Origin: Kappaphycus alvarezii
Taxonomy: Eukaryota; Rhodophyta; Florideophyceae; Gigartinales; Solieriaceae
DNA: 64,000 nucleotides
Direction: 5' to 3'
Assembly (NCBI GenBank): GCA_002205965.3
Contig: NADL03000147.1
Location: forward strand, 1 to 64,000
The number at the start of each line of letters is the position of its first letter. Position 1 is the first letter of the stretch. The notes under the pieces were generated by a model. The model was given only the letters and a program-made list of their open reading frames with translations. It searched no databases and had not been told where the DNA came from. Of this stretch, positions 1-64,000 are shown piece by piece. The translations under genes and the position numbers were made by a program.

Positions 1-604
1 ATGCCGCTGCACTAGTAGCCGGCCTTTGATAATTCTTTTCAGGATGTACGATAGACATCGATGTGCGGGTTTCCCTCGGTACCTCACTCAGTGACTGAAA
101 CGTCTCCGAATTTTTGACAAATTCTACTATGGTACCCTTCAGTTCATCAAAAGTGTGAGGGCCCTTGATGAGGAGGAAATCGGAGAGCCGCTTATCCCCC
201 ATAGCCGCCTTACGCAGCATTCCGTACTTGGCTTGGGCGTTGAACCCAGCCTTTTCATAAAGATCACACAAGTACACCAATGAGCTTAACAAATCGTCGA
301 AGTTGAGCCGGGCCTCTATGGCGGTACGAATCATCTCATCTGGTTCTACCTCCTTAGCATACTCTTTCACAAGCCACTCACATACCTCACCGAAGTTACG
401 CCCATTCCCGTTAAGAGACCACCCGTCGATAAACTTGGACTTATATTTGTGCTTTGCGTCACCATGAAGATAGGCGAAGATACTTGCGGCCTTCTCTTCA
501 TCGCCCTTCTCTCGCATCACAACGTTGACATATGTGTAAAGAAACTCCTCAACGTCTTCAGTCTTGCCCCCTGTGAACGTTATACGAGCAGCATTGAGAT
601 CCAT
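1..604 (-). CDS. gag: gag (capsid) protein of Gypsy family 2, partial at the window edge
   Basis: The reading frame starts at an ATG whose first base is 604 on the minus strand (MDLNAARITF...) and is open for about 200 codons to the window edge. It shares long runs such as GNGRNFGEVCEWLVKEY and EKAGFNA with the gag of the composite element at 19.56-20 kb, where zinc knuckles follow. Gag of this class forms the cytoplasmic virus-like particle that packages the element's RNA. The start lies about 70 bases past the primer site, which is normal spacing for this class. Zinc knuckles would lie beyond the left edge. It is a fossil or possibly a recent copy; only this part can be judged. Confidence 0.75.
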   Translation of the reverse strand, partial: MDLNAARITFTGGKTEDVEEFLYTYVNVVMREKGDEEKAASIFAYLHGDAKHKYKSKFIDGWSLNGNGRNFGEVCEWLVKEYAKEVEPDEMIRTAIEARLNFDDLLSSLVYLCDLYEKAGFNAQAKYGMLRKAAMGDKRLSDFLLIKGPHTFDELKGTIVEFVKNSETFQSLSEVPRETRTSMSIVHPEKNYQRPATSAAA

Positions 605-674
605 GATTACGAAAAGAAATCCCCCGAAGTGTTCCTTACTACTGCTCAACTCGAATACCTCGGGTGCAACCCCT

Positions 675-688
675 CCACAAGAGTACCA
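675..688 (-). other. Putative primer binding site of the Gypsy family 2 copy
   Basis: On the minus strand the LTR ends in CTATCA (plus position 691). Two bases later comes TGGTACTCTTGTGG. A TGG start beside an LTR end is the usual complement of a tRNA 3' CCA. I cannot assign the tRNA. Confidence 0.5.
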
Positions 689-690
689 AA

Positions 691-1430
691 TGATAGGGGT
701 AAATCGGCGGGAAGAGATCCTCAGAACCAATTACCCTGAGAAGGAGGTGTTGCGAGCGACAAAAGTGCTACCGTGGTATTGTTGAACGAACAAAAGGGAG
801 TGTATATAGAAGAGAGTTGAGAAGCTACAAGCAAGTATAAAAGGGGCAGGGTCTACCACCGACGCTCTGCGACTAGCGTAAGAAAAAGTTTCTTGGGTCT
901 GAAGTTGACTCTCAACTTCCTACTACTCGGGACTTGGCTTGAAGTTGTCTGCCAACTTGCTTCACCTCCACTAAAGGAAGCAGTTTACTCGGCTTATATA
1001 GACTTTTGGCTACCCCAAAAGTCTCAACAAACATACTAATAACCATAAAATGTATTCACGGTAATCGTGTGAACCAGAGAGACTATTAGAAGATATTTCC
1101 TCAAGGTAAATATCTAGGTGCCATACCCATGCCAGCCACCCATCGGCCAGGGGTGGGAATTGATGTGGCCATTATATAGACCTTTCAGAGCTACTTGTAG
1201 TATCACCCACAACCTGGAACTGTACTGACATCTACTATGACAGCGTGTCCTAAAATGAAAAAATCAGCCGACGAATTTGCCACACTCACCCAAATTAAAA
1301 ATATCTTGCAAATTCAAAAACTGTAAAAATATCTTCCCAATTCCGATACTGTATACAATCATGGTCCTCATCTAGATTTTTTTTCGTGCGCGAATTTGCG
1401 CACATCAGTCTCCTTCGGAGAGTCACCAGG
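691..1430 (-). repeat. LTR of Gypsy family 2 (5' LTR in minus sense)
   Basis: On the plus strand this starts TGATAGGGG at 691. It is recognisable through shared blocks such as CGAACAAAAGGGAGTGT, CTCGGCTTATATAGAC and GGCCAGGGGTGGGAATTG. The same blocks recur at 16.97-17.32 kb and 36.5-37.2 kb, and inverted at 25.62-25.78 kb. The far end is uncertain: similarity to the 36.5-kb copy fades between about 1430 and 1540. Confidence 0.75.
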
Positions 1431-2033
1431 CAAACAACTTGGGTCTAGATTACACGCCTAAATGAGCGCAGCCGTCCATAGCGATGCATTATATAAGGCG
1501 AGGTATCAAGCAGTTCTGCCAGCTTTGTCCTATACGCTGCATTTGATGCTCTTCGGCTACTCGCCGACTTTGTCAACCCGCTTCGAGCAGCCTTTTTTCT
1601 CAACAGACCCGATACAAACGAAATGATGCTTTGTTCACCAGGAATCTCGTCTCGTTTTGGATATTTTTTTTCGCAGAAGCTCTCTCAGAAGGTTGGAGCA
1701 AATATTCTTGCCTTTGTCTTGCTATCCAACGTTGAGGCACTCTTCAATTTCTTCTTTGAACTTGTGTACAAAATTTTTTCCAAGTTTGTCTCCGTGCTTT
1801 GGTCGTTGAGCCCAACCCATCTATCGCTTAACACAGTTAGCAACTGCATCAGCCACAGGCATATTTACATGTTTACACTCCTCTTTTTTTGTATACAAGG
1901 GCGCATCTGCATTACCTAGCATATCAAAAACCATTTTAGCTGCCCTCTTAAACTATGAAGAGCTTCCTTGACGACCAGAACATGACAATAAATGCTTCTC
2001 TAGATAGGAAAGAATTCTATACGCTTTCCTACA
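1431..2033. other. No gene seen
   Basis: The stretch after the LTR holds only short chance frames. Its first 100 bases may still be the end of the LTR, because weak similarity to about 38.4-38.5 kb continues there. Confidence 0.5.
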
Positions 2034-4903
2034 CTACTCACAAGCATGCATTATTCCATTAACGGCTTCATCGCTGTCTTCATTACCTTCAATATCTTCT
2101 TGCAAAGACTGTTCAGTATCTTCAATTGTGTTACTTACGGTAACACGGCGTTTACTTCGTTGGTACCGCAGCTGAGATCGAACCCACACTGATACTCCTG
2201 TAATTTTGCTGCGGTACGCCACGTCTTCTGGTTTCACTGTTGCAATGTAATCTTCTTCCCTTTCCTGGTCTTCTTGAGTAATTTCATCTGCTTCAATTGG
2301 ATCAGGGCTGATCTGCTTACTTTGAAATTGATCCAATTTTGCGTATCGCGGAGGATGTCCATCGGAACAAGCATTCCACAAAATCTCGCCCCGACATGGA
2401 GTACTTCTTTACAGCAAACTCACTCCCCGATAGCGTCGGATATGCAAACTCATAAACATGGCCAATCTTAGCCAACTTATTAGTCTTAACCGCATCCACA
2501 CAGCTTGAAAGCTTAGAATTGTCTCTGCGAAGGTGTATCGTCTCAACAGTACAGTTCGCCACGCCTCCTGAACTGTTTAATGCTTCCACCACATCCCCTG
2601 GCGTTGTTACATCACGCCTTGTTTTATTGCTCTATCTGTTGATGTGCATCATCGCAATGGCGAAATGAGCATCAAAAAGAATCTTTCCCATTTGTTTTTC
2701 CGAATGCACAAAGTAATACAAAGTAAGCTTATGATGCTTTGGAGTAAAAGGTACCATGACTGGAAACATGTCATTTCGATAGCAACGTGGTTTATAGGAC
2801 ATAATGGAGACATTAGTAATGTAGGAAAGCCCCGCAGTTAGCCGTGCAAGTACTAAATCAAATATTGAACACACTGCAGCGGCATCTTGTGTCATTTCAT
2901 TGCTTAGTAGATGATCGAAGAATAGAATCGATAAATCATCTGTGCTTGATTGTGTACATTGGTTCATTCCGGCCTGGTCGGTCACAATGCTCATATATAA
3001 TGTGGCGGAGCCATGCCAGGAAATATCCTTATTGCCAAAGAACTCTGTTTTTTTCTCACGATAGCGTATTGCCTGGAACTTCATATTGTAATCCATCACA
3101 ATAATGCATGATCGCCGGCCTGGGCCTCTTTTCAGGTCGTGAAACAAAGCTAAGATACGCTGCTCTTGATTATGGCATCGATTTTGATGTCCCACGTACA
3201 GATGTACTTTGTGGATATCTTCTTTCAAGCATTCAATAATATCCTCTCTTTGCTCTTTCAGTCCGTACTGCACATTTTGAATTACTTGAAACGGCTTGAG
3301 GCATGTAAGACAAGACGTTGACTTGGGCTCATTGGCGTTTCCTGACGGCTTGGATAGTGCATATTTTTGATCATGAATTGGATTACAGTCATTTGATATA
3401 TGCTCGAGATATGCAAACTTCAAATAGTACTCAGCCGCAGCTAGATGTGCTACAAGGCATTTCTTCGTACTTTAATCCTCTACTTCATTAGACACAATAT
3501 CCCTCTCTGTCCTCAAATAATCATGCACGAGAGCGCCTAGCACGTAGCTAACTGTAGAATTCCTCTTTTGCTCTTCTCTCGTAAAAGTGTTGGCTACCTG
3601 CAGAAATGATGATCCACTTAGAGTGTTACTCTGTCGAGTTGAGAGAATATCATCCGCCACGGTTTTGTAACGACGGAAGATCGTCTCGGACGTTGATCTC
3701 CTCAGCACTGCTGGAAAGTTAGCCCAGTTCCCAATGAATCTAATTCGTTTTGTGCCCCAAGAGAGGAGTTGAATGTTCTCACTTCTAAACAAATACTGCA
3801 ATGGACCCCTAATTATATCATAACTAACGCGAGTCACTGTTCTGTTATGTTCCGGCATACGTCCTGTACATAACAATATGTCCCATTTCTTACGCGATTG
3901 TTGAAAAAGCCGGGAGAGATGTCTACTGGCCCTTTTCCTAGCTGCAGAAAAAACTTCAATATCAAACTCCTTTGCCTTCCTCTTTGCTGAAGAGAAGATT
4001 CCGCTCATTACAGACCACCATAGTTGCTTATGACATTTTGAACAAAACAAACTTTTTGTTTCATCAATTAAACGTATACTCAGAATACGTTCGCAGAAGT
4101 ACGCATGGATAGGTGCATGAAAAATGGAGCAATTGTGTCCTGTGGCAGTGGTACTTGAAGTGTCGGTGTCAATCAGGCAGGCATATATATGACAGCTAGT
4201 ATTTGAAGCGAGATTAACATTGTGTTCTGCATTTTTGGGGCCCCAGTTTCCTGATTAGAATCATTTAAATCAGCTTGACGCACTTCGTTAGGATCTTCAA
4301 GCAGCTCTAAAGACGACCGACCACATATATTATAGACGACTTCTGCCTTCGATGTGGCACACAAAACACTCTGTAGAGTTCTCCTCTCAATACTCCAATT
4401 TTTAGATGCCTAAATGCAGTCTGCGATAGCCCCTTTCAATTTACTATCCAGAAAGTTCTCTTCCACAAATAACCGGTAGAACGCCTGACTATCTTCAGGT
4501 ACCAGAATGCCAGCAATTGGTATCAAGTACATATTGAAACATTAAGTATACCTTTTTGGTCTCTCTGCGATCGCTCGGCGAGGAGAGCGCTTCGTCTAGA
4601 AATCGGTACGTGTTACAGAACCCAGTTATGTATACCCAGAGCTCCAATAACAGAATTGGGCGTACGACATACTCTGTTCTGAGGCTCCAGTTGAGCCACG
4701 TCTTCTGGAGCACCATTCTCTGTTTGGTATTTGATATGCGCCGCAGATATTATGGCTGCGTGCCTCACATTGCGTTGTTTCAGCCTCTGCAGCTGCTTAG
4801 GAGACCGCATTCGAGGACGCTTTGGTCCTTTACAGACAAATTGAGGACATCACGGGCAAGAAAAGCAAGATCCACAAGCTCTCCGTTTGTGAGCGCAGCC
4901 TGA
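2034..4903 (-). pseudogene. Decayed large transposase-like protein of an unnamed family
   Basis: Reading leftward from about 4.9 kb, protein-like sequence continues for about 2.9 kb with few stops but some frame changes. In order, the visible pieces are an N-terminal part (ALTNGELVDLAFLARDV, then RNVRHAAIISAAH) at 4.9-4.6 kb; a part with paired cysteines (FCSKCHKQLWW) near 4.04 kb; a central part at 3.42-2.63 kb with IVMDYNMKF, KDISWHG and LFDAHFAIAM; and a C-terminal part at 2.59-2.03 kb with GGVANCTVE, a KIGHVYEF-like segment and an acidic tail. Acidic residues in MDYNMKF and FDAHFA could be two of three metal-binding residues of an RNase H-like fold. The frame around 3475 is interrupted only by a TAA, and the frame shifts near 2380. 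I recognise the pattern as a repeated, transposon-like family but cannot name it. A decayed host gene is the alternative. Confidence 0.45.
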
Positions 4904-4919
4904 CGTATTGCAAGGGGTA

Positions 4920-5525
4920 GATTACTGAGCAGGACTTAAAATAAGACTAGCTGATGCAGGTAGTAGCAAGTATGCTTTTACATAGATAAATCTGTCCCCT
5001 ACACGGCGGGTCAGGTGATGTGGCGTCCAAAATTGTTAATTTCAGATACTTTCATTGACGTAAAAATTGCCGCTACATTTCGCCCTTGCTCGTTCCTAGC
5101 ATTTTTAAACCCAATTTCCATGTGTTCTCGTCAACGAATGGCTATGAATCATTGGTGGCGGCTCGAATAAATTCCATTCTGCCCAATAGAAAAGAAAGAT
5201 TTGAAAACCATCAAACGCGCACTTTTCTATATCGATTTGAGGTTGCTGGCAGTCTGCCCCTTTTGTCAAAAATTGCGTGGGTCGCTTAAACTGCGCAGTT
5301 ACCTGAGAAATCGAATTGAAACCCCCATTGAAAGAAGGTATTTTATACAATCTTCAAGTACCGATTTCAATCGTTTCCTGTACGGTAATGGTTGGTTACC
5401 TATCAATACATTTGTTAGATGTCCTCTGCTTGATAAATAATGCGTGGTCAGGAGTTCCAAGTCGTCCACGTGCATAGGGTTTCGAGAAAAGATAGCCATA
5501 TCAATGCACAGTACTAAACTGTTGC
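4920..5525. other. No gene seen
   Basis: Several overlapping open frames of 60-115 codons occur on both strands. None has a recognisable motif, and they overlap each other, so I treat them as chance. Confidence 0.5.
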
Positions 5526-5748
5526 TGTGGTACGTAGAGTACTGTACAGCGCCGCACCCTGGGAAGATACGTCTGGAAGTTTCCAGGCGTATCTCCCCGC
5601 TGCATGCCAGGAGAGGGGTTGGGGTTTGATACACGGCACAGTACACTATATATAGTGCTGTGATGTGCCACGCCCATGATAGAGGGAGGTAGGTTACGCT
5701 TGGCCTAAACAGGACAGGAAGTGATAAAGGAAAATTACAAGCATTTCA
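5526..5748 (+). repeat. 5' LTR of Gypsy family 1
   Basis: Starts TGTGGTACGTAGA and ends TTTCA. Blocks such as TACAGCGCCGCACCCTGGGA, the GGCACAGT...TATA core and GCCTAAACAGGACAG recur in the right LTR. A near-perfect 26-base palindrome around a TATATATA core lies at 5637-5662 and may be the promoter. The start is inferred from where the two LTRs begin to match. Confidence 0.75.
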
Positions 5749-5761
5749 TGGTATCAAATCC
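5749..5761 (+). other. Primer binding site, initiator-Met tRNA type
   Basis: TGGTATCAAATCC directly follows the LTR's terminal CA. The first eight bases equal those of the common initiator-methionine primer site (TGGTATCAGAGC). Confidence 0.7.
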
Positions 5762-8700
5762 AAGGTTAGATATGACAGACGACAACAAAAATCACCCCGA
5801 CCTATTCTTCGATGGATCTTCTTCGTCAGGCGTCGGCGGTTTTCTTTCCGAGTTCGATAACGTAGTGATGAAAGGTAAACCAGACGACGAGAAGGCCCTT
5901 CAGATCCTTTAAAACCTGGAAGGGGCTGCATTTGATGTCTATTATGGCGTTTTTGCACGCGACGGGTCGCTCACCGAAGAGGTGAAGAATTTCAATGTCG
6001 TGAAGAAGAAGCTGCTCGCGGAATTCAGTAAGGAGGTGAGCACGGAAGAAGAGCTGCACGAGGCTGTGACCGCTGGAATCAAGTCCAGAGACATAGGAGG
6101 GTCTCTTGCGCGACTTGACGCCCTATACGAGAGGATCAGATTCAATGACACGGCATCATTTGGGCTTCTTCACATAGCAGTGCTGGGGCAACCGAAATTG
6201 GCACAGTCTATCATGTCTCGGACAATGATGGTCTCAAGAAGGCGATAGAAGACTTTCAAGTTGGCAAGAAAGCATTCTTCTCCGATCAAGACGCAGCTAG
6301 GCCGCCGTCGGGAAGTAAAATGTGGTTGCGGAGTTGGCTTCGCCCTCTTCAGGAATTAACTTCGGGCAGCTTCTCCGCGGGGACGCTGACGAAGCGAGGA
6401 AACAGTTGAAGCGCTCGGTCTCCAAGACTGTCCCGGTGACTCATACCTGCACATCGAATCAGCCCGAGGGCCCTCGACGGTTGAAGGTCGTAGCCGTGAA
6501 GGTTGGACACGGGTGCAGTTCCTAATTTGATGCCTTGGGACTTCTGCGAGAGGCTGGCACTTGCTCCGACAGCCACTGACCGTTAGATTACAGTACCCGA
6601 TGGGACGGTTGCTCAAGTCATTGGGTGTGCGCAGAAAGTATTAGTCTCTTTTGGAACTGTGGTGGTGCCCTTGCGCTTCTTGGTGGTTCAAAATGCGCCG
6701 GATGATGCGATGATCGGCAGCTCCACCCTGGAATCCATGCAGGCAAAACTGAATTATGGTCAACAACAAGTTTCTTTTGCAGCGGGGAAGAAGAATGTCC
6801 TCCTGCCCCTTCCCTGCGAGTCGCCGGTGGTAGGCGTACCTCGCACCGATACCGAGTATTTTACATCCGCGGAGGAATCAGGGAGTGAGCAGTTTGTGCA
6901 GTTTGTGTGTGCCTTCATTATCCTCGGAGTGAGGAGGTAGCGACGAGGGATCGGACGCATAATAAGAGCCCGTGCTGGCGATCTTGAATAAGGAGCCGTG
7001 CGAGCCCGATCTGGAAGGAAATGATGCAGAGATGGACTCAGACGTGGAGGATGAGGAAGCAGAACGCGCCGCTCTGCTGGGCGCCAAGGTGAAACAACTT
7101 GAGAAGAAGGACTAAAGATTGTTGGTGAAGTCCTTAAGGTATACCAACGTCATCGCCTGGGACATCTTCCACCTGGAACCTGCCAAGGTCCCGGTAGTTC
7201 ACTCTTTCGATCTGATTGATAACAACCCGATCCATATGAATGCTCCCCGGATGCCTCCGAAGCACAAAGCTGTCGTCAAGAAGAAGGTTGGATAGTTGCT
7301 GGAAGTGGGAGTGATTACGCCTTCGAGCTCTGCTTGGTCGTTTCCCGTGGTCATAGCGACAGAGAAGGACGAGAGGCCCAGGTTCTGCGTCCATTAACGA
7401 TAGTTGAATAGGTTGATGAAGCCAGAACGCTGGCCACTACCGAATATGGAGGAGGGATTCGACGATATGTCTGGTTCGAAGGTCTTTACAACTCTGGACC
7501 TGTACACGGGATATCGCCAGGTACGGGTGGCCGAAAGTTGCAAGGAGGAGAGCACGTTCGTTTCTAGGTATGGTATGTACAACTTAGAGGTCATTCCATT
7601 CGGGTTAATGGACGCACCTGCGACGTTCCAACAAATGATGGACGAAGTTCTCCGGGATCTACCCTTTGCCATGATATATGTAGATGACGTGGTCATCTTC
7701 TCGCAGACAATGGAAGAACATGTAGGACATTGGCAGGAGGTGTTCAAAAGGATTCAAGAGGCAAGACTGAAGCTCAAGGTCACAAAGTGCAGTTTCTCGC
7801 ACTCGGAGTTCAGGTTGTTTGGCCACGATGTCAACGGGACGGGTATAAAGGGCCACAAAGATAAGATTAAGGACATACTGGAAGTCCCAGAACCGAAGAT
7901 CATGACCAAAATGAGGAGTTTTCTCGGGCTGGCGGGGTACTACAGGCGCTTCATCAAGAACTTTGCAGACAGTTCTGCCGTGCCGCACGCGGCCATATCA
8001 GTTAAGAATGCTTTCAAGTAGACTCCGGAGATGCAGGAGGCATTCGAGTACCTTAAGGAAAAGCTGACTACGCCATCAAATCTATTGTTCCCGGACTTTG
8101 ACTCTCCTTTCATAGTGGAGACAGACGCGTCTTCGTCTGCACTCGGAGTAGTCCTCTCAGAGACGAAGGAGGACGGAAAGGCACACCCCATGCAGCTCGC
8201 GTCAAAGAAGATGACGGAACAGGAGCGTCGCTATTCAAAAAACGAGCGGAAGGCTCCCGCTGTAGTGTTTGCACTTAAAGAGCTCCGAGTGTATCTCCTG
8301 TCTGACAAGCCGTTTGTGGTTTGTTCGGACCATCAATCCCTGCAGACAGCGTTTCAGACGAAAAAAATTCACCGGCGGCTCTCCCGATGGTTGGATCTAA
8401 TGGCCGAGTACGATTTTGAGGTGAAGTATCGGCCTGTTTTCGCCAATGGGGCGGCCGATTATCTTTCGGGCAGGCCTACTGGCGGCCAGAAGCATGGAGA
8501 GGACAAGGCAGAGAACCTCTTAGAAGGATTAGTGGTCACTGTATGTTGGGCTGATCTAAGACTCGCAGGCTTGGAACAGGGGCTACTAAATGTGGCAAGG
8601 TTCTTGGCAGGAGAAAAGGTCCAAGAAACGGATAAAAAGAAGAAAACCACGATAAAGAGGAACGCAAAGGAGTTTATGATATGTAACGACACACTGTTCC

Positions 8701-9772
8701 GACGGGAGAAGGAGGGGCTACGCGTCTTGCCCCCGCTGGGGCAACGCGCCGAGATACTAGCAACATTTTACGACGATATATGACACTTGGACGTTGGATC
8801 AACGCGAAAATTTGTCAGGGATCGCCTCTGATAGCCGGTAGTGTACTGCGACATCACAGAATACGTCGCGGTATGCGATGGCTTTCTATATGCTCGCAGG
8901 CTTCTGACCTACCACATAAACCTAAGAGCTCCCTTCAAGTGACTCTTCGAAACGTTTTCAATTGACTTTGCTAGGCCATTTGAGCCCTCGAAAGCCGAAA
9001 AGAGGTTCGCGTTAATCACAGTGGAACACACGACTGGTTGGACGATTGCGTGGGCGACGATTAATTCCAATTCGGACATTGTGATAAAGTTCGTCAAGGA
9101 TGAGATAATACTGCTATTCGGGCCACCGAAGAAGATCCTGTGTGACAATGATACGGCATTTATGGCCGCGTGGGTCCAGAGCTTTATGAGCGAACATTGA
9201 ATGGAGTGGAAGGCTATTATCCTTTACGCCCCGATGGCTAACGGGAGAGCGGAAAGGATGGTAGGAACTCTCAAGCAAGCGATCAAGAGGTATATTGTTG
9301 AGAACGGGGGGACTGAGCGGAGGCACTCCCGAAAATGTTGTATGGTTACCGAAGGCGCGACCGTGGGACGGTCCAACCTCCCTTCCAAATGCTGTACGGT
9401 ATCAAGCCAAGGATGTTCGCGAGTGACGCGGTGGCCCTACTGAATGAGGCCAGCGCGACAAATAGAGTCGTGGATATCTTGGGGAAATCGCGCCTGCGCG
9501 CAGCTATTCTGGAAAGGTCCAGTACTTTACGGGAGCCGAAGGGCCGCGTGAAGAAGTTCGCGGTAAGAGACGAAGTTCTCGTCGCCCGTGGAATGGCTTT
9601 CCATAAGAATAAGAAGTGGCCGGCGTTTGAGTCGTTATTTTACGGGCAGTGCAGAGTAAGGAAGGCCAACCATCGGGGTTACGAGCTCTTATCGTCCACT
9701 GGTCGGGTGAAATGCAAGGCGATTCACGCTCGCAGCCTGGTCCGGTACTACAGAAGGGCAGAATTTTATTAA
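5760..9772 (+). pseudogene. gag-pol: gag-pol region of Gypsy family 1 (gag, PR, RT, RNase H, integrase)
   Basis: The polyprotein region of the element. Gag remains lie at about 5.76-6.5 kb and share VAELAS...FGQLLRG with the family 2 element, so the two families are related. Protease remains include LRFLVVQNAPDDAMIGSSTL near 6.7 kb. RT shows TTLDLYTGYRQV and MIYVDDVVIF (the YVDD catalytic motif). RNase H shows VETDASSSALG and CSDHQSLQTAF. Integrase shows FSIDFARPF, ILCDNDTAF and YAPMANGRAERMVG, the three parts of the D,D-35-E core. These enzymes copy the RNA into DNA in the particle and insert it into the chromosome. The region is broken, with several breaks. Confidence 0.85.
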
Positions 9773-11414
9773 GTGAAGCATGGAGAAGCAAGTAGAAGAA
9801 TAGAGCATAAAAATGGGAGGGCTGGAAGTAGAATCGATAGAACTTAATGGAATATCGCCCACTTCCGGAGGCTAAGTCAGGTGCTAGACGAGGGTCCCAC
9901 GTGGCGTATTTCACGGTCCTCGCGCTTCCACATGGTCCATTTGCCTCCTTTGCGGTGACGCGGGCGCTTAGAGGTGTGCCCCCAGAGGATCACCAACCTC
10001 CCTAACTCGTGAATGGAGTAGAATTACGAGTTACTGCCGACGCACTCTTTCAAAGCTCCGACGGAGAGCCCTAGCAAGTGGGACTCAGAAGGGTCTAGGA
10101 GTCGCTTCAATCCGACGTTCACCGCAACACAGTGGTTAACACCGATCAAACCGGCTAAGACAGCGATGTAGACTCCTGCAGGAAAGCGAAGAAGGGAGGA
10201 ACGGGATGCGTTGAGCGACAGTATGACACCAAGAATGGATATACAGGACTGCTCCAATCCGATCGGAATGACCAAGCTCGACCGTATCGGAGTCGACGTT
10301 GTGGTGATAATCCTCTGTATAACCGTCGAAGGCCAGGGTATAGAGTAGAATTACTTGGGTCTCCCCTGTCTCCTCGTCGGTCGCTCGGTAGGCCTTGTCC
10401 TCACTGCACCAGCGAACGTCGAGTATTGACCACGCACCCTCAGGAACCGACCTGTACAAGCAGCAATCATGAGTTGACTCAGTGAGACCAAGAGCATACA
10501 CGTCGTCGACCGTCATCTCCTTGTCGTCAAAAGCGCGTAAAAAGGGCGCAATTTGGCGACCGAGAAGGCGCATACCTCATCCTCTCTCACCGAAGTCGGG
10601 GTCGGCGATCGTTCGCAGTATACTTTGAAATGGAATGGAGAGCCTTCACGGAACGAGATTTTTACGGTATCGTGGCGTCCCAATAGGCGGGCAGCTGCCG
10701 GGAGAGTGACCTTGAAGGCGGTCAGTGGGGAGATCCGTGCAGCAGTGGCGGCCAGTTGACCTCCCGGGACCGTACCCTCTATGATCTTGGCGGCCGTCTA
10801 TCGTGTTCGTGCCATCCGGCGGAGGTAGATCCCCACGCTCGTCAGGTCTGCGAGGGAAGATGACGATGGAAGGAAACACAGGAGGAGTGCGGAAAGAGTT
10901 AGACGGAACAGAATAAGAAGAAGGGAAAAAATTAGGGTTGAGGATGCTGTTTTGCAAGAGGAAAGCGAAGGAGGCGAGAAAGAGCAGAGACCGGGATGCC
11001 AAGCTTCCCCCCCCTCAGGTGACCTTCTCCACCCCTTGCGTACGGGACTTTGTCCCTCGCCGTCGTGTCGCGCGCTCCCGCGGGTATGCCGGCAGTCTTA
11101 TTCCACCAAGGCACGTCTCAGCGTTCGCTTACTCGCCGAAGGGGAGGGACTCGGACACAAAAGCAAGGGAGACGAAAAGGGGCCGGAGTTGGTACGTGCA
11201 GTAGTGGGGAGGAGAAGGCTCCAAAGTGAGTACGTGAATTAGTAGGGAGGAGAAGGCCCCGGAGTTGGTGCGCGCAGTAGTGGGAATTAGAAGGCTACGG
11301 GAAGGGTTGCGCGACATGAACGGGGCTTGGGTCTGAAGGAAAAAAAACAATTTGGCTGTGTACTGTATTTGTGCGGTACGGCCGGGGCGGCAGCGTACCC
11401 TCAGCGGGCGAGCG
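9773..11414 (-). other. Post-pol region of Gypsy family 1 with antisense reading frames
   Basis: Between integrase and the 3' LTR, the longest protein-like frames are antisense to the element. The best starts at an ATG and covers 10136-10573 (145 codons, MRLLGRQIAPFLRAFDDKEM...). It is rich in D, E, Y and W (WSILDVRWCSEDKAYRATDE) and so not typical of random sequence. Protein-like sequence also exists upstream, towards 10.8 kb. I recognise no domain. Some plant Gypsy elements are known to carry antisense ORFs between pol and the 3' LTR, so an accessory gene is plausible; chance is the alternative. The region looks broken. Confidence 0.4.
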
Positions 11415-11598
11415 TGTGGTACGTAGATTGCTGTATGCCAAGTACAGTACTGTAAGTGCCCCACAATGGGCATCGTACAGTATTGTACAGCGCCGCACCC
11501 TGGGAAAATACGTCTGGAAGTTTAGGGGTGGGCATTTGAGACACGGCACAGTGCAGTACATATAGCGCTGTACTGTGCCTCGCCCATGATAGAGGGAG
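11415..11598 (+). repeat. 3' LTR of Gypsy family 1, left part
   Basis: Matches the 5' LTR from TGTGGTACGTAGA through GCCCATGATAGAGGGAG, where the Copia element begins. It has one extra palindrome-rich stretch (CAGTACTGTA) relative to the left LTR. Confidence 0.75.
11594..11598. repeat. Target-site duplication of the Copia element, left copy (GGGAG)
   Basis: GGGAG directly precedes the TGTTGAAATACAGG start of the Copia LTR, and the same five bases follow its CA end at 16260-16264. Confidence 0.85.
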
Positions 11599-11850
11599 TG
11601 TTGAAATACAGGATACATATAGTTTATGTATGTTCTATTTAAAGTAGTTTTTATCCTACGTATCCTATATTTTATCTATCTTATTGCACTGTTGGCTGCT
11701 AGGACTGTGTTATTGTGGGGGTCACTAGGGCCGTCCGCAGGACTATCCGCTATGGAATCTAGTATGTAGTCAGTAGATGTGCTAGAGATTGTCGACGGTA
11801 TCTACTGCCTATAAAAGGCCTAACCGCCTCGGGCACTCATTCTAACATTC
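11599..11850 (+). repeat. Left LTR of the nested Copia element
   Basis: Starts TGTTGAAATACAGGATACAT. It matches the right LTR over about the first 250 bases, including TTGCACTGTTGGCTGCTAGG, GGGCCGTCCGCAGGACTATC and TATAAAAGGCCTA, the likely TATA region. Confidence 0.8.
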
Positions 11851-11852
11851 AG

Positions 11853-13300
11853 CTAGGCTTCCAGGGAAATTCTTATTTTCTTCCCTGAAGCGCATGGGCA
11901 TGTATTTTGAGACCTTGTCTTCCAATGGTGCCGGGGTGCCGGGAGTTGGGTGGACTCTGAAGTGGAACGTGTCGGGTTTGGGGCTAGTCTAATCGGTGAT
12001 CCGGTTGGTGACGCGAGAGAGTTGAAATATGCATCAATTTGGTTTAATGCTTTGTTGAGGTCACCATTGCGGAGAACAGTTGACGCAAAGGTCTTTGAAA
12101 GGACAGCAGATTCATAGTGGACGGTTGGCACATTGCGTCCCGCGAGAAACAAAATCAACTTGCGAGTAATGGATGGATTACTCAGAATCTGTCCCGAGAA
12201 AAGCATTGGGATAGGGAAGTCCTTAAGTAACCGAGTCCTGAATTCATCACCAGCGAGGGGCCTATCCTCAAGATAAACTTTGGCGCATTCCACCAGAGAA
12301 TGTTGCAACTCTGTGCCCTGTCTAATACCTAGACCGAAAACCATATCAATATAATCTTTTGCAAGTGCGAATTAATGGTGATTTTATGCTTCGAAAATTT
12401 TTTTTAGGATTTTTTTTGCACTACTGTACGTCCTCCTTGTTGTGAGTGGCCTATTATTTTTCGCTTTTTGCTTATTTTAATCCCACTGTAAACCTTTTTC
12501 AATTTGTTTTTGTTTCAATTTGTTTTTTAATTTGTTTTTTCAATTTTGAGGCAAGAATCTAAATTAATTTGATAGTTAAATTTACTCAGAAGAAGAGGGG
12601 AAATCCAGATCTAATTTAAACTAGCTCTAACTTATTACTGATAACCTTGAGATGATTTTTTGCCACATAGAAAGCGCTGTAAATGCCAATTGCTGCCAAA
12701 CGTGCGTTTACAGTCGGTACAGTAAGGGGGGTCTTTTTGTTTTAGAGGCTGTTTATTGCCTCTGTGGTCAAAAACGTCTTTGACCTGTTGCACGTGACGT
12801 TGCACAACTTACACGTGCGTTTTTTCTGCGGCGGTGCGTGTATTTCTAGACTCAAAAACACCCGCTCGTCAGCCAGTTGGCGGTCTACTTTGCGACGCAG
12901 CCGTAGATGACCCTCGTCTTCACTGTCAGCAGCTGTAATGGCCAGGGAGGCTGTTAGGTGAATAACTGACAGTAAACGGCGAGGTACAGTAAGTAGATCT
13001 GAAACCCGAACTTGAGTAGAAACTGAAACGATGTCGGTAGAATCTGAATCTGAAACCGTAGGTACATATGCCACTTTCTCATTGGTTCTGGAAGATGGCC
13101 TCGTATTGGCCTGGATCGGCTATTTCTGGGTGCCGTGTGTAGAACTTGGATTGGCTGATTAGGGGGTTTTCCACTTGGCAATACCTCGTTGGTCCCAGTA
13201 GACGGCGTACTTGGCGAAATCAGTGTGGCTAACGTATTTCCAGGTCTGATAGAAGGGGTAGGGGCGTACTGTACAGTAGATGTCAGCATACAGTGCGCCG
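11853..13300 (-). other. Minus-strand interior of the Copia element, unidentified part
   Basis: Two protein-like minus-strand stretches lie here (11853-12344 and 12742-13289). The first carries LFSGQILSNPSITRKLILFL; the second ends in a small CKLC...C cluster. They are separated by AT-rich sequence with short ATTTGTTTTT repeats near 12.5 kb. Their position suggests retroelement sequence, but I recognise no domain. Confidence 0.35.
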
Positions 13301-13549
13301 ATCTGGATTACAGTTTTGTTCTGGGTCCGGTTGGGCCAGGCTGGCTAACTGGCACTTCAAGCGTATCGCGTTTCTTATTGGCCACTAGATAATGTTCGAA
13401 AAGAACTTAAAAATACGTATTGTTAGTATTTGCCGACTTACACGTGGCTCTAATCAACGCGGAAATAGAACAAATAGTTTTTTTTCACTATCGAATAGCA
13501 AATAAACTTACTTCTTAGATTCCCCGAAAAACGGTAAATTCGTATTATG

Positions 13550-14324
13550 TTAAGGTTCACCGGAACCAACAGAATTATGAATTTCAACTCCAGAAAGGGT
13601 GAGTTTGATTCCATTTGATTTTACTAAATCTTTCCACGCTTTGGAAACGAATTGTTTACCTTGGTCCACTTTCATTCTATCAGGAAATCTAGTGTAGATT
13701 GTAGCCCAGCGCTCAAGAAAAGAGTTCCAAATAGATTCCGTACTTTGACCGTGTAGGAATACAGCATTACCGAAATAGGTTTGCGTATTCAAGATACGAA
13801 GTACAGGGTGTTGTCAAGAAATATGATATCAAGAGCTAACTCTTGATTGAATATGATTCCATTGGGCTTACTAACCTAGAATGATCTGGGTTTCGGTTCA
13901 AAGTGCTGACATGTGCGGCACTTTTTAGATATCTCCGAAATCAAATCTCGCGTCCTAGGTCTCGCTTCTTCCGGACTAGCTCTGCTTATCAGATTGTATA
14001 GCTTTGAAGCAGACGGATGAAAAATGTAAATGGAGGCGCTTTAATTGATACTTTGTGAACAGGATTTCAGAAAAATCCCACACGACGTAGAGATGACCGT
14101 GTTTTCGTGTGATTGGCATATCCCATCCATGTCTTTTGGACACAAGTAGGTTGTTAACGTTACCTGCAACAATTACAAATTTGTCTAAAGCGTCCAGGTC
14201 AATCAAGAATGGAATATTGGCATTAAATACATCGACGTGTAGCGGAATGAAAGCTTCATCAGGAGTTGAAATACGAATTAAAATCTATGCGATGCTTGGA
14301 AATATCCCATCGCCAAACTTGTAA
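13550..14324 (-). pseudogene. Copia GAG-pre-integrase and integrase fragment
   Basis: On the minus strand, KYQLKRLHLHF resembles the GAG-pre-integrase zinc segment. Further on, MKVDQGKQFVSKAWKDLV and LSGVEIHNSVGSGEP match the Copia integrase core (D...S.AW..L...NGI, then E.HNS). It is on the opposite strand from the RT/RNase H part. Broken fossil. Confidence 0.65.
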
Positions 14325-14904
14325 GTGGTTTTTACGTGCTTACGTTTAATCTTAATCCCAGCAAGGTCACAATATGCCTTTGCTTGTGATTTCAAATAAC
14401 TTATTTTTGAGCACCAGTGTCAAGGCAAACTCCGTGGCATTTCTTTGAATTGGAGTGCTTTGGCAATTTGATGCTTTTGACATTTAAAATGTCATGTATC
14501 CTTACGTAATCATTCTCCACTTTAATTTGCCTCCGTGAAAGAGAGGCGAGTTTTACGTTATAGATGGGAGGCTTGTCGCGTTCCTTTGCAGTTTGCCTGT
14601 CGTCAAGAGCACGTCGGCATGTCTGAGTGCCCCTAGTTAAAAATCCTCATCATTCAAAAACGGTTGGTGCTCATCTCAAATTTGCGAAAACCCTATTCAG
14701 GGACATGCGTTGATTCATCGTTGTCTACAATTCCATTTTCTGCTTCCTCCATGTCATCATCACTATGACGTCTCCGAAGAAATCCTGAGCAGGCAGTATT
14801 TATTCCCCAACTGATTGATCATCATGATCCAATTACTGACAGAGCTCAAAATGAACACGTTTCGTGGCCTTGGCCGGATCTTTAAATGAGTTTCTCTGAT
14901 AGTA

Positions 14905-15815
14905 TTGAACGTTTCGAGCAACATTATCAGCCATTTATTGGCGATGTTGAGAAAGAATATGGCCCTTTTTATCATAGCCCCAACACAACCTATCTTCATG
15001 AGGTTTGTATTTACAGGTGGCGGAGTAATGAGAACTGATTATGGATTTGAGTTTTGTCAGGAACAGTATGTTAAGAAACTACGCATTCTGCTTATGGACG
15101 CCTTCTTTTGTGAATTCAAATCTTTAATGCATAGATTGGCTTGGTTAACACGTACAAAGCCTGAAATATGTTATGCTGTTAATATGGCCGACCAAGTGAA
15201 AGAAACCTATTTCTCAAAGGAAGCAATATAGAAGTTGAACAAAGTTGTAAATCATGTGCAGAACAACCCTCTGTCGTCGCTTAAGTATTAAAAGTTGGAA
15301 AAAAACTCTATAAGATTGAAAGTATATTCTGACTCGTCATTCGCAAAAAAAGACGACAAACTTCCCGACTTGGATACATTGTTTCGATCACCGTCAAGAC
15401 CGAAACTTGTAATGTGCTGAGTTATTCTAGTCAAAAAAGTCGCAGAGTAACTAGATCTGTATTAGGTTCCGAAGTTTATGCTTTCGCTGATGCCTTCAAT
15501 ATTGGCTACACGATTAAGCACGATCTTGAATCTCTGCTTGGAATCAAAGTCCCACTTTCAATTTTTACGGACTCCAAAAGTCTATTTGATGGTATAGCCA
15601 AGCGTTCCTACACTTTGGAAAAACGCCTTATGATTGATAATCGTTCTGTAAGAGATGCATATACTAGAGAAGAAATATCGAATATTGGATTTTTACGGAC
15701 TGTGGACAACCCCGCAGACGCCTTCACGAAGATTGCAAAGTGTGATGCACTGGGTTACATGATTACAACAATTAATTGTGATCTACTTGTTCAAAAATGG
15801 GTAATTCGTGACTAA
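14905..15815 (+). pseudogene. Copia reverse transcriptase end and RNase H fragment
   Basis: Plus-strand RMHRLAWL-like and TRTKPEICYAVNM (end of the Copia RT), followed by LSYSSQKSRRVTRSVLGSEVYAFADA, IFTDSKSLFDGI and RTVDNPADAFTK, the standard C-terminal Copia RNase H signature. It ends about 40 bases before the right LTR, as expected for Copia. Broken fossil. Confidence 0.8.
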
Positions 15816-15851
15816 ACATGGAAAAAAATAGGTCAGGACGAAGAGAAGGAG

Positions 15852-16259
15852 TGTTGAAATACAGGATACATATTATTTATTTATGTTCTATTTACAGTCC
15901 TGTCGTGTAGTTTATCGCCTTTACTACTATTTTTATCTTACGTAGTTTATATTTTCTCTATCTTATTGCACTGTTGGCTGCTAGGACTGTGTTATTGTGG
16001 GGGTCACTAGGGCCGTCCGCAGGACTATCCGCTAGGAATCTAGTAAGTAGTCAGTAGATATGCTAGAGATATTCGACGGCATCTCGTGCCTATAAAAGGC
16101 CTAGACGCCTCGGGACTTGAAGTAAAAGCATCATTAACAATTTTATTCTCAACCTATTCAACTTCTCTACATTAGCGAAAACGTCTAACCTTTTTTTCAG
16201 ACTCGCCGCTAGCCCCGCCCGTCTGATTTTTCTACTCTAATCCTAAAACTTTCGTGACA
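15852..16259 (+). repeat. Right LTR of the nested Copia element
   Basis: A 408-bp LTR starting TGTTGAAATACAGGATACAT and ending TTTCGTGACA, followed by the GGGAG duplication. TATAAAAGGCCTAG near 16.09 kb is a likely TATA box. Confidence 0.85.
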
Positions 16260-16320
16260 GGGAGATAACGCTTTGCCTAAACAGGACAGCAAGGAATAAA
16301 GGAAAATTAAAAGCGTTTCA
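16260..16320 (+). repeat. 3' LTR of Gypsy family 1, right part
   Basis: Starts with the second GGGAG (16260-16264). It continues with GCCTAAACAGGACAGCAAGG and ends GCGTTTCA, matching 5689-5748 of the left LTR. Confidence 0.8.
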
Positions 16321-16329
16321 GTACTGATT

Positions 16330-16965
16330 TACAGCAAGACCATATGATGCAACTAAACTAAAAAGAGTTCAGCAGGAGGTTTGGGCCAAAATAATCTGGC
16401 CGATCGAATACTGTATACTGTATCTTTTAATATTAAAAACACCCAAACCTTTCCCTTCTGGCAAGACGGCACGGAGGTAGGCTTCCCCAGCCCTGATACG
16501 CACAGCGGCGAAGAAATCAGGCACCGGATCCGTGTCCTCGCCTTCCGCCATAGTACTGCCACCGCATTCCTTTTCGCCCACCCCACCAATGCAACCAAGG
16601 TGTCGCCAGCCCACAGGACCTTGATGCTATCCTGTCATCTCGGACTACCTGTCTACACCGACTCACTCCTGCTAACCTTTCAGCACTGTGAGCGACATAT
16701 GGACTTGTTAGGCGATCACGCGACCGGCCTCTGCCCTGCCAAGTTCGGCCGCACGGCTCCGCAGCACGCTTGCTTTCCACGTCTTCCGCGCCGCCGAGCC
16801 CGACTGTCAATTCGAAGTGCCGTTCCTTGTCCCGGGCACCGAGCTTCGACCCGTGGACATCCTTGTACACCCCACTGCCGATCCGAGCAAAGAAGAGACA
16901 AGGCCCGTCGCGTGTGAAATCAGGGTTGTCTCCCCATTCAAAGCCGCCTTTCGCATCAAAGCAAC
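16330..16965 (+). pseudogene. 3'-terminal fragment of a LINE ORF2-type protein
   Basis: Protein-like plus-strand sequence resembling the C-terminal end of LINE-type reverse-transcriptase proteins. CHLGLPVYTDSLLLTF and CERHMDLLGDHAT match the zinc-binding ...LRLGLPV...C..C...D.FGDHA region. After a frame change near 16.78 kb, FEVPFLVPGTELRPVDILVH and VACEIRVVSPFKAAFR match the following LRPADI(L/F)V...(F/C)DVTVVSPL segment. No reverse-transcriptase palm is present, as in 5'-truncated LINE copies. It stops exactly where the Gypsy family 2 LTR begins (16966), so that LTR element probably inserted into it. At least one frameshift, so not functional. Confidence 0.6.
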
Positions 16966-17320
16966 TGATAGGGGTGAATCAGCGGGGGAAGAGATCCTCA
17001 GAACCAATTACCCCGAAAAGGAAGTGTTGCGAGCGACAAAATTGCTACCGTGGTATTGTTGAACGAACAAAAGGGAGTGTGTATAGAAGAGAGTTGAGGA
17101 AGCTACATGCAAGTATAAAAGGGGCAGGGTCTACCACCGACGCTCTGCGACCAGCGTAAAAAAAGTTTCTTGGTCTGAAGTTGACTCTCAACTTCCTACT
17201 ACTCGGAACTTGGCTTGAAGTTGTCTGCCAACTTGCTTGACCTCTCCATGAGGAAGCAGTTTACTCAGCTTATATAGACTTTTGGCTACCCCTAAAGTCC
17301 GAACAAAACTACAGAAGACA
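16966..17320 (-). repeat. LTR of Gypsy family 2, left end of the composite
   Basis: Starts TGATAGGGG on the plus strand. It carries ATTGTTGAACGAACAAAAGG, AAAAGGGGCAGGGTCTACCA and CTTATATAGACTTTTGGC, the same blocks as the LTR at 691-1430, then diverges from it. Confidence 0.75.
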
Positions 17321-17404
17321 CCAAGAAATGCATAAAAATACTTTGTGTGGACAATATACTCTAAGCAAAAGATACTTAAGAAACTAACAATTAATTTGGT
17401 CCTC

Positions 17405-17935
17405 TTATTTCCCAATCTCTAAATCAGATCCAAAAAACTCCTCTAAAATATCCATGCTGTCCAAGCAGTCCCCATAAATATCTGCGAATGGCTCACAGCT
17501 CTCTATTCTCCCCTGGGAGATATCTAGACTATTAAAGATATCTCCATCCAGTTTCATCGTGGGCACAACTTGATCCATACTCTCCGTTCCAGGCCCCACC
17601 AGTCCAACACTTTCCATGCCCCCTGTTCCCTCATCCTCCTCCTCCTCCTCTTCCTCTTCCTCCTCCTCCCGAGCCTCGTACACTAGCTCAGGGGCTAACC
17701 ATTCCTCGAAGGACTCCCCGCTCTCCTCCTCGACCTTCTCAGCCTCTCCCTCACTTACCTCCCTCGCTTCTTCTTCTATGAAGAGGCGGCGAACGAACTC
17801 GATGATTTGCTTCTTTGTTTGCCGCCGGATGTAGTCGTCGGCATCGGTTGGCCCGTAGGCGGCGAGACGAAGGCCATTGATGGGACGGGAAGGGCGGTTT
17901 TTGGAAATAGGGACAGAGGGGCGAAGGTTGTTCAT
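17405..17935 (-). CDS. Accessory ORF4 of Gypsy family 2: very acidic protein of unknown function
   Basis: An ATG-started frame of 176 codons, MNNLRPSVPISKNRPSRP, with a basic N-terminal 35 residues and a central helix-prone segment (TKKQIIEFVRRLFIEEEA). Then come FEEWLAPELVYE and a run of about a dozen glutamates encoded by a CTC/TTC-type microsatellite. The C-terminus is acidic and alternates D, I and S. It lies just before the LTR in the sense direction, after ORF3. A shorter ORF at 47725-48099 sits in the same position beside another LTR-like sequence and shares EE(W/Y)LA..LVY. I recognise no domain. It may be a retroelement accessory gene; the frame is open in this copy. Confidence 0.5.
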   Translation of the reverse strand: MNNLRPSVPISKNRPSRPINGLRLAAYGPTDADDYIRRQTKKQIIEFVRRLFIEEEAREVSEGEAEKVEEESGESFEEWLAPELVYEAREEEEEEEEEEEDEGTGGMESVGLVGPGTESMDQVVPTMKLDGDIFNSLDISQGRIESCEPFADIYGDCLDSMDILEEFFGSDLEIGK

Positions 17936-18060
17936 TGTGATAGACGTTGGGGAACGGGAGGCAATGTAGGGTGTTTTGGGTGTGTGGGGGGAGAGGGGTG
18001 ATGAGTAAAATGATCGGGGGCATTTGGAACTTAAAATAAAGGGGTTTAAATAGACTCCCG

Positions 18061-19554
18061 GGGCAGGTTATATAGATTAGGAATAGGTGAAATAAATCTG
18101 CAAGGGATTTTGCAGTAGTGCATTTGCGCTTTTCTTCTCAAAAAAGGTGAATTTGGAGGAGGAGGTAATCTAAAAGGGAAAAGGAACTTGATTCGGGGTC
18201 TATTGAGAGGGTTAAATACAGTATAAAAATATCTAGATAAAATGGAAGTAAATTTGGAAATGACGGTGGGAGAAGTTAGGGGCGGGATCATTGTAGGTTG
18301 CTGGATTACACGAAGGGAGGACTATTTCCTGTATTACATGAGGAGAGGACCCTTTTTTGTATTACACGCCCCCTTTCTCAAGGCGAACGTCCCGGGTCGT
18401 CACTGCTCTTCTTCCGCTTCCGTTAGTGTTCGCTGTCTTATTGATAAAATGTATGGTCTCTCAAACGGGTACGGATGCAACTGATTACCAATATGATGCT
18501 CTACAAAGTAGGTTCGCATTACTTGTACCTCACTTTGTAGCATAGCGTCATATATTGGTTTGATAATATCGAGGTGGGGTTGAATACATTCTTCTTCCGT
18601 GACTCTTCCGAATCTTCCAAGAGTTAAAAAATATATGTGATATGCAAACTCTTCTGGAAGATGCCGGAGGAATGGATGCCGATAAAAAAAGAAGACGCGC
18701 ATCATCAAGAACGAATCTTCGTAAGATAAGTGCGGTACATGTAGCGCCCTAAAACATAAACAGATGCTTATCATGAAATAAGAAATGACCTGCGCATCGT
18801 TCGCGTCCTCGGAGATATTGCGCAGCCAAAAAGATAATCTTCTTCTTCCGACTGTATGTTGTGAATGGTTGTGAAGGAGAGCTAGAGATGAAGTTGTGGT
18901 GGACGGTCCCGATGAATGGCCGCGACCAGCTCCTGACGTACTGGGACCTGCACGAGGTCCTCTCGGGGGACGACCGAAACCTCTTCTGGGCGGGTTGTTG
19001 TCTCCCGAAGGTCCTCCTCTGGTCATCATCACTGCTTCAGGAGGATCCTCGCCGCCTCGAACGTTCCCAATTTGTGGCGGAGAAACGTAAGGTTCCCATA
19101 GAGGATACGGGACCAGTCTATATTCCATATCCGGGGGCAAGGCGTAACCTCTCAGTCGCACATCTTGGTTGTTCTTGAGAAATACGTAAATTGGACGGAT
19201 AATATTCAGATACGTTTGCGACAAGTCTCCGGCAGCTACCATTCCATATCTTCCTATAGAGTAATGATATATTACCTCCACAAACTCTGGACCTGCTTCC
19301 GTGAACCTTCCGTTTTGGAATGAAAATAGAACTCTTATTAATAGTCGGAAATCTTCTTCAGGTAGCAATGGTCCGTTCAACGTACGAAAACATAGGCATA
19401 TAATGTAGAAATGGATGATTACGTGGAGTTTTTAGTAGTCCCCCGTAATCGAGATGATCCATTCCCAGGCCCTTTTTCCTCCCATAGGAATCATTCTATA
19501 GTTAAAGATGAGTATGCCCCGTGGTTGCGCATAGTCCTGTGTGAGAAGGAATTC
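18061..19554 (-). repeat. Left inverted arm of the composite Gypsy element
   Basis: Reverse-complement match to 24133-25622. Shared landmarks are ATCTAGATAAAATGGAAGTA, CTTGATTCGGGGTC, AGTAGTGCATTTGCGC and GATTAGGAATAGGT. It carries the ORF3 copy. The two arms have clearly diverged from each other. Confidence 0.85.
18400..19380 (-). CDS. Accessory ORF3 of Gypsy family 2: protein with a duplicated ~110-residue domain
   Basis: A 326-codon open stretch that does not start at an ATG here (its first codon is TTG); similar sequence continues upstream. It has two copies of one domain. The first holds EEDFRLLIRVLFSFQNGRF and IGRYGMVAAGDLSQTYLNII. The second holds YEDSFLMMRVFFFYRHPF and LGRFGRVTEEECIQPHLDII. 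Both run ICLCF - (E)D - RV(L/F)F - P(E/+)F - Y - GR(Y/F)G.V - Y..I+PIY - PYP...PY. A glycine/proline/arginine-rich linker joins them. The domain looks mostly helical. It matches no family I know (not an envelope protein: no signal or membrane anchor stands out). It is repeated inverted at 24.1-25.2 kb. Fossil copy. Confidence 0.55.
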   Translation of the reverse strand: MNGPLLPEEDFRLLIRVLFSFQNGRFTEAGPEFVEVIYHYSIGRYGMVAAGDLSQTYLNIIRPIYVFLKNNQDVRLRGYALPPDMEYRLVPYPLWEPYVSPPQIGNVRGGEDPPEAVMMTRGGPSGDNNPPRRGFGRPPRGPRAGPSTSGAGRGHSSGPSTTTSSLALLHNHSQHTVGRRRLSFWLRNISEDANDAQVISYFMISICLCFRALHVPHLSYEDSFLMMRVFFFYRHPFLRHLPEEFAYHIYFLTLGRFGRVTEEECIQPHLDIIKPIYDAMLQSEVQVMRTYFVEHHIGNQLHPYPFERPYILSIRQRTLTEAEEEQ

Positions 19555-20757
19555 TACGGGAATGGGCGTAACTTCGGTGAGGTATGTGAGTGGCTTGTGA
19601 AAGAATACGCTAAGGAGGTAGAACCAGATGAGATGATTCGTACCGCCATAGAGGCCCGTCTCAACTTCGACGATTTGGTAAGCTCATTGGTATACTTATG
19701 TGATCTCTATGAAAAGGCCGGGTTCAACGCCAAAGCCAAGTACGGAATGCTGCGTAAGGCGGCGATGGGAGATAAGCGGCTCTCCTATTTCCTCCTCATC
19801 AAGGACCCTCACACTTTTAATGAACTGAAAGGTATCATAGTAGAATTTGTCAAATATTCGGAGACGTTTCAGTCACTAAGTGAAGTACCGAGGGAAACTC
19901 GTACACCAATGTCTATTGTACATCCTGAAAAGAATTATCAAAGGCCGGCTACTAGTGCAGCAGCGTTGGAATCTGTCAGGAGCGATGTCAAAAACTTGGA
20001 AGGAAGGCTGGAAACCCGCGATAATCGAATTGACATGATAACCTCGCAGTTGGAAAGCCTTACTCTTACCATTAAGAAGAATCAGTCTGGGGTCCCTAAG
20101 GCCGCAGAAGTCTGCTCTTACTGTCACAAGACTGGACGCTTTGCGAATAGGTGTCCTGATAATCCACATAGAAACACTCGTTGTGGAAAGTGCGGACGAT
20201 ATGGGCATTATGAAAGTAACCGCTGCTCTAAAGATAACAGAAGAGCAAATTTATTGGACACGAGGAGCGAGTCAGGACCAGAGATGAAAATATTACAAAA
20301 CAGAAAGGATCAAAGGTTGACAGATGCCGGTAACGTATCCATCGCTGAAGAAATTAGTCAAGTCAATGTGACGAAAAGGGATGAGGAAGGGAACATTTTA
20401 TCGAAAAAAACTAGGCTAGATTATGGAATGCTGGAGCATATCCCAGAACTTGTACCTCCTCGGACAAAAAGGTCTGATAAAGTTGTTTCGGGAGTGGAAA
20501 TCGCTCCGGCCACGAAAACTAAAAGGAATAAGAAATTTACGAGTATCCGGAAGTACGTACTAGAGTATGTCAAGAAGTACAATTTGGTAGCTGAGCTTGC
20601 ATCAGTTCCAACTGGAATAAAGTTTGGTCAACTTTTGAGGGGCAACGCAAAGGATGCGAGAAAAGAACTTAAAAAATTATCAGGTCTAATAAGTCCGCTA
20701 AGGGTAAGAAACTGTTTCTTCAATCGGCCTCGACAGCACCAAGACGTCTTAAGCTAG
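19411..20757 (+). CDS. gag: gag frame of the composite Gypsy element, with two zinc knuckles
   Basis: A 448-codon frame. From about residue 50 it matches the gag at the window's left edge (NFGEVCEWLVKEYAKEVEPD and on), then has a coiled-coil-like stretch (LEGRLETRDNRIDMITSQLE). Two CCHC-type zinc knuckles follow: CSYCHKTGRFANRC and CGKCGRYGHYESNRC. Zinc knuckles bind the element RNA during packaging. The first ~45 codons are the opposite strand of the ORF3 arm rather than gag. VAELASVPTGIKFGQLLRG near the end also occurs in Gypsy family 1. Fossil within a rearranged element. Confidence 0.8.
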   Translation: MDDYVEFLVVPRNRDDPFPGPFSSHRNHSIVKDEYAPWLRIVLCEKEFYGNGRNFGEVCEWLVKEYAKEVEPDEMIRTAIEARLNFDDLVSSLVYLCDLYEKAGFNAKAKYGMLRKAAMGDKRLSYFLLIKDPHTFNELKGIIVEFVKYSETFQSLSEVPRETRTPMSIVHPEKNYQRPATSAAALESVRSDVKNLEGRLETRDNRIDMITSQLESLTLTIKKNQSGVPKAAEVCSYCHKTGRFANRCPDNPHRNTRCGKCGRYGHYESNRCSKDNRRANLLDTRSESGPEMKILQNRKDQRLTDAGNVSIAEEISQVNVTKRDEEGNILSKKTRLDYGMLEHIPELVPPRTKRSDKVVSGVEIAPATKTKRNKKFTSIRKYVLEYVKKYNLVAELASVPTGIKFGQLLRGNAKDARKELKKLSGLISPLRVRNCFFNRPRQHQDVLS

Positions 20758-23700
20758 TACCAGTCAAAGTATTGGGAATGAAAACCCAAGCTCTTTTCGA
20801 TTCGGGCGCTGTTCCAAACCTTACTTCAGAAACTTTGGTGACAGATATAGGTCTTGAAATTATTTCAACTACTCGAAGAATAACTGTGGCGGATGGAATC
20901 GTCTCAAAATGCATGGGCACTGTTGACAAGGTTTCCGTGTTCTTTGGGGACTCTAAAGTTGATGTAGATTTTCTTCTCATGCAGGATCTCCCTTTCGATG
21001 CAATCATTGGCTGCCCTACCATGGAAAGACTATGGACATGCATTGACTTGGGCAACCAAATGGTTTCAGTTAATATTGACGGCAGAACCGTGAAGATGCC
21101 CCTGGATTTCGACAAAAGCGCACATTAGGAAGATATAGAACAAATTGACAATGAAGATTTCACTTCTAGCTATTGCAGCGAAGATTACGAACCAACTAAC
21201 ACATTCGGAAGTGGAAATGGGTACGCTCGAGGGATAATGAACATGGCATAAGATGATTATGATTCTGGGTTTAAAACAGATGAAGAATGGAATTCTAGGG
21301 TAGGTTTGGCACCTGAATGTGTTTTTTTTCGCGATATTAGCGAATCAAAGGACGGAATTCAGAGCATGAAAGATGATCACCTTTGCGAGGAAAACAAGAA
21401 TATGTCGAATTCCATATCTGAAGATGTGAGCACGCCGGAAGAGGTCCTTCAAAATTTGGAGGGTGAGGATCAAGAAGAGGACAGCCCCAAATTGGAGAAT
21501 TTCAAGAAAAATTACAGCACCTTCCAGCCCCCGCCTCAATGAAAATATCCGACATGTTAAAATCTTCCGAAGTAACTGCATGCAGCGTTTCAGATCTAAT
21601 ACAAGCAAATGTACCGGTTACTCACTCATTTGAACTTACGCAGACTCAACCAATTTACCACAGGCCTAGACGTCAACCGCCGAAATATGACCAATTTATC
21701 TCAGAGAATGTTACAAGTATGCTGGAAAATGATATTATTCTGCCAGTTTCGTCCCCATGGTCATTTCCAGTTGTGGTAGCACCAAAGAAAGATGGGAAAC
21801 TCCGCTTTTGCGTCGATTACCGACAGCTGAACCAGAGAATGATACCCGATAGATTTCCGATTCCAATGATGGAGAAAATTCTCGAGGACTTGAAGGACGG
21901 GAGATACTTCACCTCAATTGATCTTTACACTGGTTATTGGCAGATTCCTTTGGATGAAAATTATGAGGAAAAAACAACTTTTACCAGCAAAGCCGGTACA
22001 TTCAGCTTCGAAGTGTTGCCTTTTGGTCTCATAAACGCCCCAGCTACATTCCAAAGAATGATGAACGAGGTTTTGAAATGACTTCCATTTGCAAGAGTTT
22101 ATATCGATGATGTGGTAATATTCCCAGAAACCTTGAATCAGCACCTATCGCATGTCAAGAAAGTAGTTGGGAGGATATCTGTATACAGCCTGAAAATTAA
22201 GTTGAGCAAATGCTTCTTTGCGAAAACTTCTATCCAATTACTCGGTCATATCGTCGATCAAGAGGGAATTAAAGTGGATCCAGAGAAAAAAAAAATCAAG
22301 TTGGAACCAAGGCCCGCTCAAAACGGAGGTTCGAAGCTTCTTAGGACTGGCCTCATTACAGAAGATTATCAAAGATTTCGCCAAGACTGCAGCACCGTTA
22401 CATGCCAGCACTACGAAGAACGGAAAATTTTACTGGAACAAGGAAATGCAAACTGCATTTGAGGAGCTTAAAGATAAGCTATGTGTCCCCCCAGTGCTCA
22501 TGTATCCAGATTTCAAGAAACCATTTGTTGTGGAGACAGATGCCTCAGAACGGTCTTTGGGTGGCGTTTTTGTCCAAAAAAGATGAAAACGGAAGACTAC
22601 ACCCGGTTCAATTCCCAAGTCACACTCTGAATGATGCGGAAAGAAGACACTCGGTCTGCGAAAAAGAAGCGCTTGCTGTTGTCTTCGCACTGAAAAAGTT
22701 TCGCGTTTACCTTTTATCACTCGAGAAATTTGTCTTGTAACTGATCACCAGGCACTTAAGACAGCATTCCAAAAGAAAGATGTACATAACTGTTTGGCCC
22801 GATGGCTCGACATTTTCGCAAAATATCATAGGCCCGGACGCAATAATCAGCCTGGCGATTACCTATCCCACTTGAGGGATCCACTGAGTCCAAAAAAAGC
22901 TTCGAGACATCGTCGGAGTTGCCGAGGTGCAAGTGCCGATCGATAACGAATACGAAGCTTATATTACCGGACTCATTAAATTCTTTGATGGGCTAGAAAT
23001 GAGAAAGGTTGATCTGGAACACAGAATTGGGTACGCAGGAACCAAAAATTGCTTTTACATTGTAGAATGGAAAACTATTCCGACACGCAAAAGCTGGTCT
23101 TCGACTAGTGGCCCCTATGAAAGAAAGAATGTAGATCTTGAGGACTTTTCATGATGATTTAGGGCACTGGGATCTCGAAACAACCAAAACGTTCATTACG
23201 GAGAGATTCCGGTGGCTCAGTATCCATAAGGACGTCTATAATTTCGTGAAAAGCTGCGACAACTGTCAAAAATTCACTCCGATACAAAAGTATAAGACAA
23301 CTCTAAGCTTTCCAGTTTCCGTCTCTTTGAAATTCTCAATTGACTTTGCCGGCCCATTCAAGGAAACCTCTTCCGGAAACAAATATCTCCTTATAGGGGT
23401 GGAACATCTTACTGGATGGCCAATAGCAGTTGCAGTTGAGGAGGCCAATGCTGAGGTGGTCCTGAGATTCATCGAAAAAGAAATAATTGAACCGTTTGGT
23501 CTTCCAAAAAGGATCATCTCGGATAACGCCCTTTGTTTTACTGCAACTTCACTGCTTCGTTTCTTGGAAGAGAAAGGGATTCAGCTGAAGACAGTTCTCG
23601 CATATGCTCCTATGTCAAACGGTAAAGCGGAGAGGATGGTTGGAACCATCAAACGAGCAATATCGAAAACTATGTCGGAGAATGAAATCCAGTGGGAAGA

Positions 23701-23800
23701 TGCCTTACCAAAAGTGTTATACGGCTATCGTTGAAGAAGAGCAAGAAGTAGACGATCACCGTTTGAACTAATGTATGGAAGGGCTCCTAGAATGTTACAG
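20758..23800 (+). pseudogene. pol: pol region of the composite Gypsy element (PR, RT, RNase H, integrase)
   Basis: Protease with the retropepsin DSGA motif (ALFDSGAVPNL) and DAIIGCPTMERL near 20.8-21.0 kb. RT with PVSSPWSFPVVVAPKKDG, CVDYRQLNQ, YFTSIDLYTGYWQI and a YIDD catalytic motif (VYIDDVVIF). RNase H with VETDASERSLGG. Integrase with an HHCC-like zinc segment (CDNCQKF) and a D,D,E core (FSIDFAGPF, IISDNALCF, YAPMSNGKAERMVG). The order is that of Ty3/Gypsy. Broken, with several breaks. Confidence 0.85.
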
Positions 23801-24058
23801 AGAGACATGGAAACAAATACTATCGATGAAGAGAGTAGGAAGTCGAACTACTGGCCACCGAAGGCTGGAGATCACACCGCGCGCTAACACAGACAAGAAA
23901 AAAGGATGAAGAGCCTCCAGTCCAAACTTTTTCAGTCGGCTCTAAAGTACTTGTAGCACACGGAAAAGCAATGCAACAGGCTGTGAAGTGGCCGGCCTTC
24001 CAAACAAAGTACTCGAACCCTTGCATCGTCACGGAGGAAAGACACCCGCATTATAAGC

Positions 24059-25246
24059 TTGTTCAAGCTCAGGGAAGAGATCAAGGAGGGCCATCCATGC
24101 ACGTCGTCTGTCCCTTACCATCAGAGGCCTGAAGAATTCCTTCTCACACAGGACTATGCGCAACCACGGGGCATACTCATCTTTAACTATAGAATGATTC
24201 CTATGGGAGGAAAAAGGGCCTGGGAATGGATCATCTCGATTACGCGTGACTACTACGAACTCCACGTAATCATCCATTTCTACATTAATATATGCCTATG
24301 TTTTCGTACGTTGAACGGACCATTGCTACCTCAAGAAGATTTCCGACTATTAATCAGAGTTCTATTCTCATTCCAAAACGGAAGGTTCACGGAAGCAGGT
24401 CCAGAGTTTGTGGAAGTCATATATCATTACTCTATAGGAAGGTATGGAATGGTAGCTATCGGAGACTTGTCGCAAACATATCTGAACATTATCCGTCCAT
24501 TTACGTATTTCTCAAGAACAACCAAGATGTGCGAAGAGGTTACAGCTTGCCCCCTGATATGGAATATCGACTGGTCCCGTATCCTCTATGGGAACCTTAC
24601 GTTGCTCCGCTCAGAAACACAACCTCAGCGAAGACCAGATCCTCCCGAGCCGTGATGATGATACGAGCAGGACCATCAAGTGATCGGCGGATCATCGAAG
24701 AGGGCAAGGCGTCGGGAGCAGCGAGGAAGATCACCAAGAAGATCACCTCAAACACCGCCTAGTCTCCCAGGGGGAAACTATGCATACTTAATTATTGGAC
24801 GGCTAGCAATTAGACGTTGGCTTCGCGAAATGACAGAAGACCCTCGAGAAGCAGAAGTAATTTCCTTTTTTGCCATTATTATTTGCACGTGCTTCCAGAA
24901 CGTTCACGGAGCGCACCTTACTCGTGAGGACTCAGTTCTTATGTTGCGAGTTTTTTTCTCCTTCAGATACCCGTTTCTGGACCCGTTGCCAGAAAAGTTT
25001 GCATACTACGTTTACTACCTCACATTTGGAAGGTTTGGAGAAGTGAAACGGGAGGAGCTCATTAGAGAACACTATGAAACCATACGCCGAATCTACGAAA
25101 CTCTTGACCAAGGAGATGAGCCGGTCATCGCTTGGAACACACTCTCTCATCATATTAGAAATGAACTACTACCACATCCTTTGAGTGAACCCTATACTCT
25201 CCCTGATGAATGGATAGAACTCCCACAAGAACAAAAAGAGCCTTGA
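24059..25246 (+). pseudogene. Accessory ORF3 of Gypsy family 2, right copy
   Basis: Same duplicated-domain protein as at 18400-19380, read on the plus strand directly after pol and so in its natural place in the element. Domain 1 has YINICLCFRTLNGPLLPQED and RFTEAGPEFVEVIYHYSIGR. Domain 2 has IIICTCFQNVHGAHLTREDS and FGRFGEVKREELIREHYETI. The linker between them is short and rich in R, G and P. It is broken in this copy. Its place after integrase is where some Gypsy elements carry an extra gene. Confidence 0.55.
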
Positions 25247-25622
25247 GGACGAGACGGGACGTTCGACCTAAGTGCGGGGGGGTGTTAGGCGCGTGCAGAT
25301 TTTTTTTGTCGCCGTCATCTACAGGACCTTAGTTTACTGTACTACCTCTCCTTGTCCAAATTTGCTTGTAGTTCCGGTCCTTCCTCGTCCTCCCTGAGCC
25401 TTGCTTATCATTACCGCGGTCATCTCCAAGTTTACTTCCATTTTATCTAGATATTTTTAAACTGTATCTACCCCTCTGAATTGACCCCGAATCAAGTTCT
25501 TTTATCCTTTTTGCTTACCTCCTCCTCCAAATTCGCTTTTTTGAGAAAAAAACGCGCAAATGCACTACTACAAAATCCCTTACAGATTTATTTTACCTAT
25601 TCCTAATCTAAAGACCCTGCCC
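24133..25622 (+). repeat. Right inverted arm of the composite Gypsy element
   Basis: Inverted partner of 18061-19554. The inner end is AGAATTCCTTCTCACACAGG and the outer end is CCTAATCTAAAGACCCTGCC. No ORF4 lies between ORF3 and the LTR on this side, unlike on the left. Confidence 0.85.
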
Positions 25623-25778
25623 CTTCCATACTTGCTTGTAGCCCTCTCAACTCTCTTCCATAAACATTCCTTTTTGTTCGTTCAACAATACCGCAGTAGC
25701 ACTTTTGTCGCTTGCAACACCTCCTTCTCGGGGTAGCTGGTTCTGAGTATCTCTTCTCCCAACAATTTACCCCTATCA
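25622..25778 (+). repeat. Partial LTR of Gypsy family 2, right end of the composite
   Basis: Reverse complement of the first ~150 bases of the LTR at 691. It contains TTTTTGTTCGTTCAACAATA and CACTTTTGTCGCTTGCAACA and ends CCCCTATCA at 25778. Confidence 0.75.
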
Positions 25779-26079
25779 ATACCCTTCCCGAGAGGCCATA
25801 TTTTACGAAATGGTCTTATTATGCACACCAATGCATTAGGGTCCCGCCATCTAGCGGGACCGCAAACTTGGCTCCGTACGCGCCCGTTCGACACCCACGG
25901 GTGCCCGTATGCCTCGGTACCCTTCCATGCAAACTCTGCACTTTTCTTACCAAACTTTTTTCAATAATAAACATCAGAATTTGCCTTCCATGAATGCTCT
26001 TTGAACCAATTTCATTTTTTTTTGCATCATCGTTCCCATCTCTTGCTGCACAATGCCCAATTTCACACATCGCTAGATG

Positions 26080-26990
26080 CAATCAAAGAAGAAATCGACG
26101 GGCAGTAGAGAGAAAAGAGTCCAAAGCCGGGTAAATGTTGCAAAATTCTTGGAGCATCTCGCTACCGGAGATTCAACCATATAAAATCGCGGCATTGTCA
26201 TTGATATCTAGATGATATCTTGGAAGAATCCTGTCTTGGTAGAGGAACCCACCGGCATTTGGAACCTCAAAGAGGCTGCAGTGGATGTAATTTACGGTAA
26301 AAGAGATAAGATCTTCTCGTAAGCATCAATTCATCACAGAAGATGTTGGAGATGCAGCACAGCGCACGATGCAAGCAAAAAATATCACCGCCGTAGTTTC
26401 TGTCTCTACTAGTGGCCAAAAAGCGCCAAATCTCTTTTTTGTAGAGAACAAACGCTTTTGTGCGCAGTGGTTTGGACCAATTCAGAGCTTACAATAAGAG
26501 CAAATCGCCAGTGGTATATAAGAGCGCTTTTGTACCAAGGAATGGTTACCATCCGCCAAATCGTTAGTATAAAGCAGCAAGAACAGCTCTATAGATGTGG
26601 AACTGCAGAAGGGTTGCGTGAAGCATATCGCGAAGTACACGAAATCCATAGTTCGCGAGAAGTCCCTTCTGCCTATTTTAGATGGGCACGCGTCTCGAAA
26701 TGTAGTTATATGGCTGGAGGAACGAGCGGGAACGAAAGTAGAAGCAGCAAAAGCTAGAAGACATGATGGGAAATAATCGCCGTCACCAAATGAAAGAGCT
26801 GCTCATTTCTGTTTTCCTCGTTCTAACATTTGTAAAACGCGGAAATTCACAGCAGCAAAGCGCGTGAAGAGGAAGGCCTGGTCGGCATGCATGGCGGCCA
26901 AAGCCATGCATGGTTCTCTTTCGATAAAATATGCACTGGAATAAGCGACAGAAGCGAACGAAGGAGCTTCTTGTAGTAATATGGGTTCGT
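26080..26990 (+). pseudogene. Remnant of a pogo/Tigger-like DDE transposase
   Basis: Plus-strand protein-like sequence with several stops and frame changes. TAVVSVSTSGQKAPNLFFVE (near 26.38 kb) resembles the strand of pogo/Tigger transposases around T.....SA.G...P.L.I, and LLPILDGHASRNVVIWLEE (near 26.67 kb) resembles the PVLLLLDGH.SH segment that holds the second catalytic aspartate. A basic tail (KRVKRKAWSACMAAKAMHG) follows near 26.86 kb. An N-terminal basic part (QSKKKSTGSREKRVQSR) lies near 26.08 kb. No complete catalytic set is readable and no terminal repeats were identified. The ORF 26458-26757 covers part of it in another frame and is not itself a gene. Confidence 0.45.
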
Positions 26991-26999
26991 AAGTGTTGT

Positions 27000-29840
27000 A
27001 TTTCACTTCACAAACCTTACAGCTTTACAATAATTGTAGATTTAAACCACTTCTAACCTTAAAACCAGGGCTATTCGACACTTTGCTGTCATTACACATT
27101 TCCTTACAGTTCTGAACACAGCGTTTGACCCCATCGGTACACTTGGAATAGTTACGGGCGAGTTGCACACTGTGATATTATATCATTGCTTTACCAATCA
27201 AAAGTTGCATTGCTATCCCGTGCCACCTGGACCAATATACTTCTTACATTTTTTCAGAGTATTTCACCAGTGCCAATTGCAATTCTGAAAGTGCTACTTA
27301 CGATACCAGGGCAGTTTACGGGAAACCCTTTGAATTCGCTACTGTTAGACCGCATTTTCTCTAAGTATGTATCTATCTTCAGTTCTGTATAATCCCTGGT
27401 TTGGAGCGGCCGTCTTAACCCAGCCAGCTTAAATCAAAGTTTCAACAACAGTTCTACACAGATCTGATCGTTTGCGCTTAGCACCCTAAAGTAGGGCCAC
27501 GCACCAGGGGGTCGGTTCTCGGGAGCGAGGCTTTCTCGGGAGACCAGTATAACTAGGCTATATAGTTAGTAGGTAACGTCCTAGAGTGACTATAGGCAGT
27601 GCTCTAGAGAAGTAGGAGTATTCCCTACAGTCCTCCAGGATTTCTGGTATTGGACAGGAAGATGAAAGGAAAAGGGGAAATAAAGAGTAAAGTTGAGGAG
27701 AGATAGTGGGAAAAGGGGTGAAAACGGTTAAAAGTAGGTAGCAACGACTAATCCGGCCGTGCTAGTGGGGCTTAGCTGGAGTGATCCGTGCAGCGCTAGG
27801 CTTGCCGATCACCAACTAGGATTCTTAGTCGCAAGGCTTGAGACTATTATGGCCTCTTGGTCTCGGAACTGATAAGTTTTTTCTGTTCCTGTCTTTTTTC
27901 TTTTCTGCTTTACTATTGGAGCCATGAAGTCCCTCGACCCGGCCCATAAGTAGTGTAGGCTGATGCAACCTAGTGTGGCACCTGTAAAGCTAGAAATTAC
28001 CGTAGCTACAAAGTAAGGGAAGCAAGTGCCATTGGCCCTACACGTGGCCCTACACGTGGCCATCACACGTGGCACGGCGCTTGCAGCTGGGACAGGACTT
28101 CTTATCCTTACTGTAGATACAATAGTGCGTGCGCGATAGAAATGAAAGTCCAGGTTCCCACTCCTGCGGCGAGGAAAAGCACTGCGCAAACTAAACCAGT
28201 TTGATTTTTTTGGAGGAACTGGGTTAGTAATGCGCCGAATGGGCTTCAAAGATAATCATTGGTCAGAATTCAGAAAAATGTATTTTGAATTATTGCCTTC
28301 CCGCGCTAAATCGAAAGATTTTACTTCTTACGTCTGATAGCTGACAATTTTTGTCTTGGGCTTGCTCCGCTACTCGGTGTGAAGATCCCAATATAGACTT
28401 TTTTTTGTTGCAAATACAATAAAATGCGGTGTAAAGTTAGGCCACCGTAAAAATTAAATCTAGTGGCTACTGTAGCACGTTTTACTCAATTAATATCATA
28501 AAACTATCTGGGCACTTCTGCTGAGCTGTAGCATATGCTGCGCTCTCATGAAAAACTGTGTGTTTACTGCTCTGGTACCATCATGAACCCATTTTGCATA
28601 AAAGGGGGGACAGATTCATTTCTTTCTTCTTCAATCCAATGTTCTTAATAGTACAAGTAAGTTACAAATTGTAAGAGTTAGAATTCTTACTGAGACCAAT
28701 GGAGGACAAGGAACCATCCCTCTGAATCAGTCTCACCTCAACTAAGTACATCGTCACAGCCTCCTTCCCCGCTTCGCGCTCCAATAAAAACTGCTACAGC
28801 GACGCCTGCCGTGAGAAAGATCAGATGGTAGAATTGGGTGTGATTTAGTCAAATGGATAATAGTGTTCTTTTGAAGATCGAGAGATTCTACCGTTAGTAT
28901 TCTCTATGAACATAAAGTATATGTAAGGAGCTGGTGAGCCAATCCGGGTAAATACAAGCTGTCCTGACACTAGAACTTACAGCGTGCAATGAACAGCTGT
29001 TCACTGTGTGGTTCACACTTTCCCATCTTGAAGAAGTTACGCTCAGTTACTTCTTGAACGCCTGGCAGGCCAGGGGGTTTTCGTAGCGACGTTAGAGGTA
29101 GTGGATTTGTGGATGGAAATGGCGAGACGCTGCAGAAAGACTGTGGGACAGGATTTTATTGAGGCGTCTCTTGCAGAACAGGGACTTGGTTAATGTATCG
29201 GAAGGATTATCCCATCCACCGATCCTGTTCAGTTCGTCCAATATTTTGCGAAGGAATATTTGGGGAAAAAATTTGACTTATGTCTTACCAGCGAAGTATG
29301 TGGGATCACTTAAAGCAGAGAATTCACCATACACACTAATTGTATTCATGTAAGCTGACATATATATGCGGTGAGAAAGACTGTACTGTGAGAGTGAGAT
29401 TATGTCAGAGCTTGAGGTAAGACTGTCTTCTCAGGAAACTACCTCTCCTGCTTGGGGTCTATGGCAGATGCGTTTTTGCATGAGTTAGAAACAGCGTATA
29501 AAAGAGATGCGTGCAGAGGAATCTGATAACATGAGAATATAACCGACTCAATAAGCGGCGACGGGTGTCTGATGTGATTTGAATAATTCAGGAAAGAAAT
29601 GTAGTCGAATTATGGCCGGGTAAAGGCGGGGATAAGGAGAGAGAAACTTACGCGTTTTGGGGATTTGTTGCAGATGAAGCACCGATGAATACAGCAGCAT
29701 CACATAGAAATCCTGGTCACATTGTGCTGTTAGCCCATAAAATTTTTGCAGCAAAGTGTTTGACTATGCAAAAATCAGACGACGGCGGCAGTGATTTTAG
29801 TTGTGAAATGTGAGCGTACAGGTGTACAATTTTTACCGCA
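27000..29840. other. No supported gene
   Basis: Only short frames. A 146-codon minus-strand frame (27809-28249) has one hydrophobic stretch but opens with TTG and has no family match, so I do not call it. Near 28.03-28.08 kb a 13-base unit with ACACGTGGCC is repeated two to three times. 27.48-27.8 kb, with a GC-rich start and tracts of AGTAG, may be old LTR sequence. Confidence 0.5.
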
Positions 29841-29849
29841 AGGTTTCTA

Positions 29850-30330
29850 TATTGCGTAAATTCTAGCAAACGTTAAATTTTCAACATCAGAATGGTAAGG
29901 TTTGAACCGAACGGATGAATTGTAATTGCTGTCAACGAATTCCTGTGTCTGAAAGGCTTGAGTGTCTCCAGCGTAAGTGATGAGGAGATCACACTGTGGT
30001 ATATAGTAAACAGCTTCATAGGAATAGGCACATCTAATGGAAGGTATACGAGACATGATTGAATTGTCTTGTCTGAAATCAAAATGACGACCGGTGTCAT
30101 CTTTGCCGTAGATGGTAACCTTGAAAGACTAGATGTGGTCTTTTGGCTCACACATTTTTTCGAGGAATACTAGCGGAGATTGAATTTAACAAGAGATCAG
30201 ACTGTAAATGGGCTCTTTTGAAGTCCTCTCTTGGAAATAAGCCGGGAAAGTATCTGGGAAACAAAGATAGGCGTGCATAATGCTCCTAGAAAACGATAGA
30301 GGTTGCGGCAACATTGCCTCTTCTTACATG
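29850..30330 (-). pseudogene. Coding-like relic, unidentified
   Basis: One minus-strand frame reads as protein for about 150 codons with only two or three stops: MHAYLCFPDTFPAYFQERTS near 30.28 kb, then CEPKDHI, YGKDDTGRHFDFRQDNSIMS and AYSYEAVYYIPQCDLLITYA towards 29.95 kb. Its composition is protein-like, but I recognise no family. It could be a decayed host gene or a transposon piece; chance is not excluded. Confidence 0.25.
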
Positions 30331-30339
30331 CCGAGCTTT

Positions 30340-31640
30340 CCTTGTAAAACGTATTTGGCAAATAAGGAGGGCTTTAATTTTCCAAGCTCATGTGATTCTG
30401 TCCATTTCCACTTATAAGTGATTACATATTTATCCTTTTGGGTTAATGATATATTCATAGAATCAATGGCATTGAGATATGTAAAGCTTTGAATTTATGG
30501 TTCCTTGGTTTCATCCCTATGCGAATGGCTATGATTACATTCTGCCAAGATAGAAGTGCATTGGCGGATATGAAATACTTGAACAACTGAATTGAGCTGG
30601 ATGGATGGTGGCAGTTCTGGTCTTTGACAGGGTATCGGAGTCTGGGTTGCATGTTGACGTGATTTGGGAGGGTTTAAAAAGGATATCGCTCTAGAATTTT
30701 AACTGGCTTAGGTTCCTTACTGTGATGCGGGCCTTTCAAATGAGCTAGCTTACAGGACAAGCTGATGTCACCTGACCGTGGGAAAGCGCGCCGACTCTAC
30801 CAGCTCCGCATGACGGAACCACAACTTCAAGAGACTAGACCAACTGAAGAACATCAAGAAAAAGAACATATTATTTTGGGTAAAACGCCCACGCGTAGAG
30901 AAAGATAGAGATATACTTCGATCTAGCTGGATTTTTCAGTGATATTGGACTGAAATGGAAACGTCTGATTGGGGCGCGGTGTGAGACTAAATGTAGCGAT
31001 AGGCAGTTTTAAATCGGAAATGACGAGTTGTTGATTAGTTTGACGACAATTTTTCCAAATAAATCTGTGAAATTTATACTGTCAACTATGGGGCAGTTGA
31101 GATCGTTTGGAAAATCACTCGAGTAGAACAAAGGCATATTTCGTGAAGCTGAAATGCGTGATTCACCAAAACATTGCTTGTCGTTGGGGATTTGGTATCC
31201 ACCGTAAAGGGCTTGGTCGAGCTGTCAAGCACCTGGGAATAAAAAAAAATAAATTTAAGTATGAAAAATGGCGGAGCTAGGGTTAAAACCTCATTTCTGT
31301 TGATTAGATTGCAATGAGGAGCGATGGCAGGTTGGTCGGCTAAATGTGGGCGAATAAGGCCCATGGATCTGGAGAGATAATTGTGTGATAATTGTGAATG
31401 CGGTCCTGTTTATTGGGACGTGGTCTGAAGTTGTATTGTTTTTTTGTGAGTGGTGCAGATTCCACTGATCGGAGCCTTAACATATTTTGCAAGTTTGGAC
31501 GACTAAAAGGCGTCCCTTAGGCCGAATATGAGAGCGGTGGGTAGGTGCTAGGCTGTTGGAGTGGCGACGCTGATACTTTCAGAGAACAATTTAACAGTTT
31601 TAGAAATCATTTTACGGTGATGATAGCCTCTAATCGAAAG
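30340..31640. other. No gene seen
   Basis: AT-rich sequence with short frames only. No repeat or motif stood out. Confidence 0.5.
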
Positions 31641-31649
31641 TAGTAGTCA

Positions 31650-33460
31650 TCTCAAAAGTCTCTAGGGCCGCTTTTGTGACTTGAAAATTCATCCTCCATT
31701 TGGACAGGAATGGAAATGTCTAAAACTAAACGTAAGCCCTCTTCTGATTGCCTAACGCCGTCTTCATCATCGATATCGTCTTGTTCTACACAAGAATCCA
31801 CATTATCAATGGTTTTATCCAGAGATATTTCATCCATGTCGAATTTATTGCCTTGCTCATCAACGTCATCAAATGCCAGCACATCGCCACATTCCTGATA
31901 TATTTCGCTCTCCCGCTGTAGAATAACAGGCAATGGCTGAGGATAATCATTATACAAATCAATAGTATCGTTAGACACGTCCCCCTGGCCCGACCATTCC
32001 CATCTGTAGTAGGCCTAAATTTTGCATCGGTGTCAAGGGCTTCATCATTGTGTACATTGGTTCACTTTCTTGGATCATCACAATGTAAATCGAGAAGAAA
32101 TTCAGCAAATCTTACAGAAATCTCCTTACCATGTTGTCTGGACGACCACTTGGACCCCTTTCACCTCCCCCCGCCTTTCGTAACCGACGTATTTTCCTTT
32201 CTAATCTCTGGCGTACTCGAAGCTACTGTGGTTGACGCTCTTCTGCAGCCATTTGCTGCTGTAAAATTCTGCGTTTCTCTCTGGGTATCCGCTGGATATG
32301 TAACCTCTATGAACTAGATTGATGCCCAGACTCACATACAACACTCTTCTGCCGTATTTCCTATATGTTTTTCTCTTTTTTATCTCCTCCTTTCTCCCTA
32401 CTTAAAGTAGCCGTTCTTCCAGACTTGCGCACGATTTCGACTTCGGTATCCTAGTTTCAACCTCCGTCCCCACGATCATCACACCTTCCTGTGTCCCAGT
32501 GATCATCAGTGTCACCACACTAGTTACGTCCCTTTCCGGCCTCAATGTTCTTGTCTTCGATAAAGCCATTATTTCCACTATTACCGTCACATTCTTGACC
32601 TGTTTCAGCTATATCACTTTCATTCCCCGCTATCGCTATTTATAAGTAAAGTTTGTTCCTGCATGCCCTTGACTTTCATGTTGCATCCAGCTCCCTACTT
32701 CTACGAAGTTTTGCAGCTAATCTAGCTCGTTCTTCCTCCAAAAATCTTTTCTGGTCCTCTTATACATATTTTTTTAGTGCTGCTATTCTCCCGTTTCAGG
32801 GCGTTCATGAGTAGATCTACCTCAATGGAAATCTTTGTTGAACTGAAATATTTTTCCAAAGGTATTTTTCAAACCCTTTTTTTGTTTTCAACAATCTCCT
32901 GTTGTTAGGCTACTAGAAAATCTAATATCTTCTTCTTAACAGATGCATCATGGCAAGAGACCGAATACGACGAAATAACGAACCCAGTAATAGGCCCACC
33001 CTCGATTTCTTCGGTTGAAAACTCATTTTCAAGTTGTCATTTGGCACGGAAAAGTATTTGCTTGGCTCTGCGAGCTGCCCGGTGATCAATCTCAGAACTT
33101 CCAGAAAACTTGTCAGGATGCACTACAATTGATAAGCGACGGGGCATTCGCATGATATATGCACGTGTGGGAAGGTTCAGTTCCTTGGCTTTGGCGGATG
33201 AATCCATGCTGAACACGTCAATGAGGGGTGTTATTTTTGTTTCAACAATTACAAAATTGCGCAGGTGTTCGCTATATTTCAGCGGTAGCTGTCGCATGGC
33301 TTCATAAAAGTTATAAAAGATTCAAAGGAGATGCGTCAGAAGTGGGGGGTTTTCGCTGATAAGCTCACAGATCTGAGCTTGGGGAATGGTGAAACTGGTC
33401 AAACAGTTGAGATGAGATAATCGGCTTGTAATTTGCGTCATTTTTGGCATTGTAAAGAGA
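31650..33460 (-). pseudogene. Decayed host-like gene with a J-domain-like segment and a coiled coil
   Basis: A minus-strand frame begins at an ATG near 33.45 kb (MPKMTQITSRLSHLNCLTSF) and reads on for about 230 codons through a few stops (TGA after THLL, TGA after LFRAK, TAA after DFLVA). It contains MPRRLSIVVHPDKFSG, the HPD motif and helix-II pattern of a J domain, then AARRAKQILFRAK. After one frame change it continues as a coiled coil (EDQKRFLEEERARLAAKLRR, near 32.72 kb). Decayed protein-like stretches continue to an acidic end, 31652-31978. J domains stimulate Hsp70 ATPase through HPD. The N-terminal J-domain helix is not clear, so a different HPD-bearing family is possible. It is not functional as it stands. 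Confidence 0.35.
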
Positions 33461-33469
33461 AGAGAGCCA

Positions 33470-36400
33470 ATATATTGCGGTTAAAATGTTTGCTGGGTTT
33501 CAACAGCGAAAATATCTATAACAGTACTTCACATTGTCGACATTTGATGCAATGTGTATTCACTGGTAGAAAATGTCGTTTTTCCTAAGTATACTCGACA
33601 GCCGATGCCGGAAGTTATATTGAATACGTACTGTGGAATCACATTGTGGCTTTCTATGAAGTATGTATTTACTGGGGGAATAGTAGTACACAAAAAAACA
33701 TTCCGCGAAAACACGTCGTGACTGTTTGCAATTCACCCAACAGACAAACAAGTAATCTGTAAGCCGCAACGTGAATTAGCATATTCCAATGTGACACTAT
33801 TTTATTCGACAATTGTCAAAAAGTTCACATTGTAGACTCCACAAAAAGAATTGTGTGATCCATAATTTCTCAATAAACTTTTTATTTATATAAGTCAGAA
33901 CCCTAACCAAATTGTTAAACCTTTGAAAAGGAAAATTTTAGATGTTTATTAAACAATAAAAACGACTGTTTGCATTTTCCTTTTCAAGTAGTGCAAAGAT
34001 GATAGAATAAACCCCTCTAATTTCGGACTAGATATAGCTGTTCACATTAAAAATTATCAGAACCCAGCTAGCATTAGTTTAAATTTACATAAAATCTTCG
34101 GAGTTACATAAAATAAAGGTCAAAAGATCAAGTCAGCTGGAAGTTGAGGATAACTAATTATTTTCGTAACCATTTCTTGACAATAACTGCGCAGTCAATT
34201 CGTACATGAAATACCATTCGACGGCCAAATAATGAAAAAATCTGGTTACCTATTATCAAATTTTATGAATTCAAGATCTGATATGATCATTTTGGAAAAC
34301 TCAAGGAGGAAATATGCATTATCAAATATCTCTATTGTATATAAAACTTTAAAATACCTTTTGAGGAGGCCGAGGATGCCAATTTTAAGTGATTATCCTA
34401 TAATGAAACACTTAATTTACACTTTATCCATACTAAATAATTCTTCCATTTCGAAGAATACAAATTCAGAGGGTTGATCAATTCATTAATCTTCTGATTT
34501 AATGTATTAAATTTTAATAAATATTTCTACGACAGACACTTAGATCTCTTGTAGGCCTGTATAAATACCACTGCAGCATATGATATCTGCAAGAATTCCT
34601 ATCGGGGGATGATTGTTAAGGATTCGGCATTTTGAACTATAAGCTGGCATTTATACGTGGAACTTCAATTTTCACATTTTTATTCCAAAAAAAAATAATG
34701 CATCTAGATAGATAATAATTTTTAAAAAGAAATAAATTGGTATATAGAGCAATGAAGATGAGGACAGCGTCAAACAAGGAACACACTGGGGGCTTTTGAA
34801 CTACTGATATATAATTAGATTATTTAAAGTGATCCCAAGTCCTCTATTTTCTTAAAGAGAGATTTCGTAACTTATTGGAATTTAAGCGACCAAAGATAAT
34901 ATTAGACCACAAATGAACTGTTCTCAGACATTTAAGTTTCAAGTAACATTCTTTACTATAAAGGATAATTCCATTCTCTTTACTTTCAATCTTATTCATC
35001 TCATAATGATGTGATCTCTGGGTAGATGAAATTTAATTATTACTTAAAGGATGTCTGATAAGAATAGAGCATGGAAATTGACGTAAAGTCGACCTTTTTG
35101 CGAACAAAATGTTTTTTGTGAAGTAAGGAGAAAGTCCCAAATATTTGTGAAGATTAAGAATTCGACGCATCTTTTTTGCATTATTTTTTTGTATCATGCG
35201 CGGGTATTCATCGGCTTCCAAGGGGATGTTTCCCCGGAAAAGTTAAGGGATTTCATGGATTATTGTGGGCGCACAGTAAGCGAAACCGATTAGCAGGCTT
35301 CTCTTTGACCGTTTACTTTACCCGTTTCTCTGAATATCGAGGGAATTACTTTCTGAATAAAGCAAGGAGGATACGGGGTTGCATATACTGCTTTTGGAGT
35401 TGTGCTGTTGTAACGAAAGCTACATTGTATGCAAAAACAAGGCAATGCTCAAGGAGATATTTTTTATTCCTACTATTGAGACAAGACGTCGTGTTTTCAT
35501 CTGACAGTCTCTAAATTCTAGTTGTGGCGTCCTATTATCACTTCACCGTCTGTGACGTGCGTCAGGAATAAAACGCGGCAACTATAGTTTTAAAAGCTCC
35601 CATCAGTTCCCTCCCATCCATAGAACAGCACATTATGGACCATGTACGGTCCCTCAAGCCTTTTCTACACGTGGGGGATTGATGTGGAGATTGGAGACTA
35701 AAGTGAAGGTGTGACCGTAATATCAGACTCCTCCATTCGGAATGAGGAGGGGTTTGAGAATAATTGGCATTAATTGGAAGATATAGACACGATTGAGGAG
35801 TCTATCGATGATTGTGAGCAGGTAGAGGGTATTTGCAGTAATTGCATTGGAGGTGTGGACATTTTGCAGGAATATTCTGTTTATGACTTCTAGGATAGAG
35901 ATTTCCAAGAATAGATCTAGATTTTTATCCTAAGAGTATATGCTATTCGTCCTTCTCGTCAAACGGATTCCCTTAAATGAACTTCATAGTATTTAGTATG
36001 TTTTTTTGAGACTTTAGGGTTTGCCGAAAATTCTATATAAGTTAAGGAAAGTGCTTTCTGTAGGAGAATTCAAGCAAGTAAGTAGACAGCCTCAAATGCA
36101 AACCCAAACAGTTAAAAAGCTGAAAGTAAACTTATGACCTATAAATTGTTATATTAATGCCAGTCACTGAGCATAGGTTGTCGACCCTGCTCCTTCTAGA
36201 CTCTTTTCTGGCCCCTCGACCTCTGTTGTTATCCACTTCTTCGTTTTCCCAGAGATGTAATACTGTAGCACTCTTGTCCTTTAGAATACTTCCATGTTGG
36301 GATAGTTCGTTCCGAGAACCTCATCCTCGCCAATTTATTCCTGTCGGAGTTCTTGCTTACTTACCAGGGAAAGGCATGCACGTTTTTTTTTACGGGAACT

Positions 36401-36520
36401 CTCGGAGACTTACATCGGGCCGCTTTCGCAGTTGACAAAAAACCTTTGAAACCTGTCACTAGTCGCTCGATGGAAAGAGATTCGAAGATTCAAGTTATTC
36501 TTTTGCAGCGACACTCCCTA
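33470..36520. other. AT-rich gene desert
   Basis: Strongly AT-rich between about 33.8 and 35.1 kb, with no supported gene. A short coding-like relic may lie at 35.18-35.5 kb on the plus strand (FIGFQGDVSPEKLRDFMDYC in one frame, with stops), without a family. The last ~200 bases before the LTR at 36.52 kb look ordinary. Confidence 0.45.
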
Positions 36521-36523
36521 ATA

Positions 36524-38410
36524 TGTGTGGATCATCGGAAGAAGAGATACTCAGAACCAAATACTCAAAGAAGGATGTGTTACAAGCGACAAAAGTCCTA
36601 CCGTGGTATGGTTGAGCGAACAAGAAGGGGTGAATAAGGGCGATGGTTGAGGGGTATACAAACAAGTATAGAAGGGATGTGGTCTGCCACTGATGCTCTG
36701 TGACCAAATAAAAAAATGGTCCTTGGGTCTGAAGTTGGCTTTCAACTTCATACTACTCGGGACTTGACTTTAAGTTGTCTGTCAACTTGCTTTATATCCA
36801 CATGAGAGAGCAGTCTACTCGGCTTATATAGACTTTTGGCTACCCCTAGAGTCTCAAAAAAACATACCAATAACCATATAATACATTCAAGGGAATCGTG
36901 TATACCAGAGAGACTATTAGAAGATATTTCTTCAGGGTAAATATCTAGGTGCCATACCCATACCCGCCACCCATCGACCAGGGGTGGGAATTGATGTGGC
37001 CATTGTATAAAACTTTTAGAGCAACTCTTAGCATAACCCAGAACATGGACGTGCACTGACTTCTATTAATGACAGCGTGTCTTAAAATAAAAAATCAATC
37101 CATGAATTTGCCACACTCATCCAAATTAACATATCTTGCAAATTCAGATACTGTAAATTTCTCTTGCAAATTTCGATACTGTCGAAAGCTATCATAACTT
37201 AATATGATATACTGTATTTGAACATGCTGATCTTAAGACATATTCAGATTAGCTCATCGAGCCACAGTAAATTGCAGAACTTTACTCACCGCTGGCGACC
37301 GGACATCGTCTCTCCTGGGAGGCACGATTTTCAGAAGAAGACTACGTTGAAGTTCAGCCCGTAGTGTTTTCCATCGTATTCAGTGTAGTATCACTAGTGT
37401 GGCCACCCTTTATTTTAGTTATTTTCGTGGAGGTTGGTCTGGGCTTATTTTTTCGATGTTTCAGGCCTTTTTGCATGGTTAACCACAGAGCAACACTTGG
37501 ACCCTCACTTCGCACGTACCGGCAATGACAATAGACAACATGTAACCCTGCCAACTAAGTTTACATCCTTGCCCACTTTTACAGTACATTAATACTGTCA
37601 GCTGCACTAGCAACTAACACTATTTACTGCAAACTATGGATGCAGTCGATGTTTATCTCGACTCGGCCGACCAATTCCTAGCTAACACCTGTGCTCGACC
37701 AAAAAGAAAGCTCACCGACATCATCTCGCGCATCATACCGCGCCGTGTGTGCGGAGATTAACTGCTAACCTCCAAATATAACCATGTTTGGCCCTTTTGC
37801 TGCATCTTGGTCAAACTGCCCAAGTTCAGAGTAGAGTAAACTAGTGTAGTACTAATATTTGGCCAAGTTACTCACTTCGGAACGCCTTTGGAAAGGAGAG
37901 TTGTTCCCGGAGCTTGATTCTTTGGTAGTAAACTCCAGCTTTGTAGCTTCATCTAAGGCCGCTAGCCTCCACCGCTATCTCTCCATAGTTGCATCCTCTC
38001 CCCTTCCTATTCTATAGACCAAGTAACTTACACCTACTCTGGCCCCTTTAGTCTTCTCTCTGCTGTGTTTCATTTCGGGCCAAGCATCACCGTTTAACCA
38101 TCCTAGATTTACTTTGAGGTGCGTGCGCTCCTCGCATGTAAAGTAGTCCTGGGTCAAACCCACACTACTACATTCAGCGTTGGCCCTTCTTTATTAAAAT
38201 CAACCATCCTACTCTATCCTATCTGGTTATATCGAACTACACCTTTCTTAATACCCAAGCTTTAATACCCAAGCTTTATTGTACAAGCAACGAAGAAAGA
38301 ATCAGCAGAGCGGGTCTCACGACAGATACTGTATCCGAAATTGGTCCTCCTCTAGATTTTTCGTGTGCATATTTAGAGCACGTCACTCCCCATTAGCGGT
38401 GACCTACAGT
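36524..38410 (-). repeat. Solo LTR of Gypsy family 2, split by a nested insertion
   Basis: Same blocks and order as the LTR at 691-1430: CGAACAAGAAGGGGTG, TCAACTTCATACTACTCGGG, CTCGGCTTATATAGAC and CCAGGGGTGGGAATTGATGT, up to about 37.18 kb. The match resumes at 38.33 kb with TTGGTCCTCCTCTAGATTTT. No gag or pol of this family lies beside it, so it is a solo LTR, more diverged than the other copies. Confidence 0.7.
37180..38324. mobile_element. 1145-bp TG...CA insertion inside the solo LTR, possibly itself a solo LTR
   Basis: The host LTR is interrupted between GATAC (37175-37179) and a second GATAC (38325-38329), a 5-bp target duplication. The insert starts TGTCG and ends CGACA, which are reverse complements and give the TG...CA ends normal for LTRs. 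It has no transposase or retroviral gene; the longest frame is 66 codons. A solo LTR of a third family is the simplest reading. A small non-autonomous DNA transposon is possible, because the duplication could also be read as 8 bases (GATACTGT). Confidence 0.6.
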
Positions 38411-38419
38411 GCGGCTTGG

Positions 38420-39890
38420 TTGCTCACTGACTTCCCCTTTATATACTGGTGGAGTCAAATGGCATCAGCGAGTTCTGCAAAATTTCAAGTGTATAAATGT
38501 TGACTCAGTATCAGCCTTCTCATCTGCCACAGAAAATGGACCCTCCGTATTTTGTATCCCAAAATCGCAGAAATTCAAGCCCCCAAAACCCGACTGACCA
38601 TTAAACATCCCCCGTGTTCGGATGCAATGCCACGTACTCCGAATTCAACACTACAAATGCGAGGCTTCATCAACATTTCGCCGTTCTCGGCCCCCGCCCC
38701 ATGCAACATGTCGTCGAGTGCGCGCGCAGCCACTTCCATGTATCTAGTTTACTTCCCCCGCAGATCGAAATGCCGCGATCACTGCGTTCTCTCCGCAACA
38801 ATCTCTTCGATATCCTTGCCTACAGCACTACTGCCTCTCGCCCTCGGAACACATTGAACGGAGCGGGAATGACGCGCAAAGATGGCGTTGTTTTCGAAAT
38901 GCACTGTAAAGTGGTGCAGCATGGTTTTCGTCATGGTCTCCAGTCCACGGTGTAGCTTATCGCCGTCGCATCCTTCGACGAGGGTCCTCAATTGCAGGCG
39001 ATTGAGCCTGTTCCTTAAAGCTGCAGAGGTACAGTTCTGCAGGGTATCTCCGGTGGACTTTTTCTGGCTCTTTTCTCTTTTGTCACACTTTTGCTCCCCA
39101 TTCCTTTCAGTAAACAAGAATGAAAGGCCTTCTACAAACCCTTAGTATTTACCGGAACCCTCTCGCACGTCACAAATCGGTGATAAGCAGCCTCCTATCT
39201 TATTAAACCCGTAATCCATCTATTGGCAGGCGTCAGATGGGAGCGCGTGCGAGGCTATTGCGAGCAGGGGATAGTCAAAGACTTTCCTGTACAGGATCTA
39301 CAATACACTTAACCTCGCTGTTAATGCAGTGGATGTATACGCAATAGTTGTGGGATGACAGGCTTTTTCTCTAGAACAACCCATACTTCCCCATTATCAT
39401 TTGCCATTAGGAAAATTGAGTAAATCACCCCCGTGTTTCCACTCGTCGAGTTTCAACCCCTGGCCCTTGATTCCTTTGGGCTCCCCAACGCGCACCACAA
39501 TTCCATTCCTTCAGGAATACATCCCGCGTATAGGGGAGTAGTTCAAAACAACAGCACAGTTCCAGGAGTAATCCGCAGGCGTCTTTATCAGCGCGTGGGT
39601 TGAGCACTGTGGTCATCTATTGGAACGGCGAATTTTTCTGAGTCCCACCGCATGTGACCAAGGTGGAACGTCTGGATTTTAGCCATACTTGGAACATGCT
39701 GTAAACTTTTATCAAAGTGTTACGTCACTGGGATGCCCCAAACACTGCATATTTGATTTTTTTTTGAAATTTACCTTTCAAAAAAATGCATGTGTGAATA
39801 TGATTATCCTTGTGTAAAACTACAAACTTTTTTGCATTGAAGGTTTCATCATGGAGCAGAAATGAAAATGCTTGTTTTGTTTACTCTGCC
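38420..39890. other. No supported gene
   Basis: A plus-strand frame at 38614-38955 (113 codons) is protein-like in places (LPPQIEMPRSLRSLRNNLFD) but starts with GTG, shows no family and is followed by stops. 39.1-39.9 kb has nothing recognisable. Confidence 0.4.
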
Positions 39891-39898
39891 GTTTTCTC

Positions 39899-40980
39899 TC
39901 CGTTTTCCGGCCAATCAGAACTTGCCTCTCCTTCCCCCGGATTCCGGCAGCCCTCGCGTCATCTTATAGGGGCGGCCGGTCCGGGGTTTCTACTCATGAA
40001 CGTGCAAGTACAGTGTACACTACTACTGTGCACTGTACGAGCCCACTTCCCGCTGGTACTACTGTACAGTGTACAGTAGTACTGTGTACTGTACGAGCAC
40101 ACCGGGCCAATCAACTAACGACTCTGACTGTCGCGCGACACCAAAAATCGTGCGACACGGCCCCCCACTGATCGTGGGCCACGGGCGCCACAAGATAATA
40201 ACGGACTTCCAGCTCAGCTTCCCTCTCACCTAGGCGCCCCCCTCAACACCACCCTCATGCCCGACTCGCACACCACGACCTCCATCCCACCGATCTCAGC
40301 CCCTACTCAGCTTGTCACCCTAACCAACCTTTCAACTTCCGTCGGGCGACCGACTGAGGTGCCGACAAACGGCCAGTATACGCCTGACGTGCAACCAATC
40401 TCCGGGCGAACGACCGAAGTGCTGACAAACAGCCGGTATACGACCGAAGTGCTGACAAACAGCCGGTATACGCCCAGAGAATGGTTGCATGTCAGGCGTA
40501 TACTGACCGTTTGTCGGCACCTCAGTCGGTCGCCCGACGGAAGTTGAAAGGTTGGTTAGGGTGACAAGCTGAGTAGGGGCTGAGATCGGTGGGATGGAGG
40601 TCGTGGTGTGCGAGTCGGGCATGAGGGTGGTGTTGAGGGGGGCGCCTAGGTGAGAGGGAAGCTGAGCTGGAAGTCCGTTATTATCTTGTGGCGCCCGTGG
40701 CCCACGATCAGTGGGGGGCCGTGTCGCACGATTTTTGGTGTCGCGCGACAGTCAGAGTCGTTAGTTGATTGGCCCGGTGTGCTCGTACAGTACACAGTAC
40801 TACTGTACACTGTACAGTAGTACCAGCGGGAAGTGGGCTCGTACAGTGCACAGTAGTAGTGTACACTGTACTTGCACGTTCATGGGTAGAAACCCCGGAC
40901 CGGCCGCCCCTATAAGATGACGCGAGGGCTGCCGGAATCCGGGGGAAGGAGAGGCAAGTTCTGCTTGGCCGCAAAACGGA
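39899..40980. repeat. 1082-bp near-perfect palindrome: two 510-bp inverted arms and a 62-bp centre
   Basis: The left arm is 39899-40408 and the right arm 40471-40980. They are reverse complements of equal length (510 bases each), and I saw only a handful of mismatches along them. The outer ends are TCCGTTTTCCGGCC and GGCCGCAAAACGGA. The centre holds two identical 30-base direct repeats (40411-40440 and 40441-40470) whose sequence resembles 40347-40380 in the arm. Each arm carries several TACTGTACAGTG-type palindromes and a TCGCGCGACA motif. No target duplication is seen and no transposase is encoded. Candidates are a foldback-type DNA element with long terminal inverted repeats, or a locally inverted duplication. 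Confidence 0.9.
40411..40470 (+). repeat. Two identical 30-bp direct repeats at the palindrome centre
   Basis: The unit starts CGACCGAAGTGCTGACAAAC and is repeated without a spacer. In the plus-strand frame it encodes TEVLTNSRYT twice, after a diverged TEVPTNGQYT from the arm. Confidence 0.95.
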
Positions 40981-40989
40981 CAAGAATCA

Positions 40990-41600
40990 TGACTAACGAA
41001 CTTGGTGTTCCACAGCGGCCACGTGCAGTGTTCAGTACAATATCATACAAGGAATTACGAGTTTGCTCATGTTGAACAAAACTCCCCCCCAGGACATGCC
41101 CACTTCGGATGGTAGTGGCAAAACTCCGCCAATACAGTAGAATTGAACCGTTGTAACGGTTAGGCGACGAGAGCGCACAGAAATCGTGCCAAGGGTGTCA
41201 AATGCGAACAGGATGAAATAATGGAAAGGAGGGCCAGCATCCTCATGCAGGAACTGCGTCACGCCCTCCGCTGGAACGGACGACCTTTACTATTTCACAG
41301 ATTTTCCACTACAGCACACGCCATCTAGACCAAATCTCTGTGCCATCTTCTACGCACTCACTGTAACGAGTAAGGCAGTAGTCCTGGATCTCGATCCTGA
41401 AAATTTTACAGAAATATGCAACATTACTGTAGTCAAGCACGGGGGTCCTCTCGGCGCTTCGGGTTCTAAACGTCCACTACAAGTTGTAACTTGGCCACTC
41501 AAAATAAGTGCTCATGGATTGTGCCCTTACCTTCAAAAATTTGACTGGAACCCCTCCAGCATTGTTACCATATACTGTAAACCGCAGCGAATTTTTCATT
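40990..41600. other. No gene seen; region downstream of the GATA gene
   Basis: Short frames only. It is the expected 3' flank of the minus-strand gene that ends at 41605. AATAAA-type signals on the minus strand were not obvious. Confidence 0.5.
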
Positions 41601-41604
41601 CGCG

Positions 41605-44600
41605 TCAAGGATAAAACCGCTGCTCTCCATCCATGGGTACATCTTGGGCTTCCCGTTTCAACGTAGATGTACCTAGCGGTGACTTGAAATGGTGAATGAC
41701 AGCTGAAGCACACTGCGGAATTTCATCAACTCTTATCCTCTTAGTCGGCACTTGGGTTTCGCCTTCTGACGTTCCATCGGCTTGGCAATCAATTGCCTCT
41801 AATTTTCTCTTTCCGTTCCCTTCCGTGCAGATACGTTCGTAAGGACAAGGAAGGTGGTTGTTAGGAGTCGGCATGTCTGATTCCGGGCGGTCTATACCTT
41901 TTGCGTTCTCAGAAACAAAGGTGACCACGACTGGTTCAGGTTCCACACTCATAGCACTGCACAGATTGGCAGTGTTGCAATCTCCAAATGGAGAGCACTC
42001 CCTGGGAAGCTGGTTTGAACCGGCCTTCTTGTCCTCGTCTTTGGGATAGAGGTTGCGATTCGTCGTCGAACCTTCTCCAACATTTGTTGCAACATTCGCC
42101 ATTTTTCTATCTTCCAAGAGGTCTCTTGAATTCACCATGGCTTGACTGGCACCCACCATTTCCTTGACACGTTCTGGATCTGTACTCGGTACAGCAAACT
42201 TGTCATTCACCTCTATTGCAGAGCTACCCCCGTGCTTACCATCATATGGACTCTCCTCCATTGCCTTCGAGTCTGGACGAGTACGCCCCTCTACTTTCAC
42301 TGGGGGCGGACCTGATTTCTGTGAGATGAACTCTCCACTTGCCTTGACATCCAAGACTGAGTCTCCGTCTTTGGCTTCTATGTTTCTGTTACAGCGCAGG
42401 TTGATATCACTTTTCATTCTTCCCAAATAACTTTCAGCTTCCTGAGGCATTATCCCTCCGGTAATGGTGTTACTCGGACGATGACCATGTGGCAAAGCAA
42501 CGGTTCCGCGGTTCAATTCTACCTTGCTGCACTCACCTAAACGCATGTCTCTGGGAGGAAATTCGTCGAAGCGGCATTCCTGAGAACAGCCAGAAGCGAT
42601 TTCACTTAATCTTCTCGTCAGTTTCTCGGCTGGCTTATCGTACGGCTGAAGTAGGTCGGCATCAAGTACTCCCTGCGTCACCGCTTCAAGAGGTGGGGCA
42701 GTGCGCTCATCGGGCACACGAACCCTGTTTTCAAACGTGAGTTTTGTGTATCCCCCGTAATCCCTGCTCGTGCCATTCTTCAAAGAGACATCTCCGCCTG
42801 CAGGGCAGCTCTGAGCAAGCCTTGAATTCTGAGGAGCAATTGCTTGGGGGTTTCGGAGAGCACTCATGTCATATCTTACTGTAAGAGGCGCAATCTCTTC
42901 AGATCGAATCATTGACAGAGTGGATCGATGCGCATTCTGCAGATGGTCAGGATCCTGATCACGTCTGGCACGAGACGCTCCCGAGTTTTTCGTTCGGGAA
43001 TTATCTTCAAACCCCCTCTCCAGCATACTATCCGCTTGCGAAAGAATGACGCTCTCGATTTCATGGCAGGTCACTGCTTTTGCTGCTTCTTTGTCCTCCG
43101 CGCAAGCAGTATTCGGAGTCGTCTCCTCATCAGTCATAGTGTTTGTTTCATTCTCTCTCTCACACATGGAATCAATGCTATCATCATCCACCACAATAAT
43201 CTCCGGCAGATCATCGGAGCGATTCTCGCTCAGCTTCGCTGCATATTCATTTCTTCTCATTATTTCACGCTGATCATTTGCTTTCCTATATTCTCTGTCG
43301 TCCTCATCACTTTCAAAATTCTCGTCTGCGATCATCGCAAGAGGGGTAGGTGGGTCCTCTGCCTCCGCAGACCCCTCCGACCATTCTTCTTCTCCAAGTT
43401 CAATGTTATCTGGAACGTAGTCATCATCAAGGGGCTTCATTTTCTGGTTTTTCATTTGTTTTCGCCTTTGCCTACGAAAGCGAGAAAATGTTCGCCGTTC
43501 TGACTGCGGTGTACTAGGCTCAGCCTCACTGTGGTTGTGCTGACTATCAGTGTCTGCAACTTCGACCAATGGTTGAGGAGCAATTGGAGAAGATCTCATA
43601 GAATCATGTCTACCTACGATTCGCTGTCGTGGAGATTCCCTAGCAGTTGCTCGCGGTGAGCGTTCAGTCGGTCTTCCCGCTACTTGTTCGGACGCACAAC
43701 CAGAAGGCACGGGACTGAAGGCTCGCATGATCTCATGGGGCGCATGATTTGAAACGAGTTCAAGAATCTTCTTGCGTGAGGTGATAAGCGGCACTCGAAA
43801 ATTAACTGTCTCTGGCCTGGCCTGGTTTGGGCGTTGAACTTCGTTTTCCCGAGAAGTAATCATCCGGTCTGGGGCTAAACCAGCTTGTTTCGTATTTCCA
43901 ATTAGCATCGGTGTGTGATCGGGTTCCACAGATTGGCCCCGATCTTGATGCCCAAGATTGTTCTTCAACTGCGGCGTAGTTCCACGACGTTTCTCAAAAC
44001 CTTGACAGATGGTCGCAGTGCTTTTGTTGAGCCCATTTTCGTCTATAAGCATATCCTTTTGTATCCTCTCATCTAGTCTCAACCCTTCATGTCCGTAACC
44101 TCTTTCCTGTTTCGTTGTTCTACAACTCGCATTGAATCGAGCAGTTCTCCGCGCCTCTGGGTGATAGCCAGTGTGCAACGCTGCTGCATTGAAATCCTTC
44201 GGACGTTCTCCCGAAAGCACTCCGACCGCAGGTTGACAAGTCGCTACCGATGATCTATAGCTTTCAGTTGGGTTCGACACCGTCAGCTGGGACGCCATGT
44301 TTCGACGAGGAGATTGGGATTGAAATTCCTCACTTGCCTCTCTTTCCAACGAGAGACCACGTGTCTGGGGAGCGTTGTTGTCCATTTGCTGTAGCTCTCT
44401 TTGACCTCCGTTGGGTTGGGCCAGCAGAGTACCAAAGCCTCTGGTCCGCTTTTGGTTTATCAAATACTCTCCCGTTGGACAGAGCGAATCTGCATTCTGA
44501 TGAGTGTCAAGTGCTGATTTCAATACCATTGCTTGCACCTCATGCTTGTGCACTGGGCGCACTACCGCATTTGAGCAGTAATCCCCGTTTTGTCCAATGT

Positions 44601-45636
44601 TCCCATTTCCCGCGCAGGATCGGAGTTGGTTCTCTGCACGAAATGCCGCCACTGACGATTCAGCATTTGCTGCGGCGGACAGAGGTGGTTTCGCCAATTC
44701 TTTCTCCACGGACCTTCCCTGCATCGCATGCCGCTGCATGTCATCGCACTTCTCCTTGAATTTTCCAATTTCAAATCTTGCGGGCACCATGTGCACCATG
44801 CCCTGTACCCCCGGTAAATTAAGTGGCTGGGAAACATGCGGGGACCGTGTCCCGCTGCCTTCCACCCGACCGTTCCCTGGTTGGCACAGGGCCAGAGACC
44901 CGTTGACAACATTCGAACTACCAATAAGAGGACTCGCAGCTGGCCCATACCGAGGCACTATATGCTGCGGGACATCCTCTGGACCGGGTCTGGACGGCGC
45001 GGCTTCCCCACGCCCCAGATGGATCAAACCGGTAGGACAGGCCATCACTGGCGTTTGCACCATTGGTGGGCCTTGCGATGGGGTGGCGACGGGTTGGGAT
45101 GGGGTCAACTGAGCGTAGTTTTGCTGCATCTGCACAAGCTGGGTGCGCGCTTGCGGCTGGAATGACGGATTCACACCAGCGGTATTGTGCACTGTGGGAC
45201 TGGGATTCAATTGTCCTTCCATTGCAACATGTTGAGAAAGCACAGGTCGCAGTTGGTTGTGGATAATAATGTGTCTGAGTTGGGAACGGTGTTTAGGGAT
45301 TACAATGGGCCTTGTCAAGTCACGGGGTACACGAGATTGCGTAAGACTATGTTGTGGTGAGTATTGGTATTGGGTTTGGATCCGTGAATGGAAGCCGATG
45401 ACGGAAACGGGGATCATATGAGGGTGGCGTGTGGCAGAAATTTGACCAGAATGAGAGTGTTGGTACAGGGTAAGACGCATCTTTGTATGCTGGTTACCAC
45501 ATTTGGAACAAAGAGTGCTGAAACCATCAGGACCCGTACGCCAACGGGACGACGATGTAGTAAGACAAGAAAAGCAGTGACGAGTTGAATTGTCCGAAGA
45601 GGTGACGGGGAAAGGTTGGCCAGAAGAGGATAGCAT
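41605..45636 (-). CDS. Large GATA-type zinc finger protein, probable nuclear DNA-binding regulator
   Basis: A 1343-codon frame without introns, the longest in the window. The start chosen is the ATG at 45636, the first after an in-frame TGA about 19 codons upstream. Near the N-terminus is a GATA finger: C21-F-S-C24, then SRWRTGPDGFSTLC and SKCGNQ with C43 and C46. Its 18-residue loop and WR.GP.G..LC..CG are the hallmarks of plant/fungal type IVb GATA fingers, which bind (A/T)GATA(A/G) DNA. After it come a Q/P-rich stretch, a basic cluster (RFRRQRRKQMKNQK, about residues 717-733), an acidic region (about 733-790), a SUMO-interaction-like motif (EIIVVDDD, about 812-819) and C-terminal basic groups (GKRKLE, TKRIRVDE) like nuclear import signals. 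Most of the protein is low-complexity and probably disordered. It looks intact. A second functional domain was not seen. Confidence 0.85.
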   Translation of the reverse strand: MLSSSGQPFPVTSSDNSTRHCFSCLTTSSSRWRTGPDGFSTLCSKCGNQHTKMRLTLYQHSHSGQISATRHPHMIPVSVIGFHSRIQTQYQYSPQHSLTQSRVPRDLTRPIVIPKHRSQLRHIIIHNQLRPVLSQHVAMEGQLNPSPTVHNTAGVNPSFQPQARTQLVQMQQNYAQLTPSQPVATPSQGPPMVQTPVMACPTGLIHLGRGEAAPSRPGPEDVPQHIVPRYGPAASPLIGSSNVVNGSLALCQPGNGRVEGSGTRSPHVSQPLNLPGVQGMVHMVPARFEIGKFKEKCDDMQRHAMQGRSVEKELAKPPLSAAANAESSVAAFRAENQLRSCAGNGNIGQNGDYCSNAVVRPVHKHEVQAMVLKSALDTHQNADSLCPTGEYLINQKRTRGFGTLLAQPNGGQRELQQMDNNAPQTRGLSLEREASEEFQSQSPRRNMASQLTVSNPTESYRSSVATCQPAVGVLSGERPKDFNAAALHTGYHPEARRTARFNASCRTTKQERGYGHEGLRLDERIQKDMLIDENGLNKSTATICQGFEKRRGTTPQLKNNLGHQDRGQSVEPDHTPMLIGNTKQAGLAPDRMITSRENEVQRPNQARPETVNFRVPLITSRKKILELVSNHAPHEIMRAFSPVPSGCASEQVAGRPTERSPRATARESPRQRIVGRHDSMRSSPIAPQPLVEVADTDSQHNHSEAEPSTPQSERRTFSRFRRQRRKQMKNQKMKPLDDDYVPDNIELGEEEWSEGSAEAEDPPTPLAMIADENFESDEDDREYRKANDQREIMRRNEYAAKLSENRSDDLPEIIVVDDDSIDSMCERENETNTMTDEETTPNTACAEDKEAAKAVTCHEIESVILSQADSMLERGFEDNSRTKNSGASRARRDQDPDHLQNAHRSTLSMIRSEEIAPLTVRYDMSALRNPQAIAPQNSRLAQSCPAGGDVSLKNGTSRDYGGYTKLTFENRVRVPDERTAPPLEAVTQGVLDADLLQPYDKPAEKLTRRLSEIASGCSQECRFDEFPPRDMRLGECSKVELNRGTVALPHGHRPSNTITGGIMPQEAESYLGRMKSDINLRCNRNIEAKDGDSVLDVKASGEFISQKSGPPPVKVEGRTRPDSKAMEESPYDGKHGGSSAIEVNDKFAVPSTDPERVKEMVGASQAMVNSRDLLEDRKMANVATNVGEGSTTNRNLYPKDEDKKAGSNQLPRECSPFGDCNTANLCSAMSVEPEPVVVTFVSENAKGIDRPESDMPTPNNHLPCPYERICTEGNGKRKLEAIDCQADGTSEGETQVPTKRIRVDEIPQCASAVIHHFKSPLGTSTLKREAQDVPMDGEQRFYP

Positions 45637-45639
45637 TGC

Positions 45640-46760
45640 GATGAAGAGGGGTAAGTATCGTCGCGGAGAAGGGATACTCGGCAAAGGCGATCAGTGGATT
45701 GCCAAATGATCTGTTACTTTTTGTAAACGTCAGAACGGATTGGGTCTGATCGGTTGGGGATACGAGGGGCTGGGTGTTTTTGGAACTGGACATAGGGGAC
45801 GGCGGTTGCGGTTGGGCAGTGTGGCCGAGTACTTTTTGGCAAAGGTTTTCGAGTAGAAAGACGAGTAGAAAGAGGATTGTAGATCTCTGACCGGGGATGG
45901 TTCTCGACTCGAAAATTGTAGGGTACTGTACACTTATTCTTGAAATGCAAGTTATGCGGGATTCGCGCCTAATTTTTTCAAATTGATGCAAATGATTTGC
46001 TTGGGATACCCCCCGATACTGTTTTGTATTCGGTGTACTCCGACAGGTAGTACAGTACTGTAACTGTACAGTACTGTGCGTTATTATCCAGAAAAAAACA
46101 AAACTTCAAATTTTTTGTAGCGAAGTACTGTACATTTACTGTACTGTACCAAATATCTCGGTACATTTTCCCTCTTCTGTACGAAAGGTACTGTACGGAA
46201 CTTGCCACGTACGGCGCAAATTCTTGGGTAATTTATTATTTGGAAAGAAATGTCATTTCTTGAAGCCACGTATGATACGCACAGCGCAGCTCCGCGGTAC
46301 TGTACTTTACAGTACTCTGCAGTACTCTAATGGCTACTTTTTTGTACTGTACTCTACTGTACAGTGCTGTACACTGAAGTCTAGTTCAATCTATGTCTGT
46401 ACTGTCCGGTACCTGGGCTGGTGCGCCTATTCGGCTACCAGTACGAAAGATCTAACCTGATGTTCCACGCCGGCTGTACTGCACAATACCGTACTGTACA
46501 GTACAGTAAGGTAATTTGTACGCACACGACAGTGTACTGTACAGAAATCGCCGTCGCCGTCGCCAGTATCATATGCACACAAGCGTCAAGTATTTTATGT
46601 TTCGGTTTCCCGCGAAAGATACGGATCCGAACGTACAGTACTGTAATACAGTAAGTAGAAATTGTACTTTATAAAACTGTACTGCACTGTAATACCGTTC
46701 GAGCTGTACATACATAGTGCAGTGCTGTAATGTCAGAGTTCAATAGGTACATGTTACATA
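45640..46760. promoter_or_regulatory. Upstream region of the GATA gene, dense in TACTGTAC-type palindromes
   Basis: From about 46.04 to 46.75 kb there are well over ten copies or variants of GTACTGTAC / CAGTACTG / TACTGTACAGTA, for example around 46050-46080, 46126-46150, 46297-46375, 46478-46510 and 46634-46700. They lie 350-1100 bases upstream of the minus-strand gene start. Whether they regulate it or are a genome-wide repeat is open. No TATA box near the start is clear. Confidence 0.5.
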
Positions 46761-46769
46761 CACGTGTAA

Positions 46770-47430
46770 TGTCCTCTGGGTGCAGCAACACGTGTACTTT
46801 GTGGTCAGTAGACCACCCAATGTGCAGATAGTGCCATTCCGTAGTCTATTTGAGGAGCCTCTCACCAGATAACCAGATCCGGTGGGGTATCAGCGAATGC
46901 TGCAACTGCTACCCTGGTTCATGCTTTACAACATAAACGTCAAGTTGGTATATAATATCAACGCCACCATCTCCACTAGAAAAGCCATCAAAAGGATGCA
47001 ATCAAAGTGCGGGAGTCTTCGTAATCTGTAGACATGCTTCCATCCCTTAAGGCTGAAGATAGCCGATTTCTGCGAGCGGTTGTTTCGCTATGAGCAGCTG
47101 CGACAATTCGCAGGCTCACAGGATTTTTACTTCTCCTTGTCACGTTCAAACAGGAGCGGAATTCTCGCTACTTCTGAGAGAGGGTTTCACTCAGAAATTG
47201 GAGTACTCTTAGCGATAATTTGCCGATTTAAGAGGAGACAACTCCAATGCCGCTTGTTTGCTGGCTGGCCTCCCTTCCACCTTCTGATAGATTGGAGTGC
47301 CATCTACAGCTTTCGACGCATTGTGCGGTTTCGCAATTGGCTTGACAATGAGACGATATCTACGCTCCGTGTCAACAGAGAAAGTGAACGACCAAACATG
47401 AAATCGAATGCACAAGCTCTGTCGTAAAGA
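46770..47430. other. No supported gene; one weak dispersed repeat
   Basis: 46.86-46.97 kb (TCCGGTGGGGTATCAGCGAA ... ACAACATAAACGTCAAGTTG) resembles 59.32-59.42 kb (GCCGGCGGGGTATCATCAAA ... CAACGTAAACATTAAGTTGT). A 115-codon plus-strand frame (47080-47427) has no family signature and is not called as a gene. Confidence 0.4.
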
Positions 47431-47710
47431 GAGCAGTTACACGCGACAAGAGTGCGTAAAGGCAGAGAAAGGTGGGTGATGAAGGATTGGATATGGGGAA
47501 AAGGAAATAGGATAAAGGTAGATAACAATGGACTTGGGAGTAAATCGATAGGAATTCCTCAGTTCTCAGTTCACCTTCAACCAAACTTAGGAAAAGAAAA
47601 CTTCTCTCTCCTGTCCTTCCTACCTCCCCCTGGAGGCGCTGATTTATTCCCTTATATAGTGAAAAGGTAACTACACGCAAATCAAATAATAACTAAATAA
47701 TGTATATAAT
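47430..47710 (-). repeat. LTR-like sequence related to Gypsy family 2
   Basis: CTACCTCCCCCTGGAGGCGC followed by GATTTATTCCCTTATATAGT parallels the family 2 LTR stretch ACCTC...GGAAGCAGTTTACTC(G/A)GCTTATATAGAC. As in the composite, a small minus-strand ORF begins shortly to its right. The similarity is short and the boundaries are not defined. Confidence 0.35.
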
Positions 47711-47724
47711 TGTAACGACCAAAC

Positions 47725-48099
47725 CTACTGATTAAGTACTTGCTTTTCCCGGCTCGTTTTGATACGTTTGTACGGCCATTTAGTGCGCGACGGACTTGCG
47801 CGACTTACACATTTGAAGCAACGGCTGCATCGGTGATCTTTTGTGCACACGTCCACTTGAACACTGCTTCCATCCTTGGATTTATCGGAATAAACCAATG
47901 CACCAGCCAGATATTCCTCTGGTGACTCCGGAGCATCGGTTGTAGAATTAAAATCCTCGTCACTGCTTGCCTCTTCTGCTTCCAGATCGATAAAGCGCAT
48001 GTAAGCTGGCGGCACACGGCGAGATTTTTTGATGAGTGCTATAGGGGTATGAAAGGGGGAGGGGCGATGGAGCTTATAATAGGGGATGATTTTGGGCAT
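47725..48099 (-). CDS. Small acidic/cysteine-containing ORF beside an LTR-like sequence
   Basis: An ATG-started frame of 124 codons: MPKIIPYYKLHRPSPFHTP, a basic start, then an acidic middle (LEAEEASSDEDFNS), SPEEYLAGALVYSDKS, and a C-terminal cluster with C-x5-C-x2-C-x2-C (CTKDHRCSRCFKC) and a basic tail. EEYLAGALVY resembles EEWLAPELVY of the ORF at 17405-17935, which also sits just before an LTR in sense direction. It may be the ORF4 counterpart of a related retroelement. The cysteines could bind zinc. No named domain is recognised; chance is possible at this length. Confidence 0.4.
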   Translation of the reverse strand: MPKIIPYYKLHRPSPFHTPIALIKKSRRVPPAYMRFIDLEAEEASSDEDFNSTTDAPESPEEYLAGALVYSDKSKDGSSVQVDVCTKDHRCSRCFKCVSRASPSRTKWPYKRIKTSREKQVLNQ

Positions 48100-48109
48100 G
48101 ACGGGTAGA

Positions 48110-50130
48110 ATAGGTCGCGATAAGGTGGAAGATGAGGGATGAGAGGGTGATGGAAGGGGAGTAATGAGGTGTCGATGCGATTCCGTTATGCAAATGACGG
48201 TTTAAATGCGCAAACGAGACTAGCTTATACGACATCTTGAGCTTCCTGAACATCCGGCGGTGAATCCAATTGACAACTAGGCGTTGTAAGTGGTATCAAG
48301 ATGATTTGAAAAGATCCCGTGCGGATAGGGAGCGTGACGGCGGAAATAGAGGCAACGCATAACACCTTGTAAGCATGTAATCAGCGAAAATGTAGACAAA
48401 TGCACGCATTTGTCAAGGCATTGTGCCAAAAAAAAAGAGAAAAATCTAAAACTGTAAGCAACAGCATGGCGAAAATGGTAAAAAAAAACACACATAGAAA
48501 TTAAACCCAATGATAAGATGCGCAAAAACGCTGACGGCCCTATCAAGACTGTCGCGCGCGCGACACTCCGGTACAAATTTACTGGATACCAACCCACATA
48601 TCTACCGCAGTAAATTAGCCCCCTATTGCGTTAGAGGAGACATCCTTGGAAGTCTAAATTCAGATACGAGATAGCTACCTGCTGACTGGGAGACCAAATC
48701 TCACCAGAGAAAAAGAGACATGGTTAGGTCGACGACTGGCTCGAGCAAGAAACATTAATTATTGAAAAATGTCTAAAATTATTGTGCTGCCGATAGAAGC
48801 TTATATCTCTCAAGATGAGTGAAAAGAAGGTACACGAAAACACAAGGGGCTATCAATATTATTTCGAAATGATAAAACAAAATTGCGTGGTGAGCGGGGG
48901 GGACTTCAGCGGCTATCAAGTAGGCAACTCTAGTGCAATGCGCGGTGCGCATTTTGTCCCGTCAGGGTATTGAATGTAGTCAGACTATGAGAAGAAGATC
49001 AAAACACACACCTATACTCAGGGTAATCGCTAACTTTTTTCTTTAAGAATTCTGCGTTGCAGTAGCAGAGCTCGCAATAGGCTACGAAGAGCTACGATAG
49101 TAGAGCGAGAGGAGTTTCCCGGACAGGTAGACGGTGGAATTTTCCTTCGGGTTGTATATCCGGATCGAGATCCGCGGAATGCAAAGACCTTGAAGAAAAT
49201 CAATTCAAAAGAACCAAAGGCACCAAGGGTGTGGACTCGCGCAAACGGCGCTCAAGAAAAGAATCAACAGATCTTAACATCGGCTTGAGATATATGGTAG
49301 CTGAATCGAAAGATATCTTTGTATTTTTATTTGTATACGGTCACAAAAGTCCGGGTTAATATATATTTTCGACCCAAAATGAAAGGAAATATCATACAGG
49401 ATAAATACGCGGAAGTAGAAGGGAAACACGGACAGATAAATCTGGCTATAGCTAAAGAAGTCCTTTAAAATTCTGAGACCTTAGACTCTAGGTAGGTACA
49501 AATGTTAGGTAGATTGGTTAGGGATATTTGCTACGGCGTGGTTAGTAAATTCAATGTTAGCAGAGTAACAAATATCAATGTTAGAGATTTTTTAAGTCTA
49601 TGTCGGGCCAAATAAGCGACAGTAACCTGTAATAGTACCGCTTTCAAGTTGAGAGTCGAGTGGTACTGACCGTACGCCCTCAGTCCGGCTTGGTTCAGTA
49701 TACAGTATCAAGACCAATGAAAAGCGGAAAGCGCAATAATTTCCTTTACTGTACGCTACAGTACATCTGGTATCAGTTCGCTGGTATGAACAACCTCGGA
49801 TCAAAAAGATCATAAAATTCAGTCCTGCCGGTAGTAATTCACTTCGAGTGCTAATTGTACTAAATTAGTACAGCTTGTCGAGTAATTTGGAAGGATGAAT
49901 GAGCTAAATAGCTGTCAGTACTCAGAGGAAAAAGTGGGAAAGTAGTCAGTAATATTCTGTGCATGTGGCCCAAAATTGTATAAAAGCTCTTTATAGAACT
50001 TTTGTTGTCAGAATGCTCGAGTGATATCATTGTTTGGCGCCAAGTGCACGTAGTTCCGCCTTTACAAGGAAATTTTTCTTCAGGAAAAGGACAAAATACT
50101 TCTTCATTCTTTTGTATTATAAAGATATGT
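48110..50130. other. No gene seen
   Basis: AT-rich intergenic sequence. A GTCGCGCGCGCGACA self-complementary motif lies near 48.55 kb, and GTACTGTAC-like words recur near 49.75 kb. Confidence 0.5.
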
Positions 50131-50139
50131 AGCCATAAT

Positions 50140-50650
50140 TTTCGACAACGTGCTTAGCGATCTATGGGATGCTACATCAAGTGAACTATGCGACCACTTG
50201 AAATCCAAGGTATGCAAAAAGTTCCTTCTCAGCGCGTTGAATTCTATGTTCTTCGATATTAAGCAGGAAGAGATATACGAGTTGTTCTCTCCATTCTGTG
50301 AATAGTTTCAGTTTGAATCCTTGATTTTACAGATACTTATCTCCGACGAGATCATGGTGAGATGCTTCAAGTCAGGCCTTTCAGAACACTTCAAGACCAA
50401 GAAATGCTTATTTGGGGAGATTATGACAATGCTATCAGTACAACTTCAAGACTTTACTAGGCGCAATTAGTCATGGTTATGGACAGAGTCCGACATTAAA
50501 GGAAGAGAGCTCTATAAACCGGGCATTCTAGACTGTAGGAGCTGGATACACCTATCCGCAGATGAATTTCTTCTACTGAAACCGCAAGGTGAATTCAATT
50601 TGAAAATGAACCCAAAAGGAGAAAGATGTGAGGCGATGAAGCAGGTATGA
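50140..50650 (+). pseudogene. gag-like retroelement relic
   Basis: A mostly open plus-strand stretch with LSDLWDATSSELCDHLKSK and ILISDEIMVRCFKSGLSEHF. The latter resembles the (I/L)..DE.M...F..GL segment common in retrotransposon capsid proteins. No pol or LTR was identified beside it. Broken; low certainty. Confidence 0.3.
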
Positions 50651-50962
50651 AGTTCCCGCGGGAGAAGTTTGTGTAGGCCCCAAGCTACTGTCCAAGAATA
50701 AATATTCATAATAAAATGGAAAAAAATGCGAATGAATGTTTTCGCTTGTATGGAGAAAGTATGCTAATAATTTGAGGAGAAAAATTGAAAGAGGGGGAAT
50801 GAAAGGAGTCGGACCGCACAGATCTACAGATCCCATTATTGGGACGCGATTTCATTATTAACCACATCATGTTCGAATCTTGATGGTGTAGGCATCATCA
50901 CAAAGCAGCGAGGATACATAAGTGTCAGACATCCCACACCCGCACGACACGCTAGGTAGGGC

Positions 50963-51384
50963 GTGAAATCATCTCACCAGCGCCTGGACTTCCGGCATCA
51001 GAGTTATCAAAGCCTGAACAATTCATCGCCATGTTCATCAGATTCCTCCCTACCCTCTCCTTTTCCTCGCGGAGCTCCATTGCAGCTTTTTCTCCAAACC
51101 ATTCCTTGCCTCAATATCATCAACGACCGCAGAAGGCGGCAAGAACTTCAAACGATGTATTTGCCTTTGAGGAGATGGATCGTTTTGCGGTTCATCTCCG
51201 CGACACCGACATGGCTCGTATTGAGGTAGGAAAAGATTTCTTGAGACTTAAGCGTGAGAAGCTGGTGTTCGAGTTTGCTGAGCTGGACAAAGACAGAATT
51301 GAGAGGCGAATAAAGTTGGAGGCTTCTCATAAGTTGGAGTTGGAGAATTTTAAACTAATGATGGACGCTTTTGCACGTAAGTGA
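50963..51384 (+). CDS. Coiled-coil protein end, possibly the Myb-like partner of the Harbinger element
   Basis: The frame from the ATG at 51031 ends with about 70 residues of strongly helical, charged sequence: FAFEEMDRFAVHLRDTDMAR, FLRLKREKLVFEFAELDKDR, then LEASHKLELENFKLMMDAF. Such a tail is typical of Myb/SANT-like proteins associated with PIF/Harbinger transposons. These elements encode a transposase plus a separate Myb-like DNA-binding protein. The ORF converges on the Harbinger transposase 400 bases away. No Myb repeat is readable upstream, where the frame changes to S/P-rich sequence, so this is at most the C-terminal part. A host coiled-coil remnant is the alternative. Confidence 0.35.
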
Positions 51385-51449
51385 AAACTACTGGTTTTCT
51401 GCGCGTTGCGGATTCGGGGACTACTGCCATTTTGCAGTATGACGCCGAG

Positions 51450-51570
51450 ATTTCGCTGACTTCCCCGCTCACGCGGGGCCCTTGCGGGGCTGCAGACAAG
51501 TCCGCTGCACCTCGCTGGGGCTCGGCGCTCGCGGACTTTGTCCTCTCTCCTCGGGGCAGTGTTTTCGCAA
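51450..51570. other. GC-rich, strongly self-complementary stretch
   Basis: GACAAGTCCGC (51495-51505) can pair with GCGGACTTTGTC (51531-51542) around a GC-rich loop, and CCCGCTCACGCGGGG lies just before it. Its base composition contrasts with the AT-rich flanks. It could be a small structured RNA, a small inserted repeat, or part of the Harbinger element. Confidence 0.4.
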
Positions 51571-51787
51571 AAATGATTAACATTAAATACTCAGAATGCG
51601 TGTCTGCAAGATCTAGGTACTCCTGAATTGAAGTAGGTGAAAAATTGAAGTAAATGGAAGTCTATGGTGGGTAGGGAAATCCCCTTATGTTGTATAACAA
51701 CATCGCCGCTCAGTAGAGTGAACCGACAGGGGACTCCATAAAATTCATATTTCTCTTGAAGTCAAATGTTGTAAAGTACGCCTTGAT

Positions 51788-52824
51788 TTATTTAAAGAAC
51801 CATTCCACTGTTACTCGATCACCTACCATTTCCTTCTTAACCGCAGATTGATGGGTTTGCAGATTACTTCCATCGTAAGGTACTTCAATGAAACATCTCC
51901 TATTGTATCCAGAGTCACTGTAGATACAATTCTGAGAGCCGCTTCCGTTCAGAACTGACGGAAAAAGTTCTTCCATATTACTTCGTACATAAATAGTCCA
52001 GTCATGTCGTCTACCCTCTACAGGACCGACTGCGTGCAAAATGAGCCCATCGGGAGCGGTGACTTATTGAAAATTCATCGCATGTTTTTTCTTGTGCCCA
52101 TTATAGGCAACCAACTGCATCATGTGGCTCTCTCTAGGCTTCACTATTCAAATTACAGTACCATCTATAACACCTACACAGTTGGAGAGCCCTTTTGCTT
52201 TCGTATGTATTGCTCCTGCATAAAGCTTTGCCCGTCTGTTCATGAATTTTGTGCTCAGTCCAACTGTGAACAACGACTTGTATGCCGTTAAAAACCACTC
52301 AAGGCTTTCCCAAAGACTTCTGAAAGCTGGGATGCGTGCTTTCCAAATAAAAGCTCCAAATCGGGTCATATTGCGGGGCTAAAAAGCTGACGAAATATGA
52401 CACAAGTAACCAAGATCCCATTAACAGCGTACCTGGTTGTGCATGTTGCTGTCTGCGATAGGGGCCAGGCAATTATTCTATTCAGAACCTCGACATTTTG
52501 CTTCTCAAATCGGAATAGTCGCAGGCAATCTGAGTTTCCAAAGGAATTGAAGTTGAACATGAAGCATGAAAGACTGATTCTTCGGCTGCGCAGTACGAAC
52601 TTCATGTAATCGGCCCGGTTTAGCATGAATTTACGTGCTATCGAAAGGATAGCGCGTGAGGTGGTGGACGCAGAGTTTGTTCCTGTTTGGCGCTCTTTGG
52701 TAGTGTAGATGAGAGCTTGGCGCCAGTGAATACCTCTCATATTGCATGCTGCATTGGTGAAGTCCTTAGCCCTTCCCATTGTCATGCTTAGATTCAAGTT
52801 GTACGAGCTCACCGAGTCGTACAA
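51788..52824 (-). pseudogene. PIF/Harbinger-type DDE transposase, decayed
   Basis: Reading leftward from the ATG at 52824: an N-terminal part, then FRFEKQNVEVLNRIIAWP (the helical region before the core). Next come AIHTKAKGLSNCVGVIDGTV (first catalytic D), LVAYNGHKKKHAMNFQ, APDGLILHAVGPVEGRRHDW, IYSDSGYNRRCFIEVPY (second D) and GDRVTVEWFFK (catalytic E), all hallmarks of the DDE_Tnp_4 family. Such enzymes cut out and re-insert the element, usually at TTA-like sites. The domain order is complete, with stops after FSPAI (near 52366), after DGTVI (near 52146) and after NFQ (near 52044), so this copy is inactive. Terminal inverted repeats and target duplications were not identified. It converges with the ORF at 51031-51384. 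Confidence 0.85.
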
Positions 52825-53159
52825 TAGTACATTGCGTTCTATACTGGGCTACTTTTACCCGATTGGAAAAATGCCCTTGCAGTGTAATACTCGTAACCTA
52901 TTCAACCATAGTTTAGCGTAATAAAGAACGAATAAGATAGGAGAATTGAGTATCATTTCACTAATTTTTATGATGACGGAATATTATAGTGAAATGTATT
53001 CCTGAATTTCTTTAAGTGTAAACTCACAACTGTTTACAATTTCTGGTCCAAAGCCATTCAAAGTAAAATACATGGCTCTCATGTTCCTAATTTTGGGCCA
53101 TGCGCATGTGGTGCAATGCGTGTGTCGATGAGTGTTATGGCCTAGGGCCGAAAAGACCT

Positions 53160-54240
53160 CAGACAATAGCGACAGCTACGACAGCACACAGAGCCACACC
53201 AGGCGTTCGGGATCCGCTTTCCCTTTGAGCAACTTGCGTTGCAGTAGCTCAGCCTTCCGCCTTGGTGGGAGCACGGTCGGCTTGTGTGGTAGAGGGTGAG
53301 GATCCTTGGTTGGCTAAAGGTTACTCCTTCTCCAGGTTGTAAGGGTGGACCAAGTCCAAGGTCTCGGGTTGATCTTCTAGATCAGTAGGCGAAGTTCGAA
53401 AGGCGGCAACGGTAAGGACTATTTCCGAAGAGAAGCCAAGCTGCGAACGAAAACAATTGGGGAAGAGATTTTAAGGCGTGGACCAAGTCCAAACAAGCCA
53501 CTCTCCGACTGTGGGTATCGGGCTGCAAATTAAGGTGCAAAGACCAGCTCTTCCGATAGGATGGTATCTCCGTACTGGTGGGTGATTCCACTTGTATGTA
53601 GACGCTGAATCACGTAAGCGCCAAAGGCGGCACGAGGCACTCTCGGCCAAAAACAAAACAAAAAGGGTTCAACCCGCAGGTCGAAAAGACGTATGTTTCC
53701 TCAAGGAAAATACGTTGGGGCAAAGGGACACCCGAGTGGATAGAAGCTACAATGACCAAAGCCACCGTGAACGAGGTTACCTCGAATAGAAAGATACGGA
53801 CTAAGTCCAAAGAAGTGCACAGGAGTGCTTGAAACAAGGTTTGCTTCGAAGAGGTGAAAGTTGGGAGTAGAATCCAGAGCCAACAACGGGGTGCCTCTTT
53901 AGTCTGTAGTCGCGGGCTCCGAGTAGCGACTATAAGTACCAGTTAGACGAAGAGTTAGTTCCTACACTTAACTATCTAAGATACACTGCAATAAACTACC
54001 AAAATTCCCATAAAGTCAGTGTCAAGCCTGCAGGAGGCGGTTGCTAAGTCCACGTGGGTGAGTAGTTAGTGTGACACTTGGCCCAATGATCGGGCTTGGC
54101 CCATAAAAGTATCAGGTCCAAAAAGGTGGTCCCATGGGTCCACTTACAGTAGCCATGCGGCTTACAGTCATGTTTCCTGACAGTAGTGTCATTGCTGTAA
54201 ATAAATTACATCAAATTGGATTCCAAAATTTGATCAAATT
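53160..54240 (+). repeat. 1-kb dispersed repeat, copy 1 (possibly an LTR)
   Basis: Inverted homologue of 61740-62700. Shared in order: TTGTGTGGTAGAGGG, GGTTGTAAGGGTGGACC, GTGAAAGTTGGGAGTAGA, CGACTATAAGTACC with a likely TATA, and TGACACTTGGCCCAA. The copies are well diverged. The short frames inside it are chance. It may be an LTR or another long non-coding repeat. Confidence 0.55.
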
Positions 54241-54249
54241 ATGATCACC

Positions 54250-56050
54250 AAAATTGGCTTTTGTAGTCGGCAGTGCAGTACGGAGTACCGTTGCACTACA
54301 GCGCAGTACTGCACACGGCTCTAAGGAGTCAAAATTGTGGCCGAATATTGTATGCCTTGTTGGAAATGCAACGTACTGTACAGTACTTACTACCACATCC
54401 GGCCAATCGGTTCAGTACATCATAGAATACTGTATACGGCAATGGGTCTCTTGTTGAAATACTGGGATTTACATCAAAGAACAGATAATTAGGCAATACT
54501 AAAGTCTTTGCAGAGGTTTAACTTGCACATCCTGTTGTATGTAGTATCTTTGTAATGCTGTATTTATTTCATAAAATATTCGATTTTTTCCTAGTGGACC
54601 CGGTCAGGACAGAAGAAATTAGATTAAAGAACAATAACTGAGACGTTACGAATAAATTCAATCGTACTGTAAATGTGTCATCGATGGAAGCAGGTTCTCT
54701 CTGTTCAATGTTTCTAGTACAACGACGAACTGCACAACCCATCTCATCCGCGAGCACAAGACATTCAAGACATTTATGCCAATATATTCCACAAACTTAA
54801 ATAACGTCCAATTCAAAACGTCAACTAACTTCAAAGTATGCCCAAAGTTGACGAACCCCACGGCCTGGCAGCCTTCCCATTATTTTTTTATTCAATCCAC
54901 CTGCTGCGCCCTACGTGACCCTTGCCTATCTTTCCTAGCACGTCTAGTTCATCGCACGCACTATACAATACACACCTGCAGCACTCCAAATGGACAACAC
55001 CCTTAAGAACTAGGCTTCTCGCTCAAAATCCATGGTTGTGAGTTAACGTGCACATCCCAACACGCATTGGATGGGCGCCAATAATATCTACGAGAAGCTC
55101 AAATGAGGACACTGTCGAAGAGTGGCTTTCAGTTTTTAATCCAAGCCATTCTCTTGCAGCAAAATGTCCAGGAAATTCAGGAAAAACAGGGAGTGTGCAC
55201 CACGCCACCCTTTCTGCGGGATATTATCGCTTTTAATCATCTTTATTTGCCCGGAAGAAACGACCGATGCAACACGGCAGAATATCAGGCATTATTTCAA
55301 GTCTCCAGGCTGGCGTACACATAAATCGCATCAACCACTCGTCTTCCCATAAATGACGGAAGAGGAGGTGTTACCTAACCGGAAGGTTAGGATTAGAGTA
55401 ACTGTAAACAAGGTGTGGAGGAAGAGGACACTGTAGGCGAGAGTACTGTAAACTTCCAAATCAGCGTTGGTAGAGTACGTGAATGGAGAGCAAATTTTAA
55501 CGACAATAGAAACTCTGCGAGATTGGGATTCACTTCAGATATTCCGTGATTTATGGTGACTATGAACAGTTTGAGGTTCTATTCAGGTTTTTGTAACAGA
55601 AAAAGTACATTAACAGGTACTTAGGAATGGTTTTGAAATTCAGCATCCGAACCGTTACTTGTACCCCGGTATATGCCGTTTTCAAAAAAAGGAACGTTCC
55701 AATCTACTGTTCAAATGTTGAAAAACAGTGTAATATAACAATAAAAGCACCAAAAAGAACGAGGTATGTGATATATAACTCCCTCCAATCACAGAGAGCT
55801 CTGAAACAAAGCGACATGAGAACCTCCAATTCAACTCATCTCACCCTTCTCACATCCACCCTTCCTACTTAGTTCACATTCTGGCTACGGAAGACCATCA
55901 AACAACATGAGAAGGGATCAAGATTGTCTTTGAAGATATGAATCGCAAATAAACTCCCATTTTCTTTCTGAATCCTTACTCAGCAAAACACAAGAAACGT
56001 TATCTCAAAACAAGTGTGGGGGTTAAAGACCAAACGTTAGGGTTCCTTCG
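54250..56050. other. No supported gene
   Basis: Short frames only. 54.26-54.44 kb has several CAGTACTG / GTACTGTACAGTAC words like those upstream of the GATA gene. Confidence 0.5.
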
Positions 56051-56059
56051 AGAGAATAA

Positions 56060-58063
56060 ATGAAACAAAATGTGGCCACATCGTTTGCAGTCTCTAAGTG
56101 CTGCTCCAGCCTCAAGGGGTTCTGAAATTAAGTTCGAGCATGGGAAAAAAGCGTTTAGAACACATTAGAAGTATAACCAAGATGTAAATTTCAATCAGTT
56201 CAAGGATCTTGTAGAGAAAATGGAAAGGGCCAGAAAAGAGCAAGAAGTTCCCGAAGTACTCAAATATTTTTGCACACTCACCAGAAGTAAAAGTCATTAT
56301 CTGAAATCACCCAAGAAGTTTTCAAGAACTTGATTTTACTCGTGCCAAAAGTAGGACTTCCTTTTCCGTTTGTGGGACATCCGAATTTCAGAAGTTTTTC
56401 ACATTCATTGAATCCAATCTTGCTGATTCCGGATAGGAAGGCGTTTGTCCAGAAGAACATTCCAAATTTTACAGAAAAATTGTGAAAGATGTTTTCATTG
56501 CTATGTTGTCATCCCTTGCTTCAGTTAGCATTTCATTTTACTTTTGAATGACCAGCGGAGGTAAGAAAATAATTGTCTTGATTGCTAATCGATTAGATGA
56601 ACCGTTTGAACGACTTTTGAATTTGGTTCTAATTTAAGGTGGCAGCACTTGGCGGGAATCTTTACATGACCTTGTAATTAAGCAATTGGACTCCTTCAAA
56701 ATTTAAGAGAGAATAATATCTTTTCTCAAGGATGGTGGATCAAACATGCACGCGTGCACAAATTTCATCTGAAGAACCGCGTCTTTCAAACAAGCGGACA
56801 TTTTTTTGCACATGTTATCTCTGGAGGTTGTAACGACGCTTTATTGAAGAAGGTAACGGATTTTTTACCACTTTTCAATCTTAAAGCAGTACAGTAAGTT
56901 TTCAGAAGTGCATCAAATGGACTAAGGAGTCCACCAAGGGGAGAAAAGAATGGTTTCATGCACACAGAAAGCCTTGATGTATATCCAAGATAAATATTGA
57001 AGCTTGAGAAACCAATATTTTTGAGTGAACTGGTAATGTTGAGGATGATGTTGAAGTATAAAGAAGTCTTGATGATGCTTTTTGGTACTAAAAATTATCG
57101 AAATTTTTGGAAAGTGTTCTGATACAGCAAACATGGGAAAACAGTGCAATGCATTGTCCATAACATTGAAAACTGATTTCTCGTGCTTGAAAAGTCAACA
57201 GAAAACCTGAAATGTCTCTGAGACTGTGGCGCTCGTATTCGAGGTATAAATCAAGTTTCAGAGGAACTGAAAAACAATTGAATCAGTTAAGACAGATGGA
57301 TTTAACGATCAACAATACATGCTGAAAGAAAAGATGCCTGCTGCTGTCACAGAATTGTTTCGTGATGTTTTGAATCCACATTTTGAAGTAAGGAGCTTAT
57401 CTAAGTTTTTTGACCATCTCTAGTCGGCTGTAGTCTTTGACCATGAGTTCAAATATTTCAAATCAAGCTTATTAAAACTTCATCATGGTAAAGCTGGAGA
57501 AGAAAAAATTATCTTGCGTAATTACAATGAAAATTCCATCATTCCATTGCTGCTTAGCACGAAGTCTCAAGAAAAGGAAGCTAACCCTGAACACGTGAGT
57601 GCCACCTCCACATCGGAATCCCAAGAACCTGATAAAGTAGAAGAATGTTTTGAAGCTATTGATGCTGAATAGGAACAGCAGTGTGCAAAAAATGCTATGA
57701 AATCAGAGCTACGTGCATACCGGAATCAGATGTTTTCTAAGGATATAGACAAATAGCAGTGATTATGGGAAAATGGGAGCCTATTTCCGATAGCTTCTAA
57801 GTACTTTTTGTTCATACTTGGCATTCCTGCTACTGAGGTCGAAAAATGAACTAATTTGCAGTCTTACATGGAGGATTTGTAGTCATCTGCGGATTCAGTT
57901 ATTCACTGATAATATAGTTAACATCGTTAATATCACCAAAAAATTCACTTATGGTGAGGAGAAGTTTGCTCGGCGTGCTCCATTTAACAATTTAGACAAA
58001 TTTAGTTACTATCCGCATAAATTAGAGAAGGATAATCCAGAAGAACCCGTATGTGAAGAGTGA
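56060..58063 (+). pseudogene. hAT-type transposase, decayed
   Basis: Protein-like plus-strand sequence over 2 kb with several stops and frame changes. NFNQFKDLVEKMERARK lies near 56.19 kb. GLPFPFVGHPNFRSF with LNPILLIPDRKAFVQKNIPN (near 56.36 kb) is the hAT ...LPF..V..P.F+.L...LNP.Y.(L/I)PSR segment. DGGSNM (56731-56748) matches the catalytic-aspartate D.(G/A)SNM motif. MLKEKMPAAVTELFRDVLNP lies near 57.33 kb. Near 57.8 kb WENGSLFPIASKYF and LGIPATEVEK match the C-terminal dimerisation region (FP.LA...L.IPATS..SE). Stops include TAG after AIDAE and after DIDK, and TGA after ATEVEK. It is inactive. Terminal repeats were not found. Confidence 0.7.
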
Positions 58064-58069
58064 AAAGTG

Positions 58070-61000
58070 TGGCTAGTCGCCAACTAAATCCTTATTGCAT
58101 AGTTTCTCGTACTTCCAATTAGTTATTTGTAAATGAGTGACGTCAAACCCCTAATATTTTCCCAATGAACCGTGGCTACGAAATATATTTCCCACTGCCA
58201 GGATGGTAAATATATATCTCATGAGTAAAACCAAGACGAGTCCTTAGAGAAAAACTAGACTCTGAACTACAGTCCCTTTTTTCTATGAACTATAGTGTAT
58301 TTATAACGATGCACAAACAGGATTCGATCGGACGAGTTTTCCGGTTGCAGACTTCATTTTTTACATTAGAAAAAGGGATTTTTCGGATCAAGTACATGTG
58401 CATCCCTTAAAGGTAACTAACTTATACTCGTATCTAGTACATGCCAATGCTTGACTAGCTAGGAGCTGCATGATCTGATACAGTACCTTTTTTTGAACTT
58501 TTTGGGGACCGAGCTGTGAAGAAATGTCACTTCTCTCCCACCATTTTTCGTACCGGTATAAATCAACGCCTGCGTTGCATCATGTGATCGTGAGCAACGA
58601 TGTCCATGATTTCGAGCGCTCCACTGCTCTTGGTGGATGTTTATCATCCTATTACATCTTAATTTTAATAGTTTATCAGGCAGTTTACAATCTATATGAC
58701 AGATGAGTAAATTGTTGTTTGTTTTGAACCATTGCATTTTTCAATTTTACTAGATACATACAATTTCAATGTAATTGGACTCTAAATTTGTAATTTAATT
58801 AAGTATCATGCACTGGATTTCATTTCAGTTCAATTTTTCCTCCATATACTGTGGTAACGCTGTAATATTTGATGTATTTGGCTGCAATTTTTTTCATGTA
58901 CAAGATTCTTTATTTTTCAAATGATATCCACAATCCTGGTTCGGTTGCTACGGCTTTCTCAGAAGACAGTAAAAGTAAAGAAGTTGGAGAATGTAAATAC
59001 TGAAAGTACAGAATAAGTATTGCTAATTAAGTTTTGCCGGAACCAAACGTAACAGTCATCGACTGAAGGAAATTTTCTAATTTCAATATCTTGTCTTTGG
59101 TTTTTTTGGAATTGTGTTTTTTGAAATTATTATACGAATAATTCTTCAATTTTCAAAAAATGCACAAGGTAAAAGTGATACGGTCCACTTATTATGGGTC
59201 ATATTTACGTGTTTTTGCAGCTGACTGGAGTAACATGTAAAGTAGTTTGCTGTCACTAGCTCATTAGCTCACCCAGCGCGCATTTAGTGTGACTGTATAC
59301 TGCATTTAAGGTTCCCGACAACATATACCCAGGGCCGGCGGGGTATCATCAAACGGTAAAACTGCCACTTTGCTCAGTAGTCTGCAACGTAAACATTAAG
59401 TTGTAACAGTGCAGTATTCGGAAATGGTGGGCTTATAAACTGGGTTATTTTGGATGAAGCAGAATGAATAGACAGCTATTAGAATAATATAAGGCGCCAA
59501 AATGAGCTTCTATCTCGTCTTCACCAATTTATGAAGGATTAGGAGTGTATGGCACATCTCCAAGTGACAATGTTTGGGATTTGAAAGGCCTGAATGGAAA
59601 TAAATCTTCTGAAAGCTGCCTAAAGACAATGGAGGAGGCCTTGATTCCAAGAGCAGGTAATTACATAACAATTATTTGAACCTGACAAAAAGACAATGGT
59701 CTCATTCATTTCGAAAAAATTCATTCAATTGATTGAAGGGCAAGGAATTCGCTTTACGAAATAGAATGCGCTTTTTCCACATTAAAATTTATTCCAACAA
59801 CTTTGGGGCGTTTTTCAAATAAAACATTATGAAAAAATCTTCTATTACTTTCCTGCCCTTGGACCTGAATTATTATGTTTCTAATAGTCGAACAGATGTT
59901 TCTCTCGCATTACGATCCAGATGCTCCAATGCAAAATTGTGAATTTAGGGTAATCGCTAAGCAGGAGGCCGAGAACATGCTCAGTTTTGCTTTGGCTATA
60001 GAAGTTTTGAAAAAAATTCATTGAGGTCCGTTATTCTATAAAAATCGATACACCAAGGAATTTTTTTAATATAAAACATTCGACTATTTTATATATCTTT
60101 GCACCGTTGACATCATTGGAGTAACTTTTGAAGTTCTTCAAAAAATCCTGTGTTTTTGGAAAATAGTACACTGTCGTATATTTCCAAGTACCATTGCACA
60201 ACTAGAGAACTGTAATCAGACCATCCATGTTATGGTTTCATTTAATCTCTGAGATCTACAAATTTGGTTTAATATTCGTTACACACGAACACATTGCAAA
60301 AAAATCAACCTTTTAGGTATTCGAAATCTTAAAGGAAGCACGTTCTGAACTTTTGCTGCGTGCACAATCTCTTCCTCTCTATTTTTAAAACTTTCTTTCT
60401 TCTTAGTTACTAGGGACTTAATCTTGGAGGGTAGATCATGCTAATTCTCGGTAGAAATATTAGTGGGCCCATCACTCCTTGAGATATTTGGGAGTCCATC
60501 AATTGAGTAGTCCCCAGTCTTCATAAAATACACATCGATAAATTCTAAAGAGCGCACAATTAAGTCACAGAGCTAATATATGTAGCAATCCGTTTGTAAT
60601 ATATGGCAAGAGGGACAAAGTTTTGAGTTTTGTTGATATTGAAAAAAAATGATCATCTATTTGCTGTGCTACATGAAGCAGTCGCGGATCGGTCGACGGT
60701 AAATAAGGTCGTACTTGACCCACAGTATTCCTTAGGGGGCTTTATTGGGCCTATCCATGAGTTAAGATGTGTTAGACGTGAAAGCACCTGCATTTTCCTT
60801 TGAATTCCAACAGTATGGTAGTTATTGCTGATAATATGTAATATGCTTCTTTAGTTTGTTAATAATGAAACTGAGACTTAGGTTCAATACAGTACTTTAA
60901 GATAATTCTTGACTATTTGATAGATAATAATTGCATCAGTAAATGATTTAATGTAGCTCTAAGATCATTTAGAGATACTTTAGGGCTCTACAGGATGTTA

Positions 61001-61730
61001 CAGTTTGCAAATGAAAAAATTTGTTAACTATATTTGGTAATTTATGTTAACTTTATCATCTCAAAGAATGGAAATTTATTTCCATTTTTTCTTGCGAGTG
61101 GTAAACGAGAGTATATCTTGTGTTATAGAATGTTACTCTTCACATTCTCCACATACATATCCGATTAGAACGGCTTCGAATAGGAATTCATCTTCATTAT
61201 TTAAACGTCCGTGTTCAGAAAGCGGCATAGGATTTGAATGATAAGAAATACTACGACTTAATGATCTAAAACCAGTAAAGCATGCTTGGATTGTCACAGC
61301 GTATATTTTTGCGCATACAGTTCATGGTTTACTCCGAATCAAAGGTCAGTACTCTTCGCCTAACCATATTGAAATAAATGTTTTTCAAATATAATCTCTG
61401 TAATCTAACTTAAAGTTTAAAGGTATAAGAAATCAAATATAGGATCATCACAGGGCCCAGAATAGTCTATATATTTTTTTAATTGGTACACGTTTATAAA
61501 TTTCTTATATTCGGAGAAGTGATCGATATACATACGTTGTTTTCGTTCAGAAAAAAATACTTACAGTATAAATTCGTTGTATATATATCCCAATAATCCT
61601 TCGAAATCGGAACAGGCACAAAGTGGTTTGAGTAATTTTCATAGCGGATTTCAGGTCCCCAAAGTTATTTAGACATCTAAATTTAGGAACTTATGCATCT
61701 TGGTGTAGTGCAATGGCATGCAGGGGAGAC
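58070..61730. other. AT-rich stretch without a supported gene
   Basis: Over 3.6 kb of AT-rich DNA with frequent stops on both strands. The only repeat noted is the weak one at 59.32-59.42 kb shared with 46.86-46.97 kb. Some of it may be the old non-coding part of transposons. Confidence 0.5.
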
Positions 61731-61739
61731 TTGCTGGCG

Positions 61740-62700
61740 AGTATCCCCAATTTCGGCACTTTAATTCGACAACTTTTACTGGCATTAACTTTCATTGACA
61801 CCTACTGTCAGCTACTGACCTTGTAAGGACATTTAGGGTTGCCCAATTCGGGTCAACTGGTCCGCCTCTAATGGGTCTGATATTTTATAGGGTCCTGCCC
61901 TCCTATTGGGCCAAGTGTCAAGATCTTTATTCACTAACGTGGAGATAACTACTGCTCGTAGGGCCTGACACTAACGAATTTCATTGCAGTTTCTTTTTAG
62001 TGCAGATTATAGTTGTAGACTAACTACTATTTATACCTACTCCTCGGGCTAAGACCCTTACTGAAGAAAGCTAACCTCGTTGTCGGCTCTGTACTTGTTT
62101 CCAACTTTCGCTGCGTCAACTAACCCTCGTCTTCAGCAGCGATGGCTATTGCAGCTCTATCCACCCCAAGGATCCCCCTTTTTCCATTCTCTATTTTTGG
62201 CTTCGCCACGTCTACCCAGACCAGTCAAAGTAGAAGTATCCGTCTTCAGCGCCCCGGTAACCGGCGTGTACACAGATGTAGGTTACTTTGCCATAGTGAC
62301 ATCGGTTCAATACTCGCTCCTAAGGAGAAACTTTAGTCAGATAAGCTCAACCACCCTCGTGACGAGGAGTGCTGAGCACCTTACCTCAGTGAGAAGTCAC
62401 GATTCTCTCGTTCCAAGGACTCACTCCTCTTTTCCTAAGGGCACCTTCGTTCCCAAGGAACACGGTCCGGCCTTACAACTTGGAAGGCCATTAACCGTCT
62501 CAATCACTGGAAGGAACACCCCTGCTCTACCACACCCCCGAACCGCCCTAACTGGTCGCTTTCTGAGCCACTACCGAGCAATCGGATTAAAGAGGAAGAG
62601 GTAACTCGAACGCCCTGTGAGTCTTTGTGCGTGTCTTCTCGTGTGTCGTTGCCCAAGTGATTTCAGTTCAACGGCTTCACCACACACTCGCCGCCCACTG
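61740..62700 (-). repeat. 1-kb dispersed repeat, copy 2, inverted
   Basis: Reverse-complement match to 53160-54240, including TTGGGCCAAGTGTCA (near 61.91 kb) and CTTACAACTTGGAAGGCC (near 62.47 kb). The 174-codon plus-strand frame at 62080-62604 is inside the repeat and on its opposite strand, so I do not call it a gene. Confidence 0.55.
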
Positions 62701-62709
62701 CACTACACT

Positions 62710-63300
62710 CTGCCGATTTTCATATTCCTTAAAAATTATTAAGGGTATTTGCTGATGTAAAAATGCAGCAATTGAAACAGAAAGCCAAGTGAAATACTGC
62801 CGCACAGTTCTATATTATGCAAAATAGGTCTTATCTTCGCCTGTGTTACCTTGGAACTACAGTTGTGATTCAATATCTCTTAGTGAGTAGTTTAATCTTG
62901 ACTGACAAAATATATCCCAAAGAAGATAATCTTATATACCATTATTTTACTTCCTATGAATATCGTCCAGGTATCATTTTCATAATCATATCGTCTAGTA
63001 CTTCGGTTTTCCTCACTTTTTACGAAGCACTCAGGTGCCCATATAGCGAGCATTGGATACAAGGAATGAGAAGTCAGACGCATTCTATCGTCTAGCTGAA
63101 AACATTTGAGATCGAGTCTTCACCGCCTAGTTGTAACGTATTCTCTTTGAAATGTGTGTTTGACCTGAAAAAGAATAGTTATGGAGTATTTATCCGGTAT
63201 AGGGCGCAAATAGTAGCGCAAGATGTATAATAAATCCGTTGTACAGCCTTTTTTGAGTTCTAAACTCCCGTAGTTTATTAGAAAACGTTACTATTGCTAA
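62710..63300. other. No gene seen
   Basis: Short frames only, between the 1-kb repeat and the Copia fossil. Confidence 0.5.
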
Positions 63301-63309
63301 TGGGATGGC

Positions 63310-63770
63310 TGTGGCAATTGATTGTGTCGCAGAACACGTGGATATAAAGATTTCATTTATTTCATCACTCCTGGATGTTAAAAATTTCATGACTACTCCG
63401 GAGCTTCCTGACGGGTTAGGGGAGGAATTCGATTCTTATTATTGAGATGGGAACGTACGTCGGTTATTGAAGGCACTCTATGGCTTAAAGCAGGGAGAAT
63501 GTGCGTAGTAGAAAACATTAAACTCATAATTATTGTCTCTTTTCGGTTTTAGGCAGTATGTATATGACTCCAGCCTTTATTTCCAAAATATGGGAGCCAT
63601 CGGTTACAGTTACTCATCTACGTTGATGACTTGTTGACTGACGCCAAATGCATAGAGCAATTTCATGAAATGAGGGCAAATTTTGGTAATAGATTTTAGG
63701 CGAGAGATCTAGGCTTTATGATGCTGTTCCAGGGATAAGGATACACAATGCACGTGCCAGCGCCAAAGCA
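63310..63770 (+). pseudogene. Copia reverse-transcriptase fragment
   Basis: Plus-strand RLLKALYGLKQ followed by GFRQYVYDSSLY and LLIYVDDLL are the Ty1/Copia RT signature in the right order, with the YVDD catalytic motif at about 63.62 kb. Broken, with several breaks. No LTR was recognised nearby, and the rest may lie beyond the window or be lost. Confidence 0.7.
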
Positions 63771-64000
63771 TTTTGTTGAGTCAGAAAATTTCTGTTGCAT
63801 TCCTGCTTGAGACGTCCATTATGAAAATTGGTAGAAGTTCATCGACGCCCATGAGATCTGGAGTTCCATCTCTGTTAGCGCATGGTTGCTAAAACAGCGC
63901 CACAGACCAATTCGACATACCGTATGGTGAAATATTCAGCTCATTCATGCATCTCTCTATAAAAACTCGGTATGACATACGGTATGCAGTCTCACCTTTC

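Follow-up and report, generated by a model that had tools for sequence, protein, structure and literature searches.

A palindrome of Ty3-like retrotransposon ends in Kappaphycus alvarezii, probably an integrated snap-back reverse transcript

The locus and its palindrome

The window, the whole 64-kb stretch of DNA analyzed here, holds a palindrome whose arms (39899-40408 and 40471-40980) pair without a gap over 510 nt, with 503/510 positions matching. They enclose a 62-nt center of two identical 30-bp units, which tandem-repeat analysis calls at 40410-40472 as 2.1 copies with 100% matches. The GC content of the arms is 58%, against 45% and 47% in the flanks, and both outer ends pass into differing, single-copy-looking DNA. 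The arms contain shorter palindromes: GTACAGTGTAC, with at most one mismatch, has 12 matches in the window, 12/12 of them inside the palindrome, against 0.77 expected, and each arm carries two quasi-palindromic 39-mers, spaced 56 bp, that fold better than 200/200 shuffles (z -4.0). Transcribed as RNA, the whole structure is predicted to form a single hairpin of -1159 kcal/mol.

The original prediction for this locus had described near-identical 510-nt arms, a 62-base center of two 30-base repeats and a ‘palindrome of palindromes’, all of which hold, and among the readings it offered that of an inverted duplication is correct. Its claim that the arms are equal applies to the 510 nt that pair; further out it fails, the left arm alone being homologous to other genomic copies for another 36 bp past 39899, up to 39863.

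An open frame of 1359 aa runs without interruption along the minus strand at 41605-45684. Pfam recognizes a GATA zinc finger in it (E 1.4e-6), and a protein search scored 7992 candidates without finding a relative. Upstream of this gene, 45925-46682 contains 18 copies of ACTGTAC/GTACAGT, a motif that also fills the LTR family to which the palindrome belongs; the palindrome has 12 and the rest of the window 17. This shared motif and a frame that crosses the palindrome's center raised the possibility of a promoter or gene fragment, which was rejected: codon usage gives no coding signal, none of five candidates in a protein search reaches E<=10, and no Pfam family scores above its cut-off on the arm frames. 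A viral, phage or prokaryote origin was also discarded, with no match in phages, viral contigs or genome contigs.

Other inverted repeats are present in the window. The arms 18060-19555 and 24133-25623, ~90% identical, surround a Ty3-like gag-pol region and contain outward open frames with a repeated domain. A dispersed repeat of ~0.65 kb occurs at 687-1352, 16962-17497, 25612-25778, 36518-37182 and 35813-36345, and two of its diverged copies form a facing pair at 35.8-37.2 kb. The decayed inverted pair at 35917-36948 was examined as possible kin of the palindrome and dismissed as two diverged copies of another, unrelated repeat.

The source family of the arms

Searching the window's own assembly (336,021,096 bases in 884 contigs) with a single arm gave 374 candidate places. 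Scores were obtained for 40 of these, ~38 of which lie outside the window. Leaving aside the window arms, identity at the scored places is 78-92% over the matched stretches, which are mostly near full length. Such a search for further copies had been part of the original prediction; single-arm copies are indeed numerous, and they are the 3' ends of retrotransposons.

Nineteen arm loci were fetched (L027 repeats part of L013), together with the neighboring sequence of 8/19. In 8/8 of these a second LTR lies in direct orientation, for a total length of 5.8-7.2 kb, and the two LTRs of a pair are 82-99% identical. After the 5' LTR, six of the eight have the primer-binding site TGGTACCGCATCC and two an altered one; the 5-bp target duplication is perfect in six and matches at 4/5 positions in two. 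Directly inside the LTR edge, family copies have a polypurine tract (PPT), a name we give it from position and composition. Pfam, applied to one copy (L018), found RVT_1 and RT_RNaseH, then Integrase_H2C2 and rve, in open reading frames that run antisense to the arm and end just before it, so the arm is to be read in minus-strand sense. The order RT, RNase H, then integrase is the mark of Ty3 rather than Ty1. Judged by this sequence homology, each arm derives from a multi-copy Ty3-like LTR retrotransposon and comprises its 3' end: LTR, PPT and 3' internal region (Table 1).

Table 1. Features of the palindrome, in window coordinates
Feature	Position	Strand	Basis or remark
Candidate 5-bp target duplication, left: AGAAA	39858..39862	.	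Family has 5-bp duplications; suggestive only
LTR copy 1, a 3' LTR coding leftwards, complete to terminus TGAAAATGC (+ strand)	39863..40157	-	Aligned genomic copies, LTR pairs
Polypurine tract, copy 1 (complement CGGCCCCCCACT)	40158..40169	-	Inside LTR edge in family
3' internal region, copy 1, with degenerate 30-bp units	40170..40399	-	Homologous and colinear in 19 sampled copies
Putative snap-back landing site CTCCGGGCG, half of 9-nt inverted repeat	40400..40408	+	Pairs 8/9 with 40471-40479
62-nt loop, identical 30-bp units 40410-40439 and 40440-40469	40409..40470	+	Repeat analysis, copy comparison
Putative snap-back primer CGCCCAGAG, element forward sequence, outside the inverted copy	40471..40479	+	Copy comparison
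Inverted second strand, copy of 40399 back to 39899, 6 mismatches/501	40480..40980	+	Arm alignment
Polypurine tract of inverted copy, AGTGGGGGGCCG	40710..40721	+	Family comparison
LTR of inverted copy, without its last ~36 bp	40722..40980	+	Family comparison
Candidate target duplication, right: AGAAT, preceded by CA	40983..40987	.	4/5 match to AGAAA

Long inverted arms, a short center and internal repeats are also what a foldback-type DNA transposon or a MITE with long terminal inverted repeats would present, and a new foldback-type element was among the readings first proposed. The arm ends, however, lie inside an LTR, the family's copies elsewhere are LTR retrotransposons, and among these relatives of the arms we found no transposase or related autonomous element of the foldback class. 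Within ~25-30 bp of the arm ends there is neither an exact duplication of at least 7 bp nor one of 8-10 bp with one mismatch, whereas the foldback element Tetris is described with 8-10 bp (PMC4079207). The sequences TCCGTTTT/AAAACGGA, once proposed as element ends, turn out to be internal LTR sequence, and the target-duplication search around them came back empty. A foldback element is scarcely credible here.

The right arm ends at 40980, ~36 nt short of the LTR terminus, with unrelated sequence beyond; as the left arm alone reaches that terminus, the two are unequal in origin. Genomic alignments of the left arm start at 39862-39872, and the terminus was compared over 20 rows. This extension emerged from comparison with other copies and not from flank pairing; extending the arms outward by decayed flank homology was tried and rejected as weak, since 2.7% of random pairs score as high. 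The AGAAA directly before the terminus and the AGAAT that lies 2 nt past the right arm make a duplication that is only suggestive, because 2.8% of window positions match AGAAA at 4/5 or better and other offsets could be picked.

In a tree of the two arms (palL and palR) and 17 copies, from which L022 and L025 (interrupted or rearranged) and the repeat L027 were left out, the arms are sisters with support 100/100, on a stem of 0.052 changes per site with tips of 0.010 and 0.011. Their neighbors are L009 (support 86/72) and L028 (98/95), and in pairwise comparison the sampled copies reach at most 93% identity to either arm. Two independent tail-to-tail insertions of the family, or ectopic recombination between two copies, would find ample material in the genome, where a 14-base LTR-end pattern has 197 matches against 11 for its control. 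Set against this, the arms agree at 503/510 positions while other sampled copies reach up to ~93%, and the primer sequence at the junction (see below) would be left unexplained, so we consider such an origin very unlikely.

The mismatches between the arms fall at their two ends (the outer 96 positions and the inner 37), and a gap of 379 separates the two groups (clustering P=0.0013 for 6 in 501, P=0.0005 for 7 in 510). The six that lie outside the primer are departures from the family majority, three in the left arm and three in the right, and two of the minority letters are each found in one other copy. If the arms were simply young, spread mismatches would be expected; the clustering fits conversion across the middle or uneven copying, and we infer that the middle of the arms owes its likeness to gene conversion. 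The original suggestion, that the arms formed recently or are maintained by conversion, is thus plausible.

The junction at the center and at two other loci

In other copies of the family the unit ends GGTATACGCCC(A/G)GAG and continues GTCCCAATCC. At the window junction, GGTATACGCCCAGAG is followed by AATGGTTGCA, the reverse complement of the left arm. The nine bases 40471-40479 belong to the forward sequence of the element itself (at this place L009 and L022 have CGCCCAGAG or TGCCCAGAG), and the inverted copy starts after them. The copied segment is therefore the 501 nt listed in Table 1, and the mismatch 40403/40476 is primer sequence and not a mutation. In 10/19 sampled copies the same letters form a perfect 9/9 stem that closes a 32-nt loop of one unit, and L023 has 8/9; the automated counts of 11 at 9/9 and 13 at >=8/9 also take in a stem in L015 that is unrelated and one in L017 that is shifted. 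In the other 6 sampled copies, among them the nearest relatives L009 and L028, the best stem found is 7/9. The loop in the window is 62 nt and not 32 nt because the 30-bp unit is doubled. Stems of at least 8/9 within 100 nt are available at 125/8686 window positions (1.4%). The center carries a fold-back primer of element sequence, such as a snap-back cDNA should have, and we read the junction as that primer with its 62-nt loop.

A pattern of the junction, with 2 mismatches allowed, has 9 matches in 336 Mb, at three loci, and the reversed pattern, used as control, has none. One match is in the window, seven lie in tandem units on contig C476 and one is on C809. The absence of any other genome copy, combined with random breakpoints, had been named in advance as an argument for an artefact or a one-off duplication; what was found is the same junction at two other loci. 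An artefact of assembly or of a fold-back read is highly improbable: the junction recurs in diverged copies at these two loci, each arm has its own departures from the family majority, and the outer ends enter different single-copy-looking DNA.

The element at C476:970602-977521 is a full-length copy with the perfect target duplication CGGCT/CGGCT. Its 3' end reads LTR, PPT, 3' region, an array of ~135-bp units with the junction, inverted 3' region, PPT and LTR. In this array (L037 747-1682; G000:C476) the palindrome center has grown to about seven 135-bp tandem units of 99% identity. Beyond the inverted LTR come 18 nt with 17/18 positions identical to the element's primer-binding site; the next bases match at 3/12, and past this copy the normal internal region resumes. 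In reverse transcription, plus-strand synthesis copies 18 nt of the primer tRNA. A 3' LTR between PPT and primer-binding site implies a tRNA-primed cDNA or a one-LTR circle rather than a chromosomal copy of this kind, and its presence in an integrated full-length element points to reverse transcription. The outer 3' LTR is 95.7% identical to the inverted LTR, and the two are 93.2% and 94.1% identical to the 5' LTR (219-232 columns), and by these values the inverted LTR does not predate the insertion. A 14-bp insertion and a 48-bp deletion are common to LTR1 and the inverted LTR and absent from the 5' LTR; gene conversion between the arms or unequal LTRs at integration could explain them. For C476, an origin by snap-back reverse transcription is strongly supported.

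At C809 the junction is present and the right arm is complete to the LTR end, with a left arm that extends only ~35 nt past the loop. In matching stretches, C476 is ~80-83% and C809 74% identical to the window arm, compared with 503/510 between the window arms themselves; the three palindromes are therefore probably separate events, and a common palindromic ancestor with later conversion is conceivable.

Origin of the window palindrome

We propose that the window palindrome probably arose when the cDNA of a Ty3-like LTR retrotransposon snapped back on itself in reverse transcription and the product integrated. A minus-strand cDNA (U5-R-U3-PPT-3' internal, in left-arm orientation) would have been extended as far as CGCCCAGAG, where its 3' end would have folded back and paired with CTCCGGGCG ~60 nt upstream. 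The paired end would then have primed the strand's own copying through PPT and LTR toward its 5' end, stopping ~36 nt before it, and the hairpin product would presumably have been inserted in the genome to become a palindrome. A copy made from such a template should be confined to the cDNA or its tRNA-templated end, and the window copy does end in the LTR, the C476 copy in primer-binding-site bases; the window lacks the latter since its right arm stops earlier. That the second strand ends just inside the minus-strand 5' end would be forced by a cDNA template and not by a chromosomal one. From the family, the junction and this end position, we infer that the window copy was made in reverse transcription rather than from chromosomal DNA.

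The same stem and loop chemistry could operate in a chromosomal foldback, in which a break in a resident truncated copy is followed by resection, pairing of the 3' overhang at the 9-nt repeat, copy-back and joining. Accounts of foldback inversions at DNA breaks describe a comparable use of short inverted homology with the loop kept as a spacer (PMC7467729, PMC3907307), with a median loop of 36 nt in yeast with MRE11 and SAE2 intact (PMC7467729) and inverted microhomology of 2-8 bp in human inversions (PMC3907307), and the long common stem and short tips in the tree would also agree with it. Yet copying stops just inside the LTR terminus without entering the left flank, and the remainder of the element does not follow; unlike in break foldbacks, the template ends at the LTR terminus and, at C476, continues into the primer-binding site. 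As C476's own 3' LTR adjoins flank and not a primer-binding site, it cannot have templated the copy there. A chromosomal foldback further predicts evenly spread mismatches, which are not observed, and we judge it rather unlikely without being negligible.

Several observations fit less well with a snap-back transcript. The common stem of the arms, 0.052 changes per site, is long beside the ~0.02 difference between them, and no relative over ~93% was found among the scored copies. A recent cDNA needs a recent source, so either conversion hides the age or the copy was resident before the fold-back; in the first case the locus may match the 0.05 stem in age, and the missing source copy is no longer a problem. 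The target duplication matches at 4/5 positions and stands 2 nt off the arm end, L009 and L028 reach only a 7/9 stem, and the C476 indels common to LTR1 and the inverted LTR are absent from the other LTR.

The source family has the LTR, PPT, primer-binding site, RT-RNase H-integrase order and 5-bp target duplication of Ty3-type LTR retrotransposons, whereas the window copy is the 3' end only, twice, in mirror image and without the coding region. Self-primed retroviral and retrotransposon transcripts have the same mechanism, the cDNA 3' end folding back and copying itself. To our knowledge, these snap-back products are mainly found in vitro or unintegrated, whereas here they would be fixed in the genome at three loci with one common fold-back site. 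Our literature search on LTR palindromes, self-priming and inverted LTRs, over titles and abstracts in a library with few subscription papers, returned no integrated tail-to-tail snap-back LTR palindrome, a negative too narrow to establish novelty. Asymmetric-LTR and inverted HIV-1 proviruses are likewise integrated products of faulty reverse transcription, with unequal LTRs in 26/88 proviruses, and the available portion of that report describes no palindromic LTR pairs (PMC9278108).

LTR hairpins are suspected triggers in a genome's first recognition and silencing of an active retrotransposon; a study that sought them turned up no more than one antisense nested insertion (PMC11624286). Mu killer and such LTR hairpins resemble our case as inverted duplicates of a transposon end with potential hairpin RNA (PMC11624286). 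A single reverse-transcription error could produce a near-perfect 0.5-kb LTR hairpin in one step, and the site has served at least three times in this genome. That the element has a built-in fold-back site in the 9-nt repeat next to its PPT, repeatedly making integrable LTR hairpins whose dsRNA loci silence their own family, is a further conjecture that we hold to be distinctly improbable. The mechanism can be tested by sequence in other genomes, where one would look for inverted LTR pairs with a forward-primer center and ends at the LTR or 18 nt past it, bearing in mind that an LTR palindrome can pass for a foldback transposon.

Our check for inverted pairs covered, of the 197 LTR-end matches, those listed on contigs C1 to C608. 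At L038 242-3801 (G000:C1:1360441-1364000), LTR ends of a diverged subfamily stand in inverted orientation (95 bp at 96.8%), flanked by CTCTT/CTGTT and separated by ~2.5 kb that match no other fetched locus, possibly another product with two U5 ends. At L039 (G000:C761:170681-171310), a complete LTR terminus is joined to the inside of a second, inverted LTR, which looks like autointegration or rearrangement.
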